Under the pieces are notes generated by a model. The model was not told where the DNA came from. It searched no databases and saw only the letters and a program-made list of their open reading frames with translations. The translations under genes and the position numbers were made by a program. 49,902 nt of DNA. Origin: Candidatus Iainarchaeum sp. (GTDB taxonomy: Archaea; Iainarchaeota; Iainarchaeia; JAGGVJ01). Numbering within the stretch: position 1 is the stretch's first letter; every line of letters starts with the position of its first letter. Where the stretch lies: positions 1 through 49,902 of the forward strand of contig JAGGVJ010000013.1 of the NCBI GenBank assembly GCA_021158055.1, in the 5' to 3' direction. Positions 1 to 49,902 of the stretch are shown in pieces.

Positions 1-879
1 GACGGCACCGGTTCATTCACGCAGGAATCAATCACGCATTCAATCCCGGTGACTTATTTCAGGGGGAAGGATGCGGCGGACGTTGACAACGACGGCGACG
101 TTGACTTTGTGATGTCAGCCAACATGAGCGGTTCTTCTCTCGGGACCGGAAACCATTACATATGGCTTTTCAGGAACGACGGCAATGCAGACTTTTCAAT
201 TGAGCGGATTTACGTGGGCGCAGTGTCGAATACAGTTGATGCTTACCATCTGACTCTGACAGACTTCAACGAAGATGGGTTTATTGACGTGACTGTGAAA
301 GCGGGCCACTCAAACACCAATGCGCCAATGAAAATTTCGTTCGGCGATGGCACGGGAACTTTTTCAAGTTTTCAAAACGTTCAGTCAAACGGCACGGATG
401 TGCCAAACTATAATTACATGCCGGCAGACAACACTGACTTCAACCACGACGGCCACCAGGACCTTGTGTTCACAAGCTATGACGGAGAACACGCATACTA
501 TATGCCAGGAAACGGAGACGGAACCTTCGGCGCGTACACAGACCTCGGGACAGTAGACAGGCACGGGAATTCAAGAGCGTTGATAATGGGTATTGCTGCT
601 TCAGGGCAGTCCAGTTTGACAGACTATTCAATTGTCATCGGCGACCCGGTTGAGTTTACAGGTGGCTTTAGAGTAACTTTGACTGAGTGCGGCCAGGTCC
701 CTTCTTTGACAGGAACGGTGAGCGTGTATCAAAACGGAGCGCTTGTCGCGGAAGCTGAAACTGATTCGGGAGGCGTTGCAAGGGTTCCTGTTCCGCAGGG
801 AACATATGATGTGAAAGGGTGCCTGACAATAGACAGCGTCCTGAAGTGCAACTGGCGCTATGGCGTTGAATTTTTTTGA
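1..879 (+). CDS. Secreted VCBS/FG-GAP repeat protein, C-terminal part
   Basis: The frame is open from base 1, so the true start lies outside the window and only about 292 C-terminal residues are seen. Three or more Asp-rich calcium-binding loops of the VCBS/FG-GAP type are visible (DVDNDGDVD, DFNEDGFID, DFNHDGHQD), each next to DGTG or GDGT turns. This is the usual signature of an extracellular beta-propeller. The last 80 residues (GTVSVYQNGALVAEAETD onward, with GGVARVPVPQGTYDV) resemble a carboxypeptidase-regulatory-like beta-sandwich. Two Cys in the last 25 residues could form a disulfide. Likely role is a surface or secreted adhesin-like protein; no catalytic residues are seen. The family assignment is firm, the function is inference. 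Confidence 0.8.
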   Translation, partial: DGTGSFTQESITHSIPVTYFRGKDAADVDNDGDVDFVMSANMSGSSLGTGNHYIWLFRNDGNADFSIERIYVGAVSNTVDAYHLTLTDFNEDGFIDVTVKAGHSNTNAPMKISFGDGTGTFSSFQNVQSNGTDVPNYNYMPADNTDFNHDGHQDLVFTSYDGEHAYYMPGNGDGTFGAYTDLGTVDRHGNSRALIMGIAASGQSSLTDYSIVIGDPVEFTGGFRVTLTECGQVPSLTGTVSVYQNGALVAEAETDSGGVARVPVPQGTYDVKGCLTIDSVLKCNWRYGVEFF

Positions 880-955
880 AATGTTGTGACTTGCATTTAT
901 CGGAAGAAAATTTGTGTTCACCAGAAGAAGGCATGTATTTGTTGGAAGAAGCAAG

Positions 956-973
956 CGGTTTTCAGGAAAACCG
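956..973. terminator. Perfect 8-2-8 hairpin between convergent genes
   Basis: CGGTTTTC and GAAAACCG form a perfect 8-bp inverted repeat with a 2-nt loop, placed between a plus-strand and a minus-strand gene end. Part of the element (TTTCAGGAAAA) recurs about 30 nt downstream. It may act as a bidirectional terminator or simply be part of a degenerate duplication; archaeal termination does not require hairpins. Confidence 0.3.
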
Positions 974-999
974 GCAATCTGATTAATGTTTCAGGAAAA

Positions 1000-1668
1000 T
1001 CAGCAACCCGATGATTTGAAGTGCTTGCATCCCTTGAGCTTTTTGTTTTCGTCAAGAAGCTTTTTTACTTCGTTGTCGCTTGTTTGCGGAAAGTTTTGGT
1101 AGAACTGGCCTACGCTGAAAAAATCAGGGGGTGTTTGCAGGCAGATCACTTTTGCACCCGTGTTTTCAAGAAGTTGTTTTGCGTCAGTTGATGAAACGGG
1201 GACTGCAACAAAAACTTTTTTTGCTTTGAGTTTTTTTAGCATTGAAACTGCAACAAGAACAGTTGCGCCTGTTGCAAGCCCGTCGTCAACAACCAGCACG
1301 TTTTTCCCGCAAACCCGCGGAACAGTATCCTGAGCGTATTCCTTTGCTCTTCTTTTTATTTTGTCAACCTGAAAGTTGATTTCGTTTTTTAAGGTGTTTT
1401 CTTTCACGCCAAGCGCTTTTATCAGTTCACTGTTCAGGTAAACAGTCTTGTCAGGGGCAACCGCACCTATTGCAAGCTCCGGGTTTTGAGGGGCCCTGAG
1501 TTTTCTCGTTACAAGCAACCTCATTTCTTTTTTCAGCTCAAGCGCAACCTCAAAAGCTATTGGCACCCCGCCTCTTGGAATTGCCAAAATCAGGGGGTCT
1601 TCAATTTTTTCAGACACAATTTTTTCCGCGAGCAGTTTTCCCGCGTGCTTTTTGTTTTCAAAGACAAT
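1000..1668 (-). CDS. Phosphoribosyltransferase, COG1926 type
   Basis: The protein carries the canonical PRPP-binding motif VLVVDDGLATGATV and the N-terminal LAIPRGGVPIAFEVA loop of the COG1926 phosphoribosyltransferases, whose substrate is not settled. The first ATG/GTG/TTG-type start in frame is GTG at 1617, but the frame stays open upstream to a stop at 1678-1680. The 17 codons from 1668 encode a segment (VFENKKHAGKLLAEK) that matches the expected family N-terminus. I therefore place the start at ATT 1668; the conservative alternative is 1617 (205 aa). It follows the HTH regulator with only 5 bp between, as the last gene of the eL40-ubiA-regulator operon. A Cys/Lys-rich tail (GCKHFKSSGC) ends the protein. 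Confidence 0.82.
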   Translation of the reverse strand: MVFENKKHAGKLLAEKIVSEKIEDPLILAIPRGGVPIAFEVALELKKEMRLLVTRKLRAPQNPELAIGAVAPDKTVYLNSELIKALGVKENTLKNEINFQVDKIKRRAKEYAQDTVPRVCGKNVLVVDDGLATGATVLVAVSMLKKLKAKKVFVAVPVSSTDAKQLLENTGAKVICLQTPPDFFSVGQFYQNFPQTSDNEVKKLLDENKKLKGCKHFKSSGC

Positions 1669-1673
1669 GGTGT

Positions 1674-2654
1674 TTATTCAATCACTTCTTTTTCTTTAAT
1701 GAGTTTTATGAGTTCGCGGATTTTTTTTATGTCTGAGAGTTCTTCCTTGTTTATCACGGCGATTCCGCCGACTGACTGGTTTTTGCAGTTTGAGATAAAC
1801 ATCGCGTTTGATTCAAAAAAATCAGCTGAAGTTCTCATGATCTTTGACTTTCTTGTCATTGCAGGGCGTTTTTCTGCTTCCGAAAAAATGAGTGACGTTT
1901 TGCATTGGGCGTAAGCGTCAAAAGGGGCTTTTTTCAGGTGCATGACATTGAAACCCATGTTTGAAAGCGTTTGAGCGGCTTCGTTTTTTTCATTGTTTTC
2001 GTTTTTTTCAAAGTGTTTGAAACTAATTTTTTGCCTTTCTTTTTCGTCAGAAAACAATTCAAAGTCTGACTGCAAGAAAGAGTCAAGAGTTTTTTCAAGT
2101 TTTTCAAGCACTGAATCTGAAACCATCTGCCTTCCTGATTCATAGCGGTAAACGCTTTCCTTTGATATGCCGATGATGTCGCCGAGTTCCTGCATTGAGT
2201 AGCCTTTTTTTGCGCGCTGTTGTGTGAGTTTCTTTGAATTGATTTCAGAGTAAACCCTGCCGCAAAATGAAAATCTTGAAGGGATTGAACCGTTTTCAAG
2301 AATGGATTTGAATGTCGTGAGGTTTATTGTCGGGATTTCGTATCTTTCGTAAATGGTGTTGTCTTCAAGCATGTTGTCTTTTGTCCTTACCCCGACTATT
2401 ACCGGCTCTGTAGAATCCTGTATTACTGACGCAAGTTTTTTTAGCTCGTTTGACTGGTTTTCCCGCAGGCTGTCAACGTTTCCGAGAACCTTGATCAAAA
2501 GCAGGGATTTCTTTTGTCTTGCCGCAATGTCAAAACAGGATTTCATGTTTGAATAAATGGCTACCTGGTAACCGAACTTTAAAAGCGTTTTTTCAACTTC
2601 AAGCGCAACAAATTCTTTCAAACCATTCACCTGTAAATTTTCAAAACACGGCAC
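1674..2654 (-). CDS. HTH transcriptional regulator, COG1395 family
   Basis: The 326-residue protein has the layout of the archaeal COG1395 regulators. An N-terminal endonuclease-like alpha/beta domain (CFDIAARQKKSLLLIKVLGN, then EPVIVGVRTKD and YERYEIPTINL) is followed by a Cro/XRE-type helix-turn-helix at roughly residues 145-190 (GYSMQELGDIIGISKES, then VYRYESG) and a C-terminal alpha/beta domain. The target genes are unknown. GTG at 2654 overlaps the end of the prenyltransferase gene by 14 bp; GTG at 2630 is a plausible alternative start. The family is restricted to archaea, which supports the host assignment. Confidence 0.82.
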   Translation of the reverse strand: MPCFENLQVNGLKEFVALEVEKTLLKFGYQVAIYSNMKSCFDIAARQKKSLLLIKVLGNVDSLRENQSNELKKLASVIQDSTEPVIVGVRTKDNMLEDNTIYERYEIPTINLTTFKSILENGSIPSRFSFCGRVYSEINSKKLTQQRAKKGYSMQELGDIIGISKESVYRYESGRQMVSDSVLEKLEKTLDSFLQSDFELFSDEKERQKISFKHFEKNENNEKNEAAQTLSNMGFNVMHLKKAPFDAYAQCKTSLIFSEAEKRPAMTRKSKIMRTSADFFESNAMFISNCKNQSVGGIAVINKEELSDIKKIRELIKLIKEKEVIE

Positions 2655-3513
2655 CGATCAGAAAAGCAATTAATGCAGTAAGCATTGATATCTTTGAATA
2701 CTTGCTTGATCTGATTAAGTTTTCCTGTTTTTTATTTTCATGTTTTTCAGGTTTTAACAAAAGGTACACAGTGTATATGAACCCGGTGTCGGCAACCAGT
2801 ACCGCATAAATGAAAACATCGTTGAATAAATTGAGAGTTACCGGAATGATGCTGAAAATGATTGCGGCAGCGTAAAAGAGAACGATTGTCGCAGTGATTT
2901 CTTGTTTTGAAGCAAGCATTGCAAGAGTTTTTTTGTTGCCCTTGTCTGCCTGGACGTCTTCCAGGTCCTTTGTGATTTCCCTTCCGAGATTGGCGAAAAA
3001 AGCGCAGGAAGCAACCAGTACCAGCGGGGCGTTGATTTGCCCGAGAACGATTCCCCCGTATATCAGGGATGCCGCGGTCAGCGACGCAACGACAAAGTTC
3101 CCGGCCACCTTGAACTGCGGTTTTGCAGCGTAAGCGAAAAGCAGGACAGAAGCGATTGCTGCTATTGCGAAAGCAGTTAAGCTGATAAAAAGCGACAAAA
3201 CGGTGCCGGTTAAAAAAAGGGCAATCGAGTAGTTTTTCACGAAAGGCGCGCTGAGTTTTCCAAGCACAATCGGGTTGTTTGTTGTTTTTTTCCTTGCGTC
3301 GGTTTTCCTGTCAAAATAGTCGTTTACAGCCATTCCCGCGCCGCTTATTAAAAAAACAACAATGCATCCGGTAAAAAGTTGCGGGGTAAAGATAAGTTTT
3401 CCACCTGAAATAAGGAACCCTAAAACAGTGGCTGCTGTGGCCATGAATGAGTTTCCGGGCCGCAGTATGCTTATGGCAGGTGGGGAAAGTTTTAATTGTC
3501 TTTTTAATTTCAT
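2641..3513 (-). CDS. UbiA prenyltransferase, likely digeranylgeranylglyceryl phosphate synthase
   Basis: A 290-residue polytopic membrane protein with both Asp-rich motifs of the UbiA superfamily: NDYFDRKTDARK near residue 65 and DLEDVQADKGNKKTL near residue 185. The DLEDVQAD form and the archaeal context point to (S)-2,3-di-O-geranylgeranylglyceryl phosphate synthase, which adds the second isoprenoid chain in archaeal membrane lipid synthesis. The start is ATG 3513, which overlaps the eL40 stop in an ATGA arrangement and so implies translational coupling. The frame is open further upstream, but that stretch is a shadow of eL40. Other UbiA enzymes cannot be fully excluded. Confidence 0.85.
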   Translation of the reverse strand: MKLKRQLKLSPPAISILRPGNSFMATAATVLGFLISGGKLIFTPQLFTGCIVVFLISGAGMAVNDYFDRKTDARKKTTNNPIVLGKLSAPFVKNYSIALFLTGTVLSLFISLTAFAIAAIASVLLFAYAAKPQFKVAGNFVVASLTAASLIYGGIVLGQINAPLVLVASCAFFANLGREITKDLEDVQADKGNKKTLAMLASKQEITATIVLFYAAAIIFSIIPVTLNLFNDVFIYAVLVADTGFIYTVYLLLKPEKHENKKQENLIRSSKYSKISMLTALIAFLIGAVF

Positions 3514-3674
3514 TTCCTTGATTCCGCTGCTTTTTTGCGAAGCTGTGTCGAATGGCATTTCCTGCACCTGTCTGGTTTTGAGCCGGTGTTTCCACACCTG
3601 TTTTTGTGGTTGCATGCGTTGCACACCCATATTCCTTTGAATTTTCTGTTCATGGCTTCTTCGAATTTTGCCAT
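3510..3674 (-). CDS. rpl40e: 50S ribosomal protein eL40 (L40e)
   Basis: A 54-residue protein beginning MAKFEEAMNRKF, as in archaeal L40e, with a zinc ribbon made of C-x2-C (VCNACNHKN) and a later C-x4..-C-x2-C set (RCGNTGSKPDRCRKCHS) and a basic tail. It sits in the large ribosomal subunit. A clear ribosome binding site GAGGTG lies 6 nt before ATG 3674. Its stop overlaps the start of the prenyltransferase gene by 4 bp (ATGA). The spacing between the Cys pairs is a little longer than in the textbook archaeal sequence. It is small enough to be missed by length-filtered gene calling. Confidence 0.85.
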   Translation of the reverse strand: MAKFEEAMNRKFKGIWVCNACNHKNRCGNTGSKPDRCRKCHSTQLRKKAAESRK

Positions 3675-3992
3675 TGTTTTCACCTCAAGAATAAATCATA
3701 AATATTTTTTGTATAAACTGGTAATCAATGCTGTTTGATGCTAAGAATTTGACAGGCAGTGATTTGCCGGGTTAAATTGATGATGATTATTTGTCTTACT
3801 TATCTATTTTACATATTATCTCTTTCTTTATATATAATTATTGCGAGCGCTGTTAGATATGCCACTGCAGTATATAAAAATAGCGTGTTTTTGCTGTAAA
3901 ATAGGGGTGTGTTTTGGTTGTTTGGTTATATTTATTAAGTAACTGGCATTTTATTTGTCAGGCGTGTTTATCCAAGGAACAGGGGATGCATT
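3675..3992. other. AT-rich divergent intergenic region
   Basis: This 318-bp gap separates divergent genes. It holds the eL40 box A and several TATA-like runs toward the plus-strand protease gene (for example TATATTTATT near 3928). No ORF, tRNA or convincing structured RNA was recognised. Confidence 0.5.
3711..3718 (-). promoter_or_regulatory. Box A (TATA) for the eL40-ubiA operon
   Basis: TTTATACA on the minus strand lies about 40 nt upstream of the eL40 ATG. This predicts a transcript start near 3688 and a leader of about 14 nt that holds the GAGGTG ribosome binding site. Confidence 0.4.
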
Positions 3993-4649
3993 ATGGTTGA
4001 AAACATTCGCGAGGGAAAATTCAATTTAGTCGGGCTGATCAAGGGAACAAGTACGCCGGGGAAGTTTTACCGTGTGTTTTCGCGGCTTTCGAACGTTTTT
4101 CTGATCCCCTTGCACGCGTTCATGGCGTACCTTTTTATGTGGTTTACTTTGGGGCTTGCGACTCTTTTTTTCCCGCAGATAAACCCGGTGTATTTGTTAC
4201 TGACTTTTGAACCGATAGTGAACGGTATTTTTGGGATGACAGGAAATCCTTTGATTTTGATTCCGTGCATCACTCTTGTGTTCATGATTCACGAAATGGG
4301 CCATGCTACTGCAGCGCTCGGATTCAACAGGAGCGTTCCTTATATCCTGTGCATGGGCGTTTACGGGAAATATTTTCCGGTGATTGCAGCATACATTAAA
4401 GGGGAAGAAAAAGAGTTTTCAAAAAAAGAACTTTTTTCAATTTACAACGGCGGGAATTTATCTGTTTTTCTGGCGCTTGCTGTGTCTTTTCTCGTATCCT
4501 TTTTTTTGCCGGGAAACCCGTTTACTTCTACTTTTTCCTTTTCTGCCATGGCTGTCCTTGCCTTTAACGTGCTTCCCTTTTCCGGAACTGACACTTACCG
4601 CATATTGACTTATGACTGGGAAGAAAAAAATGTGCTTGTTACAGTGTAA
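3993..4649 (+). CDS. M50-like (site-2 protease type) membrane metalloprotease
   Basis: A 218-residue hydrophobic protein with about five membrane segments. The zinc motif is HEMGH (H100, E101, H104), preceded by a membrane helix as in site-2 proteases. A second motif near the C-terminus, NVLPFSGTD (N192 to D200), stands where S2P enzymes have an N-x-x-P...DG element; the Asp could be the third zinc ligand. This suggests an intramembrane protease acting on a membrane-bound regulator or signal peptide remnant; the substrate is unknown. ATG 3993 is preceded by an AGGGGA ribosome binding site. The gene stands alone between divergent and convergent neighbours. Confidence 0.65.
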   Translation: MVENIREGKFNLVGLIKGTSTPGKFYRVFSRLSNVFLIPLHAFMAYLFMWFTLGLATLFFPQINPVYLLLTFEPIVNGIFGMTGNPLILIPCITLVFMIHEMGHATAALGFNRSVPYILCMGVYGKYFPVIAAYIKGEEKEFSKKELFSIYNGGNLSVFLALAVSFLVSFFLPGNPFTSTFSFSAMAVLAFNVLPFSGTDTYRILTYDWEEKNVLVTV

Positions 4650-4698
4650 TTTTTAGATACGGCGTAAGCGCGGTTCTTAAGACATGTTAATTGGCCTA

Positions 4699-4731
4699 AA
4701 CCGTTAATTGTTGTTTGGCCTTAAAACGGTT
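4699..4731. terminator. Inverted repeat between convergent genes
   Basis: AACCGTT (4699-4705) and AACGGTT (4725-4731) are inverted copies 19 nt apart. They are embedded in an imperfect direct repeat TTGGCCTAAACCGTT / TTGGCCTTAAAACGGTT. Position after two convergent stops suggests a terminator or a duplication remnant. Confidence 0.25.
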
Positions 4732-4739
4732 GACCGCTG

Positions 4740-5009
4740 TCAGTCAATTACCTGTTCAATGTTCCTGTAAATATAGTAAGAGCCTGCAAAGAATAACATG
4801 GAGAAGATGAAAAACAAGGAGATCATTGCGTTTGTCTGAAGGATGAAGCTCTCCTGAAACACCATTGATTTCATTGCGAGTTCTGCCTGTTGCGCTGAAA
4901 ACCATTGAATTGACTGCAGTCCGATTGTAAGAAAAAGAAAGCTGATTGTAAGGAATTCACCTGTGAATATGTTCCGAATCATTTTTTTGCTTAATGGAAA
5001 ATCGCTCAT
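4740..5009 (-). CDS. Small two-helix membrane protein, unknown
   Basis: An 89-residue protein with two predicted membrane segments (about residues 18-38 and 60-80) separated by a short polar stretch, and a C-terminal IYRNIEQVID. No family is recognised. It is convergent with the protease gene and divergent from the next membrane-anchored unknown. Coding potential is supported by codon usage like its neighbours (frequent F, L, I and K) and a clean ATG start, but homologs would be needed to name it. Confidence 0.5.
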   Translation of the reverse strand: MSDFPLSKKMIRNIFTGEFLTISFLFLTIGLQSIQWFSAQQAELAMKSMVFQESFILQTNAMISLFFIFSMLFFAGSYYIYRNIEQVID

Positions 5010-5104
5010 ACTGCAATTTAAGTGAGTTTTTGTTTTTATTCTTTTGCATGTTTTTTTGTTTTTTCATCAAAAGCAATATAAATTATGTGGAACTTAGTGG
5101 TTTC

Positions 5105-5659
5105 ATGGCAGGAGAAAATGACACTGGCAGTGACTATGTAAGCGGTTCCATAAAGTTTTCGTCAGATGTTGAAAAAGAAAGGATAAAAGAGGAAAAATCA
5201 AGGCAGACGAAAAAAACCCTGAAAAAAATTTCTCTTGTACTGGTTGTCGTGTTTGTTTTGGCACTTGCCGGGGGAGTGATTTACCTGTTTGCAACAGATT
5301 CTCCGGTGCTTGATTTTATTGACTTTGTCCTTGATGGAAAAAAGGATTTGAATGGAGAAAGCGAGAGGTGCACTTCGCCTGAATGTTTTCTTCCCGCGTT
5401 AAAGCAATGCACCAGCGGTTTCACGTACAGTTTTGTTTCAGAGCAGGGAAATTTTTCTGAAAGCGCAAGGATTCTTTCAAAAACAAATGACTTGTGCAAA
5501 GTGAGTGTTTTAGTTGAAGACAACGGAAAAAAATTCAAGGGCCTGTGTTTTTTCCCTGACGAGTTCAAGCCATATAAAGTGAAGGCAGATCCGGCTTCAA
5601 TGGAACTGATTTGCAAAAGCAGGTTTAGTTACTTTTTTTCACCTGAAAAGTCAGCTTAA
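5105..5659 (+). CDS. Single-pass membrane protein with Cys-rich outer domain, unknown
   Basis: The preferred start is ATG 5105 (MAGENDTGSD), giving 184 residues; the frame is open 37 codons further upstream but that part is low-complexity and Phe-rich. A charged N-terminal region (SDVEKERIKEEKSRQTKK) precedes one membrane helix at about residues 45-65 (ISLVLVVVFVLALAGGVIYLF, trimmed by one at the border). The remainder is probably extracytoplasmic and has five Cys (ERCTSPECF, QCTSG, DLCKV, LCFFP and ELICKS among them), consistent with disulfides. No family is recognised. It ends 10 bp before the convergent pgi gene. Confidence 0.5.
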   Translation: MAGENDTGSDYVSGSIKFSSDVEKERIKEEKSRQTKKTLKKISLVLVVVFVLALAGGVIYLFATDSPVLDFIDFVLDGKKDLNGESERCTSPECFLPALKQCTSGFTYSFVSEQGNFSESARILSKTNDLCKVSVLVEDNGKKFKGLCFFPDEFKPYKVKADPASMELICKSRFSYFFSPEKSA

Positions 5660-5669
5660 CTCTCAAAAT

Positions 5670-6416
5670 TTACCTTGATATTTTTTTCCAAAGGTGAGAG
5701 AAGTCCTGCGGCCTGTTCAAGAAGTCAAGTAAGACAGGATTTTTGTGTATTATTTCGTACATTAGCTTGTCTTTTTCAAGTCCCGGGGCAGAAAAATCAG
5801 TTGCTCTGCAAACCTGTGGTTCCGGGTAATTTGAATAAGCAGGGTTTTCAATCCACTTATTTCCTTTTACAAGATAGTAAGCAATACCGTGAAGGTTTTT
5901 TATGGGTTCGTAGTTTGAACTGAACTTGCTTGAGACCCAGTTTGCCATGATAAGGGTTTTGTTGCATGTGTTAATGGTTACGTGGGCGTAATTTGGAGGG
6001 ATTAAAACATGGTCTCCTGCTTTGGCGTGAATTATTTTAAAATCTGCGACTTTGCTGGACTCATTTTCATCAATTTTTTGCAGGGTGTAAACTGCTTCTC
6101 CTTCAAGCACTTCGTAAACTTCTGTGAACGAAAGGTCGGTTCCCGGCACTTTGGGGTGGTAGTGCCCGGCTGTTTTTACATATTCTTTCCCGAGCATGAA
6201 CGGGGGGATAACAGTTATGTCAAACCGCAGGTTGTTTTTTTCAATCTTTTTCAGGTCTTCGCGCGATTTTGACACGTTCCTGTACATGTAATAAAGTTCA
6301 TGGTCTTCTTTTTGGGATTTGAGCCAGTCAGTGTCAAACAAGACGTCTTTCATTTCTGACACATGCCGGATTCCGGGCGTGATTTTTGAAAGGTTGAAAC
6401 CAGAAACGATACCCAT
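5670..6416 (-). CDS. pgiA: Glucose-6-phosphate isomerase, archaeal cupin type
   Basis: Interconverts glucose 6-phosphate and fructose 6-phosphate in the cytoplasm. The cupin core is clear: GHYHP (H85, H87), E99 within FTEVYEVLEGEAVYTLQ, and H145 in PPNYAHVTIN, the metal ligands of this family. At 248 residues it is longer than the classic euryarchaeal enzyme (about 190), with about 40 extra residues at each end. Box A lies 26 nt upstream of ATG 6416, so the transcript is likely leaderless. With PEP synthase and the debranching-type glucosidase elsewhere in the window it supports gluconeogenesis and polysaccharide turnover. Confidence 0.88.
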   Translation of the reverse strand: MGIVSGFNLSKITPGIRHVSEMKDVLFDTDWLKSQKEDHELYYMYRNVSKSREDLKKIEKNNLRFDITVIPPFMLGKEYVKTAGHYHPKVPGTDLSFTEVYEVLEGEAVYTLQKIDENESSKVADFKIIHAKAGDHVLIPPNYAHVTINTCNKTLIMANWVSSKFSSNYEPIKNLHGIAYYLVKGNKWIENPAYSNYPEPQVCRATDFSAPGLEKDKLMYEIIHKNPVLLDFLNRPQDFSHLWKKISR

Positions 6417-6435
6417 GCAGACACATAGTCAAACA

Positions 6436-6448
6436 TTATTTATAAAAG
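6436..6448 (-). promoter_or_regulatory. Box A of pgiA, leaderless promoter
   Basis: CTTTTATAAATAA on the minus strand is centred about 26 nt before the A of the pgiA ATG, the standard archaeal box A to transcription start distance. Confidence 0.55.
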
Positions 6449-6513
6449 CAACTGGTTAGTTAAAACCGATTAACGGTAGTTAAAAAATTAATTAAGCCAG
6501 TAACAAACAACAA

Positions 6514-6527
6514 TTATTTAAATAAAT
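6514..6527 (+). promoter_or_regulatory. Box A of corA, leaderless promoter
   Basis: TTATTTAAATAAAT is centred about 24 nt before the corA ATG and there is no ribosome binding site between them. This predicts a leaderless mRNA divergent from pgiA. Confidence 0.5.
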
Positions 6528-6544
6528 GCTGTGTTTGTTTTTGT

Positions 6545-7492
6545 ATGATTGATGTTTTTTCGCTTACATCAAAGGAAGTGACAAATGTTTCACTGGAAAA
6601 GTTGTCTTCAAGGCACGATTCAGTGGTGTTTGCGGAGTCACCTTCAAAAGAAGAGATTGACTTGCTTTCAGGGTCATTGAACATAAGCAAAGACGACATT
6701 CTTGAAGCATCCGGAAAGTACACAAGGCCCAAAGTGGATGAAAACGATGAAACAACATACTTTCTTTTTGCAGCAGCAGGCGAAGTGAACTCAACAAAAC
6801 CGGTTTCTGTCGGGGTTTTTTTGCAGAAGAAACTTTTGCTGGTTGTTTCAAAGGAAAAAATACATTTAGTTAGCAAGGTAAAGGACTCTCTTGAAAAAAA
6901 CAAGTATGAAAAGGAATGGAAGTCAGAGGGGCTTTCGTTTTTTGTGTTCCGGTTTTTGGACGGGTTTGTTGAAAGTTTTTTTCCGGCAATTGAAAGGATA
7001 GATGATGAAATTGAAGTGGTTGAAAAAAAAGTTTTGCACAGCCCTTCAAAATCAATTGTTGAAAAAATATTTGCCCTTAAAAAAAAGCTGATATTTCTTC
7101 ACAAGGCATTTGTCGCAAACCGCGAGGTTTTGATGTCAATTGAGAAAGGGTACGTTTCCGTTTTGAACAAAAAAACTGTTTTGCGTTTCAAGGACACGTA
7201 TTATGACATAAACCAGCTGATTGACATTGAAGAGACATACCGCGACATAGTCACGAGTGCTTTTGACATTTACCTTTCAATGGTTTCAAACGACATGAAT
7301 GTCGTGATGAAAAAGATAACTGTAATCGGCGCAATTTTGCTTGTCCCGACCCTCATTTCAGGGATTTACGGCATGAACTTTGATTTTATCCCGTTTGACC
7401 GCCACCCGCTTGGTTTTTACATGACTGTTTTTGGAATGGCACTTATTTTTGTTGTGATGTATTATTATTCAAGAGTCAAAAACTGGATATGA
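6545..7492 (+). CDS. corA: CorA-type Mg2+/divalent metal transporter
   Basis: The 315-residue protein has the CorA plan: an N-terminal cytoplasmic alpha/beta domain, a long helical stalk (about residues 120-240, RFLDGFVESFFPAIERIDDEI onward, here cut) and two C-terminal membrane helices. The selectivity signature YGMNF is present (GMN at 276-278), followed by a short outer loop and the second helix. The extreme C-terminus is basic (YYYSRVKNWI). It functions as a pentameric channel for Mg2+ or related ions. Probable leaderless transcription from the box A at 6514-6527. Stop is followed by a short duplicated segment. Confidence 0.92.
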   Translation: MIDVFSLTSKEVTNVSLEKLSSRHDSVVFAESPSKEEIDLLSGSLNISKDDILEASGKYTRPKVDENDETTYFLFAAAGEVNSTKPVSVGVFLQKKLLLVVSKEKIHLVSKVKDSLEKNKYEKEWKSEGLSFFVFRFLDGFVESFFPAIERIDDEIEVVEKKVLHSPSKSIVEKIFALKKKLIFLHKAFVANREVLMSIEKGYVSVLNKKTVLRFKDTYYDINQLIDIEETYRDIVTSAFDIYLSMVSNDMNVVMKKITVIGAILLVPTLISGIYGMNFDFIPFDRHPLGFYMTVFGMALIFVVMYYYSRVKNWI

Positions 7493-7504
7493 TCGCCCGG
7501 GTTT

Positions 7505-7556
7505 GAGCATGTTCCATGCGCGTTTTTTGTTAGAGTTCATGCGCATTTTTTGCTGA
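7505..7556 (+). repeat. Imperfect two-copy repeat downstream of corA
   Basis: A 28-bp segment (7505-7532, GTTCCATGCGCGTTTTTTG core) is followed directly by a 24-bp diverged copy (7533-7556, GTTCATGCGCATTTTTTG core). It begins 12 bp after the corA stop. The T-runs in each copy could serve in termination. Confidence 0.55.
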
Positions 7557-7726
7557 ACCGTTTTGTCTATCAGAATATCAGAAAAACCTATTAATGTTTC
7601 TTGCATTTAATAATTACAATTACATTTACAGGTATTTTCAATAATTTTCAGTAAAATACAGGTGTTTTTCACAAATATCGCAAAAAGTGCCCAAAGCACA
7701 ATAAAAATAAAGTATAAGGTGTTGAA

Positions 7727-9472
7727 ATGAAGTTCGCGTCGGTTGCGCATGCATTTGAAAAAATAGAGTTTATTTCCTCGCGCCTTGAAATAACAGGCAT
7801 ACTTGCAGAGTTGTTTTCAAAGGCTGAAAAAGAAGAAATAGGAAATCTTATGTACCTTTGCCAGGGAAGCGTCGCCCCGAAATTTAAGGGTGTTGACATC
7901 GGCATGGGGGAAAAGCTCGTGGAGTCGGCCATTGCTTCTGCCATGGGGTTTTCCAAAAGAGAAGTCGAGGAATTGTATTTTAAACTCGGTGATTTGGGCC
8001 TGGTGTCAATGGAGCTTGCTTCCCAAAGGAAACAACGGTCCCTTTTTTCACGGGAGCTTTCAATCAACGAAGTTTATTCAAGCATGATGAAGATTGCAAC
8101 TTCGGGGGGTTCAGGTTCACAGGACCTCAAAATAAAAGTTCTTGTCGACCTGCTTGGAAACGCGAGTCCTGTTGAAGCAAAGTTTTTGACGCGGTTTCCG
8201 GTCGGGGCCATGAGGCTTGGGGTCGGCGACCCGACAATCCTTGACGCCTTGAGTATCAGGGCAGCCGGCGATAAATCACTTAGGGAAACAATTGAAAGAG
8301 CATACAACCTGCGCTCAGACCTTGGCCTTGTTGCAACGATTCTTTTTGAAAAAGGGATTGAAGGCCTCAAGGGAATAAATGTTGAAGCAGGTGTTCCTCT
8401 CCGCCCCGCGCTTGGAGAACGCCTTCCGTCAGCACAGGAGATAATCAAAAAACTTGGAAAATGCGCGGTTGAGGGAAAATACGACGGGCTCCGCTGTCAG
8501 CTGCATAAAAAAGGAGATGAGATAACTCTTTTTTCAAGAAAACTTGAAAACATCACTTCAATGTTTCCGGAAGTCGTCGCCGCGGGAAAAAAGCTGAATG
8601 CAAAAGAGTTGATCATTGAAGGCGAGGCGCTTGCGTTTAATCCGGCGACAGAAGAGTTTTATCCCTTTCAGGTCACGATACAGCGGAAACGCAAGTACGG
8701 CATTGAAAAAATGTCTGAGGACCTGCCCTTGTCACTTGTGGTTTTTGATGTCATACTCATTGACGGCACTGACTGCACAGTGAAGCCGTACAGTGAAAGA
8801 AGAAAAATAATCGAGTCCCTGATAGAGGAGAACAACACATTTAAGCTGAGCAGGCAGATCATTACTGACAGCGCTGAAAAAATAAATGAGTTTTTTGAAG
8901 TTTGCCTTGAAGCAGGGCTTGAAGGGGTAATGGCAAAGGATCTCAGCGCGCAATATACTGCAGGAAAGCGAAAGTTTGCGTGGGTGAAGCTTAAGAGGTC
9001 TTACAAGGGAGAGCTGGCAGACACTATTGATGCGGTGATTCTTGGCTTGTTTGTAGGCAAAGGCAAAAAAGTTAAGTTTGGTTACAGTGCTTTTCTTTGC
9101 GGGGTGCTTGATCCTGAGAAAGACGTGTTCAGGACAATCTGCAAGGTAAGTTCGGGTTTAAGCGAGGAAGAACTCATTGGGATAAACCAGCTTATCAAAA
9201 AAGACATTGTTTCAGTTAAGCCGAAAGAAATTGAAAGTGAAATTGAACCCGATGCCTGGGTTGTCCCAAGGTATGTGTTTGAGCTGACTGCCGACGAAAT
9301 AACTGTTTCCCCGGTCCACACCTGCGGGCGAAACACCAAAAGCGGTTATGCACTCAGGTTTCCAAGGATAAAAGGCGGTCTGCGTTTTGACAAGGACCCG
9401 TCTTCTGCCACAACTGAAAAAGAAGTGATTGACATGTACAAAATGCAGTCAAGCGTTGAAGTGCAGGATTGA
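7727..9472 (+). CDS. lig: ATP-dependent DNA ligase
   Basis: Replicative archaeal DNA ligase of 581 residues. The adenylated lysine is K251 in motif I KYDGLR; motif III (DVILIDG), motif IV (EGVMAKD) and motif V (KLKRSY) follow in order. The N-terminal helical DNA-binding domain (about 1-210) and C-terminal OB domain are both full length. ATG 7727 is preceded by AAGGTG. It seals nicks during replication and repair in the cytoplasm. The C-terminus is followed at once by a degenerate tandem repeat that runs toward the DUF2797 gene. Confidence 0.95.
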   Translation: MKFASVAHAFEKIEFISSRLEITGILAELFSKAEKEEIGNLMYLCQGSVAPKFKGVDIGMGEKLVESAIASAMGFSKREVEELYFKLGDLGLVSMELASQRKQRSLFSRELSINEVYSSMMKIATSGGSGSQDLKIKVLVDLLGNASPVEAKFLTRFPVGAMRLGVGDPTILDALSIRAAGDKSLRETIERAYNLRSDLGLVATILFEKGIEGLKGINVEAGVPLRPALGERLPSAQEIIKKLGKCAVEGKYDGLRCQLHKKGDEITLFSRKLENITSMFPEVVAAGKKLNAKELIIEGEALAFNPATEEFYPFQVTIQRKRKYGIEKMSEDLPLSLVVFDVILIDGTDCTVKPYSERRKIIESLIEENNTFKLSRQIITDSAEKINEFFEVCLEAGLEGVMAKDLSAQYTAGKRKFAWVKLKRSYKGELADTIDAVILGLFVGKGKKVKFGYSAFLCGVLDPEKDVFRTICKVSSGLSEEELIGINQLIKKDIVSVKPKEIESEIEPDAWVVPRYVFELTADEITVSPVHTCGRNTKSGYALRFPRIKGGLRFDKDPSSATTEKEVIDMYKMQSSVEVQD

Positions 9473-9586
9473 ATCAGATTGTATCTGCATGCGGAACCAG
9501 ATCAGCGTGTATGTGTGTATGCGGGAATCAAATCAGTGTATGTGTGTATGCGGGTATGCGGGAATCAAATCAGTGTGTATGTGATG
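9473..9586 (+). repeat. Degenerate GTGTATG-rich tandem repeat after lig stop
   Basis: Three to four diverged copies of a roughly 29-37-bp unit of the form ATCA-GTGTATGTGTGTATGCGGGA follow the ligase stop codon. The clearest copies are 9507-9535 and 9536-9572; the second contains an extra 8-bp GGTATGCG insertion. An older copy spans about 9473-9504. The repeat happens to stay open in one frame, producing a Cys/Val-rich false N-terminus for the next gene. Confidence 0.75.
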
Positions 9587-9591
9587 ATGAA

Positions 9592-10449
9592 ATGATTGTT
9601 TGGCGAGTGAACTGGATAGGCAGAAGTTCCCAAAACCATTTTGCTCCGGTTCTTGAGTGCATTGAAGGTAGTGAAGTGATTTCTGTTCCGCTTGATTTTG
9701 GAGAAGAATTCCATTTTTCGATTTCCGGGAATAAAAAGTGCACGGGGTTTTGGAATGCTGAAAAAAAACACCAACCGTGCCCAACTTTTTCTGATGCTGT
9801 TTCAGGCTGCCAGTGCGACGACTGCAGGTCAAATGATTTTATGCAGGCATGCATTGCCTGTGACGGAAGCGTTTGTTTTGCCCCGTCAGCGATGAGGGTG
9901 CCGTGCAGTTTAGCAGAATATTTTGTTTACCTTGTTTCTTTCGGAGACGCACTCAAAGTCGGAATAACCGCAAAACACAGGTACCCCCAAAGATGCATCG
10001 AACAGGGGGCTGATTTTTGCACTGCCGTTGCCCTTGTTCAGGGAGGGGATTTGGTCAGGTGCATTGAAAAAGACATCTCCAGGGATTTTTCCATAGCAGA
10101 CAGGATGACAACAAGCAAAAAGATAGCGACAATGACCCACAGAAACCCTGCTCTTATCCCGGAAATTGCTTCTTCTGTCCGCGAGTCGGTTGGAAGCGGT
10201 GCAGTTAATTTTCCTGTCCTGGATTTAAGCACGCACCACGGGTTTGCCTGCCTTGAGCGAAAACCCCTTGTTCAAAAAAACCCGCAGGACAATACCGGCG
10301 GAAAGATAATCGGGGTAAAAGGGAGCACAGGTGTTTTTGAGTGCGCAGCTTCGTTTTTTGCAGTTGATTTCAAGTCGCTTAGCGGGAGAAAAATCGAGTT
10401 TGGAGCGAAAAAACAAAACGTTCAGTCAAGCTTGTTTGGCTGGAATTGA
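9592..10449 (+). CDS. DUF2797 family protein
   Basis: I recognise the DUF2797 pattern: GFWNAEKKHQPCPTF, four Cys in a ribbon-like set (CQCDDCRSN, then ACIACDGSVCFAP), and the core YLVSFGDALKVGITAKHRYPQ followed by RCIEQGADFCTAVALVQGGDL, which resembles a GIY-YIG-like fold (YxV...KVGIT). Biochemical function is not established. ATG 9592 (MIVWRVNWIG) gives 285 residues. The frame is open back to an ATGA overlap with lig at 9469, but those 41 codons are made of the tandem repeat and are probably not part of the protein. Cys-rich metal binding is likely. Confidence 0.75.
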   Translation: MIVWRVNWIGRSSQNHFAPVLECIEGSEVISVPLDFGEEFHFSISGNKKCTGFWNAEKKHQPCPTFSDAVSGCQCDDCRSNDFMQACIACDGSVCFAPSAMRVPCSLAEYFVYLVSFGDALKVGITAKHRYPQRCIEQGADFCTAVALVQGGDLVRCIEKDISRDFSIADRMTTSKKIATMTHRNPALIPEIASSVRESVGSGAVNFPVLDLSTHHGFACLERKPLVQKNPQDNTGGKIIGVKGSTGVFECAASFFAVDFKSLSGRKIEFGAKKQNVQSSLFGWN

Positions 10450-10477
10450 CGGTTTTTTGTTTTGGAGTGATTTTACC

Positions 10478-10519
10478 ATGCCTTATTTTCCTGCCGGGGG
10501 GTACAACTTCATACAGTAA
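10478..10519 (+). CDS. Possible 13-residue leader peptide ORF
   Basis: The short ORF MPYFPAGGYNFIQ has a strong ribosome binding site, GGAGTGAT, 6 nt before its ATG. It starts 28 bp after the DUF2797 stop and ends about 95 bp before the antiporter gene. It could be a real micropeptide, a leader, or chance. Confidence 0.2.
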   Translation: MPYFPAGGYNFIQ

Positions 10520-10614
10520 GCATATAAATTACTTGTTTCTTTTGTTATTTGTTATTGGTATTGCGCGCGTGAATGTGTATCCAATGTGTTTATGGTCAGC
10601 AGAGAGTGAATTAA

Positions 10615-11790
10615 ATGATTGAAATTTTTTTCCAGCTCATTTTAATGCTGGGTCTTGCAAAGCTTTTGGGAGAAATGTGCGAGAGAGTAAGTGTTCCGAA
10701 TGTCTTGGGTTACATGGCAACAGGAATCATTCTCGGGCCGATGGTTCTTGGAAGCGTGTCTCATGACGTTCCTGAAATAAAACTTTTTGCAGAACTCGGG
10801 CTGATATTTTTAATATTCCTTACAGGTTTCAAGGAAGGCAACTTAAGCGAGATGATGAATCACAAGAGGTCAATCGTTTCTGTTTCCGCTCTCGGGTATA
10901 TTTTCCCGTTTGTTGTTTCTTTTGCAATAGCGATGTATTTTGGGTGGTCGATTGCAGCAGCGCTCATTTTAGTCCTTGCTGTTTCAGCAACAGACATAGG
11001 CGTTACTGTAAAAACCATGCTTGACATGGGTAGGCTGAACACCCCGCTTGGAAGAACCATGCTTGGTGTGACAATACTGGACGGGATAGTCGGCCTTATT
11101 GTTTTCACGATTGCAATCGCGTACATTGTTGCAGGAAACATCGGCGGGTTCGAGTTTTTGAAGGTCATTGCGTCAATATTGTTTTTCTTTTTGTTCTTTT
11201 TCATAATAAGGCGCGTAGTGCCAAAGATTGTCCAAAAAGTCGGATTTTTTTCAGTTGAAGAAAGCCAGTTTGCTTTTGCGTTTGTCTTTATATTGGGTCT
11301 TGCGATTACCGCTGAGCTTTTCGGGCTCCACGGCATAATCGGGGCGTTTCTGGCAGGAATGCTTCTTTCGCGCTCTTCCCTTGCAGACACTGATTTCATA
11401 AGCAAGCTTTCAACAATGTCTTACGCTATTTTTATACCCTTGTTTTTTGTATGGACGGGCCTTCTTGTAAACGTGAGTAAATTCACTGTGTTTCCTTTGG
11501 TGATTATAGTGGGTGTTTTGTCGGCAAATTTTGTCGGCGCATACATCGGAGGATTTATCGGCGGCATGAAAACTCACGACAGGTTTTCAATGGCTTTTGG
11601 AATGTTTCCTCGTGGGGGAATAAATATTGCGATAGCGTCGATTGGGATAACCTTGATTGACTCTGCAGGAAATCCGATAGTCAATGGGGAGTTAGGCAGC
11701 ACGCTTTTTTCAACTGTGATGCTTTTGATTGTGGTCAGCGTTATTGTTGGCTCGCTGCTCCTTAAGTCAAGCCTTAAGAGGGGGTCTTGA
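10615..11790 (+). CDS. CPA2-family cation/proton antiporter
   Basis: A 391-residue polytopic protein of the Kef/NapA-like monovalent cation:proton antiporter-2 family, with about 12 membrane segments. The functional motif is SATDIG (D127), in place of the ND or xD pair that carries ions in this superfamily, followed by TMLDMGRL. The usual LFGLHGIIGAFLAGML segment and MFPRGGINIAIAS near the C-terminus are present. No C-terminal TrkA-N domain is attached; instead the next gene encodes a separate CBS protein immediately downstream. Likely role is Na+ or K+ exchange for protons at the membrane. Confidence 0.88.
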   Translation: MIEIFFQLILMLGLAKLLGEMCERVSVPNVLGYMATGIILGPMVLGSVSHDVPEIKLFAELGLIFLIFLTGFKEGNLSEMMNHKRSIVSVSALGYIFPFVVSFAIAMYFGWSIAAALILVLAVSATDIGVTVKTMLDMGRLNTPLGRTMLGVTILDGIVGLIVFTIAIAYIVAGNIGGFEFLKVIASILFFFLFFFIIRRVVPKIVQKVGFFSVEESQFAFAFVFILGLAITAELFGLHGIIGAFLAGMLLSRSSLADTDFISKLSTMSYAIFIPLFFVWTGLLVNVSKFTVFPLVIIVGVLSANFVGAYIGGFIGGMKTHDRFSMAFGMFPRGGINIAIASIGITLIDSAGNPIVNGELGSTLFSTVMLLIVVSVIVGSLLLKSSLKRGS

Positions 11791-12306
11791 ATGATTCACG
11801 ATAGCATAAAACAGGTGAGAAAAAAATCCATAACTGATTTTTGTTACAGGCGGTTTGTCTCTGTTTGCAAAGACACTCTGATAGAAGAAGTCCTTAAAAA
11901 ATTCAACAGGCTTCATTCATCAATACTTCCGGTTGTGGACAACGAAGGCAAGCTAGTGGGGAAGATACGCAAAAGCGACCTGATGAAATTGTTTGTCGAC
12001 CCGAAAGATATTCCCGAGGAACACATTGCAGGTGCTTGCATAGACTTCGGGTATATTGCGCTGCGGGCATCTGAGATAATGAGTAAATACGGGGCTGTTG
12101 CAGACGAGGGCATGCCCGTGCACAAGGCAGCCCTGATGATGATGAAGCACCATTTAACTTCCATGCCTGTAGTTGACAAAAACAACAAGCTTGTCGGAAT
12201 TCTTTGCGGGGACTCGATTATTGAGGAAGTTCTGCGGATAACCGGAAACAATCCCGGTTGCAAGAAAGGAAATTTGTGTCCTGTTAAAGGAAGAGGTAAG
12301 GAGTAG
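11791..12306 (+). CDS. Two-CBS-domain regulatory protein
   Basis: A 171-residue protein with two CBS modules: one around residues 15-65 (SSILPVVDNEGKLVGKIRKSDL) and one around 90-150 (LTSMPVVDKNNKLVGILCGD, then SIIEEVL). CBS pairs bind adenosine nucleotides and gate transporters. The ATG directly follows the antiporter stop (TGAATG), so the two are translationally coupled and this is probably the antiporter's nucleotide-sensing subunit. A Cys-bearing tail (NNPGCKKGNLCPVKG) is unusual and could bind metal. Confidence 0.85.
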   Translation: MIHDSIKQVRKKSITDFCYRRFVSVCKDTLIEEVLKKFNRLHSSILPVVDNEGKLVGKIRKSDLMKLFVDPKDIPEEHIAGACIDFGYIALRASEIMSKYGAVADEGMPVHKAALMMMKHHLTSMPVVDKNNKLVGILCGDSIIEEVLRITGNNPGCKKGNLCPVKGRGKE

Positions 12307-12352
12307 GTTTTAAGGTAAAAAGTAAGTTTTAAGGGTAAGAAGCAGGGTTTTA
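12294..12352 (+). repeat. 19-21 bp tandem repeat spanning CBS gene stop
   Basis: Three consecutive units are visible: AGGTAAGGAGTAGGTTTTA (12294-12312), AGGTAAAAAGTAAGTTTTA (12313-12331) and a 21-bp AGGGTAAGAAGCAGGGTTTTA (12332-12352). The first unit includes the TAG stop of the CBS gene. Confidence 0.75.
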
Positions 12353-12376
12353 ATAAACAAGTATTTGGCGGTAGAA

Positions 12377-12694
12377 ATGAGAAAAAAAATATTTACACTG
12401 TTTATCATGCTTTTTTTAGTCGGTATGTTTGCATACCATTCTTTTGAGAAGTGGAGCTGGATCGACTCGCTTTATTTTTCAGTCACAACCCTTACAACTA
12501 TCGGTTACGGCGACCTCTACCCCACAAACGATGTGTCAAAGATGTTTACCATATTTTATGTGATTGGTGGCATATCCCTTGTCCTGTATGCGTTGTCAAG
12601 CATACAGCGGGATTTGATAAATATTGAAGAAAGAGTCGAGGACGTAGTGAAAAAAAACATAAGAAGGAAATCCAGAAAAAATCAGGATAATTAG
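12377..12694 (+). CDS. Two-helix K+ channel
   Basis: A 105-residue protein with the minimal 2-TM potassium channel plan: first helix at about residues 4-20, pore helix, selectivity filter TTIGYGD (TIGYGD at 41-46) and second helix at about 60-78, ending in a charged coiled stretch (ERVEDVVKKNIRRKSRKN). It would assemble as a tetramer. There is no regulatory domain, so gating may come from another subunit. The ATG at 12377 is preferred; TTG 12365 is an alternative. It follows the antiporter and CBS genes and forms an ion-homeostasis cluster with them. Confidence 0.88.
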   Translation: MRKKIFTLFIMLFLVGMFAYHSFEKWSWIDSLYFSVTTLTTIGYGDLYPTNDVSKMFTIFYVIGGISLVLYALSSIQRDLINIEERVEDVVKKNIRRKSRKNQDN

Positions 12695-12769
12695 GATTTG
12701 ATAAGTTTTATGTCTGTTTATGGAGATTAATTTTGGTTTTAAAGTTAATAATTGAAATCTTTAATTTGA

Positions 12770-13423
12770 TTAAAATTTTCTGCTGCGTTTTTCTTCCCAC
12801 CCTGCAGGGTCTTCAATCCAGTCCATTACCTGTTCCTGTTCGTCTGATGAAAGGTAATTGTTTTCAACTGCAACTTTTAAGAGTTCAGGCAGGTTTGAAA
12901 GGCAGTTCAGTTTGATGTTGTTTTCTTCAAACGCGGTTTTTGAAGATTCAAAACCATAGCTGAAAATTGCTTTGCAGTTGTTTACGATTCCGCCTTCTTC
13001 TCGGATTGCGTTTGCGACATTTATTGAGCTTCCTCCCGTGCTTATCAAGTCTTCAACCACGACCACTCTTTGGCCTTTTTCAATTTTTCCTTCAATCAGG
13101 TTTTTTTTACCGTGTTCTTTCTTTTTTGCGCGCACGTAAATCATCGGAAGGTCAAGGCGCTCTGCGATAAAAGCCGCGTGAGGTATTCCTGCGGTGGCTG
13201 TTCCCGCCAGAAGGTCAACATTGTCAAGGCCTATTTTTTTTTCAAGAACTTCAACAAAACAGTCAACAACCAGTTTTCGTTTTATAGTGTCTGAAATCAG
13301 GATCCGGCAGTCAGTGTAAATCGGGCTTAATATTCCGGAACTGTACCTGAAAGGCTCGGTTGTATTGATGGAAACAGCTTTTAAATCAAGTAATGCTTTT
13401 GCAACAACGCTGCTAAACTCCAT
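12770..13423 (-). CDS. pyrE: Orotate phosphoribosyltransferase
   Basis: Makes orotidine 5'-monophosphate from orotate and PRPP. The 217-residue protein shows FRYSSGILSPIYTDCR near the N-terminus and the PRPP motif VVVVEDLISTGGSS at about residues 122-135, with the KKKEHGKKNLIEG flexible loop before it. ATG 13423 is preceded by GGGGGAAA, almost the same ribosome binding site as used by pyrD on the other side. It diverges from the pyrD-K-C-F operon across a 344-bp region with tandem repeats, which suggests shared control. Confidence 0.93.
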   Translation of the reverse strand: MEFSSVVAKALLDLKAVSINTTEPFRYSSGILSPIYTDCRILISDTIKRKLVVDCFVEVLEKKIGLDNVDLLAGTATAGIPHAAFIAERLDLPMIYVRAKKKEHGKKNLIEGKIEKGQRVVVVEDLISTGGSSINVANAIREEGGIVNNCKAIFSYGFESSKTAFEENNIKLNCLSNLPELLKVAVENNYLSSDEQEQVMDWIEDPAGWEEKRSRKF

Positions 13424-13536
13424 TATATTTCCCCCGTTGAGTTTTTTAGTTCAGGCAATTGGATGTTTTTGTTTATTTGTTTATGAACATTTGTTTAAAT
13501 GTCCGTTAGATAAATGTCTATTAAGTAATTGACAAA

Positions 13537-13643
13537 TTAGTATTTAATTGTTTATCAATTAATAATTATCAGTTAATAAGTTAGTATTTAATTGTTTATC
13601 AATTAATAATTATCAGTTAATAAGTTAGTATTTAATTGTTTAT
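13537..13643 (+). repeat. 44-bp tandem repeat with palindromes between pyrE and pyrD
   Basis: Units start at 13537, 13581 and 13625 with a period of exactly 44 bp; two are complete and the third stops after about 19 bp. Each full unit contains the inverted repeat TTAATTG-TTTAT-CAATTAA (13544-13562 and 13588-13606); the third keeps only the left half. A separate inverted repeat ACATTT-GTTT-AAATGT lies at 13487-13502. The location between divergent pyrimidine genes makes these candidate operators. Apart from the repeats, the 344-bp gap has no ORF I would support. Confidence 0.8.
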
Positions 13644-13767
13644 TAGGTTTTGATATCTGTTGCAAACGACTGCAAAATACAACCTTGTCTGCTTGTTGCA
13701 ACACTGTTTGCAATAATTTTTCATAAAGTATTAATTGATTGGAAGAGCATTTATCTGCGGGGGAAAC

Positions 13768-14685
13768 ATGCCAAATCTTGAAACCGCTTTCTTGAATAAG
13801 ACTTTTTCAAATCCGACTGTTTTGTCATCCGGGATACTTGGAGTTTATGGTTCTTCCCTTGTAAGGGTTGCAATTGAGGGGGCAGGGGCGGTTACCTCGA
13901 AATCAATAAGCCTCAACTACCGGAGCGGGCACCCAAACCCGATAATTGTTGAGTTTGAAGCCGGTTTGATAAACGCGGTCGGGCTTTCGACACACGGGAT
14001 CGACGATTCGATTTCTGAAATTTCTTACGCAGTAAAAAATTCCCCAAGCCCGGTAATTGCAAGCGTTTTTGCAGACAACGTGGAAAACTTTGCGCTTGTG
14101 TCGCAAAGAATAAACGAGGCAAACCCTGATTTTATTGAAGTGAACATATCGTGCCCGAACGTGGAATCAGAGTTTGGAAAGCCCTTTGCAACCGACCCAA
14201 AAACTTCGGCCGCAGTTACTTCGGCAGTCAAAAAAGTTTCAAAAGCGCCGGTAATAGTTAAGCTTTCGCCAAACGTGCCGAACATAAAACTCATTGCAAA
14301 AAGCGTTGTTGACGCAGGCGCTGACGCAATATGTGCGATAAACACGGTTGGGCCGGGCATGGTGATTGACATAGAAAGCGCCAAACCGATTTTAAGCAAC
14401 AAAGTCGGAGGCGTGTCAGGGCCGGCGATAAAGCCTGTTGCGGTCCGGTGTGTCTATGACATTTTTTCCGAAGTTGACGTTCCCATAATCGGTGTCGGCG
14501 GAGTTACAAACGGAAGCGACGCAATTGAAATGATTTTTGCAGGGGCAACGGCTGTGGGAATCGGAAGTGCCGTGCACTATCGGGGGATAGGCGTGTTCAA
14601 AAAGGTGTCAAAGGAAATTTTCCGATTCATGGACACCCACGATTATTCATCAATTGAAGAAATGAGGGGACTTGCACATGAATGA
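13768..14685 (+). CDS. pyrD: Dihydroorotate dehydrogenase, class 1B catalytic subunit
   Basis: Oxidises dihydroorotate to orotate. The 305-residue FMN TIM barrel has the class 1 active-site loop NISCPN with Cys129 as catalytic base, and GVGGVTNGSDAIEMIFAGAT near the C-terminus for phosphate binding. The pyrK gene overlaps its end, which identifies it as the NAD-dependent 1B type. ATG 13768 follows CGGGGGAAAC; a TTG at 13735 is a weaker upstream alternative. First gene of the plus-strand pyrimidine operon. Confidence 0.93.
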   Translation: MPNLETAFLNKTFSNPTVLSSGILGVYGSSLVRVAIEGAGAVTSKSISLNYRSGHPNPIIVEFEAGLINAVGLSTHGIDDSISEISYAVKNSPSPVIASVFADNVENFALVSQRINEANPDFIEVNISCPNVESEFGKPFATDPKTSAAVTSAVKKVSKAPVIVKLSPNVPNIKLIAKSVVDAGADAICAINTVGPGMVIDIESAKPILSNKVGGVSGPAIKPVAVRCVYDIFSEVDVPIIGVGGVTNGSDAIEMIFAGATAVGIGSAVHYRGIGVFKKVSKEIFRFMDTHDYSSIEEMRGLAHE

Positions 14686-15547
14686 AGGCGCGCAGAATTC
14701 AGGGAGGCTCAACAAGCCGATTACCCTTCCGATTGTCAAAGTGGTGGATGAGGCAAAAGATTTCAAATCTTTTTATTTTGATTTTGACCTGGACGCAAAA
14801 CCAGGGCAGTTTGTGACTGTGTGGATTCCCGGAGTAAACGAAAAACCGTTTGCGGTTTCAGGCCAGAAAGACGGGCTGTTTTCAGTTACTGTTTCTGCAG
14901 TCGGGCCGTTTACAAACAAAATGCACGAACTCAAAGAAGGGGATAAGGTCGGAGTGAAAGGGCCTTACGGGACCCACTACAAAATTTCCGGGCCAGACTG
15001 TGACGGAACCGGAGCTGAACACAAAAACCTTGTTCTGGTCGCAGGGGGGTATGGGGTTGCTCCACTTGTGTTTCTTGCAGAAGAGGCGGTCGGAAAAGGA
15101 GTTCAGACAACAATGATTGCGGGAACGCGGACAAAAGAACTTTTGGCATTCCGGGAAAAACTTGAAAGCATTGGCGTTGAGTACCTGGCTGCAACCGATG
15201 ACGGTTCAGAAGGGTTTCACGGTTTTGTGACAGACGTGCTTGAAAACCAGATAAGCCAGGGCAAAGCAAGCGAAATCTGTGCCTGCGGCCCCAGACCGAT
15301 GCTTGAGCGGGTGGGGGCAATCGCTGAAAAGCACAATTTGCCGGGCCAGTTTGGTCTTGAAAGTTACATGAAGTGCGGTTTCGGGATATGCGGGGAATGC
15401 GCTGTTGACTATAAAGGGATTCACATATGCAAAGACGGCCCGGTTTTTCCGCTTGCAACCGCTATGAAAATTTTTCGCTTCAAAAAAGAAAATGACAATT
15501 TTTCTCAGGACAATACAGATGACAAAAGTGAAAAAGAGGTGTTTTAA
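14678..15547 (+). CDS. pyrK: Dihydroorotate dehydrogenase electron transfer subunit
   Basis: Iron-sulfur flavoprotein that passes electrons from PyrD to NAD+. A ferredoxin-reductase-like FAD domain (PGQFVTVWIPG, KPFAVSG), an NAD-binding part (LVLVAGGYGVAPLVFLAEEA) and a C-terminal 2Fe-2S cluster site (MKCGFGICGECAVDYKG then HICKDGP; four Cys) are all visible. The protein has 289 residues with an acidic, low-complexity tail. ATG 14678 overlaps pyrD by 8 bp; its TAA overlaps the pyrC ATG by one base, so the three genes are tightly coupled. Confidence 0.92.
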   Translation: MNEGAQNSGRLNKPITLPIVKVVDEAKDFKSFYFDFDLDAKPGQFVTVWIPGVNEKPFAVSGQKDGLFSVTVSAVGPFTNKMHELKEGDKVGVKGPYGTHYKISGPDCDGTGAEHKNLVLVAGGYGVAPLVFLAEEAVGKGVQTTMIAGTRTKELLAFREKLESIGVEYLAATDDGSEGFHGFVTDVLENQISQGKASEICACGPRPMLERVGAIAEKHNLPGQFGLESYMKCGFGICGECAVDYKGIHICKDGPVFPLATAMKIFRFKKENDNFSQDNTDDKSEKEVF

Positions 15548-16908
15548 TGAGTCTTGCAATCCTTGGCTGTTCCATTGTTGAAAACCAGCGTCTGGTTGAA
15601 AAAAACGTTTTTGTAAGGGAAGGAAAAATTTATGAAATAACCCCTTCTTCAGACATTTCAAACAAAAGGGACTTTGACATAATCATTGACGGTAGAAAAA
15701 AAGTTTTGCTGCCGGGAGTAATTGACGCACACGTGCATTTTCGCGTTCCTGGAGGGGAGCACAAGGAAGACTGGACAACGGGTTCTTGCGCGGCGGCGTC
15801 CGGGGGAGTGACTACTGTTCTTGACATGCCGAACACGTCTCCCCCGACAACAACTGTTGACAGGCTCAATGAAAAGCGGATCATTGCTTCAAACAAAAGC
15901 ATCATTGACTTTGGGTTTCACTTTGGGGCGGAATTCGGCAACGCCAACGAGATAGAGAAAGCCAGAAACATTGCGTCAATTAAAATATTCATGGGTTCGT
16001 CAACAGGAAACCTGCTGATTGACGACGATGCGGAACTTTATTCAATATTTGAACTCGCAGAAAAACATGACTTGCTTTGCACTGTTCACGCGGAAAACGA
16101 GCGGCTCATAAAACTGTTTTCAGACCAGGCAAAATTCAATGGGAAAACTTCACCCACAATACACCCTCTTATCAGGAACAATTTATGCGCGGCGGAAGCG
16201 GTTTCAAAAGCAGAGCTTTTTTCAAGGTTTGTGGGAAACAGGCTTCACGTCTGCCACGTCAGCACAAAAGAAGAGCTTGACTTCATAAAACTTGGAAAAA
16301 AATTGCAAAGAGAAGGCAGGCTTTCAGCCGAGGCAACCATGCACCATTTGCTGTTGTCGAGCGCAGCAATGCTGAAATCAGGGAACTATGCCAAGATGAA
16401 TCCTCCTCTTCGCTCCAAGGAAGACATAAGCGCGCTTTGGTCAAGCCTGAGAGAAGGCGTGATTGACATTATCGCGTCTGATCACGCCCCGCACACGCGC
16501 GAGGAAAAAGATAAGCCGTACTGGCAGGCGCCTGCAGGGGTTCCGGGAGTGGAAACAAACTTGCCGCTTCTTTTAAACGAGGTGAACAGGAAAACTTTGT
16601 CTTTTGAAGACCTCATAAATTTTACAAGCAAAAACCCTGCGAAAATATACAGGATAAAAAACAAGGGTGAGATGAAGAGAGGTTATGACGCTGACTTTGC
16701 ACTGGTTGACATGGACATTGAACAGATACTTTCAAGCTCAAATGTAAAAACAAAATGCGGATGGACTCCCTTCAACGGCATCACAGTCCAGGGTGCGGTT
16801 GAAAAAACGATTGTGCGGGGAAAAATAGTGTTTGACAAGGGAGAGTTCTTTTTGAACAAGGGAAAAGAAGTTGAATTCACGCGCAGCACAACATCTGAAA
16901 CAGAGTGA
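15547..16908 (+). CDS. pyrC: Dihydroorotase
   Basis: Closes the ring of carbamoyl aspartate to dihydroorotate. The 453-residue amidohydrolase has the metal motif DAHVHFRVPGG, further histidines in VHAEN and VCHVSTKEE, and the conserved IASDHAPHTREEKDKPYW loop of class I dihydroorotases. The metal-bridging carboxylated lysine of some members appears replaced or shifted (SIKIFMGSSTGN contains a candidate Lys). Starts at ATG 15547 in a TAATG overlap with pyrK. An allantoinase role is less likely given the operon. Confidence 0.92.
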   Translation: MSLAILGCSIVENQRLVEKNVFVREGKIYEITPSSDISNKRDFDIIIDGRKKVLLPGVIDAHVHFRVPGGEHKEDWTTGSCAAASGGVTTVLDMPNTSPPTTTVDRLNEKRIIASNKSIIDFGFHFGAEFGNANEIEKARNIASIKIFMGSSTGNLLIDDDAELYSIFELAEKHDLLCTVHAENERLIKLFSDQAKFNGKTSPTIHPLIRNNLCAAEAVSKAELFSRFVGNRLHVCHVSTKEELDFIKLGKKLQREGRLSAEATMHHLLLSSAAMLKSGNYAKMNPPLRSKEDISALWSSLREGVIDIIASDHAPHTREEKDKPYWQAPAGVPGVETNLPLLLNEVNRKTLSFEDLINFTSKNPAKIYRIKNKGEMKRGYDADFALVDMDIEQILSSSNVKTKCGWTPFNGITVQGAVEKTIVRGKIVFDKGEFFLNKGKEVEFTRSTTSETE

Positions 16909-16937
16909 CTGTTAAATAGTGTTTTTGGGGGATTGAA

Positions 16938-18695
16938 ATGAACAAAAATTTTGCTGACAGGCTGATTGAAGCAATAGAAAAAAAAGAAAACCCGACGGTT
17001 GTCGGGCTGGACCCGTGGTTTAAGGATATACCTGAGTCCCTTAAAAAAGAGACATTTCTCAAGTTTGGCGATTCGTTTGAGTCAGTGGGAAAATGCATTC
17101 TTGAATTCAACACCCGGATAATAGACGCGGTCTGTGAGACTGTTCCGGCAGTAAAACTGCAGATGGCGGCTTACGAGCAATACCTGGAGCCGGGAATAAA
17201 CGCCTTCAGACAAACAACGGATTACGCAAGGAAAAAAGGACTTGTGGTTTTTGAAGACGGCAAAAGAAATGACATCGGTTCAACTGCTCAGGCATACGCT
17301 GACGGGCACATCGGAGAAGTTGCTCTTTTTGAAAAAAGTTCCGTTGCTTTCGGCGTCGACGCGATAACTGTCAGCCCCTACCTCGGGTCTGACGGGATAA
17401 GACCTTTTATTGAAAATTGTTCAAGATACGGCAACGGGATTTTTGTTCTCGTAAAGACATCAAACCCTTCAAGCAGTGAAGTCCAGGATCTTGAATGCAG
17501 TGCAGGCAACAAAAAGATATATGAAGTCATGGCTGAAATGGTAAATGAATGGGGCAAAGAAGCAATAGGGGAAACCGGTTACAGCAGCGTAGGTGCGGTT
17601 GTCGGTGCCACGTATCCGGAGGAAGCCGCAAAGTTAAGAAAGCTGATGCCGAATTCAATATTTTTGGTTCCCGGCTACGGCGCCCAAGGCGGGGGCGCAA
17701 AAGACGTTGTTCCGTGCTTTAACCCTGACGGCAGGGGTGCAATCGTAAACTCGTCCCGCGGGGTTATTTTCGCATACAAGAAATCAGGAGACCAGGAAGA
17801 ATTTGCAGGCGCTGCAAAAAATGAGGTGCTTGCTATGCAGGAAAATTTAAACAAGGCACTTTCTGAAAACGGAATTCCGGTGGGCAAAAAAACAACCACT
17901 CACCAAAGCGGTTCCGGTTCCGGTTTAGGCTCTGAACAAGATGAAAACAAAGTTTTTACCGGTGAAAAGATCGCTGAAGGAAAAACAAAAACAGTTTTTG
18001 AAGACGCAAAAGACGAAAACGCTGTTCTTCTTTTTTTCAGGGACGACATAACAGCAGGCGACGGTGCCAAGCATGATATCATGGGAGGAAAAGGAAAACT
18101 CAACTGGGAGACAACAACTGAAGTGTTCAGGTTTCTTGAGTCAAAAGGCATTGCGACTCACTTTATCTCGTCCCCGAAACAATGTTATCTCAAGGCAAAA
18201 AAAGTGGAGATGATCCCGATTGAATGCGTTGCAAGAAGGCTTGCATACGGGTCCCTTCTGAAACGCCTGCCGTTTGAGAAAAAGCACAGGTTTGAAGTCC
18301 CGCTGGTTGAATTCTTTTTCAAGGACGATGAAAAAAACGATCCGATGGTAACAGACCAGCACATCCGGACGCTTGCAATCGCAGGCGCTGACGAGGTAAA
18401 CCAGATGCGCGAGATCACAAGAAAAGTATTTGAACTGCTTGAGGAAAAATTCACGGAAAAAGGCTCTACTCTTGTGGACATGAAAATAGAGTTCGGAAGG
18501 GCAAAAGACGGTTCGCTTCTTGTTGCAGACGAAATAACCGGCGACAGCTGGAGGCTCTGGGAAGGAGGCGAAGAGTCAAAAATGATGGATAAGCAGATTT
18601 ACAGAAACGGCGCTTCTATGCAGGATGTTAAAAGCGGTTACGAAAAAACCCTTGACACGATAAGGCGGTTTGATGATCCCCAGCAAAAAGAATGA
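16938..18695 (+). CDS. pyrF-purC: Fused OMP decarboxylase - SAICAR synthetase
   Basis: One uninterrupted 585-residue frame joins two enzymes. Residues 1 to about 315 are a group III (long, bacterial-like) OMP decarboxylase: VVGLDPWF, FEDGKRNDIGSTAQAYADG with the catalytic Lys/Asp, and VPGYGAQGGG plus NSSRGVIFAY for phosphate. A linker rich in Gly/Ser (HQSGSGSGLGSEQDE, about 320-336) leads to a full SAICAR synthetase (PurC) from about 340: IAEGKTKTVFE, FFRDDITAGDG, ECVARRLAYGSLLKR and DEITGDSWRLW. The product would make UMP and also perform a purine step. ATG 16938 lies 29 bp after pyrC; purB overlaps the end by 23 bp. Both halves look intact. Confidence 0.93.
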   Translation: MNKNFADRLIEAIEKKENPTVVGLDPWFKDIPESLKKETFLKFGDSFESVGKCILEFNTRIIDAVCETVPAVKLQMAAYEQYLEPGINAFRQTTDYARKKGLVVFEDGKRNDIGSTAQAYADGHIGEVALFEKSSVAFGVDAITVSPYLGSDGIRPFIENCSRYGNGIFVLVKTSNPSSSEVQDLECSAGNKKIYEVMAEMVNEWGKEAIGETGYSSVGAVVGATYPEEAAKLRKLMPNSIFLVPGYGAQGGGAKDVVPCFNPDGRGAIVNSSRGVIFAYKKSGDQEEFAGAAKNEVLAMQENLNKALSENGIPVGKKTTTHQSGSGSGLGSEQDENKVFTGEKIAEGKTKTVFEDAKDENAVLLFFRDDITAGDGAKHDIMGGKGKLNWETTTEVFRFLESKGIATHFISSPKQCYLKAKKVEMIPIECVARRLAYGSLLKRLPFEKKHRFEVPLVEFFFKDDEKNDPMVTDQHIRTLAIAGADEVNQMREITRKVFELLEEKFTEKGSTLVDMKIEFGRAKDGSLLVADEITGDSWRLWEGGEESKMMDKQIYRNGASMQDVKSGYEKTLDTIRRFDDPQQKE

Positions 18696-20091
18696 GTCTG
18701 CAACTGACGGCCTTATTCACCCGATTGATTACCGCTACCTTGTTCCCGAACTGGTCGGCTTTTTGTCAAACCAGGCAACCCTTGCGTACCGGCTGAAAGT
18801 CGAAGCAGCACACGCGCGGGCTTTTGCGCGTTTTGGCTTGTGTTCAAAGGAAGTTGCAGAGGAGATAACAAAAAAAGCAACCACCGAGTTTGTGTCGTCA
18901 AAAGAAGTCGATGAAAAAGAGCGCGAACTGAAGCATGACATAAGGGCGATGGTTGAAGTTCTCGGGGCGCAGCTCAGCGAAGAGGCAAAGCCGTTTCGGC
19001 ACCTGGGCATGACTTCGTTTGATGTTGTGAACACCGCGCAGACCCTTGCAATAAAGGACTGCACAAAAAAAGCAGTGATTCCGGCTCTTGTAGCACTTGA
19101 AAAAACGCTTATTAAAATTGCGCGAAGGGAAAAAGAAACAGTTCAGATCGGAAGGACGCATGGGCAACACGCAGAACCGATCACTTTCGGTTTTTATATC
19201 TCAAACTTTGTTGACAGGTTCGGGCGCGGGATGCTGAACATAAACAACGCGTCTGAAGCGCTTACCGGGAAAGTTGCGGGAGCTGTCGGAACAAAAGCAC
19301 CGTTTGCGCTTTTTGAAGCAGATGCTGACGCGCTTGAAAAAGCAGTGCTTGATGAGCTCGGGCTCAAACCGGCACCGGTCAGCACCCAGATAGTTCCGGG
19401 TGAAGAGCTTGCAAACTATTTTTCCCAGGTGACAATTTGCTTTGCAACTCTTGCAGACCTTGCAAATGACATGCGCAATCTGCAAAGGACAGAGATAGCT
19501 GAAGTTTTTGAAGGGTTTTCAGACAAGCAGGTCGGCTCTTCAACAATGCCCCAGAAGAGAAATCCGATAAGCTGGGAGAATATAATCAGCCAGTTCAAGG
19601 CAGTCAAGCCCCATATAATCAGCGTTTACGACGATATAATTTCAGAGCACCAGCGCGACCTGACAAACTCGGCGTCTGCAAAGTACTATATTCCTGAATT
19701 CATAAACGCTTTTGTGTACTCTGTCAAGAGGGCGACTTCTGTTCTTGAAAAGCTTGAAATTGACCGTGAATCGATGAAGAGAAATTTTGACTCGAACAAA
19801 GGGTTTGTGCTTGCAGAACCGCTTTATATACTCCTTGCGAAAAATGGCCATCCGGATGCGCATGAGTTTGTGCGAAGAATTGTGGTTTTTGCCCGCGAGA
19901 ACAACTTGTCTTTTACTGAAGCGCTTGCGGAAAACAGCGAATCAAGGCAGTTTATTGACAGTTTGCCTGAAAAGCACCGCGCCATTTTTTCCAGCCCGCA
20001 GAAATACGTCGGGGTGTCAGTTGAAAAGACAGAGGAGATTGCTTTGTTTTGGGAAAGCAGATTAGCCGGTTTGAACAAGGAGTTATTTTGA
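18673..20091 (+). CDS. purB: Adenylosuccinate lyase
   Basis: Acts twice in purine synthesis, cleaving SAICAR (product of the preceding PurC) and adenylosuccinate. The 472-residue fumarase-superfamily protein has HDIRAMVEVL, the TSFDVVNTAQ helix, GRTHGQHAEPITFG with the active-site His, and the signature SSTMPQKRNPISWENI. ATG 18673 overlaps the pyrF-purC end by 23 bp; TTG 18670 is also possible. The 3' end flows into a 17-bp tandem repeat that overlaps its stop codon. Confidence 0.93.
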   Translation: MIPSKKNESATDGLIHPIDYRYLVPELVGFLSNQATLAYRLKVEAAHARAFARFGLCSKEVAEEITKKATTEFVSSKEVDEKERELKHDIRAMVEVLGAQLSEEAKPFRHLGMTSFDVVNTAQTLAIKDCTKKAVIPALVALEKTLIKIARREKETVQIGRTHGQHAEPITFGFYISNFVDRFGRGMLNINNASEALTGKVAGAVGTKAPFALFEADADALEKAVLDELGLKPAPVSTQIVPGEELANYFSQVTICFATLADLANDMRNLQRTEIAEVFEGFSDKQVGSSTMPQKRNPISWENIISQFKAVKPHIISVYDDIISEHQRDLTNSASAKYYIPEFINAFVYSVKRATSVLEKLEIDRESMKRNFDSNKGFVLAEPLYILLAKNGHPDAHEFVRRIVVFARENNLSFTEALAENSESRQFIDSLPEKHRAIFSSPQKYVGVSVEKTEEIALFWESRLAGLNKELF

Positions 20092-20190
20092 AGAAACAGT
20101 CAGTTTGAAGAAACAGTCAGTTTGAAGAAACAGTCAGTTTGAAGAAACAGTCAGTTTGAAGAAACAGTCAGTTTGAAGAAACAGTCAGTT
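20090..20190 (+). repeat. 17-bp tandem repeat, six copies, at purB stop
   Basis: GAAGAAACAGTCAGTTT repeats perfectly at 20090, 20107, 20124, 20141, 20158 and 20175 (last copy 16 of 17 bases). The TGA of purB (20089-20091) overlaps the first copy and each junction recreates TTTGA. The perfect copies imply recent expansion or selection. Confidence 0.95.
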
Positions 20191-20257
20191 ATGTTTTTTA
20201 GCTTGTTTGTTGCTTTGGATATACTCTGAATAATAAAAGGTTTAAAGGGGGGTTTTT

Positions 20258-20704
20258 TTGAAGGTATTAGTTGCAATGGGAAGCAAGTCTGACCGGAAGA
20301 TTCTTGACAAGGCCGTGAAAATTCTTGACGAGTTTGAAATTCCGTATGAATTTGAATTGGTTTCGTCCCACAGGACACCTGACAAGGTTGACGTTGTCGC
20401 TGAAAGAATAGAGAAAGAGTTTGATGTCTGCATTGCAATCGCAGGGCTTTCAGCGGCTCTTCCCGGAGACATTGCCGCAAGAACCACGAAGCCGGTTATC
20501 GGATGCCCGGTGGATGTAAAGCTTGGCGGGCTTGACGCGTTGTATTCGATTGTGCAGATGCCTCCCGGAACCCCGCTTGCATGCGTCGGAATAGACCGCG
20601 GGGAAAACGCAGCCCTTTTAGCGGCTTCAATTCTTTCGATAAGCAACATGCAAGTCAGGCAAAAAATACTTGAGTACAGGAAAAAAAGGCGCGAAGAATA
20701 CTAA
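20258..20704 (+). CDS. purE: N5-carboxyaminoimidazole ribonucleotide mutase / AIR carboxylase
   Basis: Supplies carboxylated AIR, the substrate for PurC. The 148-residue protein has the PurE signature: AMGSKSDRKIL, SSHRTPDKV, AIAGLSAALPGDIAART, and GCPVDVKLGGLDALYSIVQMPPGTPLA. It uses a TTG start at 20258, supported by a G-rich ribosome binding site (AAAGGGGGG) 7-8 nt upstream. It is separated from purB by the tandem repeat and about 70 bp, so it may have its own transcript. Confidence 0.92.
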   Translation: MKVLVAMGSKSDRKILDKAVKILDEFEIPYEFELVSSHRTPDKVDVVAERIEKEFDVCIAIAGLSAALPGDIAARTTKPVIGCPVDVKLGGLDALYSIVQMPPGTPLACVGIDRGENAALLAASILSISNMQVRQKILEYRKKRREEY

Positions 20705-20765
20705 AAACGCGCTTAAAGCGGCAAACCAATTCCGGAAAATGACAAAGCGAAAAAGAGGTGTTGTT

Positions 20766-21251
20766 TTGGAAATGCGAATACTTGAAAGGAAAAACATGGA
20801 AATGCATGAAGTCATTGTCGGACAGGCAAATTTTACCATAAAGACAATTGATGATTTGTACGACGCGGTTTATTCAGCTGTTCCTGATGTGAAATTCGGG
20901 GCGGCAATGAACGAGGCAAAACCCCGGCTTACAAGAGCAGTCGGGACAGATGAGAACCTCAAGCAGGAAGCGTCAAAGCTGTGCAACGAGATTGCGGCAG
21001 GGCACGTTTTTGTTGTTTACCTGAAGGGTGCGTTTCCGATTCACGTGATGAACGCAGTCAAATCACTTCCGACTGTCTGCACGGTGTTTTTGGCAACAAG
21101 CAACCCGTTCCAGATAATCGTCGGCGAAACAGGGCTTGGAACGGCGGTTCTTGGGGCGGTTGACGGAAGCAAGGCAACTTCAATAGAGACAGACGGCCAA
21201 AAAAGCGAGCGCCGTGCACTCAAGAAACAGTTCGGCTATGTGCCGGAGTGA
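20766..21251 (+). CDS. Adenosine-specific kinase (PF04008 family)
   Basis: A 161-residue protein matching the archaeal adenosine-specific kinase family: HEVIVGQANFTIKTIDDLY, FGAAMNEAKPRLTRAVGTD, HVFVVYLKGAFPIHVMNAVK, and IVGETGLGTAVLGAVDG. Family members phosphorylate adenosine in vitro in the one structural case I recall; the physiological role is open. TTG 20766 lies 5 nt after GAGGTG (20755-20760); ATG 20772 is a near alternative. The frame extends further upstream but only as a shadow. It lies in the purine block 61 bp after purE, which fits a salvage role. Confidence 0.82.
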   Translation: MEMRILERKNMEMHEVIVGQANFTIKTIDDLYDAVYSAVPDVKFGAAMNEAKPRLTRAVGTDENLKQEASKLCNEIAAGHVFVVYLKGAFPIHVMNAVKSLPTVCTVFLATSNPFQIIVGETGLGTAVLGAVDGSKATSIETDGQKSERRALKKQFGYVPE

Positions 21252-21285
21252 TTTTTTTAATTTAAACTGATGTTTGGTGATTTGC

Positions 21286-21948
21286 GTGACTGAAAAACTT
21301 TACTGGATAGATGCTTATCAAAAAGAATTCGATGCCAAAGTGATCCGTGTTGAAGGAAACAAAATTGTGCTTGACAAGACCTGTTTTTTCGCAAGAAGCG
21401 GCGGGCAGTCTTCAGATACGGGTTATCTTGATTCCGTGCGGGTAATTGACGCAGTAAAAGATGATAATAGTAGTGATATATTTCATGTTCCTGAAGGAAG
21501 CCACGAATTCAAAAAAGACGATGTTGTGCACGGGAAAATTGATTGGAAGAAACGCTATGCAATAATGAAACTCCATTCTGCTTCGCATCTGGTTTACTAT
21601 GTCATGCAGGCAGTTTTCGGCCCAAGCTGCAAAAATGCTTCTTCAGGGTTGATTTCTGAAAATAAAAGTAAAATTGATTACTATTTTGAAGAGCCCCTTG
21701 ACCCTGAAAAACTTGCTCTTGTAAATGATAGGGTGAACTGGATAATAAAACAGGGCCATGATATAGAGACAGGGACGAGAAATGAAAACGAAAGGTACTG
21801 GAAAGTAAGCGGTTTTCCTGAAATGCCTTGCGGCGGAACCCATGTAAAAAACACGTCTGAGATTGGCGAAGTGACAGTAAAAAAAGGCAAGAAACCAGGT
21901 AAAGGCAGGCAACGGATTGAAGTTTCCCTTAAACAGGAAGCAAACTGA
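21286..21948 (+). CDS. alaX: AlaX-type alanyl-tRNA editing protein
   Basis: Free-standing homolog of the AlaRS editing domain, which hydrolyses Ser (or Gly) misattached to tRNA-Ala. The zinc ligands are HSASH (H97, H101) and CGGTH (C182, H186). An N-terminal beta-barrel with RSGGQSSDTGYL makes it the medium-length AlaX-M class (220 residues). GTG 21286 follows a GGTGAT ribosome binding site. It lies among purine genes, 1.8 kb before a tRNA-Ala gene. A tandem repeat starts across its stop codon. Confidence 0.9.
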   Translation: MTEKLYWIDAYQKEFDAKVIRVEGNKIVLDKTCFFARSGGQSSDTGYLDSVRVIDAVKDDNSSDIFHVPEGSHEFKKDDVVHGKIDWKKRYAIMKLHSASHLVYYVMQAVFGPSCKNASSGLISENKSKIDYYFEEPLDPEKLALVNDRVNWIIKQGHDIETGTRNENERYWKVSGFPEMPCGGTHVKNTSEIGEVTVKKGKKPGKGRQRIEVSLKQEAN

Positions 21949-21986
21949 ATTAGACAGGAAAGCAAACTAAACACAGGAACTAAACG
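21931..21986 (+). repeat. 21-bp tandem repeat across alaX stop
   Basis: Two 21-bp units, 21931-21951 (core ACAGGAAGCAAACTGAA) and 21952-21972 (core ACAGGAAAGCAAACTAAA), are followed by a partial ACAGGAACTAAACG copy. The TGA stop lies in the first unit. Confidence 0.7.
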
Positions 21987-22050
21987 TAAAAACAGTTTTT
22001 TAAACGAGAAGCGGAAGCAAAAGAAAAAAAAACGCAGAAAAGGTAATAAC

Positions 22051-23595
22051 ATGGCTTTTGAAAAAATAATCGTCCTTGATTTCGGAGGGCAATACGCGCA
22101 TTTGATAGCGCGCAGGATAAGGGAAGCCGGAGTGAAAAGCGAAGTTTTCCCGTGTTCTGCGACGGCACAGGAACTGAAAGCCCTTGAGTGTGATTTAGGT
22201 TCAAAGATAAAGGGAATCGTGTTTTCAGGCGGGCCCTCCGGAGTATATGAAGAAAACGCCCCGGAATGCGACCCGCAAATACTTGACCTGGGGGTGCCTG
22301 TTCTCGGGTTGTGTTTTGGGCACCAGCTGATTGCAAAACTTCTTGGCGGGCGTGTTGAAAAAGGCGCAGGGGAATACGGGGTTGCGCAGCTTGAAATACG
22401 AAAGGAAAGCCCTGTTTTTGAAGGGCTTGACGCACGTCAAAGCGTGTGGATGAGCCATGGTGACAGTGTTGTTGAGCCCCCGCAAGGGTTTGATGTCCTT
22501 GCAGGCACGCCTGAGTGCGGGGTGGCTGCGTTTGGAAACGGTTCAATTTTCGGGTTGCAGTTTCACCCGGAAGTGACCCACACAGAAAACGGTCAAAAAA
22601 TGATTTCAAATTTTGTGCTTGAAGTGTGCAGGTGTGAAAAAAACTGGGGCATTGAGGATTTTGCAGAAAAATCGGTTTTGGAAATAAAAAAACAAGTCGG
22701 AAGTTCAAAAGCGATAATTGCGTTGAGCGGAGGCGTGGACAGCTCAGTCGCAACTGTGCTTGGTTCGCTTGCAATGGGAAAAAACCTGACTGCAGTTTAC
22801 GTTGACAACGGGTTCATGCGAAAAGGCGAAACTGATTTTGTGAAAAAAACGTTTGAACAGCACTTTGAACTGAACCTGATTGTTGTGGATGCCAAAGAAC
22901 GGTTTTTTGAAGCAGTGCGCGGGGTGACTGACCCTGAACAGAAACGAAAAATAATCGGGTGCGAGTTCATTAGGGTGTTTGAAGAAGAGGCAAGGAAAAT
23001 AAATGCAGATTACCTGTTTCAGGGGACGATTTACCCTGACAGGATTGAATCCGGCTCAAGCAAACACTCGTCAACAATAAAAACCCACCACAATGTCGGC
23101 GGGTTGCCGGAAGACATTGAATTCAAAGGCATAATCGAGCCTTTGACAGACCTTTACAAAGACGAAGTCCGGAAAGTCGGGGAAAACCTGGATCTTCCAA
23201 AACAAATTGTCTGGAGGCAGCCTTTTCCGGGACCGGGTCTTGCAGTGCGCATAGTCGGGGATGTTACCCCTCAAAAAGTAAAACTGCTGCAGGAAGCAGA
23301 CGCGATTGTCAGGGAAACTGTTTTGCGGTACGGTGTTGAAGACAAAATCTGGCAGTATTTTGCAGTGCTTACAGGCACCAAGTCCACGGGGGTAAAAGGG
23401 GATTCAAGGATGTACGGAGATACAGTTGCAATCAGGATGGTCGAAAGCAGCGATGCCATGACTGCCGGGTTTTTCAAGCCGGACTGGGCGCTTCTCGAAG
23501 AAATCTCCACAAGAATAACAAATACGCTTCCCGAAGTGACAAGGGTGGTTTATGACATAACCCACAAGCCCCCGGCAACAATTGAGTGGGAGTAG
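22051..23595 (+). CDS. guaA: GMP synthase, fused two-domain form
   Basis: Converts XMP to GMP using glutamine. Residues 1 to about 195 are the class I amidotransferase (GLCFGHQ with Cys88, and FHPEVTH with His/Glu). The ATP pyrophosphatase domain has the P-loop SGGVDSSVA at about 226-234, and the C-terminal dimerisation domain shows RQPFPGPGLAVRI and VYDITHKPPATIEWE. Many archaea split these two domains over two genes, so the single 514-residue chain is the bacterial arrangement. ATG 22051 follows AAAGGT. Probably ends the purine group. Confidence 0.95.
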   Translation: MAFEKIIVLDFGGQYAHLIARRIREAGVKSEVFPCSATAQELKALECDLGSKIKGIVFSGGPSGVYEENAPECDPQILDLGVPVLGLCFGHQLIAKLLGGRVEKGAGEYGVAQLEIRKESPVFEGLDARQSVWMSHGDSVVEPPQGFDVLAGTPECGVAAFGNGSIFGLQFHPEVTHTENGQKMISNFVLEVCRCEKNWGIEDFAEKSVLEIKKQVGSSKAIIALSGGVDSSVATVLGSLAMGKNLTAVYVDNGFMRKGETDFVKKTFEQHFELNLIVVDAKERFFEAVRGVTDPEQKRKIIGCEFIRVFEEEARKINADYLFQGTIYPDRIESGSSKHSSTIKTHHNVGGLPEDIEFKGIIEPLTDLYKDEVRKVGENLDLPKQIVWRQPFPGPGLAVRIVGDVTPQKVKLLQEADAIVRETVLRYGVEDKIWQYFAVLTGTKSTGVKGDSRMYGDTVAIRMVESSDAMTAGFFKPDWALLEEISTRITNTLPEVTRVVYDITHKPPATIEWE

Positions 23596-23665
23596 TTAAT
23601 TTTTGTTTTTGGATTTTTCTTTTTTTGTTTGTTTTTTGACAAAAGTTTATTATTTTTGATGTGCC

Positions 23666-23676
23666 TTAAATAATAT
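23666..23676 (+). promoter_or_regulatory. Box A for tRNA-Ala
   Basis: TTAAATAATAT is centred about 37 nt before the mature 5' end of the tRNA, fitting a transcript start about 10 nt upstream of the tRNA. Confidence 0.5.
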
Positions 23677-23707
23677 CCCTGATGATCTTGACACATTAAA
23701 TTTTTTC

Positions 23708-23780
23708 GGGCCCGTAGATCAGCTGGAAGATCGCAACGTTCGCAACGTTGAGGCCTGGGGTTCAAATCCCCACGGGTCCA
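23708..23780 (+). tRNA. tRNA-Ala (anticodon CGC)
   Basis: The 73-nt cloverleaf folds fully: acceptor GGGCCCG/CGGGTCC, D stem GATC/GATC, anticodon stem CAACG/CGTTG with loop TTCGCAA (anticodon CGC, reading GCG), T stem TGGGG/CCCCA with TTCAAAT loop, discriminator A. The acceptor has the G3:U70 wobble pair that marks alanine tRNAs. CCA is not encoded. No intron is present. Confidence 0.96.
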
Positions 23781-23887
23781 CTTCATTTTTTGGTTTTTAT
23801 TTTTTCCTTTTTTTGTCATTTGTGTTTTTAATTTCCTGTTCACTTACGTTTTTAAACTACTTTTTACTTGTTTTTTTTGGTGGTTTG

Positions 23888-26341
23888 ATGGTTTTTGCAA
23901 AGAAAAAACAATTTATTTTATGGTTTGACCAGATCGGGATAGATGACGTTTCAATTGTCGGGGGGAAAAATGCTTCCCTTGGGGAGATGTATCAGAATTT
24001 GACTGCAAGGGGAATAAATGTTCCGAACGGGTTTGCAATCACTGCTTACGCATACCGGTATTTTATTGAAAAAGCAGGGATAGAAGATACAATAAAAGAA
24101 ATCCTTTCAGACCTTGACACTCACGACATTGACAACTTGATGACAAAAGGCCAGAAAATCAGGAGCACCATACTCAAGGCAGAGCTTCCAAAAGAGCTCA
24201 ATGAAGTCATCCTGAAAGCGTACAAGGACCTTTCAGACGCTTACAAGACAGAAGACGTGGATGTTGCAGTGAGAAGTTCGGCAACAGCCGAAGACTTGCC
24301 TGACGCAAGTTTTGCAGGACAGCAGGAAACATATCTCAATATTGAAGGTGAATATATGCTTCTTGACGCGTGCAAAAGGTGTTTTGCGTCTCTTTTCACA
24401 AACAGGTCCATTTCGTACCGGGTTGACAAAAATTTTGATCATTTTTCAGTGTATTTGAGCATAGGTGTCCAGAAGATGGTCAGGAGTGACATGGCGTCTT
24501 CAGGAGTCATGTTTTCAATTGACACCGAAAGCGGCTTCAAAGACGTTGTCCTGATTAACGGCGCATACGGTCTCGGTGAAAACGTGGTTCAGGGAGCAGT
24601 CAACCCGGACGAGTTTTATGTTGCGAAAGCCACGCTTGGTCTTGGAAAAAGGCCGATAGTGAGCAAGAAGATCGGCACAAAAAGAATAAAGATGGTTTAT
24701 TCAAAAGACAGCAACATTCCGACAAAAAACATTCCTGTTTCTGAAAAAGACAGGCATAAGTTTGTCATTTCAGACGACGAGGTTTTGACTCTTGCAAAAT
24801 GGGCTGTTGAGATAGAAGACTATTATTCTCAAAAAGCAGGTCATTTTAAGCCCATGGACATGGAGTGGGCAAAAGACGGCCAGACAAACCAGTTGTTTGT
24901 TGTTCAGGCAAGGCCTGAAACAGTTCAGTCGCAGAGAAACAGGCTGATTCTTGAAGACTATGAGCTGAAGCTTGAAAAAGAAGCGGTAATACTCACAAGC
25001 GGAAGGAGCGTAGGGGACAAAATCGGGCAGGGACGGGCAAATATCATAAAAGATGTCCAGGATATAAAGAATTTTAAGAAAGGGGAAGTTTTGGTGACTG
25101 AAATGACTGACCCTGACTGGGAGCCGATAATGAAAATTGCATCAGCCATCGTGACCGAGCGCGGCGGAAGGACGTGTCACGCCGCGATTGTTTCAAGGGA
25201 ACTTGGTATACCGTGCATTGTCGGAACAGAAAACGCAACAAGAGCAGTAAAAAACAAGACTTATGTCACTGCTTCGTGTTCGCAGGGAGAAACAGGTTTT
25301 GTGTATGAAGGAAAAATTCCTTTTGAAATTCAAAAAATAAACCTTGAAAACGTGCCATCCACAAAGACAAAAATAATGATGAACATCGGAATCCCGTCCA
25401 GGTCGTTTGAGCAAAGTTTTATTCCAAACGACGGCGTGGGTCTTGCAAGGGAAGAGTTCATAATTAACTCGCACATAAAAATTCACCCTCTTGCTCTTTT
25501 GAACTACGAAAACCTTTTAAGCACTAAAATAATTCATCAAATTGACAGGCTGACGGTCGGTTACGATGACAAGGCAGAGTTTTTTGTCGACAAGCTGTCC
25601 CAGGGCGTTGCAATGATCGCAGCTGCTTTTTATCCAAAGGACGTGATTGTGCGTTTGTCTGATTTTAAAAGCAATGAATATGCAAACCTTGTCGGTGGAG
25701 AACTTTTTGAACCAAAGGAGTCAAACCCAATGATCGGGTGGCGCGGGTCTTCCCGTTACTACAGCAAAAAATACAGGGACGCGTTTGCTTTGGAGTGCAT
25801 GGCGCTGAAAAGGGTAAGGGGCACAATGGGTTTTACAAACGTGAAAATAATGGTTCCTTTCTGCAGGACTGTTGAGGAAGGCAAAAAAGTAATTGCTGAA
25901 ATGAAAAAAAACGGCCTTGAACGTGGGAAAAACGGCCTTGAAGTGTATGTGATGTGTGAGATACCGTCAAACGTGATTCTTGCAGACCAGTTCAGCGAAA
26001 TCTTTGACGGTTTCAGCATCGGCTCAAATGACCTGACCCAGTTGACTCTTGGCCTTGACCGCGATTCCGAACTTGTGTCAAGCATTTACGATGAAAGAAA
26101 CGAGGCAGTAAAAAGGCTTATTTCGCAGGTCATTTCAACTGCAAAAAAACACAAGAGGAAGATAGGCATTTGCGGCCAGGCACCATCTGATTTCCCTGAA
26201 TTTGCAGAGTTTTTGGTTGAGTGCGGCATAGACAGCATTTCACTGAACCCAGATTCGCTTGTAAAAACCCGCCTGAGAATAGCAAAAAAAGAAGCGGCTT
26301 TGAAAAAAGAAAAAGGCAAAAAGACTAAAGTCAAAAAATAG
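23888..26341 (+). CDS. ppsA: Phosphoenolpyruvate synthase
   Basis: Makes PEP from pyruvate, ATP and water in gluconeogenesis. The 817-residue protein has the N-terminal ATP-grasp domain (VGGKNASLGEMY, AVRSSATAEDLPDASFAGQQETYL), the phosphohistidine swivel motif GGRTCHAAIVSRELGIPCIVG and the C-terminal PEP-binding barrel (GSNDLTQLTLGLDRDS, CGQAPSD). ATG 23888 (MVFAKKKQF) is preferred over the upstream open frame, which is a hydrophobic stretch with no family match. The tail is Lys-rich. It starts about 100 bp after tRNA-Ala. Confidence 0.95.
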   Translation: MVFAKKKQFILWFDQIGIDDVSIVGGKNASLGEMYQNLTARGINVPNGFAITAYAYRYFIEKAGIEDTIKEILSDLDTHDIDNLMTKGQKIRSTILKAELPKELNEVILKAYKDLSDAYKTEDVDVAVRSSATAEDLPDASFAGQQETYLNIEGEYMLLDACKRCFASLFTNRSISYRVDKNFDHFSVYLSIGVQKMVRSDMASSGVMFSIDTESGFKDVVLINGAYGLGENVVQGAVNPDEFYVAKATLGLGKRPIVSKKIGTKRIKMVYSKDSNIPTKNIPVSEKDRHKFVISDDEVLTLAKWAVEIEDYYSQKAGHFKPMDMEWAKDGQTNQLFVVQARPETVQSQRNRLILEDYELKLEKEAVILTSGRSVGDKIGQGRANIIKDVQDIKNFKKGEVLVTEMTDPDWEPIMKIASAIVTERGGRTCHAAIVSRELGIPCIVGTENATRAVKNKTYVTASCSQGETGFVYEGKIPFEIQKINLENVPSTKTKIMMNIGIPSRSFEQSFIPNDGVGLAREEFIINSHIKIHPLALLNYENLLSTKIIHQIDRLTVGYDDKAEFFVDKLSQGVAMIAAAFYPKDVIVRLSDFKSNEYANLVGGELFEPKESNPMIGWRGSSRYYSKKYRDAFALECMALKRVRGTMGFTNVKIMVPFCRTVEEGKKVIAEMKKNGLERGKNGLEVYVMCEIPSNVILADQFSEIFDGFSIGSNDLTQLTLGLDRDSELVSSIYDERNEAVKRLISQVISTAKKHKRKIGICGQAPSDFPEFAEFLVECGIDSISLNPDSLVKTRLRIAKKEAALKKEKGKKTKVKK

Positions 26342-26378
26342 GCAGCTGAAGATTTGAATAAAATCTCAACAGAGGTAT

Positions 26379-26948
26379 TTACAAAAACTCTTCTGAAAAC
26401 CGTTTTTCCTGTTTTTTTGAGGAGTTGTTGTTTTCAGGGTGGGCTGGTCCTTCGCCGGCAATCGGAAAAGTTTTTTCAGTTTTTTCATCTGCAGGCAGTT
26501 CAGGTGGTTGTTTGTTTTTTACCTGTTTTATAAGCTCTTCCATGACGTCGTATTTTTCAACAGCGGTGGTTTCGTCTGCTTGCGTGTCTGAAAAAAAGTT
26601 TTTTTCAGTTGCGGTTTCATCAGGAAAAACCTTTGTTTTGTTGTTGTCAAAATACATTGTGTCTCCGGCTGCTTTCGCGCTGAAGCTTTTGTCTGGCTGT
26701 TGAGGTTTTTTAAGCCGTTCAAAAATACTTTCGTCAAGTAAGCTGTTGCCAAAAGGTTTAATGTTGTCTGCTTTGCCAAGATTGTCTGCTCTGTCAGAGT
26801 CGCCTGCTCTTTTCCTGTGTTCCCTTGTGAACAGCTTTAACTCACTGATGTCTATTTTCGCATTCTTTCTTGCGCTTTTCCAAAGATGGATGTTGATGAA
26901 AATCAATATTATGTCCGCTGCACCCATCACAATAGTAGCAAAGTCCAT
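26379..26948 (-). CDS. Membrane-anchored low-complexity protein, unknown
   Basis: From ATG 26948 the protein has 189 residues: one N-terminal membrane helix (DFATIVMGAADIILIFINI), then a basic stretch (KSARKNAKI) and a long polar, Lys/Glu/Asp/Pro-rich cytoplasmic region with no recognised domain. The frame runs 28 codons further upstream into the AT-rich promoter region, which is unlikely to be coding. A box A-like TTATATA near 26981-26990 fits a very short leader. It diverges from nothing nearby and is in the same direction as the DUF389 gene. Confidence 0.5.
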   Translation of the reverse strand: MDFATIVMGAADIILIFINIHLWKSARKNAKIDISELKLFTREHRKRAGDSDRADNLGKADNIKPFGNSLLDESIFERLKKPQQPDKSFSAKAAGDTMYFDNNKTKVFPDETATEKNFFSDTQADETTAVEKYDVMEELIKQVKNKQPPELPADEKTEKTFPIAGEGPAHPENNNSSKKQEKRFSEEFL

Positions 26949-27068
26949 AAGATCACTATTTACTACTGTGAGGTTACAAATATATAAATATTTGCAAATA
27001 TTATTCAAAATTGTTTTTCGGGCAGAATTCAAGGAATTTGTGTTTTAATTCAAAGATATAAGAGCTTG

Positions 27069-28376
27069 CTAGAAATTTTGCACTTTTATTAGCGTGACGT
27101 TTATTTCAAACGGAATATTGAATTTTTCAGTCATTTTTTTTTCAAGGGCTTTGTTGTCAAAAAACAGGATTTCTTGTTCGGAGTAAGCTGTCACGTTGAC
27201 TGTTATGAAATTGCTTGAGTTAGTCAGCGCGAATTTTTCAATCTTTAGACCGGCGTTGGTAAAGCTGTCAGTGATTTGTTTTTTTGCCTGGGTTTCAATT
27301 GTTTTGTTGTGAACGGTGTTTAGTGTCATGTATGCAATGGGGATTGAAAAAACCAGTATAAGGAAAAAAGTGTATTTTACTGCAGTGCCGAGATTTGAAA
27401 TTGCTTTTTTTTCGTTTGTTGTCCAGCGGGGTCTTATTCCGCGCAGCCAGAAAACGACCATGGCAGCGAAAGCCATTGTGATCATGTTTATGGTCATCAA
27501 AAGCAACGCGTTGAAACTTAAAAATATTGTGGCTTCTCCGGAAAGAAACATCGCAAGCAATATTCCTGTTGTTGATGCGGGAGGCAGGAAAGCGGCTGCC
27601 ACCGCAACCCCCACGAGGCTTTCGTCAAATTTGGAAGTGAAAGCGAATGCCGCTGCAATTCCCGCTGCAAGCGCTATGCTTACGTCCAGCACTGTCGGGT
27701 TTGTTCTTGTTATGATTTCGCTGGTGAGTGTGGCCCAGGGAAAAAAGAGGGTTACGATTACTGAGAAAATGATCACTGTAAATATTCCGAAAATCAGCCC
27801 GACAACGCTTTTTTTGAACAGGTCAAAGTCACCGACGTTTATGCTGAATGCCGCTGATATCAACGGCTGAAGAAACGGCGAAACAATCATTGAGCCGACC
27901 ACGACTGCCATGTTGTTTGCAAGAAGCCCGAGGGTTGCAAGCATTCCTGCAAGGAAACAAAGCAGCATGTAATCAATTGTTATCTTGAAGGAATTTGCAC
28001 TCACATACAGGTCGTCAAATGAAATGTGTGGGATTAGGATGTCATTAAGTTTTTTTCCGTTTGAGAAAATGTCTTTGAAGTAACTGGCGTGTTTTTTTGG
28101 GGCGTCAAGTTCCCCTACTTCGGGTTCGTTCTTGGGTTTTGACCCATTTTCTTCAACAAGGGTTACTTGCGTGTACGCTGAGCATTTTTTCACAAATTTG
28201 TCTATTTTGGCAATTAAGTTGTCGAATTGTTCTTTGTTGACTGTGAATGTGAATATGGCATTGTCTGTTTCAAGGTCGGCGTTTTTTAGTTTTGATATCG
28301 TTGCCCCGGTTGATTTTGCAAGGGTTTCAAGGTAAGAACCGTATTTTTCCCCGATGGTTACGCGTATTTTTTTCAT
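27069..28376 (-). CDS. DUF389 (TIGR00341-type) membrane protein
   Basis: A 435-residue protein of the DUF389 family. An N-terminal ferredoxin-like soluble domain of about 90 residues is followed by roughly eight membrane segments starting at residue 130, including the conserved NNMAVVVGSMIVSPFLQPLISAAFSI block (cut here to fit: MIVSPFLQPL) and AAAFLPPASTTG. The C-terminal 80 residues form another soluble beta-rich domain. Function is unknown; a transporter-like role is often assumed. The neighbouring minus-strand unknown is 121 bp downstream. Confidence 0.82.
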   Translation of the reverse strand: MKKIRVTIGEKYGSYLETLAKSTGATISKLKNADLETDNAIFTFTVNKEQFDNLIAKIDKFVKKCSAYTQVTLVEENGSKPKNEPEVGELDAPKKHASYFKDIFSNGKKLNDILIPHISFDDLYVSANSFKITIDYMLLCFLAGMLATLGLLANNMAVVVGSMIVSPFLQPLISAAFSINVGDFDLFKKSVVGLIFGIFTVIIFSVIVTLFFPWATLTSEIITRTNPTVLDVSIALAAGIAAAFAFTSKFDESLVGVAVAAAFLPPASTTGILLAMFLSGEATIFLSFNALLLMTINMITMAFAAMVVFWLRGIRPRWTTNEKKAISNLGTAVKYTFFLILVFSIPIAYMTLNTVHNKTIETQAKKQITDSFTNAGLKIEKFALTNSSNFITVNVTAYSEQEILFFDNKALEKKMTEKFNIPFEINVTLIKVQNF

Positions 28377-28620
28377 TTCAGTCAGCCACAGTCAGACAGT
28401 TTCAGTGTTTCGGTTACCCGTTTCAATGTTTCAATAATGATTTGTTTTGTAATCTGATAATTAGTTGCAAAGTAGTTACTATCATAAAAATATTTTGTAT
28501 GTGAAAATAAACATATAAGTTATATAAGTTGTTTTTTAGGAACTGAACTTTTGTAATTTTGCCGGCTTGTCTGTTGTTGTTCACTTGTTGCAATGGTATG
28601 AAAACCGTGAAATGAGAATG

Positions 28621-28630
28621 GTTTAAATAT
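28621..28630 (+). promoter_or_regulatory. Box A of the pilus operon, leaderless promoter
   Basis: GTTTAAATAT is centred about 28 nt before the ATPase ATG and no ribosome binding site intervenes, so the operon probably begins with a leaderless start. Confidence 0.5.
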
Positions 28631-28653
28631 GATAAGGCATTTACTTTTAAAAT

Positions 28654-31600
28654 ATGAGGAAAGTGAAACTTAGGCGAATTGTCAAGTATGTGAAATCAAA
28701 GCACGACGATTATTTGGCTAAACATCAAAAGGAATCTTTACTTAAAGTTAAGCCTGTTAAAAAGGTCAAAAAGCCTGTTAAATCACAAAAAAAGCTATTT
28801 AAGTCAACTAAATCTGTTAAAAATCCTGTTGCAAAAAAACCCGCGCGTGTTTTAAAAAAGCAAAAAGAAGTTTCCAAAAGGGTTTTGAAGAAGGTTCTTG
28901 GGAAGAAGTTGAAGGTGAAGGTTTCGAAGAAGTTTTCCAAAAAGGTTTCTAAAAAAGTTCCTAAGAAGGTTTCGAAGGTAAGGGTTTCTAAAAAAGTTCC
29001 TAAGAAGGTTTCTGGGAAGAAGTTGAAGGTAAGGGTTTCTAAAAAAGTTCCTAAGAAGGTTTCCAAAGTAGAAAAACGAAAGCCAATTGTTAAAAAGAGA
29101 AGAACTGTGTTCTCAAAAGCGGTGGGGATACCAGGCGGTATAATACATGCGTTGGAAAACACTGCCACTGACGCAACTGAAAGAACTTTTTCGGCAGTTT
29201 CCGCAATAAGAAGAGAACTTGATGAAATAAAAGTCCACATACACCATTCCAAAAAATCAACTGGAAGAATAAAAAAAAAGCCGGCGTCAAAAGGAACCCG
29301 CGCAAAATCAAGTTCATTGAAAGGAAAGAAAAGCACAGAATTGCTGAAAACCAAAAAAACCGGAAAAATCCAGGCACATGCGGGTTTAGACAAGGAAAAA
29401 TGTGTTTTTCCGAAAATTGAAGCCGAAGTAGAACTGCTTTCAAGAGAAGAACTGAAAATTGATTTAGAAGAAAAAATAAAAATTCTTGAAAACCTTCAAA
29501 GAAAACTCATGTCAAGTGTGTTGACCTCGCACGACGTGCTTGCAAAGTTCAGCAAAAAAAGATTTGATTTGAAGGAAGGCGATTCGGTTGAATCGCTCAG
29601 TGCCGAAAGAGACAAATTAACCAACATGATAAGTCTTACAAAAATAAAGTATTACAAAAGACAAATAGACAGCCCGACTTTTAACAAACTGAATTCTGAG
29701 CATTTATCCCGCTTGATTGAAGTGGAATCGAGAATGAAGCTATTGAAAAAAGGTTCTCCTGAAAAAAAACAGGGTTATGCATCCGAACAAAAAAACATTG
29801 TTACTGCAGACCTGAAGACATCAGAAGTAAAAGCAATAGCTAAAAAAATATCTGAGAACAGTGAAAAAGACACCATGTCCCTTTCAGACAGTATTGACGA
29901 GCTGAAACAAGTCATACTCTCAAAAAAAGAGACAGACGCCGATGAACAGAAAAAACAGAAGATTAATTCTTCAGGTGATGTTCAAGTGGTTTCCGAAACA
30001 GCCGCGGTTTTAAGCGGGTCAACTCAAAAAGGGAAAATTCCTTATGATAGGAAAGGTTTTCAGATGCCGTCAATTGCAAACCTGCCGACGGAAGTTGTTG
30101 AGAAGTCAATGTTTATTGAGTCAACTTCACCGCTAAGAAAACTGGAAAAAAAGTCAGCAGTAAAAGAAAAATTGATCGGCAAGGCCAAGTTTGATAAAAA
30201 ATACCCTATTAAAAAAGAGGGGGTCAGCGTACGGGTATATTGGGATGAAAAGGAAAAAAGCTCAAAATACATGGTTTCGGAACCGGAGTTGAGTCCGGAA
30301 GAAAAACCTATTCTTAATAGCCTTAAAGAAGAAGTGATGGATGTTGTCCAAAGCGACCTTTATTCCCTTGAGTCGCAAAACAAAGCCAAAGACTACCTTA
30401 ATGAAAAAATAGACCGGGCATGCCAGTCCCTGAATATCAAAAATAAGTTAAGCATAAAAAAATACAGGTACTACATTTTGAGGGATTTTGTCGGCTACGG
30501 AAAAATAGACCCGATTATGAATGACCCGAACATTGAAGACCTTGGATGTGACGGTTTCAACATACCCGTGTATTTAAGGCACAGGAAATACGGGGCTTTG
30601 AAAACAAATATAGCGTTTGAAAAAAAAGAACTCAAGTCATTTGTGGTAAGGCTGTCACAGCGGGCAAACAAATTTATTTCTTTTGCCCAGCCGCTGATGG
30701 ACGGCAGTCTTCCGGACGGAAGTAGGGTGCAGGCTACTTTTGGAGGGGATGTGTCTCCGAAAGGTCCGTCTTTTTCAATAAGAAAATTCAAGGAAAACCC
30801 AGTGAGTCCGGTTGAATTGATTTTAAACGGCACATTGAGCGAAGGGATGATGGCTTTTTTCTGGCTGTCGATTGAATACGGTCTTTCAGTGATTATTGCA
30901 GGCGGAACAGCGACCGGAAAAACAACTCTTTTGAACGCGATATCTCTTTTTATTCCCCCTGATTTTAAAATAGTTTCGATTGAAGACACACCAGAACTTA
31001 ATATCCCCCACGATAACTGGATACAGAGCGTTTCAAGAATCGGTTATGGTCCGTCTTCTCTTTCAGGTGAAAGATACGGTGAAGTTACCATGTTCGACCT
31101 TTTGAGAGCCGCGTTCAGGCAAAGGCCGGATTATGTTCTTGTCGGCGAAGTAAGGGGAAAAGAAGCGTATGTGCTTTTCCAGGGAATGGCTTCAGGTCAC
31201 GCTTCACTTGGAACAATGCACTCAAACTCGATTGAAGACCTTATAAGCAGGCTTCAGACGCCACCGATAAACCTGCCGCCTTCGCTCATAAAAGTCCTTG
31301 ATTTGATTGTAATCCAATCACTGACTCCCTTAAGAGGCAAAAGCGCCAGAAGAACAAAAGAAATAATTGAGATTCACGACGTTGACATGGAAACTGACAA
31401 GCCGAACGTAAACAAGGTCTACAGGTGGGATCCGAGAGCAGATGAATTTTATTTTTCCGAAGTGAGCTTCAAAGTAAACGAAATCAGCGAAAGAACAGGC
31501 ATTAGCAGCAAAGTGCTCCAGGAAGAACTGCACAGGAGAACAGATGTCTTGAGATGGATGATAAAAAACAACACCACTGACTTTCTTTCTGTTTCAAAAA

Positions 31601-31761
31601 TAATTGCTGATTATTATCAGGATCGCGAAGGAGTGATGAAAAGAGTAAACCTCAGCAATATGGCAAAAATCAAAAAAGACAATCTTAAAGGTCCTTATGA
31701 AGAACTGTCGCCGCCGGCAAATGAGTCGCCGCCAGCAGATGACAATCAGAAAATTGCGTGA
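28654..31761 (+). CDS. Type II/IV secretion (pilus) ATPase with lysine-rich N-terminal extension
   Basis: A 1035-residue protein. The C-terminal half (from about 550) is a normal archaeal FlaI/TadA/GspE-type ATPase: LRDFVGYGKIDPIMNDPNIED, Walker A GGTATGKTT at about 750-758, Asp box and Walker B-like RPDYVLVGEVRGKEA at about 825-838, and the His box GHASLGTMHSNS. The first about 270 residues are extraordinarily basic, with repeated VSKKVPKKVSK modules (about 95-140), then an amphipathic helix (HALENTATDATERTFSAV) and further Lys-rich sequence. Residues 270-370 are predicted coiled coil (YKRQIDSPTFNKLNSEHL). It powers assembly of the pilin-like proteins downstream. The basic tail is unlike ordinary family members and may bind nucleic acid, membrane or polyphosphate. 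Confidence 0.9.
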   Translation: MRKVKLRRIVKYVKSKHDDYLAKHQKESLLKVKPVKKVKKPVKSQKKLFKSTKSVKNPVAKKPARVLKKQKEVSKRVLKKVLGKKLKVKVSKKFSKKVSKKVPKKVSKVRVSKKVPKKVSGKKLKVRVSKKVPKKVSKVEKRKPIVKKRRTVFSKAVGIPGGIIHALENTATDATERTFSAVSAIRRELDEIKVHIHHSKKSTGRIKKKPASKGTRAKSSSLKGKKSTELLKTKKTGKIQAHAGLDKEKCVFPKIEAEVELLSREELKIDLEEKIKILENLQRKLMSSVLTSHDVLAKFSKKRFDLKEGDSVESLSAERDKLTNMISLTKIKYYKRQIDSPTFNKLNSEHLSRLIEVESRMKLLKKGSPEKKQGYASEQKNIVTADLKTSEVKAIAKKISENSEKDTMSLSDSIDELKQVILSKKETDADEQKKQKINSSGDVQVVSETAAVLSGSTQKGKIPYDRKGFQMPSIANLPTEVVEKSMFIESTSPLRKLEKKSAVKEKLIGKAKFDKKYPIKKEGVSVRVYWDEKEKSSKYMVSEPELSPEEKPILNSLKEEVMDVVQSDLYSLESQNKAKDYLNEKIDRACQSLNIKNKLSIKKYRYYILRDFVGYGKIDPIMNDPNIEDLGCDGFNIPVYLRHRKYGALKTNIAFEKKELKSFVVRLSQRANKFISFAQPLMDGSLPDGSRVQATFGGDVSPKGPSFSIRKFKENPVSPVELILNGTLSEGMMAFFWLSIEYGLSVIIAGGTATGKTTLLNAISLFIPPDFKIVSIEDTPELNIPHDNWIQSVSRIGYGPSSLSGERYGEVTMFDLLRAAFRQRPDYVLVGEVRGKEAYVLFQGMASGHASLGTMHSNSIEDLISRLQTPPINLPPSLIKVLDLIVIQSLTPLRGKSARRTKEIIEIHDVDMETDKPNVNKVYRWDPRADEFYFSEVSFKVNEISERTGISSKVLQEELHRRTDVLRWMIKNNTTDFLSVSKIIADYYQDREGVMKRVNLSNMAKIKKDNLKGPYEELSPPANESPPADDNQKIA
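28944..29063 (+). repeat. 30-bp identical repeats within the ATPase gene
   Basis: An identical 30-bp block beginning GGTTTCTAAAAAAGTTCCTA occurs at 28944, 28983 and 29034, encoding VSKKVPKKVS. A second block, GGGAAGAAGTTGAAGGT, occurs at 28900 and 29014. The repeats build the basic N-terminal domain in frame. Confidence 0.9.
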
Positions 31762-31897
31762 TGATGTCAATATGTCAATTAAAAGTTCACACGGACCATC
31801 AATATTAAAAGTGAAGGTTATTTGATTGACAAAATAGATCAACTGATTGAAGGTGTAAAAAATTAAAGAAAAAAACGAGCTCCTGGAAACTTATGTC

Positions 31898-32800
31898 TTG
31901 TACTGCTCAAGGATAATGTCATTTATCCTGGGGAGAAAAATTCATTTCATGGACTCGATGAAACAAACATATATGTCTGCAAACATTTCGCATTCCATGA
32001 ACAGTTATGCTTCGGCACTGTTTGTCACTACTGTTTTGGTCGGGTTGGTTTTCTTTTTGGCTGGAATAGGTCTGTTTTCTTTTTTTCTTCCAATGGTAAT
32101 TAATTTTCCAAACAGTTTTGTTTTTACAGTCCTTGTTTTTTTGATGTCACTGCTTTTAGGGGTTCTTTTTGGAGCGGTTGTATTTATGATGATCTATTAT
32201 TACCCGTCACAGCGTATGGATTACAGGCGCAAGAGGATTAACCTTGATATGTCATATGCACTGAGTTACATGGCTTCAATTGCGGGTTCAGGTGTTGCGC
32301 CGCAGGTAGCGTTTAAAATGCTTGCTGAAATAGGCGAATACGGTGAAGTTTCCACGGAAACCAAGCACATAGTCAGGGACCTTGAATTAATGGGAAAAGA
32401 TTTGAACAATGCTCTTGTTGACGCGGCAAAAAGAACACCCAGCACCCAGTTTGCACAAATTCTCATCAGCATCAGGGGAACTTTGCTTGCAGGCGGAAAT
32501 TTTATGATTTACCTTAAAGAAAAAGCACAGGAGCAAATGTTTGCACAACAGCTTCGTGAAAGGCAGTACACAAAAACAATGGAGTTATACTCGGATTTTT
32601 ACACTATACTTGTAGTTGCTGCTCCGCTTTTTATTGTGACGATGGTTCTTGTAATGGGTCTTGTCGGCGGAAGTGAAACTTTGCCGATCCCGGCAATAAA
32701 TGCCATTCAAGTGCTTTCATATTTTATCATTCCCGCGATAAACATTGTGTTTCTTTTCGTGATAAAAAATGAAGCTGAAAGCAGGGGGGTGGTCGGATGA
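31898..32800 (+). CDS. Pilus assembly inner-membrane protein, FlaJ/TadC type (first)
   Basis: A T2SSF-family protein with membrane helices near residues 40-65 and 78-102, a cytoplasmic helical domain (YALSYMASIAGSGVAPQVAF, with RDLELMGKDLNNAL) and two C-terminal helices. It forms the membrane platform that the ATPase acts upon. The called start is TTG 31898. The frame is open upstream to a TAA near 31861; ATG 31916 or 31949 are alternatives. The preceding 50 bp encode a plausible missing N-terminus in another frame, so the 5' end may contain an indel. Confidence 0.8.
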   Translation: MYCSRIMSFILGRKIHFMDSMKQTYMSANISHSMNSYASALFVTTVLVGLVFFLAGIGLFSFFLPMVINFPNSFVFTVLVFLMSLLLGVLFGAVVFMMIYYYPSQRMDYRRKRINLDMSYALSYMASIAGSGVAPQVAFKMLAEIGEYGEVSTETKHIVRDLELMGKDLNNALVDAAKRTPSTQFAQILISIRGTLLAGGNFMIYLKEKAQEQMFAQQLRERQYTKTMELYSDFYTILVVAAPLFIVTMVLVMGLVGGSETLPIPAINAIQVLSYFIIPAINIVFLFVIKNEAESRGVVG

Positions 32801-33669
32801 AACTGAACATGTTTCAAAAAAGACTGCTTTTCGGGATGCTTATCGGTTTAGTTATCATTATCGGAGCTGTTGTTTTTCTTTATGAAACAAGATTTTTCCA
32901 AAGCGGAGTAATACTTGGAATAATGGCTGCAGCAAGTTTCCCTGCAATACTCGGTTACATTGACTTCCAGCGCGTTCAGGTATATGAAAGCAAATTTCCG
33001 ACTTTTTTGATTGATCTTGTTTCGTCAATGGAATCAGATATGACTATACCTCAGGCAATTAACCTGGCGTCGTCAGGGGATTACGGTGCCCTGACACCTC
33101 ACATAAAAAATCTTAACAAAAATATTTCCTGGGGCAAAAGTTTTGAGGAGTCATTGAAAAGGTTTTCATTTGACTGCAATTCACCGGGAATCACCCGTTC
33201 AGTGAGTGTTATTATCGGGGCATACAAGTCAGGCGGGGAAATAAATCAGGTTCTTCGCGCTGTTGCGGAAAACCTTCTCAAGATAAAACAGGTAAAAACC
33301 GAGCGCGCGTCAGACATGCAGACACAGGTAATAACCGGTTACGCAATTTTTATAATTTTTCTTTTTATCATACTTGTCCTGACAAATATTCTGCTTCCTG
33401 CAATCGGCGAAACAGGCAAATTACTGGAGGAAAATATAGAGGGAGGCATGGACCAGTCATTTTTAGGTGAAGGAAACGAAATATTTCAGTTTACAAGTTC
33501 AGAGGAGATTTACCAGTACAAAGTAGTGCTTTTTCATATGTGTCTGATTGAAGGGCTGTTTACGGGATTAATTATCGGGCAAATGACAAGCGGAAACATA
33601 GTGAACGGCGTGAAGCATTCGCTTGTCTTGTTTACAATTGCTTTCATGGTGTTTTCTGTAATAATCTGA
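32797..33669 (+). CDS. Pilus assembly inner-membrane protein, FlaJ/TadC type (second)
   Basis: A second T2SSF-family protein of 290 residues. Two N-terminal helices (about 8-27 and 33-52) precede the helical T2SSF domain (PTFLIDLVSSMESDMTIPQA, SWGKSFEESLKRF, IIGAYKSGGEINQVLRAVAE) and two or three C-terminal helices. It overlaps the previous gene by ATGA. The pair probably acts together, as TadB and TadC do, each contributing half of the platform that is one long protein in archaellum systems. Confidence 0.88.
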   Translation: MKLNMFQKRLLFGMLIGLVIIIGAVVFLYETRFFQSGVILGIMAAASFPAILGYIDFQRVQVYESKFPTFLIDLVSSMESDMTIPQAINLASSGDYGALTPHIKNLNKNISWGKSFEESLKRFSFDCNSPGITRSVSVIIGAYKSGGEINQVLRAVAENLLKIKQVKTERASDMQTQVITGYAIFIIFLFIILVLTNILLPAIGETGKLLEENIEGGMDQSFLGEGNEIFQFTSSEEIYQYKVVLFHMCLIEGLFTGLIIGQMTSGNIVNGVKHSLVLFTIAFMVFSVII

Positions 33670-33723
33670 GAAAATACACACTTAAGTTTCAAAGAAACAT
33701 TAATTAAATCATTAATACTTTTC

Positions 33724-34287
33724 ATGTTTATGGACTCAAAAGCAGTTTCGCCGGTTATTTCCACGACAATGATGGTTCTTCTAATGGTGATAATTGTTGC
33801 TTCCATGTACTCGTGGTCAGGCGGCATCTTAAAGGAAATGCAGGACGCTGCAACCATCGGTCAGGCAAGGTCTTCGCTGACTTCAATGGATCTTGCGATA
33901 AAAGGAGTTGTAAGAAGCAACGTGGGTTCTGTCCGTGTTGTTGAAGGGACTTTGATTGAAGGGACTGATTTTGACGCGGCAAACAATTCAATCACTTACT
34001 CGCTTCTTTCACCCCAAAAGTTTTTCCCGCATATCGCATTGGCAGACAGTAACATGACGATAAACGACAACAGGTTTGGAGTAGTGCTTATAAGATTCAA
34101 TGAAAAAAGCAACATATACGTTGGTTCCATGCCCATGGGCGGAAGTTACCTTAATGTTATCCAAATAAAATACACCAATGTTGATCTGCAGCTGGGCGGA
34201 AGCTGGGCAACCCATTCGCAAAGACAGATCTTTAGAAAAACAGGTTACAGCGGAAACACAATAATCGTTGAAGGTGAAGCAAGTTGA
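33724..34287 (+). CDS. Archaeal type IV pilin-like protein
   Basis: A 187-residue protein with a class III signal: DSKAVSPVISTTMMVLLMVI at the N-terminus, the classic archaeal pilin A-V-S-P-V-I hydrophobic start. Cleavage by a prepilin peptidase after SKA is expected. The rest is a beta-rich extracellular domain (about 40-187). A TTGA overlap couples it to the next gene. It may be the major subunit of the filament, since it is the first and most canonical pilin of the operon. Confidence 0.82.
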   Translation: MFMDSKAVSPVISTTMMVLLMVIIVASMYSWSGGILKEMQDAATIGQARSSLTSMDLAIKGVVRSNVGSVRVVEGTLIEGTDFDAANNSITYSLLSPQKFFPHIALADSNMTINDNRFGVVLIRFNEKSNIYVGSMPMGGSYLNVIQIKYTNVDLQLGGSWATHSQRQIFRKTGYSGNTIIVEGEAS

Positions 34288-35390
34288 GCCAGACGTTTTC
34301 AATGATTTTGACTACGCTTATCGGTTTGGGTTTATTTATAAGTGTTTATGGCATGTTCACAGTTATCGGCGAAGATCTTTACAAGCCCTCAAGAGTAGTT
34401 TCTGCAAAAGAACTTTCAGATTACGTTTCCTCAACAATCCGGTTTGTTTTGTCGTCAATGAACGCCAATGACAGATACCTTGGAAAGCATTACTCAAACG
34501 CAAACCCGGTTCTGGCACCGAAAATAGCGTTTTATTGTTACACGAGTGATTGCAGCACTTTGAAAAGCCGTTTTGATGATGAAGACTTAAATTACACTTG
34601 TTTTAACGGTTTCGGAGTTGACAGTGCAGAAAACAGGCCGGTGCTGACGCCTTTAATAAATGACCTTTCAGGCTATGACGTGGTTGTTCTTGAAGACCCG
34701 TATATTTCCTTGACCACATTGACTACTGACAGCAAAGTGATTTCAGATGAACTTGACAATTTCCTGTCAGGCGGCGGATCTCTTATTGCTTCCGGACACG
34801 GCGACTACATTGAGAAATTCGGTTTCAGCTACACTGACGGGGGTTCAAACACAGGCGATCTGGAATGCACAGTTGAACTCCGTGAAAAAAATATGGCATT
34901 GTTTCCGGGAGTGATTGTGATTCCTTCAACAATACCTTTTGTGTCTTCAACTGCGACTATCGCGTCTTATAATTCTTTTTCAGGCGACTGCGTTTCCGGT
35001 GTTGAACACGCGGGAGGGGGAAAAGTATATTATTTTTCTGATTTCGTGACGAAAAACAATGTAGATCTTGAGGGGAGTGCTGCGTTGCTTTTGAAATCAT
35101 GGCATCCTCCGCTGCAGGGCAATGTTCCGAATATGGTTGTTTTTTTGCACCCGCCTTACAAGATAATGGATAGCCAGTATGTTGTTGAAGGTTCATGCGA
35201 TGATTCGGGAACAAGCTGGATTGTCATTCGCGATGCAAGAGAAAACGTGCTGTCAAGAACAAGAACAAGCGTGAACTGCGTTGATTCATTTTTGTCAGGG
35301 AAAGTTTTTGCATCAGAGGACACCGGGATTGGGTTTTACAGAAGCGGGAATTACCTGTACGTGGAAGTGGCAAACTATGAAAGAGAATGA
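34284..35390 (+). CDS. Pilus-operon membrane-anchored protein with GATase-like domain
   Basis: A 368-residue protein starting with TTG 34284 (TTGA overlap with the pilin, ribosome binding site GGTGA 7 nt before). One N-terminal membrane helix (residues 6-28) holds it at the surface. The stretch SGYDVVVLEDPYIS, then ELDNFLSGGGSLIASGHGDY, resembles the strand-turn-helix core of class I glutamine amidotransferase-like folds, but no catalytic Cys is obvious at the nucleophile elbow, so it is probably a binding domain. Several Cys pairs (YCYTSDC, CTV, DCVSG) suggest disulfides. No close family is named. Confidence 0.55.
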   Translation: MSQTFSMILTTLIGLGLFISVYGMFTVIGEDLYKPSRVVSAKELSDYVSSTIRFVLSSMNANDRYLGKHYSNANPVLAPKIAFYCYTSDCSTLKSRFDDEDLNYTCFNGFGVDSAENRPVLTPLINDLSGYDVVVLEDPYISLTTLTTDSKVISDELDNFLSGGGSLIASGHGDYIEKFGFSYTDGGSNTGDLECTVELREKNMALFPGVIVIPSTIPFVSSTATIASYNSFSGDCVSGVEHAGGGKVYYFSDFVTKNNVDLEGSAALLLKSWHPPLQGNVPNMVVFLHPPYKIMDSQYVVEGSCDDSGTSWIVIRDARENVLSRTRTSVNCVDSFLSGKVFASEDTGIGFYRSGNYLYVEVANYERE

Positions 35391-35916
35391 CTTTGCAGGA
35401 AAAACAAAAAAGCCAAGTGTTGTTGCAAGGGGTTTTTCAACGTTTACTCTTGACGGAATAGCTGCTCTTGCTATATCTATTACAGCTGTTGTGCTTATCG
35501 TTGTTTTTTTGCTTGGTTATGTGCCGACCAATACGGTCACTGAAAAAGTATACCTGCAGTCTTACGCGGATTTTGCTTCAAAGACCCTTGTCGAGTCGCC
35601 TGGTGTCCCTTCAAACTGGGAATCGTTAAGCAGTGTTTCAGTAATTGGCTTGGCAGATTGTTTGGCACCGCGGGTTTTTAGCACTTCAAAATCAAATGCG
35701 CTTGCTCTTTTAACGCAGCAGCAGGTGAAAGACGCAATGCAGGTCGGGGACCTGAATGTAAATTTGAGAATAACTGTTACAAACGATTCAAATGCTTCTT
35801 TCGTGCTTGTTGAAACGCCTTCAGACACGCCTCCAAAGTCAGCCCGCGAGTCCAATCGTTTCATGGTTAATTCCGGCAACGAGCTGATAAGGGTAAAAGT
35901 GCAGGTTTGGGGATGA
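35377..35916 (+). CDS. Pilin-like protein with class III-type N-terminus
   Basis: From ATG 35377, which overlaps the previous gene by 14 bp, the 179-residue product has a basic start (KTKKPSVVARG) then the hydrophobic segment FSTFTLDGIAALAISITAVV, resembling a prepilin G/F cleavage site with an acidic residue at about +7. The outer part has one Cys pair at most (DCLAP) and no recognised fold. Likely a minor pilin. Confidence 0.6.
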   Translation: MKENDFAGKTKKPSVVARGFSTFTLDGIAALAISITAVVLIVVFLLGYVPTNTVTEKVYLQSYADFASKTLVESPGVPSNWESLSSVSVIGLADCLAPRVFSTSKSNALALLTQQQVKDAMQVGDLNVNLRITVTNDSNASFVLVETPSDTPPKSARESNRFMVNSGNELIRVKVQVWG

Positions 35917-35999
35917 TTGGTAAATGAATATATTATTGAAATTGATAAAGGAATGCATCATTAAACTGCAGGCAGGTATTGCAAGAGGTCGATCCTGAT

Positions 36000-36515
36000 A
36001 TGGGTTTGCGTAACGGTCCTGATATGATTTCACGCAACGGTTCTGGCAGGGTTTCGCGTAACAGGGGTTTTATGATCACTGTTGAAGCCGTGCTTGCGAT
36101 GGTGATAATGTTTTCGTTTTTTTACATTGTTGCAGGCCAGTACAATTCGCAGACGTCAACCGAAGTCGGAGTGAAGTTCCTTGAGCATTACAACAACGAG
36201 ATACTTGACCTTGCACTGAACAACAGGCTTTTCCAGCAGGAGCTTGACGAGGACACCCCGGATTACAGCGCGTTTGAAGCGCACACGGGCTTAATGCTTC
36301 CCCCGGGAATCAGCTATCGTTTTTTTGTGGAAAAAGACAGCGTGAAAACATGCATAATGCCCGCCGGCTGCACTTCAGAAAACATCGACAGGAACTCAAC
36401 AGTCGTTACAGGTTCAAGGTATGCTTATGCCGTCAGTTTTTCCGATGGCCTTAATCCCCCGAAAAAGAGAGAGTATAAATTGAGTTCAGAAGTGTGGTTT
36501 GATTATGAATTGTGA
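36000..36515 (+). CDS. Pilin-like protein with RNRG-FMITVEA signal
   Basis: The preferred start is ATG 36000, preceded by GAGGTCGATC, giving 171 residues. The N-terminus has repeated short RNG units (LRNGP, SRNGS, SRNRG) and then a class III-like junction RG-FMITVEAVLAMVIMF. The Glu just after the cleavage site is typical for pilins. A beta-rich domain with a CIMPAGC loop follows. A minor pilin or assembly initiator is likely. TTG 35979 is an alternative start. Confidence 0.6.
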   Translation: MGLRNGPDMISRNGSGRVSRNRGFMITVEAVLAMVIMFSFFYIVAGQYNSQTSTEVGVKFLEHYNNEILDLALNNRLFQQELDEDTPDYSAFEAHTGLMLPPGISYRFFVEKDSVKTCIMPAGCTSENIDRNSTVVTGSRYAYAVSFSDGLNPPKKREYKLSSEVWFDYEL

Positions 36516-36643
36516 ATGCGGTCGTGAAGGTTGCAGTATCATTTATCAATTTGTTTATATGTGGAAATATTATTTCTTATGTTGTGTCATTGCAGGAAGT
36601 TGAAAAAAATTATGGGTTGCAAAGAGCCACAGGTGATCATGTC

Positions 36644-38473
36644 ATGAAAAAAATGAAAAAAGGGCAGTTTTACATTGCAATGGCTGTATTTGTTGTCATG
36701 ATAATCGCGGTATTTTTTACCCACCTGTATTCCCTGAATAGTCTCGGCTCAAAAAAAACCATGCAGCCGGCTCAACTCGGGGACGAGGTGGCAGTTTATT
36801 CAAATATAAAGTCGCAGGTTGCGTCCCTTATTGACAATTCGTTTATTGATGAAAACAGCTCTTACAACGCACCGGACCTGGCCGGGTTTTTCAGCGACCT
36901 GGAAACTGATTTTGCAAGGCGGGGCATTGATTTCAATTATTCCTACATGGTTGACTCAAATGCTTCATCGATTGTCAGTTCAAAGATAGCAACAAGGATT
37001 TCTTCAGACGATGTTTTTTTTCACGACGAGTTTTATCTTACCCAGGCAAAAACGAAGATAGAAACCATGATATTTGCAAGGTTTTCCGGAATGCAGTATT
37101 ATGTTGCAACTTTCAAGGAATCCAAAAACGACAGGTTCGTAATATACAATCCCACAGAAAAAGACGCTAACATCAGTATTGAGTTCAAGGACGTCACAGT
37201 TGAAAACACTCTTCCCCCAAAGACAACCTGGGAGCTTTTTGCAGATGATGGCCTGAATTACAGGGACGGTTCAAAGATTGAGATAACCGGTTTTGCACTC
37301 GTGTACTTTTCACGTGAAAACGGGACGGCGGCCCCGCCAATGGACATAAGCACCACAAATTACATTGCTTTTGCTTCAAGCGGCGAATCTGACAGGCTTT
37401 ATATATTCAACCCGTCACGCACACAAGACGCCAATGCCACCATTAATTTTTGCGATGACGGTTCCTGCATCACCCAGAACATATCAATCGGCAAGTTTGA
37501 AACAGAAGAAGTGGATGTTCCAAGCATCGGGGGAGTGGAGATTATATCTGATATAGGGCTTTCTGTAATGTACGGCATTCTTTCAGGTGACGGGGTGGGG
37601 ATTGACAGTGCTGTTTTTGAACCGCAGACTGAATATTTTGCACCATACAGCAAGGTAGGAAGAGCAGTAAAATTAAGGTATTATAATCCAAGTGATACCC
37701 AAAGCGCGACTGTGAACATTTATTACAACGGGAGTTCAACCGCGAAAGTATTGAATCTCGGCCCGAATGATTTCGGATATCCCTCCACCCCGCCGGGTGC
37801 GAAAGGGGGTGCCCACATAGTTTCAGATGAGCCGATATTTGTGACTGCAAGGACAGCGGGGGAATCGGAAGCGGCTTGGTTGCAATGGTTTTTGAAGTCA
37901 GAGTACTGGTTTCCAAAGTTTGAGGACAGCAACGATGCATTGATGTTCTATAACCCCAACAATTCAGATGTGACTGTGAATGTTTTGTTTGACGATCCGC
38001 TTGCAACCGACTGGGTATATGAACTGGAAGCTTACGAATTTAAGGAACTTGGAGCTGACGGAAACTATTTCGGACCCGGCTCTATCACTTCAAGCGAAGA
38101 TCTGGTCGTGTTCCAGTATTCGGGAGGGGTTGGGGTTGGAAAGGGGCTTCAGGTGCCTATAGTCTGGCTTCCGTCACTTGCTGATATGTGCGACACGTGG
38201 ATAATGCGCTACGACATAAAACTGACGAACATGGTTACCGGGGCAGGTCTTGACGATGCCTGGATGGCTGTTGAGTTCATTGACGGCGAAACTGTCATCC
38301 ACACATCCACCACAGGAAACGGGGAAATCGTGGACATTGGAGACGGCCTTTACTCCAAGCTGCAATGGGTATGCATGCCGTCCAATAACCCAATAGATAT
38401 CAGGGTATTTGCATCTCTTCCGGGTCACGTTGACATATACAACCTGCAGGAAGGAGTAATTCCTTCTGAGTAA
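36644..38473 (+). CDS. Large pilin-like surface protein with Asn-Pro repeat modules
   Basis: ATG 36644 lies 6 nt after a near-perfect ribosome binding site AGGTGATC, so the 609-residue form is preferred over the open frame from 36512. The N-terminus KKMKKGQFYIAMAVFVVM is a class III-like signal. The outer part has at least four modules of about 80-110 residues, each starting with a strand and an Asn-Pro turn (VIYNPTEKDANISIEF, YIFNPSRTQDANATINF, YYNPSDTQSATVNIYY, FYNPNNSDVTVNVLF) followed by a beta hairpin. A Cys-containing C-terminal beta domain (CDTWIMRYDIKLTNMV) ends it. Likely the adhesive tip or sheath protein of the pilus. Confidence 0.7.
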   Translation: MKKMKKGQFYIAMAVFVVMIIAVFFTHLYSLNSLGSKKTMQPAQLGDEVAVYSNIKSQVASLIDNSFIDENSSYNAPDLAGFFSDLETDFARRGIDFNYSYMVDSNASSIVSSKIATRISSDDVFFHDEFYLTQAKTKIETMIFARFSGMQYYVATFKESKNDRFVIYNPTEKDANISIEFKDVTVENTLPPKTTWELFADDGLNYRDGSKIEITGFALVYFSRENGTAAPPMDISTTNYIAFASSGESDRLYIFNPSRTQDANATINFCDDGSCITQNISIGKFETEEVDVPSIGGVEIISDIGLSVMYGILSGDGVGIDSAVFEPQTEYFAPYSKVGRAVKLRYYNPSDTQSATVNIYYNGSSTAKVLNLGPNDFGYPSTPPGAKGGAHIVSDEPIFVTARTAGESEAAWLQWFLKSEYWFPKFEDSNDALMFYNPNNSDVTVNVLFDDPLATDWVYELEAYEFKELGADGNYFGPGSITSSEDLVVFQYSGGVGVGKGLQVPIVWLPSLADMCDTWIMRYDIKLTNMVTGAGLDDAWMAVEFIDGETVIHTSTTGNGEIVDIGDGLYSKLQWVCMPSNNPIDIRVFASLPGHVDIYNLQEGVIPSE

Positions 38474-38996
38474 GCAGTAGTGTAGTTGCTTGTGCGGTAA
38501 AGGCCTGCTTGTTTTGGGGTGTTTCCGGTTTTTTGAGTTGAGTTGTTCAATAATTCAATCAATATTTTTAGTTTAAAAGATAAACTGTTTTATAAGGTCT
38601 GTTTAAAGGCAGTTTTTGATTGAAATGTTGTTGTATTTTTGTTTTTTGGGTGTATTTTTGTTTTGAATGCCTGATTGCAGAGTATTCTTGTTTTGAACGC
38701 GTAAAACGTGCATTATGTTCCAAAAATGTGTTAAATAAGTAATTTTGTCTGCTTTAACAGGGAAAGTTAATGTGATATTGTGTGGAACATCCGAAGTGAT
38801 GATTATATTTTATTAAACTCAAAACATCTGAAGAATTTGAACCTGAACCGGATAAAAAAAGAAAACCTTTAAATATCACCCATTGGTTTTAAAATATATG
38901 TGGGAAAACTGAATTCAATCGTTTAAGTTGATTGGATTTAAAATCCTGCCCGAAAGATATAATAAAAAAGAAAAAAAGAGGTTTGGAGGTAGTTGT
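38474..38996 (+). other. Long intergenic region with the ftsZ promoter
   Basis: The 523-bp gap has no supported ORF or RNA gene. The 5' half contains repeated TTTTTGTTTTG-type stretches (38633-38665, 38686-38696). Box A candidates CTTTAAATAT (38867-38876) and TTTTAAAATATAT (about 38888) precede ftsZ by 100-130 nt, so the ftsZ mRNA would have a leader of roughly 75-100 nt, long for this genome. Confidence 0.5.
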
Positions 38997-40190
38997 ATGC
39001 TTGGTTTGGTTGAAGAAGTTACAAACACACAGGTTGATTCGGGTAGGGGGGAAGAAGACACATCTGTGAAAGATTCAGTGAAGATAATGGTTGTTGGCTG
39101 TGGGGGCGCAGGAAATAACACCGTATCCCGTTTGACGAAAATGGGGATAGACAGTGCTGAAACAATAGTCATGAATACTGATGCACAGCATTTGGGCATA
39201 ACTGAAGCAGACAAAAAACTGCTTATCGGAAAAACAATTACTCAGGGAATGGGTGCAGGCGGATACCCGGAAATCGGTCGAAAATGCGCTGAAATGGACA
39301 GACAGGTCATAAAAGAAGCTCTTGAGGGCTGCGAACTTTTGTTCCTGACTGCCGGAATGGGCGGCGGAACAGGAACCGGAAGCGCACCGGTCGTTGCACA
39401 GGTTGCAAAAGAAATGGGTGCGATAGTGGTTTCAGTTGTCACTTACCCGTTCAAGCTCGAGCGCGCAAGACTTAAAAAAGCGGATGAAGGCCTGCGGGAA
39501 CTCGCAAAGGTTTCAGATACGGTCATCATACTTGACAACAACAAGCTGGTTGAATATGTCCCAAACCTCCCTATGCAACAGGCATTTCTTGTCGCAGACG
39601 AGATAGTTTCAAAGGCGATAAAAGGAATCACGGATACTATCATGTACCCGAGCCTTGTAAACATTGACTTTGCAGACATCCGCGCAATAATGCAAAACGG
39701 CGGAGTTGCGACAATCGGCCTTGGAGAAGCAAAAGGAGCAAAACGCGTTGAAGAAGTCGTTGAAAAAACACTGTCACAGCCGCTGCTTGATGTTGACTAC
39801 CGCGGAGGGACTGGTTGCTTACTGCATATAACCGGCGGAGACGACTTGGCACTCGGGGAAATAACCGAGATTGGCGAGTCAATAACTCTTGAGCTTAAAG
39901 ACGACGCTTCAGTCATCTGGGGCGCAAGGGAAGATCCGAGCATGCACGGCGGAGTAAGAGTCACTGCGATTATCATGGGTGTAAAGTCGCCTCAGATAAT
40001 GGGCAGGAGCATTTTTACAGAAGCGGATGAAACAGTTGCCGTACCGGCTGTGAGTGAGTCGGTTCTCAGAAGGCGCCGCGTCATGAACGGTGAAGAGCCT
40101 GCAATAAGAACAGTTTCCAGGCCAAGAATAAACGGCACTTCGCCTTCAATGCAGGTAACTTCTGAAATAGACGTGGAGTATATCCTCTAA
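38997..40190 (+). CDS. ftsZ: Cell division GTPase FtsZ
   Basis: Tubulin-like GTPase that forms the division ring. The 397-residue protein has [13 protein letters not shown], the tubulin signature [10 protein letters not shown] at about 121-130, [17 protein letters not shown], and a T7-loop region [11 protein letters not shown]. It ends in an acidic peptide, SEIDVEYIL, which may be the partner-binding tail. ATG 38997 is preceded by GGAGGT at 38985-38990. A small inverted repeat (ATATCC TCTAAA GGATAT, 40180-40197) covers the stop codon. It leads an operon-like run with a PRC-barrel protein, a histone and a phosphatase. Confidence 0.96.
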
Positions 40191-40236
40191 AGGATATTTC
40201 CGGCTTTTGGAAGTCTGGAAAAAACAGGTGAAATTC

Positions 40237-40470
40237 ATGAAGTTGAGTGAATACTACGGAAAAAAAATTTACGACACCAGAGGCAAGTTGCGGGGAGCAA
40301 TTCACGAGGTGGTTCTCGACATGGAGTCAGGGACCATTTCAAGCATTGCACTTGATCGCATAACCAATCTTGCCAAAGTGGGAACTAAGACAGAAGCTAA
40401 AAAGAAGCTTATTTCATACGGCAAAGTACGCAGCGCAGATGAAATTGTTTTGGTTGATATGGAAGAATAG
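40237..40470 (+). CDS. PRC-barrel protein, candidate CdpB-like division factor
   Basis: A 77-residue single PRC barrel: MKLSEYYGKKIYDTRGKLRG, then GAIHEVVLDMESGTISSIAL. ATG 40237 follows AGGTGA. PRC-barrel proteins CdpB act with FtsZ and SepF in archaeal division, and the position 46 bp after ftsZ and 11 bp before the histone gene suggests the same role here. PRC barrels also occur in RNA-related proteins, so this is an inference from context. Confidence 0.75.
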   Translation: MKLSEYYGKKIYDTRGKLRGAIHEVVLDMESGTISSIALDRITNLAKVGTKTEAKKKLISYGKVRSADEIVLVDMEE

Positions 40471-40481
40471 GAGGGGGTTTT

Positions 40482-40712
40482 TTGTCCGAAATTGCGCGTC
40501 ATACTATTTCCCGAGTAATGAAAAATTTCGGGGCCGAAAGAGTCAGTGAAACCGCGGCCGATGAAATGGCGGGACTGACTGAATCATACATAAGAAGAAT
40601 TACTGAAACAGCTTCCAAGATAGCAAAACACTCCGGAAGGGTGACTGTCAAGAAAAAAGATATTGAACTGGCTGTCGATGAGCTTCACGTTGGCGTGGGG
40701 CTCTCAAGGTAA
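40482..40712 (+). CDS. Archaeal histone
   Basis: A 76-residue histone-fold protein of the HMf type: three helices without extended tails, with the loop residues AKHSGRVTVKKKDIELAVDEL. Compact and DNA-binding, it packages the chromosome. TTG start at 40482 is supported by GGAGGGGG 4 nt upstream. An N-terminal SEIARHTISRVMKNFGAERVS replaces the common PIAPxxRI start. It is co-directional with ftsZ and the PRC gene. Confidence 0.93.
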   Translation: MSEIARHTISRVMKNFGAERVSETAADEMAGLTESYIRRITETASKIAKHSGRVTVKKKDIELAVDELHVGVGLSR

Positions 40713-40733
40713 TTCTTGTTTAAAGGTGGCTTT

Positions 40734-41267
40734 ATGCCGGATATTTTAAACAGTTGCCTTTATGCTTTTTTTTATTTAATAGGGCTTTTGGGAGAGCCGA
40801 TTATCTGGGTTTTTATTGGGCTCATTGAGCTTGTTGTTTTTTTGAGTGTAAAAAAAGAGTTCAGGGATAAACTGAAGATAATTTCGCTTGAATTATTTTC
40901 TGCCATCTTTGTCTCGACAGCAATAGTTTCAGCGCTTAAACTTTTTTTCAGAATTCCGCGGCCTTGCTTTGGGCAGGCGTTTTGTCCCCTGGATTTTTCT
41001 TTCCCAAGCGGGCACGCGGGCGCTGCTTTTGCAGTTTTTGTTTTTCTGGCCCTGAACACAAAAAACAATTTTTACAGGGCGGGTTTGATTTTTTCAGCAG
41101 TGATCGTTACTTATTCCAGGGTTTACATAGGCGTCCACACGTGGGTTGATGTTTTTGCAGGCGCGTTCATAGGAGTGATTGTCGGAGTCGTGATCAGCTT
41201 TGTTGTAAGCTCGCACAGCAGCGCGAAAAAGTCAGCTTTGTTTGAGATGCTTAAAATCCGCAGGTGA
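40734..41267 (+). CDS. PAP2 superfamily membrane phosphatase
   Basis: A 177-residue integral membrane phosphatase with the three PAP2 motifs: KLFFRIPRPC, PSGHAG, and SRVYIGVHTWVDV. About five helices. Substrates in related proteins are lipid phosphates such as polyprenyl diphosphate; the exact one here is unknown. ATG 40734 follows AAAGGTGG. It ends the ftsZ cluster; its stop lies inside a 22-bp tandem repeat. Confidence 0.9.
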   Translation: MPDILNSCLYAFFYLIGLLGEPIIWVFIGLIELVVFLSVKKEFRDKLKIISLELFSAIFVSTAIVSALKLFFRIPRPCFGQAFCPLDFSFPSGHAGAAFAVFVFLALNTKNNFYRAGLIFSAVIVTYSRVYIGVHTWVDVFAGAFIGVIVGVVISFVVSSHSSAKKSALFEMLKIRR

Positions 41268-41325
41268 CTTAAGGCAGCAATGCAGGTAAGTTAAGGTAGC
41301 ATTGCGGGCAGGAATGCAGCAATTC
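41260..41325 (+). repeat. 22-bp tandem repeat across PAP2 stop
   Basis: Units at 41260-41281 (core GCAGGTGACTTAAGGCAGCA) and 41282-41303 (core GCAGGTAAGTTAAGGTAGCA) match at most positions; a third, more diverged unit fills 41304-41325. The first unit includes the TGA stop codon. Confidence 0.7.
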
Positions 41326-41372
41326 AGGCAACATTGCACCTTTAAGCAGAACTGGTTTCTTTCACTTGTTTG

Positions 41373-42392
41373 CTATTTGCTGATTTTTTCAAGCGGGCTC
41401 AGCACACCTTGATTTGATTCAAAGTGTTTTCTGACCGGCTCAAGCATTTCAACCAGGTAGTCTGCAACAGAGGTTTTCAGGTCCATCGGGTGAAGGTCTT
41501 TTGACTCAAACGCTTTGCCGAGCTCTTCAATTGAAGCAAACGATACGTTTCCCCCGAATTTTTCAGGGCGTTTTACATCGAATTCCCGCTTTGATTCCTT
41601 CAAGAAGTCAAACACCAAAAGGTCTGTCCATTGGATAACCGGGTTGCCTTGAGTTTGCCCTGCAGGGCAAAAAGCGTCTGAAATTTTTTTCCTGATGACC
41701 TCTGGAGAGTCGTGAAGCATGATGTTTGTTTCAGGCTTGCTTGAAGACATCTTTCCAGTTGAAGTCAGGCCCATCAGGAGAGGGGTGTGAAACGCAACAA
41801 ACGAATAACCCTGCCTTGCAAGCATTTCACGCGCAAGCATGTGAATTTTTCTCTGTTCCATTCCGCCCATTGCAATGTCAACCCCAAGCGATTTGATGTC
41901 ATAGGCCTGCATTAGCGGGTAGACCATCTGGGACACCATTGCATTGTCAATGTCACGGGCTATTTCCTGCATGCTCCTCATCGCCCTGTTGACTGTTGTT
42001 TCAAGGCCAAGGCTCAACACGTTTTTTATGTAGTCCGGTTTGAGCTGGTAGTCTGTTCCGACCACAAAATCTGTTTTTTCCCTGTCAAGTCCCGCGGCAA
42101 TTGCGGTTTCCCGCCAGTAATCAACCATTTCTGCAATCCATTCCTCGTCTCCTTTCCTGTTCAGCCAGGTGTGAAGGTCTGCAAGCAAAAATTTTATCTT
42201 GAAACCGATTTTTTGCATCTGCTTAAGTTTCTGGATAGTGTAATAGTGACCGATGTGAACAGGACCGGAAACCTCGTACCCGGTGTAGACGACTGGATTT
42301 TTGTTTTTTTCAAGAAGCGCTTTTAACTCGTCAAGAGTCACGACTTCTTCGACTCCGCTTGTGGCAATTTCTATTTTTTCTTTCACACCCAT
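41373..42392 (-). CDS. tyrS: Tyrosyl-tRNA synthetase, archaeal type
   Basis: Class I synthetase of 339 residues. HIGH at 46-49 and KMSSSK at 214-219 are perfect. The segment YPLMQAYDIKSLGVDIAMGG followed by MEQRKIHMLARE matches the archaeal TyrRS active site, with Asp where Tyr-recognition is made, and the C-terminal KRPEKFGGNV and LHPMDLKTSVADYL are also typical. There is no C-terminal S4 domain, as expected in archaea. It is convergent with the PAP2 gene and divergent from the glucosidase gene. Confidence 0.93.
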   Translation of the reverse strand: MGVKEKIEIATSGVEEVVTLDELKALLEKNKNPVVYTGYEVSGPVHIGHYYTIQKLKQMQKIGFKIKFLLADLHTWLNRKGDEEWIAEMVDYWRETAIAAGLDREKTDFVVGTDYQLKPDYIKNVLSLGLETTVNRAMRSMQEIARDIDNAMVSQMVYPLMQAYDIKSLGVDIAMGGMEQRKIHMLAREMLARQGYSFVAFHTPLLMGLTSTGKMSSSKPETNIMLHDSPEVIRKKISDAFCPAGQTQGNPVIQWTDLLVFDFLKESKREFDVKRPEKFGGNVSFASIEELGKAFESKDLHPMDLKTSVADYLVEMLEPVRKHFESNQGVLSPLEKISK

Positions 42393-42542
42393 GGTTTCAC
42401 CTTTTTACCTGCAGGATAAAAGGTTGCAGGAAGTTAATAACTTTTTTGAGGGTGTTGGTTTTTTTGATTTGGAATTTGCGACGGGTAATTATGGCAAGCA
42501 ATATGCTGACAATTACATGTCTTGTTCCCGGCAAATTGCCAA

Positions 42543-42553
42543 CCTATAAATAA
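42543..42553 (+). promoter_or_regulatory. Box A of the glucosidase gene
   Basis: CCTATAAATAA precedes ATG 42587 by about 40 nt. This predicts a leader of about 13 nt that carries the AGGTG ribosome binding site just before the gene. Confidence 0.5.
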
Positions 42554-42586
42554 TCACTTTCATTTATGAATTTGTAGGTGCAAAAC

Positions 42587-44671
42587 ATGCCAAGGGATTC
42601 GTTTAAAGTTGACGTCAAAAAAACAGGCCTTGAAAAAAGCCTTGAACTTGAATGGCTTGAGACAAACGGTCTTGGAGGATATTCGTCCTCAACAGTTGTC
42701 GGGGCAAACACCCGAAAATACCACGGCCTGCTTGTGGCTGCCATGGAACCCCCGGTTGAGCGGTGGGTTCTTTTAAGCAAGCTTGAAGAAACAATTGAAA
42801 CCAACGGCGAGAAAACAGACCTTTCCACAAACATCTATCCAGACGCTGTTTATCCCCGGGGCTTCAAGGCAATGGATGGGTTTTCAAGAGATTCCTTTTC
42901 AAAAGAACCGTTTCCGACATTTGTTTTTTCTGTCGGAAAAACCACAGTTAAAAAAACCGTTTTTTTGTTTCGCCACGAAAACACGGTGGCAGTTTTGTAT
43001 GAAGTCAAAAACGCGCCGAAAAACACTGTTTTCACTGTAAGGCCTCTTGTAAACTTTCGAGGGTTCCACGACATTACTTCCTTTGACTCCTGCAGATTTG
43101 ATGTCTTTCAGCAGGCGTTTGAAAAAGGGACTTTTGCAGCGAGTTCAATGCAAAACGCACCAAAGCTTTTTTTGTCTTCAGATAAGCTTTCGTTTTCTGA
43201 AAAAGGCGAATGGTATTTCAACGCAGTTTATCCAAAGGAACGCGGGCGGGGTTATAAGTTTACAGAGGATAACTTTTGCCTGGGTGAGTTTTCAGTCCAG
43301 TTAAACGGGAAAAGCAAAAAAACCGTTCGTTTTTTTGTCCTTGCAAAAGCAATGCAACCCAGTGAAACTTTGAAAAAATGCAGGAAAGAAGTTGCGCTTG
43401 ACCTGAAAAAAATTGATTCTTTGATGGCTCGGGAAAGACAAAGAAGAAAAGACATTGTGAAGTCCGCGCGAAAACAATGCAGGGTGAAAAACAACCGATT
43501 TTTTGATTCACTGGTCCTTGCTTCAGACCAGTTCATTGTCAAGCGCAATTCCAACGGGGGGTCCTCGATCATTGCGGGTTACCACTGGTTTGCTGACTGG
43601 GGGCGCGATGCCATGATTTCCCTGAACGGACTTGCATTGTGCACAGGGAGATTTGAGGAAGCAAAACAAATCCTTCTGGCGTTTGCCAGGCACCACAAAA
43701 ACGGAGTTCTGCCAAATAGGTTTGTTGACCGCACAAACAGCGCGCAGTACAATTCAGTTGATGTTTCCCTCTGGTTTTTTGTTGCTGTGGGGCAGCTTCT
43801 GAAAAGGACAAAGGATAAAAAGTTTGTGAAACAGCGCTTGTGGCCGGTAATGAAGAAGACCATTGATGCCTACAAAAACGGTCTGGCAGAAAACATCTCC
43901 ATGGACTTAGACGGCCTGGTAAAAACAGGTGAGGGAACGCAGCTTACATGGATGGACGCACAGCCCCCGCAAGGGAAACCCGTGACTCCGAGAAGCGGAA
44001 AACCGGTTGAAATTCAGGCGCTTTGGTTTAACGCGTTGATGATTGCATCAGGCCTTGCAGAAGAGTTTGAAAAAACCGGCACGCTCGGCAAAAAATATTT
44101 CAGGCTTGCGTCTAAGGTCAGGGAAAGTTTTAACGAAAAGTTCTGGAACGAAAAAGAACAATGCCTTTTTGACGTTGTTGACGTCGGCGGCGGAACAAGG
44201 GTCTTGGCTAAGGTGCGACCGAACCAGTTGATTGCGACGGGGCTTGAGTTTGATTTGCTTGATCCTGAAAAACTGGACAAGGTTGTGCTGAAGGCTGAAA
44301 CAGAACTTTTGAGTTCAAAAGGGCTTTTGACACTTCGCAGGAAAAATCCTGATTTCAAGGCACATTATGAGGGAGACGTGAATTTGCGGGACTCTGCATA
44401 TCACGAGGGGACAATTTGGCCTTGGCTTGCCGGACCTTATGTCAAATCACTTCTTAAAAGCAGCTGTTGTTCAAAAACAGTTCTGCTGAAGACAAAATCT
44501 TTCCTTGAAGGATTTGCTCCCGAACTGGAGCGGGGCGGTCTGGGAACAATCCCGGAGATCTTTGAAGCGGATTCCCTCATGCAAAAAGGCTGCATTGCCC
44601 AGGCGTGGAGCGTCGCGCAGTTGCTTGAAGTGTATTGTCTGGTTCTTGAAAAAATACGCGAGAGTAAATGA
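42587..44671 (+). CDS. Amylo-alpha-1,6-glucosidase / glycogen debranching type protein
   Basis: A 694-residue protein with an N-terminal beta-sandwich (LETNGLGGYSSSTVVGANTR, then KYHGLLVAAMEPPVERWV) and a C-terminal (alpha/alpha)6 barrel (WFADWGRDAMISLNGLAL, GEGTQLTWMDAQ, YHEGTIWPWLAGPY), the plan of archaeal and bacterial debranching enzymes. Acid residues in WGRDAM and HEGT are likely catalytic. It would remove alpha-1,6 branch points from glycogen. ATG 42587 follows AGGTG; GTG 42578 is an alternative. No glycogen synthase is in the window. Confidence 0.88.
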   Translation: MPRDSFKVDVKKTGLEKSLELEWLETNGLGGYSSSTVVGANTRKYHGLLVAAMEPPVERWVLLSKLEETIETNGEKTDLSTNIYPDAVYPRGFKAMDGFSRDSFSKEPFPTFVFSVGKTTVKKTVFLFRHENTVAVLYEVKNAPKNTVFTVRPLVNFRGFHDITSFDSCRFDVFQQAFEKGTFAASSMQNAPKLFLSSDKLSFSEKGEWYFNAVYPKERGRGYKFTEDNFCLGEFSVQLNGKSKKTVRFFVLAKAMQPSETLKKCRKEVALDLKKIDSLMARERQRRKDIVKSARKQCRVKNNRFFDSLVLASDQFIVKRNSNGGSSIIAGYHWFADWGRDAMISLNGLALCTGRFEEAKQILLAFARHHKNGVLPNRFVDRTNSAQYNSVDVSLWFFVAVGQLLKRTKDKKFVKQRLWPVMKKTIDAYKNGLAENISMDLDGLVKTGEGTQLTWMDAQPPQGKPVTPRSGKPVEIQALWFNALMIASGLAEEFEKTGTLGKKYFRLASKVRESFNEKFWNEKEQCLFDVVDVGGGTRVLAKVRPNQLIATGLEFDLLDPEKLDKVVLKAETELLSSKGLLTLRRKNPDFKAHYEGDVNLRDSAYHEGTIWPWLAGPYVKSLLKSSCCSKTVLLKTKSFLEGFAPELERGGLGTIPEIFEADSLMQKGCIAQAWSVAQLLEVYCLVLEKIRESK

Positions 44672-44688
44672 AAAAATTTGCAGGTGCA

Positions 44689-45864
44689 TTAGATTTGCAG
44701 TTTTCTGATTCTTTCTGCCGCGTCCCGGATCATTTCAATTGTGGGCACAAGTGCGAATCTCACGAAATTTTCTCCCGGGTTCACGCCGTCAACGGTGCTG
44801 CTTAAAAACGACCCGGGTGTTGTGACAACGGCAATGTTTTCATCAAGAAGCTTTTTTGAAAACTCAACTGAAGTGTAGTTTTCCGGGACTTTTTGCCAGA
44901 TATAAAACGTGCTTTTTGGGGTGCTTTCCGGAAGCCCTATGGTTTTGAACGCGTCAAGCATTATGTCGCGTTTTTCCCTGTATTCACTGCGCATTTTTTC
45001 AACGTGCGCTTCGTCTTTGAGCGCTGCTGTCGCCGCGTCCTGGATAAATGTCGCTGTTCCTGAATCAATGTTTGCCTTTAATTTTTTGTATTTCTTTATT
45101 ATGCGCTCGTCGCCTGCAAGCCATCCGACACGGTACCCGGTCATGGCGCTTCTTTTTGAAAGGGAGTTAACGGCTACAATCCCTTCTGTTTCAAGTTCAA
45201 GTATGCTTATTGGCTTTTCATCAAAGTACATTTCAGAATACGCCTCATCAGACACGAGGATTACTTCGTTGTCAGAGCAGAAGTCAATTGCTTCTCTGAA
45301 GAATGGTTTTGTGGCCAGGGCGGTTGTGGGGTTGTTCGGGTAATTGAGCCACATGATTTTTGCTTTTTGTGCGGTTTGGGCGTCGATTTTTTCAAAGTCA
45401 GGTAAAAACCCGTTTGACTCTTCCAGGTTCATCAGAACAGGTTTTCCGTGCGCAAACAAAGTGCCTCTTTCGTAAGGGGGATACCCGGGATTCGGGGCAA
45501 GGGCGACGTCTCCCGGGTTTAAGAATGCAAGCGGGAAGTTGAATACGGCTTCTTTTGAACCGAGGCTTGAAGCGATCTGCGTGTCTGGGTCGACGTCTAC
45601 GTTGAAGCGGAACTTGTGCCACGCTGCGATTGTCTCAAGATATTCAGGCGTGCCTGCGTTTCTCGGGTACCCCGAGGATTTTCGCTTGTCTATTGCTTTT
45701 TTTATAGCGTCGCGAATGGTTTCGGGTGTCGGCGTCAACGGGTCGCCCACGCCGAAGTCTATGACGTCTATTCCTCTTGCCTTTAGATTGTCCCGCATCT
45801 TGTCCACTTCATCGAAAGCGTAAGTCCCGATTGATTCCATAACTTCGTTTGCCTTTACATCCAA
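44689..45864 (-). CDS. dapL: PLP aminotransferase, likely LL-diaminopimelate aminotransferase
   Basis: Fold type I aminotransferase of 391 residues with SLGSKEAVFNFPLAF, NPGYPPYERGT, NYPNNPTTALA, DEAYSEMYF and the PLP lysine motif SLSKRSAMTGYRVGW. Placement downstream of dapB and dapA on the same strand argues for LL-DAP aminotransferase (the one-step route from tetrahydrodipicolinate), but the broad class I/II family makes an aspartate-type aminotransferase possible. It follows dapA after 73 bp that include a repeat and an AT-rich, TATA-like stretch, so it could have its own promoter. Confidence 0.78.
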   Translation of the reverse strand: MDVKANEVMESIGTYAFDEVDKMRDNLKARGIDVIDFGVGDPLTPTPETIRDAIKKAIDKRKSSGYPRNAGTPEYLETIAAWHKFRFNVDVDPDTQIASSLGSKEAVFNFPLAFLNPGDVALAPNPGYPPYERGTLFAHGKPVLMNLEESNGFLPDFEKIDAQTAQKAKIMWLNYPNNPTTALATKPFFREAIDFCSDNEVILVSDEAYSEMYFDEKPISILELETEGIVAVNSLSKRSAMTGYRVGWLAGDERIIKKYKKLKANIDSGTATFIQDAATAALKDEAHVEKMRSEYREKRDIMLDAFKTIGLPESTPKSTFYIWQKVPENYTSVEFSKKLLDENIAVVTTPGSFLSSTVDGVNPGENFVRFALVPTIEMIRDAAERIRKLQI

Positions 45865-45916
45865 AATTCCACACCCTTTCCTGTTTACTTTTTTGCCTTT
45901 TTTTTGTTCTTTTTTT

Positions 45917-45960
45917 TATATGAGATTCAAATTTCTTCTATATAAGATTCAGATTTTGAA
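45917..45960 (-). repeat. 22-bp tandem repeat across dapA stop
   Basis: Two 22-bp units on the plus strand, 45917-45938 (core TATATGAGATTCAAATTT) and 45939-45960 (core TATATAAGATTCAGATTT), meet inside the dapA stop codon. Confidence 0.65.
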
Positions 45961-46848
45961 GGACTTCATCCATTGCTCTTTTTGTGCTGTCGGTAACGTC
46001 AACAAGCGGCAGCCTCGGAGTGCCTGCCGGAATTCCTATTCTTCTTAATGCATAATGCGCGGGCGAAGGATTGGTTTCAAGGAACAGTGCATTGTAAAGC
46101 CCGCGAAGCTTTTCGTCAATCGCTTCTGCTTCGTCAAATTTTTTTTCAAGCGCAAGATGTGTGACATCGCTTGTCCTTTTCGGGGCAATGTTGGCAGCAA
46201 CAGAAATGACTCCCGTGCCTCCTGCTTTTATCATCTCGAGCGTGAGCCCGTCGTCGCCGGATGTTACCGAGAAAGGCATGTCTGAAGTGTTGTCAATGAT
46301 GGTTTTTATCTGCTCCATGTTTCCGGACGCCTCTTTTATCCCTATGATATTTGAAAATTCACGCGCAAGCCTGATTGTGGTTTCTGCCTCTATGTTTTTT
46401 GCGGTTCTTCCCGGAACGTTGTAGAGGATGATTTTTCCGTTCTATGCTGTCTGCAATTGCGGCATAGTGCCGGTAAAGACCTTCCTGGGTCGGCTTGTTT
46501 TGGTAAGGGCTTATCTTGAGGTGTGTCGTGATCCCAAGGTCTTCAATTTTTTTTTGCAGCGTCGATCGCTTCGCGCGTGCAGTTTGACCCGTCCCTTGTG
46601 ATTACAGAGACTTTGCCTGAAACGTGCTCAAGCGAGTTTTTTATGAGGCTTGTCTGCTCTTCCCATGTAAGGGTGCATGAGTGCCCGGTGCAGCCGGCAA
46701 TGAGTATCCCGTCAACCCCGCCTTTTATGACGTGGTCTATCAGCATGTTCATCGCTTCCTGGTTCACGGGATTGTCAATCGCGTTTCCCGTGTCCTTGAT
46801 GGGTGTTACGAGTGCAGGGTAACAGCCCGAAATGTTTTTTGCTGTCAT
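45938..46848 (-). pseudogene. dapA: 4-hydroxy-tetrahydrodipicolinate synthase with two frame changes
   Basis: DapA condenses pyruvate and aspartate semialdehyde. The N-terminal part from ATG 46848 (PALVTPIKDTGNAIDNP, GCTGHSCTLTWEEQTSL) is open until an A9 run (T9 on plus, 46547-46555), where a stop appears. Dropping one A restores IEDLGITTHLKISPYQNKPT in frame. A second break follows after ADSIE near 46436-46441 (one extra or two missing bases), after which GKIILYNVPGRTAKNIEAE, the Schiff-base region and the C-terminus continue to 45938. Total length (911 bp) is correct for the family. Either a decaying gene or assembly/sequencing errors; it starts 1 bp after the intact dapB. Confidence 0.85.
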
Positions 46849-46849
46849 A

Positions 46850-47617
46850 TCAATTGCCTCCGGTAATGTTTTTCACCATGTCGTCCAAAGTGAATATGCC
46901 TTTTTTTCCCGAGATCCATTCTGCAGCGGCAACAGCGCCTTGGGCGAATCCCACGCGGCTTTTCGCAGTGTGCTTTAATTCGATCGTGTCCGCGGAACTG
47001 TCAAAACCCACTGTGTGCGTGCCGCTTATTGTTCCCGCCCGCACGCTTGCCACGTGAAGCTCTTCGGGTTTTATTTTCCTTTCCAGCCTGTCGTACATCG
47101 CGGTTGTTTTTCTGTTTGTGTTGTTGATTATTATCTCGCCCAGTTTTCTGGCTGTTCCGGACGGGCTGTCAAGTTTTTGGCTGTGGTGGAATTCAACTAT
47201 AAAAGAGTCGTATGAGTCAAAATTGTTGATTTGTTTTGCGGCGTCTTCGACTATTTTGAAAAAGATGTTGACTCCGATTGAAAAATTAGGGGAGTATAGT
47301 AGTGCAGTGTTGTTTTTTTTAACAGCTTTTCTTGCTTCGTCCAGCCTGTTGTGCCAGCCTGTTGTACCCACAACAATGGATTTTTTGAGTCCGGCCGCTT
47401 TTTTTATGTTTTCTGTTGCTGCTGCTGGCTGCGTGAAATCTATGCAGACATCAACACCCGCGAGGCTTTCTTTGTTTATTTCGTTGAACTGGATGCCTTC
47501 TTTTTTGATGCGGGGGTCAATTATTGCCTTTACTGCGTGTCCTTTTTCAAGGGCTGTTTTTTCTATTTCCCTGCCCATTTTGCCGTAGCCGATTATGGCA
47601 ATGTTTAACAAAGGCAT
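46850..47617 (-). CDS. dapB: 4-hydroxy-tetrahydrodipicolinate reductase
   Basis: Reduces the DapA product in the diaminopimelate route to lysine. From ATG 47617 the 255-residue protein starts MPLLNIAIIGYGKMGREIEK (nucleotide-binding glycine loop), has VVGTTGW, YSPNFSIGVN, and the catalytic EFHHSQKLDSPSGTA. The open frame reaches 47689, but a box A is centred 26 nt before 47617, which fixes the start as leaderless. dapA follows after a single base. Confidence 0.93.
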   Translation of the reverse strand: MPLLNIAIIGYGKMGREIEKTALEKGHAVKAIIDPRIKKEGIQFNEINKESLAGVDVCIDFTQPAAATENIKKAAGLKKSIVVGTTGWHNRLDEARKAVKKNNTALLYSPNFSIGVNIFFKIVEDAAKQINNFDSYDSFIVEFHHSQKLDSPSGTARKLGEIIINNTNRKTTAMYDRLERKIKPEELHVASVRAGTISGTHTVGFDSSADTIELKHTAKSRVGFAQGAVAAAEWISGKKGIFTLDDMVKNITGGN

Positions 47618-47637
47618 ATGAATACAAAACAGGCGAA

Positions 47638-47650
47638 GTTTATATTTTTT
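47638..47650 (-). promoter_or_regulatory. Box A of dapB-dapA, leaderless promoter
   Basis: AAAAAATATAAAC on the minus strand is centred 26 nt before the dapB ATG at 47617, the expected distance to a transcript start at the A of the ATG. Confidence 0.5.
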
Positions 47651-47711
47651 GTGCAAAACAAGAGGATATTGCATGCTTTTTGAAAACAAGCGCCGGGAGG
47701 GGGGTTCTGGC

Positions 47712-48716
47712 TTAGTTTTCGATCAGGGACTGCATGTCGAACACAATGATGTTTCCGTCAATGACGGTCCCGTTGCTTAAGGTCAGGTTTTCTTTTTTGT
47801 TAAACGCTTCCTGGATTTCTTCCATTTTTTCTTCGGGATTGCCTGAGACTTCAAAAGAGGTCTTGCCTTCGTTTAACCCGTCGTTGTTTTTGTCACGGTC
47901 CAATGCAGTAATCATTTTTGAAACGTTCAGCATCCATTCAGGCACGCTTCCGACATTGTTTGGCATTCCGCTCAGTGTTGCAAAAACGTCAATGAATTCA
48001 ATTACAGCCGTGTCGCCTGAAGTTTCAAGCAAGTCAAAAAGCGCTTTGTTTTCGGCGTAAAGCTGCCCGGAGTCGTCAATTATTTTTTTGACGTCAACCT
48101 GGGTCGAACCTGGTATTATAATGAATTTGTCTCTGGATGCGACTTCAATGACTGTTTCATTGACCGGGTCTGTCATTTCATAAATTGAATAGTTTTTGTA
48201 ATATTCTTTTGGAACCGTTGTTGAACCGGTGTTGTTTTTGTGGTTTTTGAAGTCGTCAAATGTTTTTGAGTCTTTTAGTTTTATGATTGTGACCATGTTT
48301 GGCTGCATGGCTTCGCCGCCGCTCATTCCGCCTGAAAGCAGGTTTAAGCTGACTTCTTCAGCGATGTCGGCGTATCCTTCTCCTTCAGCGAAAGCATAAG
48401 AAGAAGCATAGTTGAATATCTCGGAAGCAGGCGCAATCAAAACCATTTCAGGTCCGTTCCATCCAGTGCTTGAATCCGGTTTTTCTTTGGAAGATGAATC
48501 GCCGTTTTCAGACAGGTCGGTTGTTGTGTCCGGGTCAGTTGAAATGTCTGGGGTGATTGTGGTTCCAGGGTCGGTTGGGGTTTGGGTTTGCGGATTTGGA
48601 TCATCCGGATTTAGTGAATCGTCTGGTGTTGCAACTGTTGGCGTTTCTTCAACGCACCCTGCTACCAGTAAAACTGATAATAGAAGAATCAACGAAAATA
48701 CTTCTGTTTTTGCCAT
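47712..48716 (-). CDS. Secreted lipoprotein, unknown
   Basis: ATG 48716, preceded by GAGGGG, gives 334 residues with a signal peptide and a lipobox LLVAGC (Cys at about 19). A Pro/Thr/Asp-rich linker of about 65 residues (PDDSLNPDDPNPQTQTP and similar) likely spans the cell wall or is glycosylated. A mixed alpha/beta domain follows from about residue 95 (MVLIAPASEIFNYASSYAFA, MVTIIKLKDSKTFDDF), with no family recognised. A sequence DRDKNNDGLNEG is a possible calcium loop. Upstream start codons in frame are inside the leader. Confidence 0.7.
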   Translation of the reverse strand: MAKTEVFSLILLLSVLLVAGCVEETPTVATPDDSLNPDDPNPQTQTPTDPGTTITPDISTDPDTTTDLSENGDSSSKEKPDSSTGWNGPEMVLIAPASEIFNYASSYAFAEGEGYADIAEEVSLNLLSGGMSGGEAMQPNMVTIIKLKDSKTFDDFKNHKNNTGSTTVPKEYYKNYSIYEMTDPVNETVIEVASRDKFIIIPGSTQVDVKKIIDDSGQLYAENKALFDLLETSGDTAVIEFIDVFATLSGMPNNVGSVPEWMLNVSKMITALDRDKNNDGLNEGKTSFEVSGNPEEKMEEIQEAFNKKENLTLSNGTVIDGNIIVFDMQSLIEN

Positions 48717-48860
48717 GTTACCCCTCGCGTTTTGTTTCAGGGTGAAAACTGCACCCCGCACTCTAAAGTTTGTGGTCTGTATGTGTAGATATAAATGATA
48801 TGAACTTTGTTTGTTTAAAATAATTTGGTTTACGCCGGTCAAACGGTTAATTTGCTGAAA

Positions 48861-48871
48861 AAGTATTTAAC
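48861..48871 (+). promoter_or_regulatory. Box A, leaderless, for the EF-Tu domain 2 gene
   Basis: AAGTATTTAAC is centred about 27 nt before ATG 48894 and no ribosome binding site lies between them. Confidence 0.45.
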
Positions 48872-48893
48872 TTGTTTGTGAGTAAATATTGTT

Positions 48894-49250
48894 ATGGAAG
48901 CCAAAGTGTTTATCCAGGGGGTTTTTAGCATAACGGGTGCAGGTCCGGTTGTAGTTGGCAAGGTGGTTGATGGGATGCTTACGCCCGGAATGAAACTTGA
49001 AATTTCAGGAACGACTATGCAGGTGCGGTCAATTGAACAGCATCACGAAGCTTTAACCCGTGCAGGCCCGGGGGAAAATGTCGGAATCGGGTTCACTAAC
49101 GGAAACAAGGATCTTTTGAAAAGCGTTGAAAAACAAGAAGTCACTTTTTTTTCAGATGATTCCGCATCCAAGGGGTTTAACGGGCAAGTGCCGGAACCGA
49201 ACAGGCCAAAAGGAGTTATTGATTCGCTAAAAGGGCTTTTTGGAAAATGA
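48894..49250 (+). CDS. Stand-alone EF-Tu domain 2-like beta-barrel protein
   Basis: A 118-residue protein whose first 85 residues match domain 2 of translation GTPases: VFIQGVFSITGAGPVVVGKV, VDGMLTPGMKLEI, VRSIEQHHEALTRAGPGENVGIGF. There is no GTPase domain. The C-terminal 35 residues are a Pro/Asn-rich linker and a short amphipathic helix (GVIDSLKGLFGK). Role unknown; could bind tRNA, a ribosomal site or a membrane. Probable leaderless mRNA. Confidence 0.7.
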   Translation: MEAKVFIQGVFSITGAGPVVVGKVVDGMLTPGMKLEISGTTMQVRSIEQHHEALTRAGPGENVGIGFTNGNKDLLKSVEKQEVTFFSDDSASKGFNGQVPEPNRPKGVIDSLKGLFGK

Positions 49251-49258
49251 AATTGAAT

Positions 49259-49328
49259 AATTTTAGTTATATTTTGGTTATTTCAATTATATTTTAGTTA
49301 TATTTCAATTATTATCAGTTATAAATTT
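49259..49328 (+). repeat. AT-rich imperfect tandem repeat
   Basis: Three related segments, 49259-49284, 49285-49306 and 49307-49328, share the pattern AATTATATTTTAGTTATATT. They begin 8 bp after the stop of the EF-Tu domain 2 gene. Low base complexity makes this the weakest of the 3'-end repeats. Confidence 0.45.
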
Positions 49329-49366
49329 AAAAATTATTTGCATAATTTATATGGCGGTGTAAATCA

Positions 49367-49717
49367 ATGGACTTAAAAAAAATAGGCCTGGACCTGGATC
49401 CGATGACTCTTTTGAAATTCAGGGAAATAATCGAGTGCGGTGAACTGATTGACCTGAAAAGCAAGCCTGTTTCAAAAGACGCAAAAGCAGAGCTTTTCAG
49501 GCGTCTTGTGGAGAGGGTGTGGAGCGACAACGAGGAAGAGATCCTCAAAAGCATCCAGTCAAAGCACAAAGAAAATTGCTTGCCTGAAGAAGAAGAGTCA
49601 ATGAAAACGCGCATAAAAGAACTTCAGATGCAAAAACTTGAAGAGCTCTCGAGAAAATACCCGTCAATAAGCAGGATGAAAATCATACGCGAGATGCAGA
49701 AACTGGAAAACACATAA
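49367..49717 (+). CDS. Charged helical protein, unknown
   Basis: A 116-residue, mainly helical, highly charged protein (KSKPVSKDAKAELFRRLVERV, cut; EEEESMKTRIKELQMQKLEEL) with likely coiled coil in the C-terminal half. No family recognised. ATG 49367 follows GGCGGTG. Next gene starts 18 bp after its stop, so they may form an operon. Confidence 0.55.
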   Translation: MDLKKIGLDLDPMTLLKFREIIECGELIDLKSKPVSKDAKAELFRRLVERVWSDNEEEILKSIQSKHKENCLPEEEESMKTRIKELQMQKLEELSRKYPSISRMKIIREMQKLENT

Positions 49718-49735
49718 CTAAAAAAGTGGTTTTTA

Positions 49736-49902
49736 ATGGCAGACGAATTGTTTTTCACGACAGGGATTTTTCCGCTTATTTTTGCATTGGCGCTGGGTAT
49801 TCTTTTTGTTTTTGCATTCCGCGCGGTTAAAGGAGAGCGGAAAAGAACAAGGCAGATAGGTGAAGAGTCAGGGAAACTGGGTTTTGGTTTTTCAGGCAAT
49901 CC
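49736..49902 (+). CDS. Membrane protein, N-terminal part, cut by window end
   Basis: ATG 49736 opens a frame with one membrane helix (FFTTGIFPLIFALALGILF, about residues 6-30) and a basic cytoplasmic stretch (KGERKRTRQ). The remainder is outside the window; no family can be given. Confidence 0.5.
   Translation, partial: MADELFFTTGIFPLIFALALGILFVFAFRAVKGERKRTRQIGEESGKLGFGFSGN

Follow-up and report, generated by a model that had tools for sequence, protein, structure and literature searches.

The window, the 49,902-nucleotide stretch of archaeal DNA analysed here, contains one open reading frame (positions 16938..18695, + strand, ATG to TGA, 585 aa) that joins orotidine-5'-phosphate (OMP) decarboxylase (PyrF) to SAICAR synthetase (PurC). 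Two complete, conserved enzymes lie in one frame, which is confirmed. From this we infer with good confidence a bifunctional protein, formed by in-frame fusion where two gene clusters adjoin. That both halves are active, that they are translated as a single chain and that the mutations came in the proposed order are part of this inference. The pairing is new, although the two enzymes are known ones; it has so far been found in a single genome and is probably real.

The layout along the 585 residues is PyrF at about 1-315, a linker, and PurC at about 343-576. Both Pfam domains score strongly on the same chain: PF00215 (OMPdecase) reaches 87.9 bits over residues 60-281 against a cut-off of 27, and PF01259 (SAICAR_synt) reaches 228.7 bits over residues 344-573 against one of 20. 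An SD-like sequence, GGGGGAT, lies upstream of the fusion ATG (duplex energy -8.4 kcal/mol). The coding score is positive in frame 0 before the linker and again directly after it, and a three-frame translation shows the remaining frames to be interrupted by stops within the linker. The source genome (1.15 Mb, 45 contigs, 95% complete) has a single PyrF match and a single PurC match. A spot check of the two pathways found PurL/PurM-type and PyrB-type genes elsewhere in that genome, with two transcarbamoylase genes in all; given these genes and the sole copies of PyrF and PurC, both halves of the fusion are presumably needed. The genome also encodes an archaeal ATP-dependent DNA ligase and a PilB3-like ATPase, which together with the archaeal origin of the closest PurC structures point to an archaeon, perhaps one of the DPANN kind. 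The original prediction had described a single 585-codon frame with a complete group III PyrF, a complete PurC and a Gly/Ser linker between them, placed at the junction of the pyr and pur genes. The frame is as given, both domains are strong with their motifs intact, and the remaining elements of that description are likewise borne out by the data below.

The PyrF half (16938..17882, + strand) was identified as a group III OMP decarboxylase by NCBIfam, by alignment and by AlphaFold2. Its score against TIGR02127 (pyrF_sub2) is 277.8 bits over residues 5-283, well above the subfamily cut-off of 110.6, which upholds the group III assignment. Residues D25, K73, D107, K109, D112 and Q250 are invariant in 14 PyrFs (the fusion and 13 unfused proteins), and the arginine of the SSRG motif, R274, is present in the fusion and in most aligned PyrFs. 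We take D25, K73, D107-x-K109-x-x-D112, Q250 and R274 to be the catalytic and phosphate-site residues of OMP decarboxylase. The AlphaFold2 model of this half has a mean pLDDT of 91, and a relative has been solved (3r89). The nearest unfused PyrFs are 55-62% identical, and most of them have IPW, YPW or KWPW as their last residues, immediately ahead of the stop codon; these align with residues 313-315 of the fusion. Judged by its sequence, the PyrF half very probably acts in the usual way, converting OMP to UMP.

The PurC half (17961..18692, + strand) is a SAICAR synthetase of the short type (about 240 aa), as indicated by Pfam, alignment and Foldseek. The motifs EGKTK, DDITAGDGAKHD, KGKLN, ARRLAYGS, FFKDDEKNDP, DMKIEFG, DEITGD and MMDKQIYR are present, and those residues of the conserved ATP- and substrate-site motifs that are invariant in 15 PurCs, the fusion and 14 unfused proteins, are all kept in the fusion. 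The score against TIGR00081 (purC) is 181.9 bits, slightly below the cut-off of 189.9, whereas PF01259 is far above its own. The AlphaFold2 model (mean pLDDT 87) finds its best Foldseek matches in the PurC of M. jannaschii (2z02/2yzl, TM 0.91-0.92 by target) and, over 233 columns, superimposes on 2z02 with an rmsd of 1.4 A. In unfused PurCs the N-terminus lies just a few residues ahead of EGKxK, which corresponds to about residue 335-341 of the fusion. This half very probably catalyses the usual reaction, from CAIR, aspartate and ATP to SAICAR, to go by its conserved residues.

The purC part probably came from outside, as far as a thin sampling of sequences can indicate. The nearest PurCs by identity among the matches listed (50%) belong to two genomes of another phylum of the same domain (G487 and G489), and in a small tree the window PurC joins the PurC part of an insect PAICS (4ja0) with support of 99/97, a grouping that comes with thin sampling and a long PAICS branch. 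In most PurC-bearing genomes of the window's own phylum PurC is longer (frames mostly of 314-395 aa) and only distantly related. A PAICS-like DSWRLW...DKQxYRN pattern occurs in the window PurC (17961-18692).

Between the two domains lies the linker GKKTTTHQSGSGSGLGSEQDENKVFT (17883..17960, + strand), which is Gly/Ser-rich, contains GGTTCC hexamer repeats and is predicted to be disordered; its length is about 20-25 residues. The intervening stretch GKKTTTHQSGSGSGLGSEQDENKV has no counterpart in the PyrF or PurC relatives compared. That the linker is open says little in itself, since about 20% of 26-codon stretches with intergenic composition would be free of stops; its richness in Gly and Ser counts for more. 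QSGSGSGLGSE, at about residues 323-333, holds the only 11-mers with at least 8 Gly or Ser among 14,095 in the proteins of the window, and a random 26-codon stretch with the composition of the window's intergenic DNA reaches that level in about 0.005% of trials. The G+C content of the linker is 50% vs 36% for the intergenic DNA of the window, and its coding score is neutral (0.1 vs -0.6 in the +1 frame). PyrF and PurC were aligned and modelled as separate halves, as a combined alignment misplaced PurC rows onto PyrF. In the two AlphaFold2 half models pLDDT falls below 50 at residues 318-335 and 321-340, and the flanking domains are well folded. The composition test and the disorder in both models agree with a Gly/Ser linker.

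The fusion is flanked by genes of both pathways. Upstream, pyrD, pyrK and pyrC (13735..16908, + strand) overlap one another and end 29 bp before it; pyrE is a separate gene on the opposite strand (12770-13423, -). Downstream are purB and purE (18670..20704, + strand), and purB, taken from its longest start, shares 26 bp with the 3' end of the fusion. The purE gene, which encodes the AIRC domain, is separate from the fusion chain (20258-20704, + strand). Further downstream are guaA (22051-23595) and genes for an adenosine-specific kinase family protein and an AlaX-like protein. Relatives often have pyrF closing a pyrD-pyrK-pyrC-(pyrE)-pyrF series, and their purC neighbours purB; the fusion accordingly occupies the meeting point of a pyr and a pur cluster.

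This arrangement suggests how the fusion could have formed. The pyrF gene would have been the last of pyrD-pyrK-pyrC-pyrF, and purC the first of purC-purB-purE. The two frames would have been joined when the pyrF stop was lost, probably along with an indel of one base next to the original purC start, and the former intergenic DNA would have become the flexible Gly/Ser linker. Each half would fold and work independently in a chain translated as one. The original prediction suggested that loss of an intergenic stop had produced the fusion; the position at the cluster junction agrees with this, but stop loss may not have been the sole event. The candidate former purC start, an ATG at 17941..17943 (+ strand), stands where an independent PurC would begin, beside the AAAA at 17944-17947, and is one base out of frame. 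For a real fusion this leaves two possibilities: the ATG is a chance one that purC never used, or a one-base deletion also took place.

The same four A residues raise the question of an artefact. If one A were missing from the assembled sequence at 17944-17947, pyrF would really run to 17965, its product carrying a tail of about 27 residues, and would overlap a separate purC that starts at ATG 17941; reading A4 instead of A5 would alone turn two such overlapping genes into the fusion frame. With A5 the PyrF frame would read ...GSEQDEKQSFYR followed by a stop, the TGA at 17963-17965, into whose frame the insertion of one base would shift PyrF. The PurC start would then be MKNKVFTGEKIAEGKTK, which resembles the start of an unfused PurC, MNILTGKKPIAEGKTK in L096, and overlaps of 1-26 bp are seen at other junctions of the cluster. 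However, this arrangement leaves PyrF with a Gly/Ser-rich tail that is absent from all relatives compared, and such a sequence suits a linker rather than a PyrF tail. No SD-like site precedes 17941, where the duplex energy of -3.4 kcal/mol is ordinary background. The other conserved genes scanned in the window are intact and full-length, with no sign of an indel-rich assembly. Short-read indels are rare in runs of A4 or A5, which also counts against a missing A. On the intact genes, the lack of an SD-like site and the character of the linker, we regard the artefact as unlikely, and the fusion frame as real with fairly high confidence.

A second alternative, that the fusion frame is real and free PurC is also or mainly made from the in-frame ATG of Met300 (17835..17837, + strand), is very improbable: an SD-like GAGGTG is well spaced before this ATG (window 17829-17837; duplex energy -9.3 kcal/mol vs a 1% background quantile of -9.7), but Met300 and its surroundings belong to the final helix of PyrF, as is usual in unfused relatives, Met300 is common in stand-alone PyrFs, so that the site may be a chance one and probably is, and a free PurC made from there would have about 40 surplus residues at its N-terminus.

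The original prediction had not recognised the PyrF and PurC pairing as a standard fusion, and the searches agree. Among the matches listed for about 1,100 different genomes within the same domain (1,375 with repeats), there was no second PyrF::PurC. There was none besides the source in the 87 genomes of the window's phylum and none in a domain-wide sample of 389 relatives. Five further phylum-level groups gave none among the matches listed at E-value limits of 1e-30 to 1e-60, strict limits that a strongly diverged fusion could escape. No plasmid record reached 80% coverage of the query, and no relative was found in the viral contigs. A near-exact peptide scan of GTDB 220 contigs, which reaches close relatives only, returned 2 loci, both matching only the PurC half. 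The literature searched by gene names, enzyme names and Pfam accessions does not describe the pairing. The fusion is unique within the genome, plasmid, viral and GTDB collections searched. It is known from one genome and one contig, and as this is the only genome of its family in the collection, no close relative is at hand to confirm the frame.

PyrF relatives among the matches listed are free-standing, or in one instance (G938) fused to PyrE. The 561-aa frame in G938 was considered as a second PyrF::PurC and rejected, being a PyrE::PyrF (L119, 610-2295, - strand) with the order OPRT-OMPDC and a PyrF 57% identical to that of the window. The genome search also returned PyrF matches with one in-frame stop, in L008 (G072; TAA), L011 (G030; TAA) and L069 (G335; TAG). 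Tandem pyrE-like domains were seen as one 440-aa frame in G1062 (L121, 151-1473, - strand) and as two neighbouring stretches in G249 (L081, 9110-10396, - strand).

Any gain from the fusion would lie in co-expression and a 1:1 dosage of PyrF and PurC. Substrate channelling was rejected: the steps from OMP to UMP and from CAIR to SAICAR share no metabolite, and channelling between them is not expected. The original prediction had UMP and AMP/GMP synthesis tied together in one polypeptide; a tie in the regulatory sense would be conjectural, as these steps have no intermediate in common. We consider it doubtful that this is the first pyrimidine-purine biosynthetic fusion of its pairing and was kept by selection for a fixed PyrF:PurC proportion, with a linker shaped for enzymes that fold and oligomerise independently and possibly with cross-regulation. 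Most likely, two ordinary enzymes have simply become fused at an operon junction. As a cross-pathway fusion at a cluster boundary, it would offer a natural example of gene order alone creating a bifunctional protein, and a testable case in which coupling of two nucleotide pathways can be set against neutrality.

When biosynthetic enzymes are fused, the steps concerned usually belong to one pathway. UMP synthase (PyrE/OPRT with PyrF/OMPDC; NCBIfam NF004034, eukaryotic UMPS) resembles the window protein in that an OMP decarboxylase is joined to a nucleotide enzyme. There, however, the partner enzyme acts one step earlier in the same pathway, whereas the partner in the window belongs to the other pathway and pyrE is separate; the Pribosyltran domain is absent from the fusion chain, which is thus distinct from a PyrE/PyrF protein. 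Among archaeal purine genes, fusions of PurN with PurH1 in Halobacteria and of PurE with PurE' in Methanobacteria have been described, as has a radical-SAM/CofG-like domain joined to a PurC-like domain (PMC3261824). These fusions from that source likewise involve purine enzymes, one of them with a PurC-like domain, but none of those named here has an OMP decarboxylase partner. The animal PAICS (PurC::PurE) also contains a fused PurC, and it is with the insect form, 4ja0, that the window PurC groups. The AIRC domain is absent from the fusion chain, which sets it apart from a PurC/PurE protein. In PAICS, PurC forms the N-terminal part of the chain and PurE is its partner; in the window protein PurC is the C-terminal part, PyrF is the partner, and purE is a gene of its own.

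Follow-up and report, generated by a model that had tools for sequence, protein, structure and literature searches.

A polycationic, repeat-built N-terminal extension on a pilus-type secretion ATPase of a DPANN archaeon

Background

Two unsettled questions about archaeal pilus motors are what keeps them at the membrane and what role their variable N-termini play. A gene of Candidatus Iainarchaeum sp. raises the second in an extreme form: what could a long, lysine-laden polypeptide be doing in front of the core of a secretion ATPase? The gene lies in a stretch of 49,902 nucleotides (contig JAGGVJ010000013.1 of assembly GCA_021158055.1), which is referred to here as the window. An extreme, naturally amplified basic N-terminus of this kind is a convenient test case for archaeal pilus motors. 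If such a tail binds DNA, it would also be an unusual link of a surface machine to the chromosome.

Results

Identity of the motor and its neighbours

The gene (28654..31761, forward strand) begins with ATG and is a continuous open reading frame for a pilus/archaellum-type secretion ATPase of 1035 amino acids with a polycationic N-terminal extension. The region before the core has 512 residues and a net charge of +84, and the ATPase core starts at residue ~513. The core (residues 513-1000; 30190..31653, forward strand) contains a T2SSE domain at residues 675-906 (Pfam PF00437, 114.7 bits with a gathering cut-off of 24.9) and a PilB3_C domain at residues 938-999 (34.9 bits with a cut-off of 27). 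The Walker A motif GGTATGKT is found in the translated frame at residues 750-757 (30901..30924, forward strand). The best NCBIfam match is the archaellum motor ArlI/FlaI (NF058587), with a score of 402, which is under the equivalog cut-off of 550. In a Foldseek search with the predicted model, the best matches are to archaeal GspE and FlaI structures (2oap, E 7.7e-54; 4ii7, E 2.1e-49). The core shares fold and sequence with these motors; their solved chains have ~510 residues and do not have the Lys-rich extension.

Downstream on the same strand are two platform genes, identified by domain matches as T2SSF halves (31898-32800 and 32797-33669), followed by a gene for an archaeal pilin-like protein (33724..34287) with weak matches that are all below cut-off (UpsA, 1.2e-05; Pilin_N; DUF7266). 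The gene order ATPase-F1-F2 is repeated in many homologous loci. The protein is thus a DPANN motor that drives assembly in a type IV pilus-like system.

Reading frame and translation start

Homologs often begin 40-70 residues ahead of the core, which would speak for a misannotated start, with translation beginning downstream of the annotated ATG and the Lys-rich part not being protein. Such a misannotation is scarcely credible. Over codons 1-245 the other two forward frames have 18 and 20 stops and the reading frame has 0, and not one of 2000 dinucleotide-Markov simulations gave a frame open over 250 codons, so the open frame exceeds chance. No in-frame ATG follows the start before residue 286, and the variation among the repeated tetrads described below is mostly synonymous. 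A TATA-like element, TTTAAATA (28622..28629, forward strand), starts 32 bases upstream of the ATG and would yield a leaderless or nearly leaderless transcript. Of 210 genes whose upstream regions are free, 19 have a TATA-like motif starting at -34..-26 and 9 have one at a control offset, so the element gives modest support for the annotated start. A sigma-70 and terminator scan, a scan type ill-suited to archaea, stayed at shuffle level. An antisense open reading frame of 222 codons (28725-29393, reverse strand), rich in Phe and Leu, is probably a mere mirror of the Lys codons.

Composition and repeats of the extension

Residues 1-150 (28654..29103, forward strand) form the polycationic region, with 37% Lys, 7% Arg, 3% Asp and Glu together, and a net charge of +61; Val makes up 19% of these residues. 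Residues 151-200 are neutral and have 6% Lys. A second Lys-rich stretch, predicted to be disordered, covers residues 201-250 (29254..29403, forward strand; 30% Lys, net +14). It is followed by a charged helical/linker region at residues 251-512 (29404..30189, forward strand; 16% Lys, mixed charge, net +9), and the Lys content of the core is 8%. The predicted pI of residues 1-250 is 11.2. The initial annotation described about 270 residues dominated by Lys; this is true of about 200 of them (1-150 and 201-250) and not of residues 151-200. Among 306 open reading frames sampled from the same genome (334,738 bases, that is, the window and 18 further stretches), the extension is top both in density of Lys and Arg (0.50 in 60 amino acids; the next has 0.38) and in net charge per 100 amino acids (+45; the next has +22).

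The polycationic region includes a part (28849..29064, forward strand) in which a 12-bp unit encoding the four residues V[S/P/L]KK is nested in 51/63-bp repeats. Three identical 30-bp direct repeats (28944..28973, 28983..29012, and 29034..29063, forward strand) lie inside this V[S/P]KK module, exactly at the positions first given for them. The 29-base core of the unit has three exact copies genome-wide, and no further copy with up to three mismatches was found elsewhere in the genome. The number of repeats may be affected by short-read assembly, which can miscount them. The source genome, with 1,147,527 bases spread over 45 contigs and a completeness of 94.9%, could be a metagenome bin. When the V[S/P]KK module was searched across 87 genomes of the phylum with up to two mismatches, five genomes matched, and the match without mismatch was confined to the present genome. 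The other four are at chance level, since a reversed control pattern matches more genomes.

Lys codons in the repeat part are AAG in 19 of 27 cases, compared with 310 AAA and 122 AAG codons in eleven other genes of the window (p 1.4e-5). In residues 1-75, Lys codon use does not differ from that of the other genes (p 0.49). The repeats therefore look like a recent local expansion within an already basic region. In five consecutive tetrads, a small sample, pS is 0.73 and pN is 0.18, the pattern that retention of the Lys pairs would produce.

Predicted structure

The AlphaFold2 model was built from 51 aligned sequences. Its mean pLDDT is 70.8, and most of the core exceeds 90. Values below 50 are found for residues 31-67, 82-161, 202-250, and 421-508; low values are expected anyway in the extension because it has no aligned homologs. 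Helices are predicted at residues 2-29, 66-82, and 162-201 and within 252-433. The model thus suggests an extension that is mostly disordered, with short helices, before a confidently predicted core.

The predicted N-terminal helix (residues 2-29; 28657..28740, forward strand) is basic, with a net charge of +7 and a block pLDDT of 67-89, and is not significantly amphipathic compared with shuffled sequences (p 0.35; the first helix of this motor has p 0.13 in the family survey below). The helix at residues 66-82 (28849..28899, forward strand; net +6) is predicted to be basic and amphipathic (p 0.027), and that at residues 162-201 (29137..29256, forward strand; pLDDT mostly 74-86) neutral and amphipathic (p 0.005), each being one of eight stretches tested. 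For residues 251-512 no homolog is detectable. Residues 255-365 resemble by eye the pre-core helices of a group of homologs (L026-L036), but this likeness was rejected as homology after profile comparison (hmmsearch E 1; hhalign probability 0.1).

Distribution of the extension and N-termini of relatives

The homologs collected comprise 106 open reading frames (loci L009-L116), of which seven are truncated where a contig ends and two form an identical pair. None of those examined has the Lys-rich extension. The pre-core region of 512 residues is the longest in the set, followed by one of 364, and the N-terminal net charge of +84 is the highest, followed by +27. In the tree, the motor stands next to a paralog that this genome also encodes; the grouping has an SH-aLRT of 99, and the branches to the two proteins are long. 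The paralog has a shorter basic N-terminus (+21 over 135 amino acids). Of the 87 phylum genomes, among which the present genome is the sole representative of its order, 21 match the secretion ATPase at E<=1e-100, and the longest other open frame has 829 codons. A search of the same genome with residues 1-260 returned the query itself and one weak match (E 0.08). For the extension, no relevant sequence match was found in Pfam or NCBIfam (E<=10) or in the PDB (E<=1). No relative was found in 108 candidate stretches of viral contigs, and tblastn against plasmids gave, among the records listed, none covering 80% of the query. The one paper found to use both "secretion ATPase" and "lysine-rich" describes an eight-residue linker and no tail.

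The polycationic, repeat-built N-terminal extension is real, as confirmed above. Its absence from the homologs examined, on an ATPase of the FlaI/TadA/GspE type, points to a lineage-specific addition. Homologs that start at the core had been named beforehand as a reason to doubt the extension; the homologs seen do lack it, and this argues for such an addition, not against translation.

Many relatives nevertheless have a basic N-terminus. The survey covered 81 complete homologs, including this one, that start with ATG and carry 30 or more residues in front of the core. Their first 40 residues have a median net charge of +4, with at least +4 in 44 of the 81 and zero or less in 22, whereas the median charge of the core is -6. 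Tested against shuffled sequences, the N-terminal helix is more amphipathic in 10 of the 81 at a threshold of p<=0.05 and in 23 at p<=0.1 (binomial 3e-6 for the latter); binomial values are optimistic here because the 81 proteins are related. Among ten T2SSE proteins from a separate group within the phylum, the same test gave p<=0.05 for seven. Aenigmatarchaeota and other DPANN homologs have short basic N-termini, sometimes amphipathic, before the same core. While these are mostly 40-70 residues long with net charges of +5 to +16, this motor has 512 residues and +84. The extension thus seems to be a common feature taken to an extreme.

Discussion

The explanation we favour, tentatively and at somewhat under even confidence, is that the polycationic tail is an electrostatic tether of the motor to the membrane side. 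Reading from the N-terminus, a basic helix would come first, then a polycationic segment that is disordered; next would follow an amphipathic helix without net charge, another stretch rich in Lys, and a linker of helices that leads to an ordinary core. Most of the disordered segment appears to consist of V[S/P]KK tetrads and to have been enlarged by tandem duplication. With six such tails per hexamer, each of about +84, the motor would be kept at a cytoplasmic surface of negative charge. The likeliest candidate is the inner face of the membrane, which is acidic, next to the platform proteins. The tail would then be an overgrown version of the short, basic N-terminal regions found in many relatives.

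It is reported that ArlI is membrane-associated, that tetraether lipids raise its ATPase activity, and that rotation, though not assembly, depends on its first 29 residues (PMC8978795). An N-terminus tied to the membrane is what ArlI would have in common with the proposed tether. EpsE is stimulated by acidic phospholipids and FlaI by lipids (PMC6325625). However, the N-termini of ArlI are described as negatively charged and the loops of the platform as positively charged (PMC8978795), a pattern opposite to the basic N-terminus of this motor. Across 60 loci, N-terminal charge and platform charge show no correlation (rho 0.18, p 0.16), so docking to the platform by charge matching is not supported. 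In addition, the first helix of this motor is not significantly amphipathic, and the amphipathicity signal of the family is thus weakest where it matters.

A tail this charged should bind polyanions and would bind nucleic acids as well. It could act like the tails of H1 or AlgP/PhaF, binding DNA or RNA and positioning the motor relative to the chromosome, a role that we consider rather unlikely. The present tail has neither a KPAA nor an SPKK motif. The comparison with histone H1 made in the initial annotation holds for composition and for the four-residue periodicity; it does not extend to sequence, the searches above having given H1-like families no match to the tail. The tail of AlgP is disordered, binds DNA, and consists of KPAA repeats of variable number (PMC9239181). 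Both kinds of tail are Lys-rich, disordered (here by prediction), and made of rearrangement-prone four-residue repeats, and the Lys tetrads with proline seen here resemble those of AlgP. While the AlgP/PhaF and H1 tails are C-terminal and based on KPAA, this one is N-terminal, based on V[S/P]KK, and placed on an ATPase. The genome has two histone-fold genes, and a cytoplasmic-type FKBP that it encodes also has a Lys-rich N-terminus, both of which would suit a nucleic-acid partner, but the motor operates at the membrane and the basic N-termini of its relatives are short. A distinctly unlikely extension of the same idea has the H1-like tails of the hexamer bound to the nucleoid of this archaeon, which has histones and a small genome, with the core docked on the platform in the membrane. 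The position of the pilus, or DNA traffic that it carries, would then be coupled to the chromosome. Binding of polyphosphate by the tail is suggested by AlgP, which has a Lys-rich tail and associates with polyphosphate granules (PMC9239181). Neither PPK1 nor PPK2 was found in this 94.9% complete genome, which makes this reading most improbable.

The tail may also have no specific partner at all. A basic N-terminus that grew by slippage and was tolerated outside the core in a nearly neutral way is unlikely, though a serious contender. The 30-bp copies are identical and therefore recent, the AAG bias of the Lys codons in the repeats is the mark of a recently copied seed, and homologs lack the extension. 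CpaF without residues 1-78 leaves phage infection unaffected (PMC11300603), indicating that disordered tails of this kind can be dispensable, which also speaks against a tether. Yet Lys-rich residues 1-75 and 201-245 lie outside the repeats, with ordinary codon use in 1-75. Asp and Glu are nearly missing from residues 1-150, and pS of the tetrads is well above pN, although the sites are few. Some classes of CpaF orthologs have a disordered N-terminal tail and others do not; the tail of class II is proposed to modulate direction (PMC12019362). By analogy, the present tail could modulate hexamer assembly, direction, or ATPase rate. CpaF/TadA of class II belongs to the same ATPase superfamily and also has a disordered tail ahead of a helical bundle. 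However, CpaF is bacterial and its tail has ~79 residues, while the tail here has ~250 residues plus a linker and is polycationic and repeat-built. Excerpts of the two CpaF reports (PMC12019362, PMC11300603) do not describe that tail as polycationic, and no partner or site for regulation is visible in the present protein, making this role improbable.

Other secretion ATPases and basic proteins

Several observations concern other genes. One of the two histone-fold genes is in the window (40500-40676, forward strand), downstream of ftsZ. The cytoplasmic-type FKBP prolyl isomerase with the Lys-rich N-terminus (L131:18306-18986, reverse strand) adjoins an FKBP paralog that is lipoprotein-like and contains a near-identical stretch. 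The genome has seven T2SSE secretion ATPases over the cut-off in 1.15 Mb, and one of the seven (L014) has, by eye, a ferredoxin-like Cys-rich N-terminal region. At two Thermoplasmata loci (L097 and L116) two ATPase genes adjoin each other and are followed by the platform halves.

In a broader T2SSE search, frames of more than 1000 amino acids were found in other genomes of the phylum among the matches listed. Ten such T2SSE loci (L152-L161), eight above 1000 amino acids and two shorter, have frames of 755-1104 amino acids. Their N-termini are of moderate charge; the strongest has a Lys and Arg density of 0.45 in 60 amino acids, with many acidic residues too. All ten have an insert after the conserved NTGHDG motif of the ATPase. 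Three of the loci were scanned, and each has an intein-splicing domain, in two of them together with LAGLIDADG and HTH domains.
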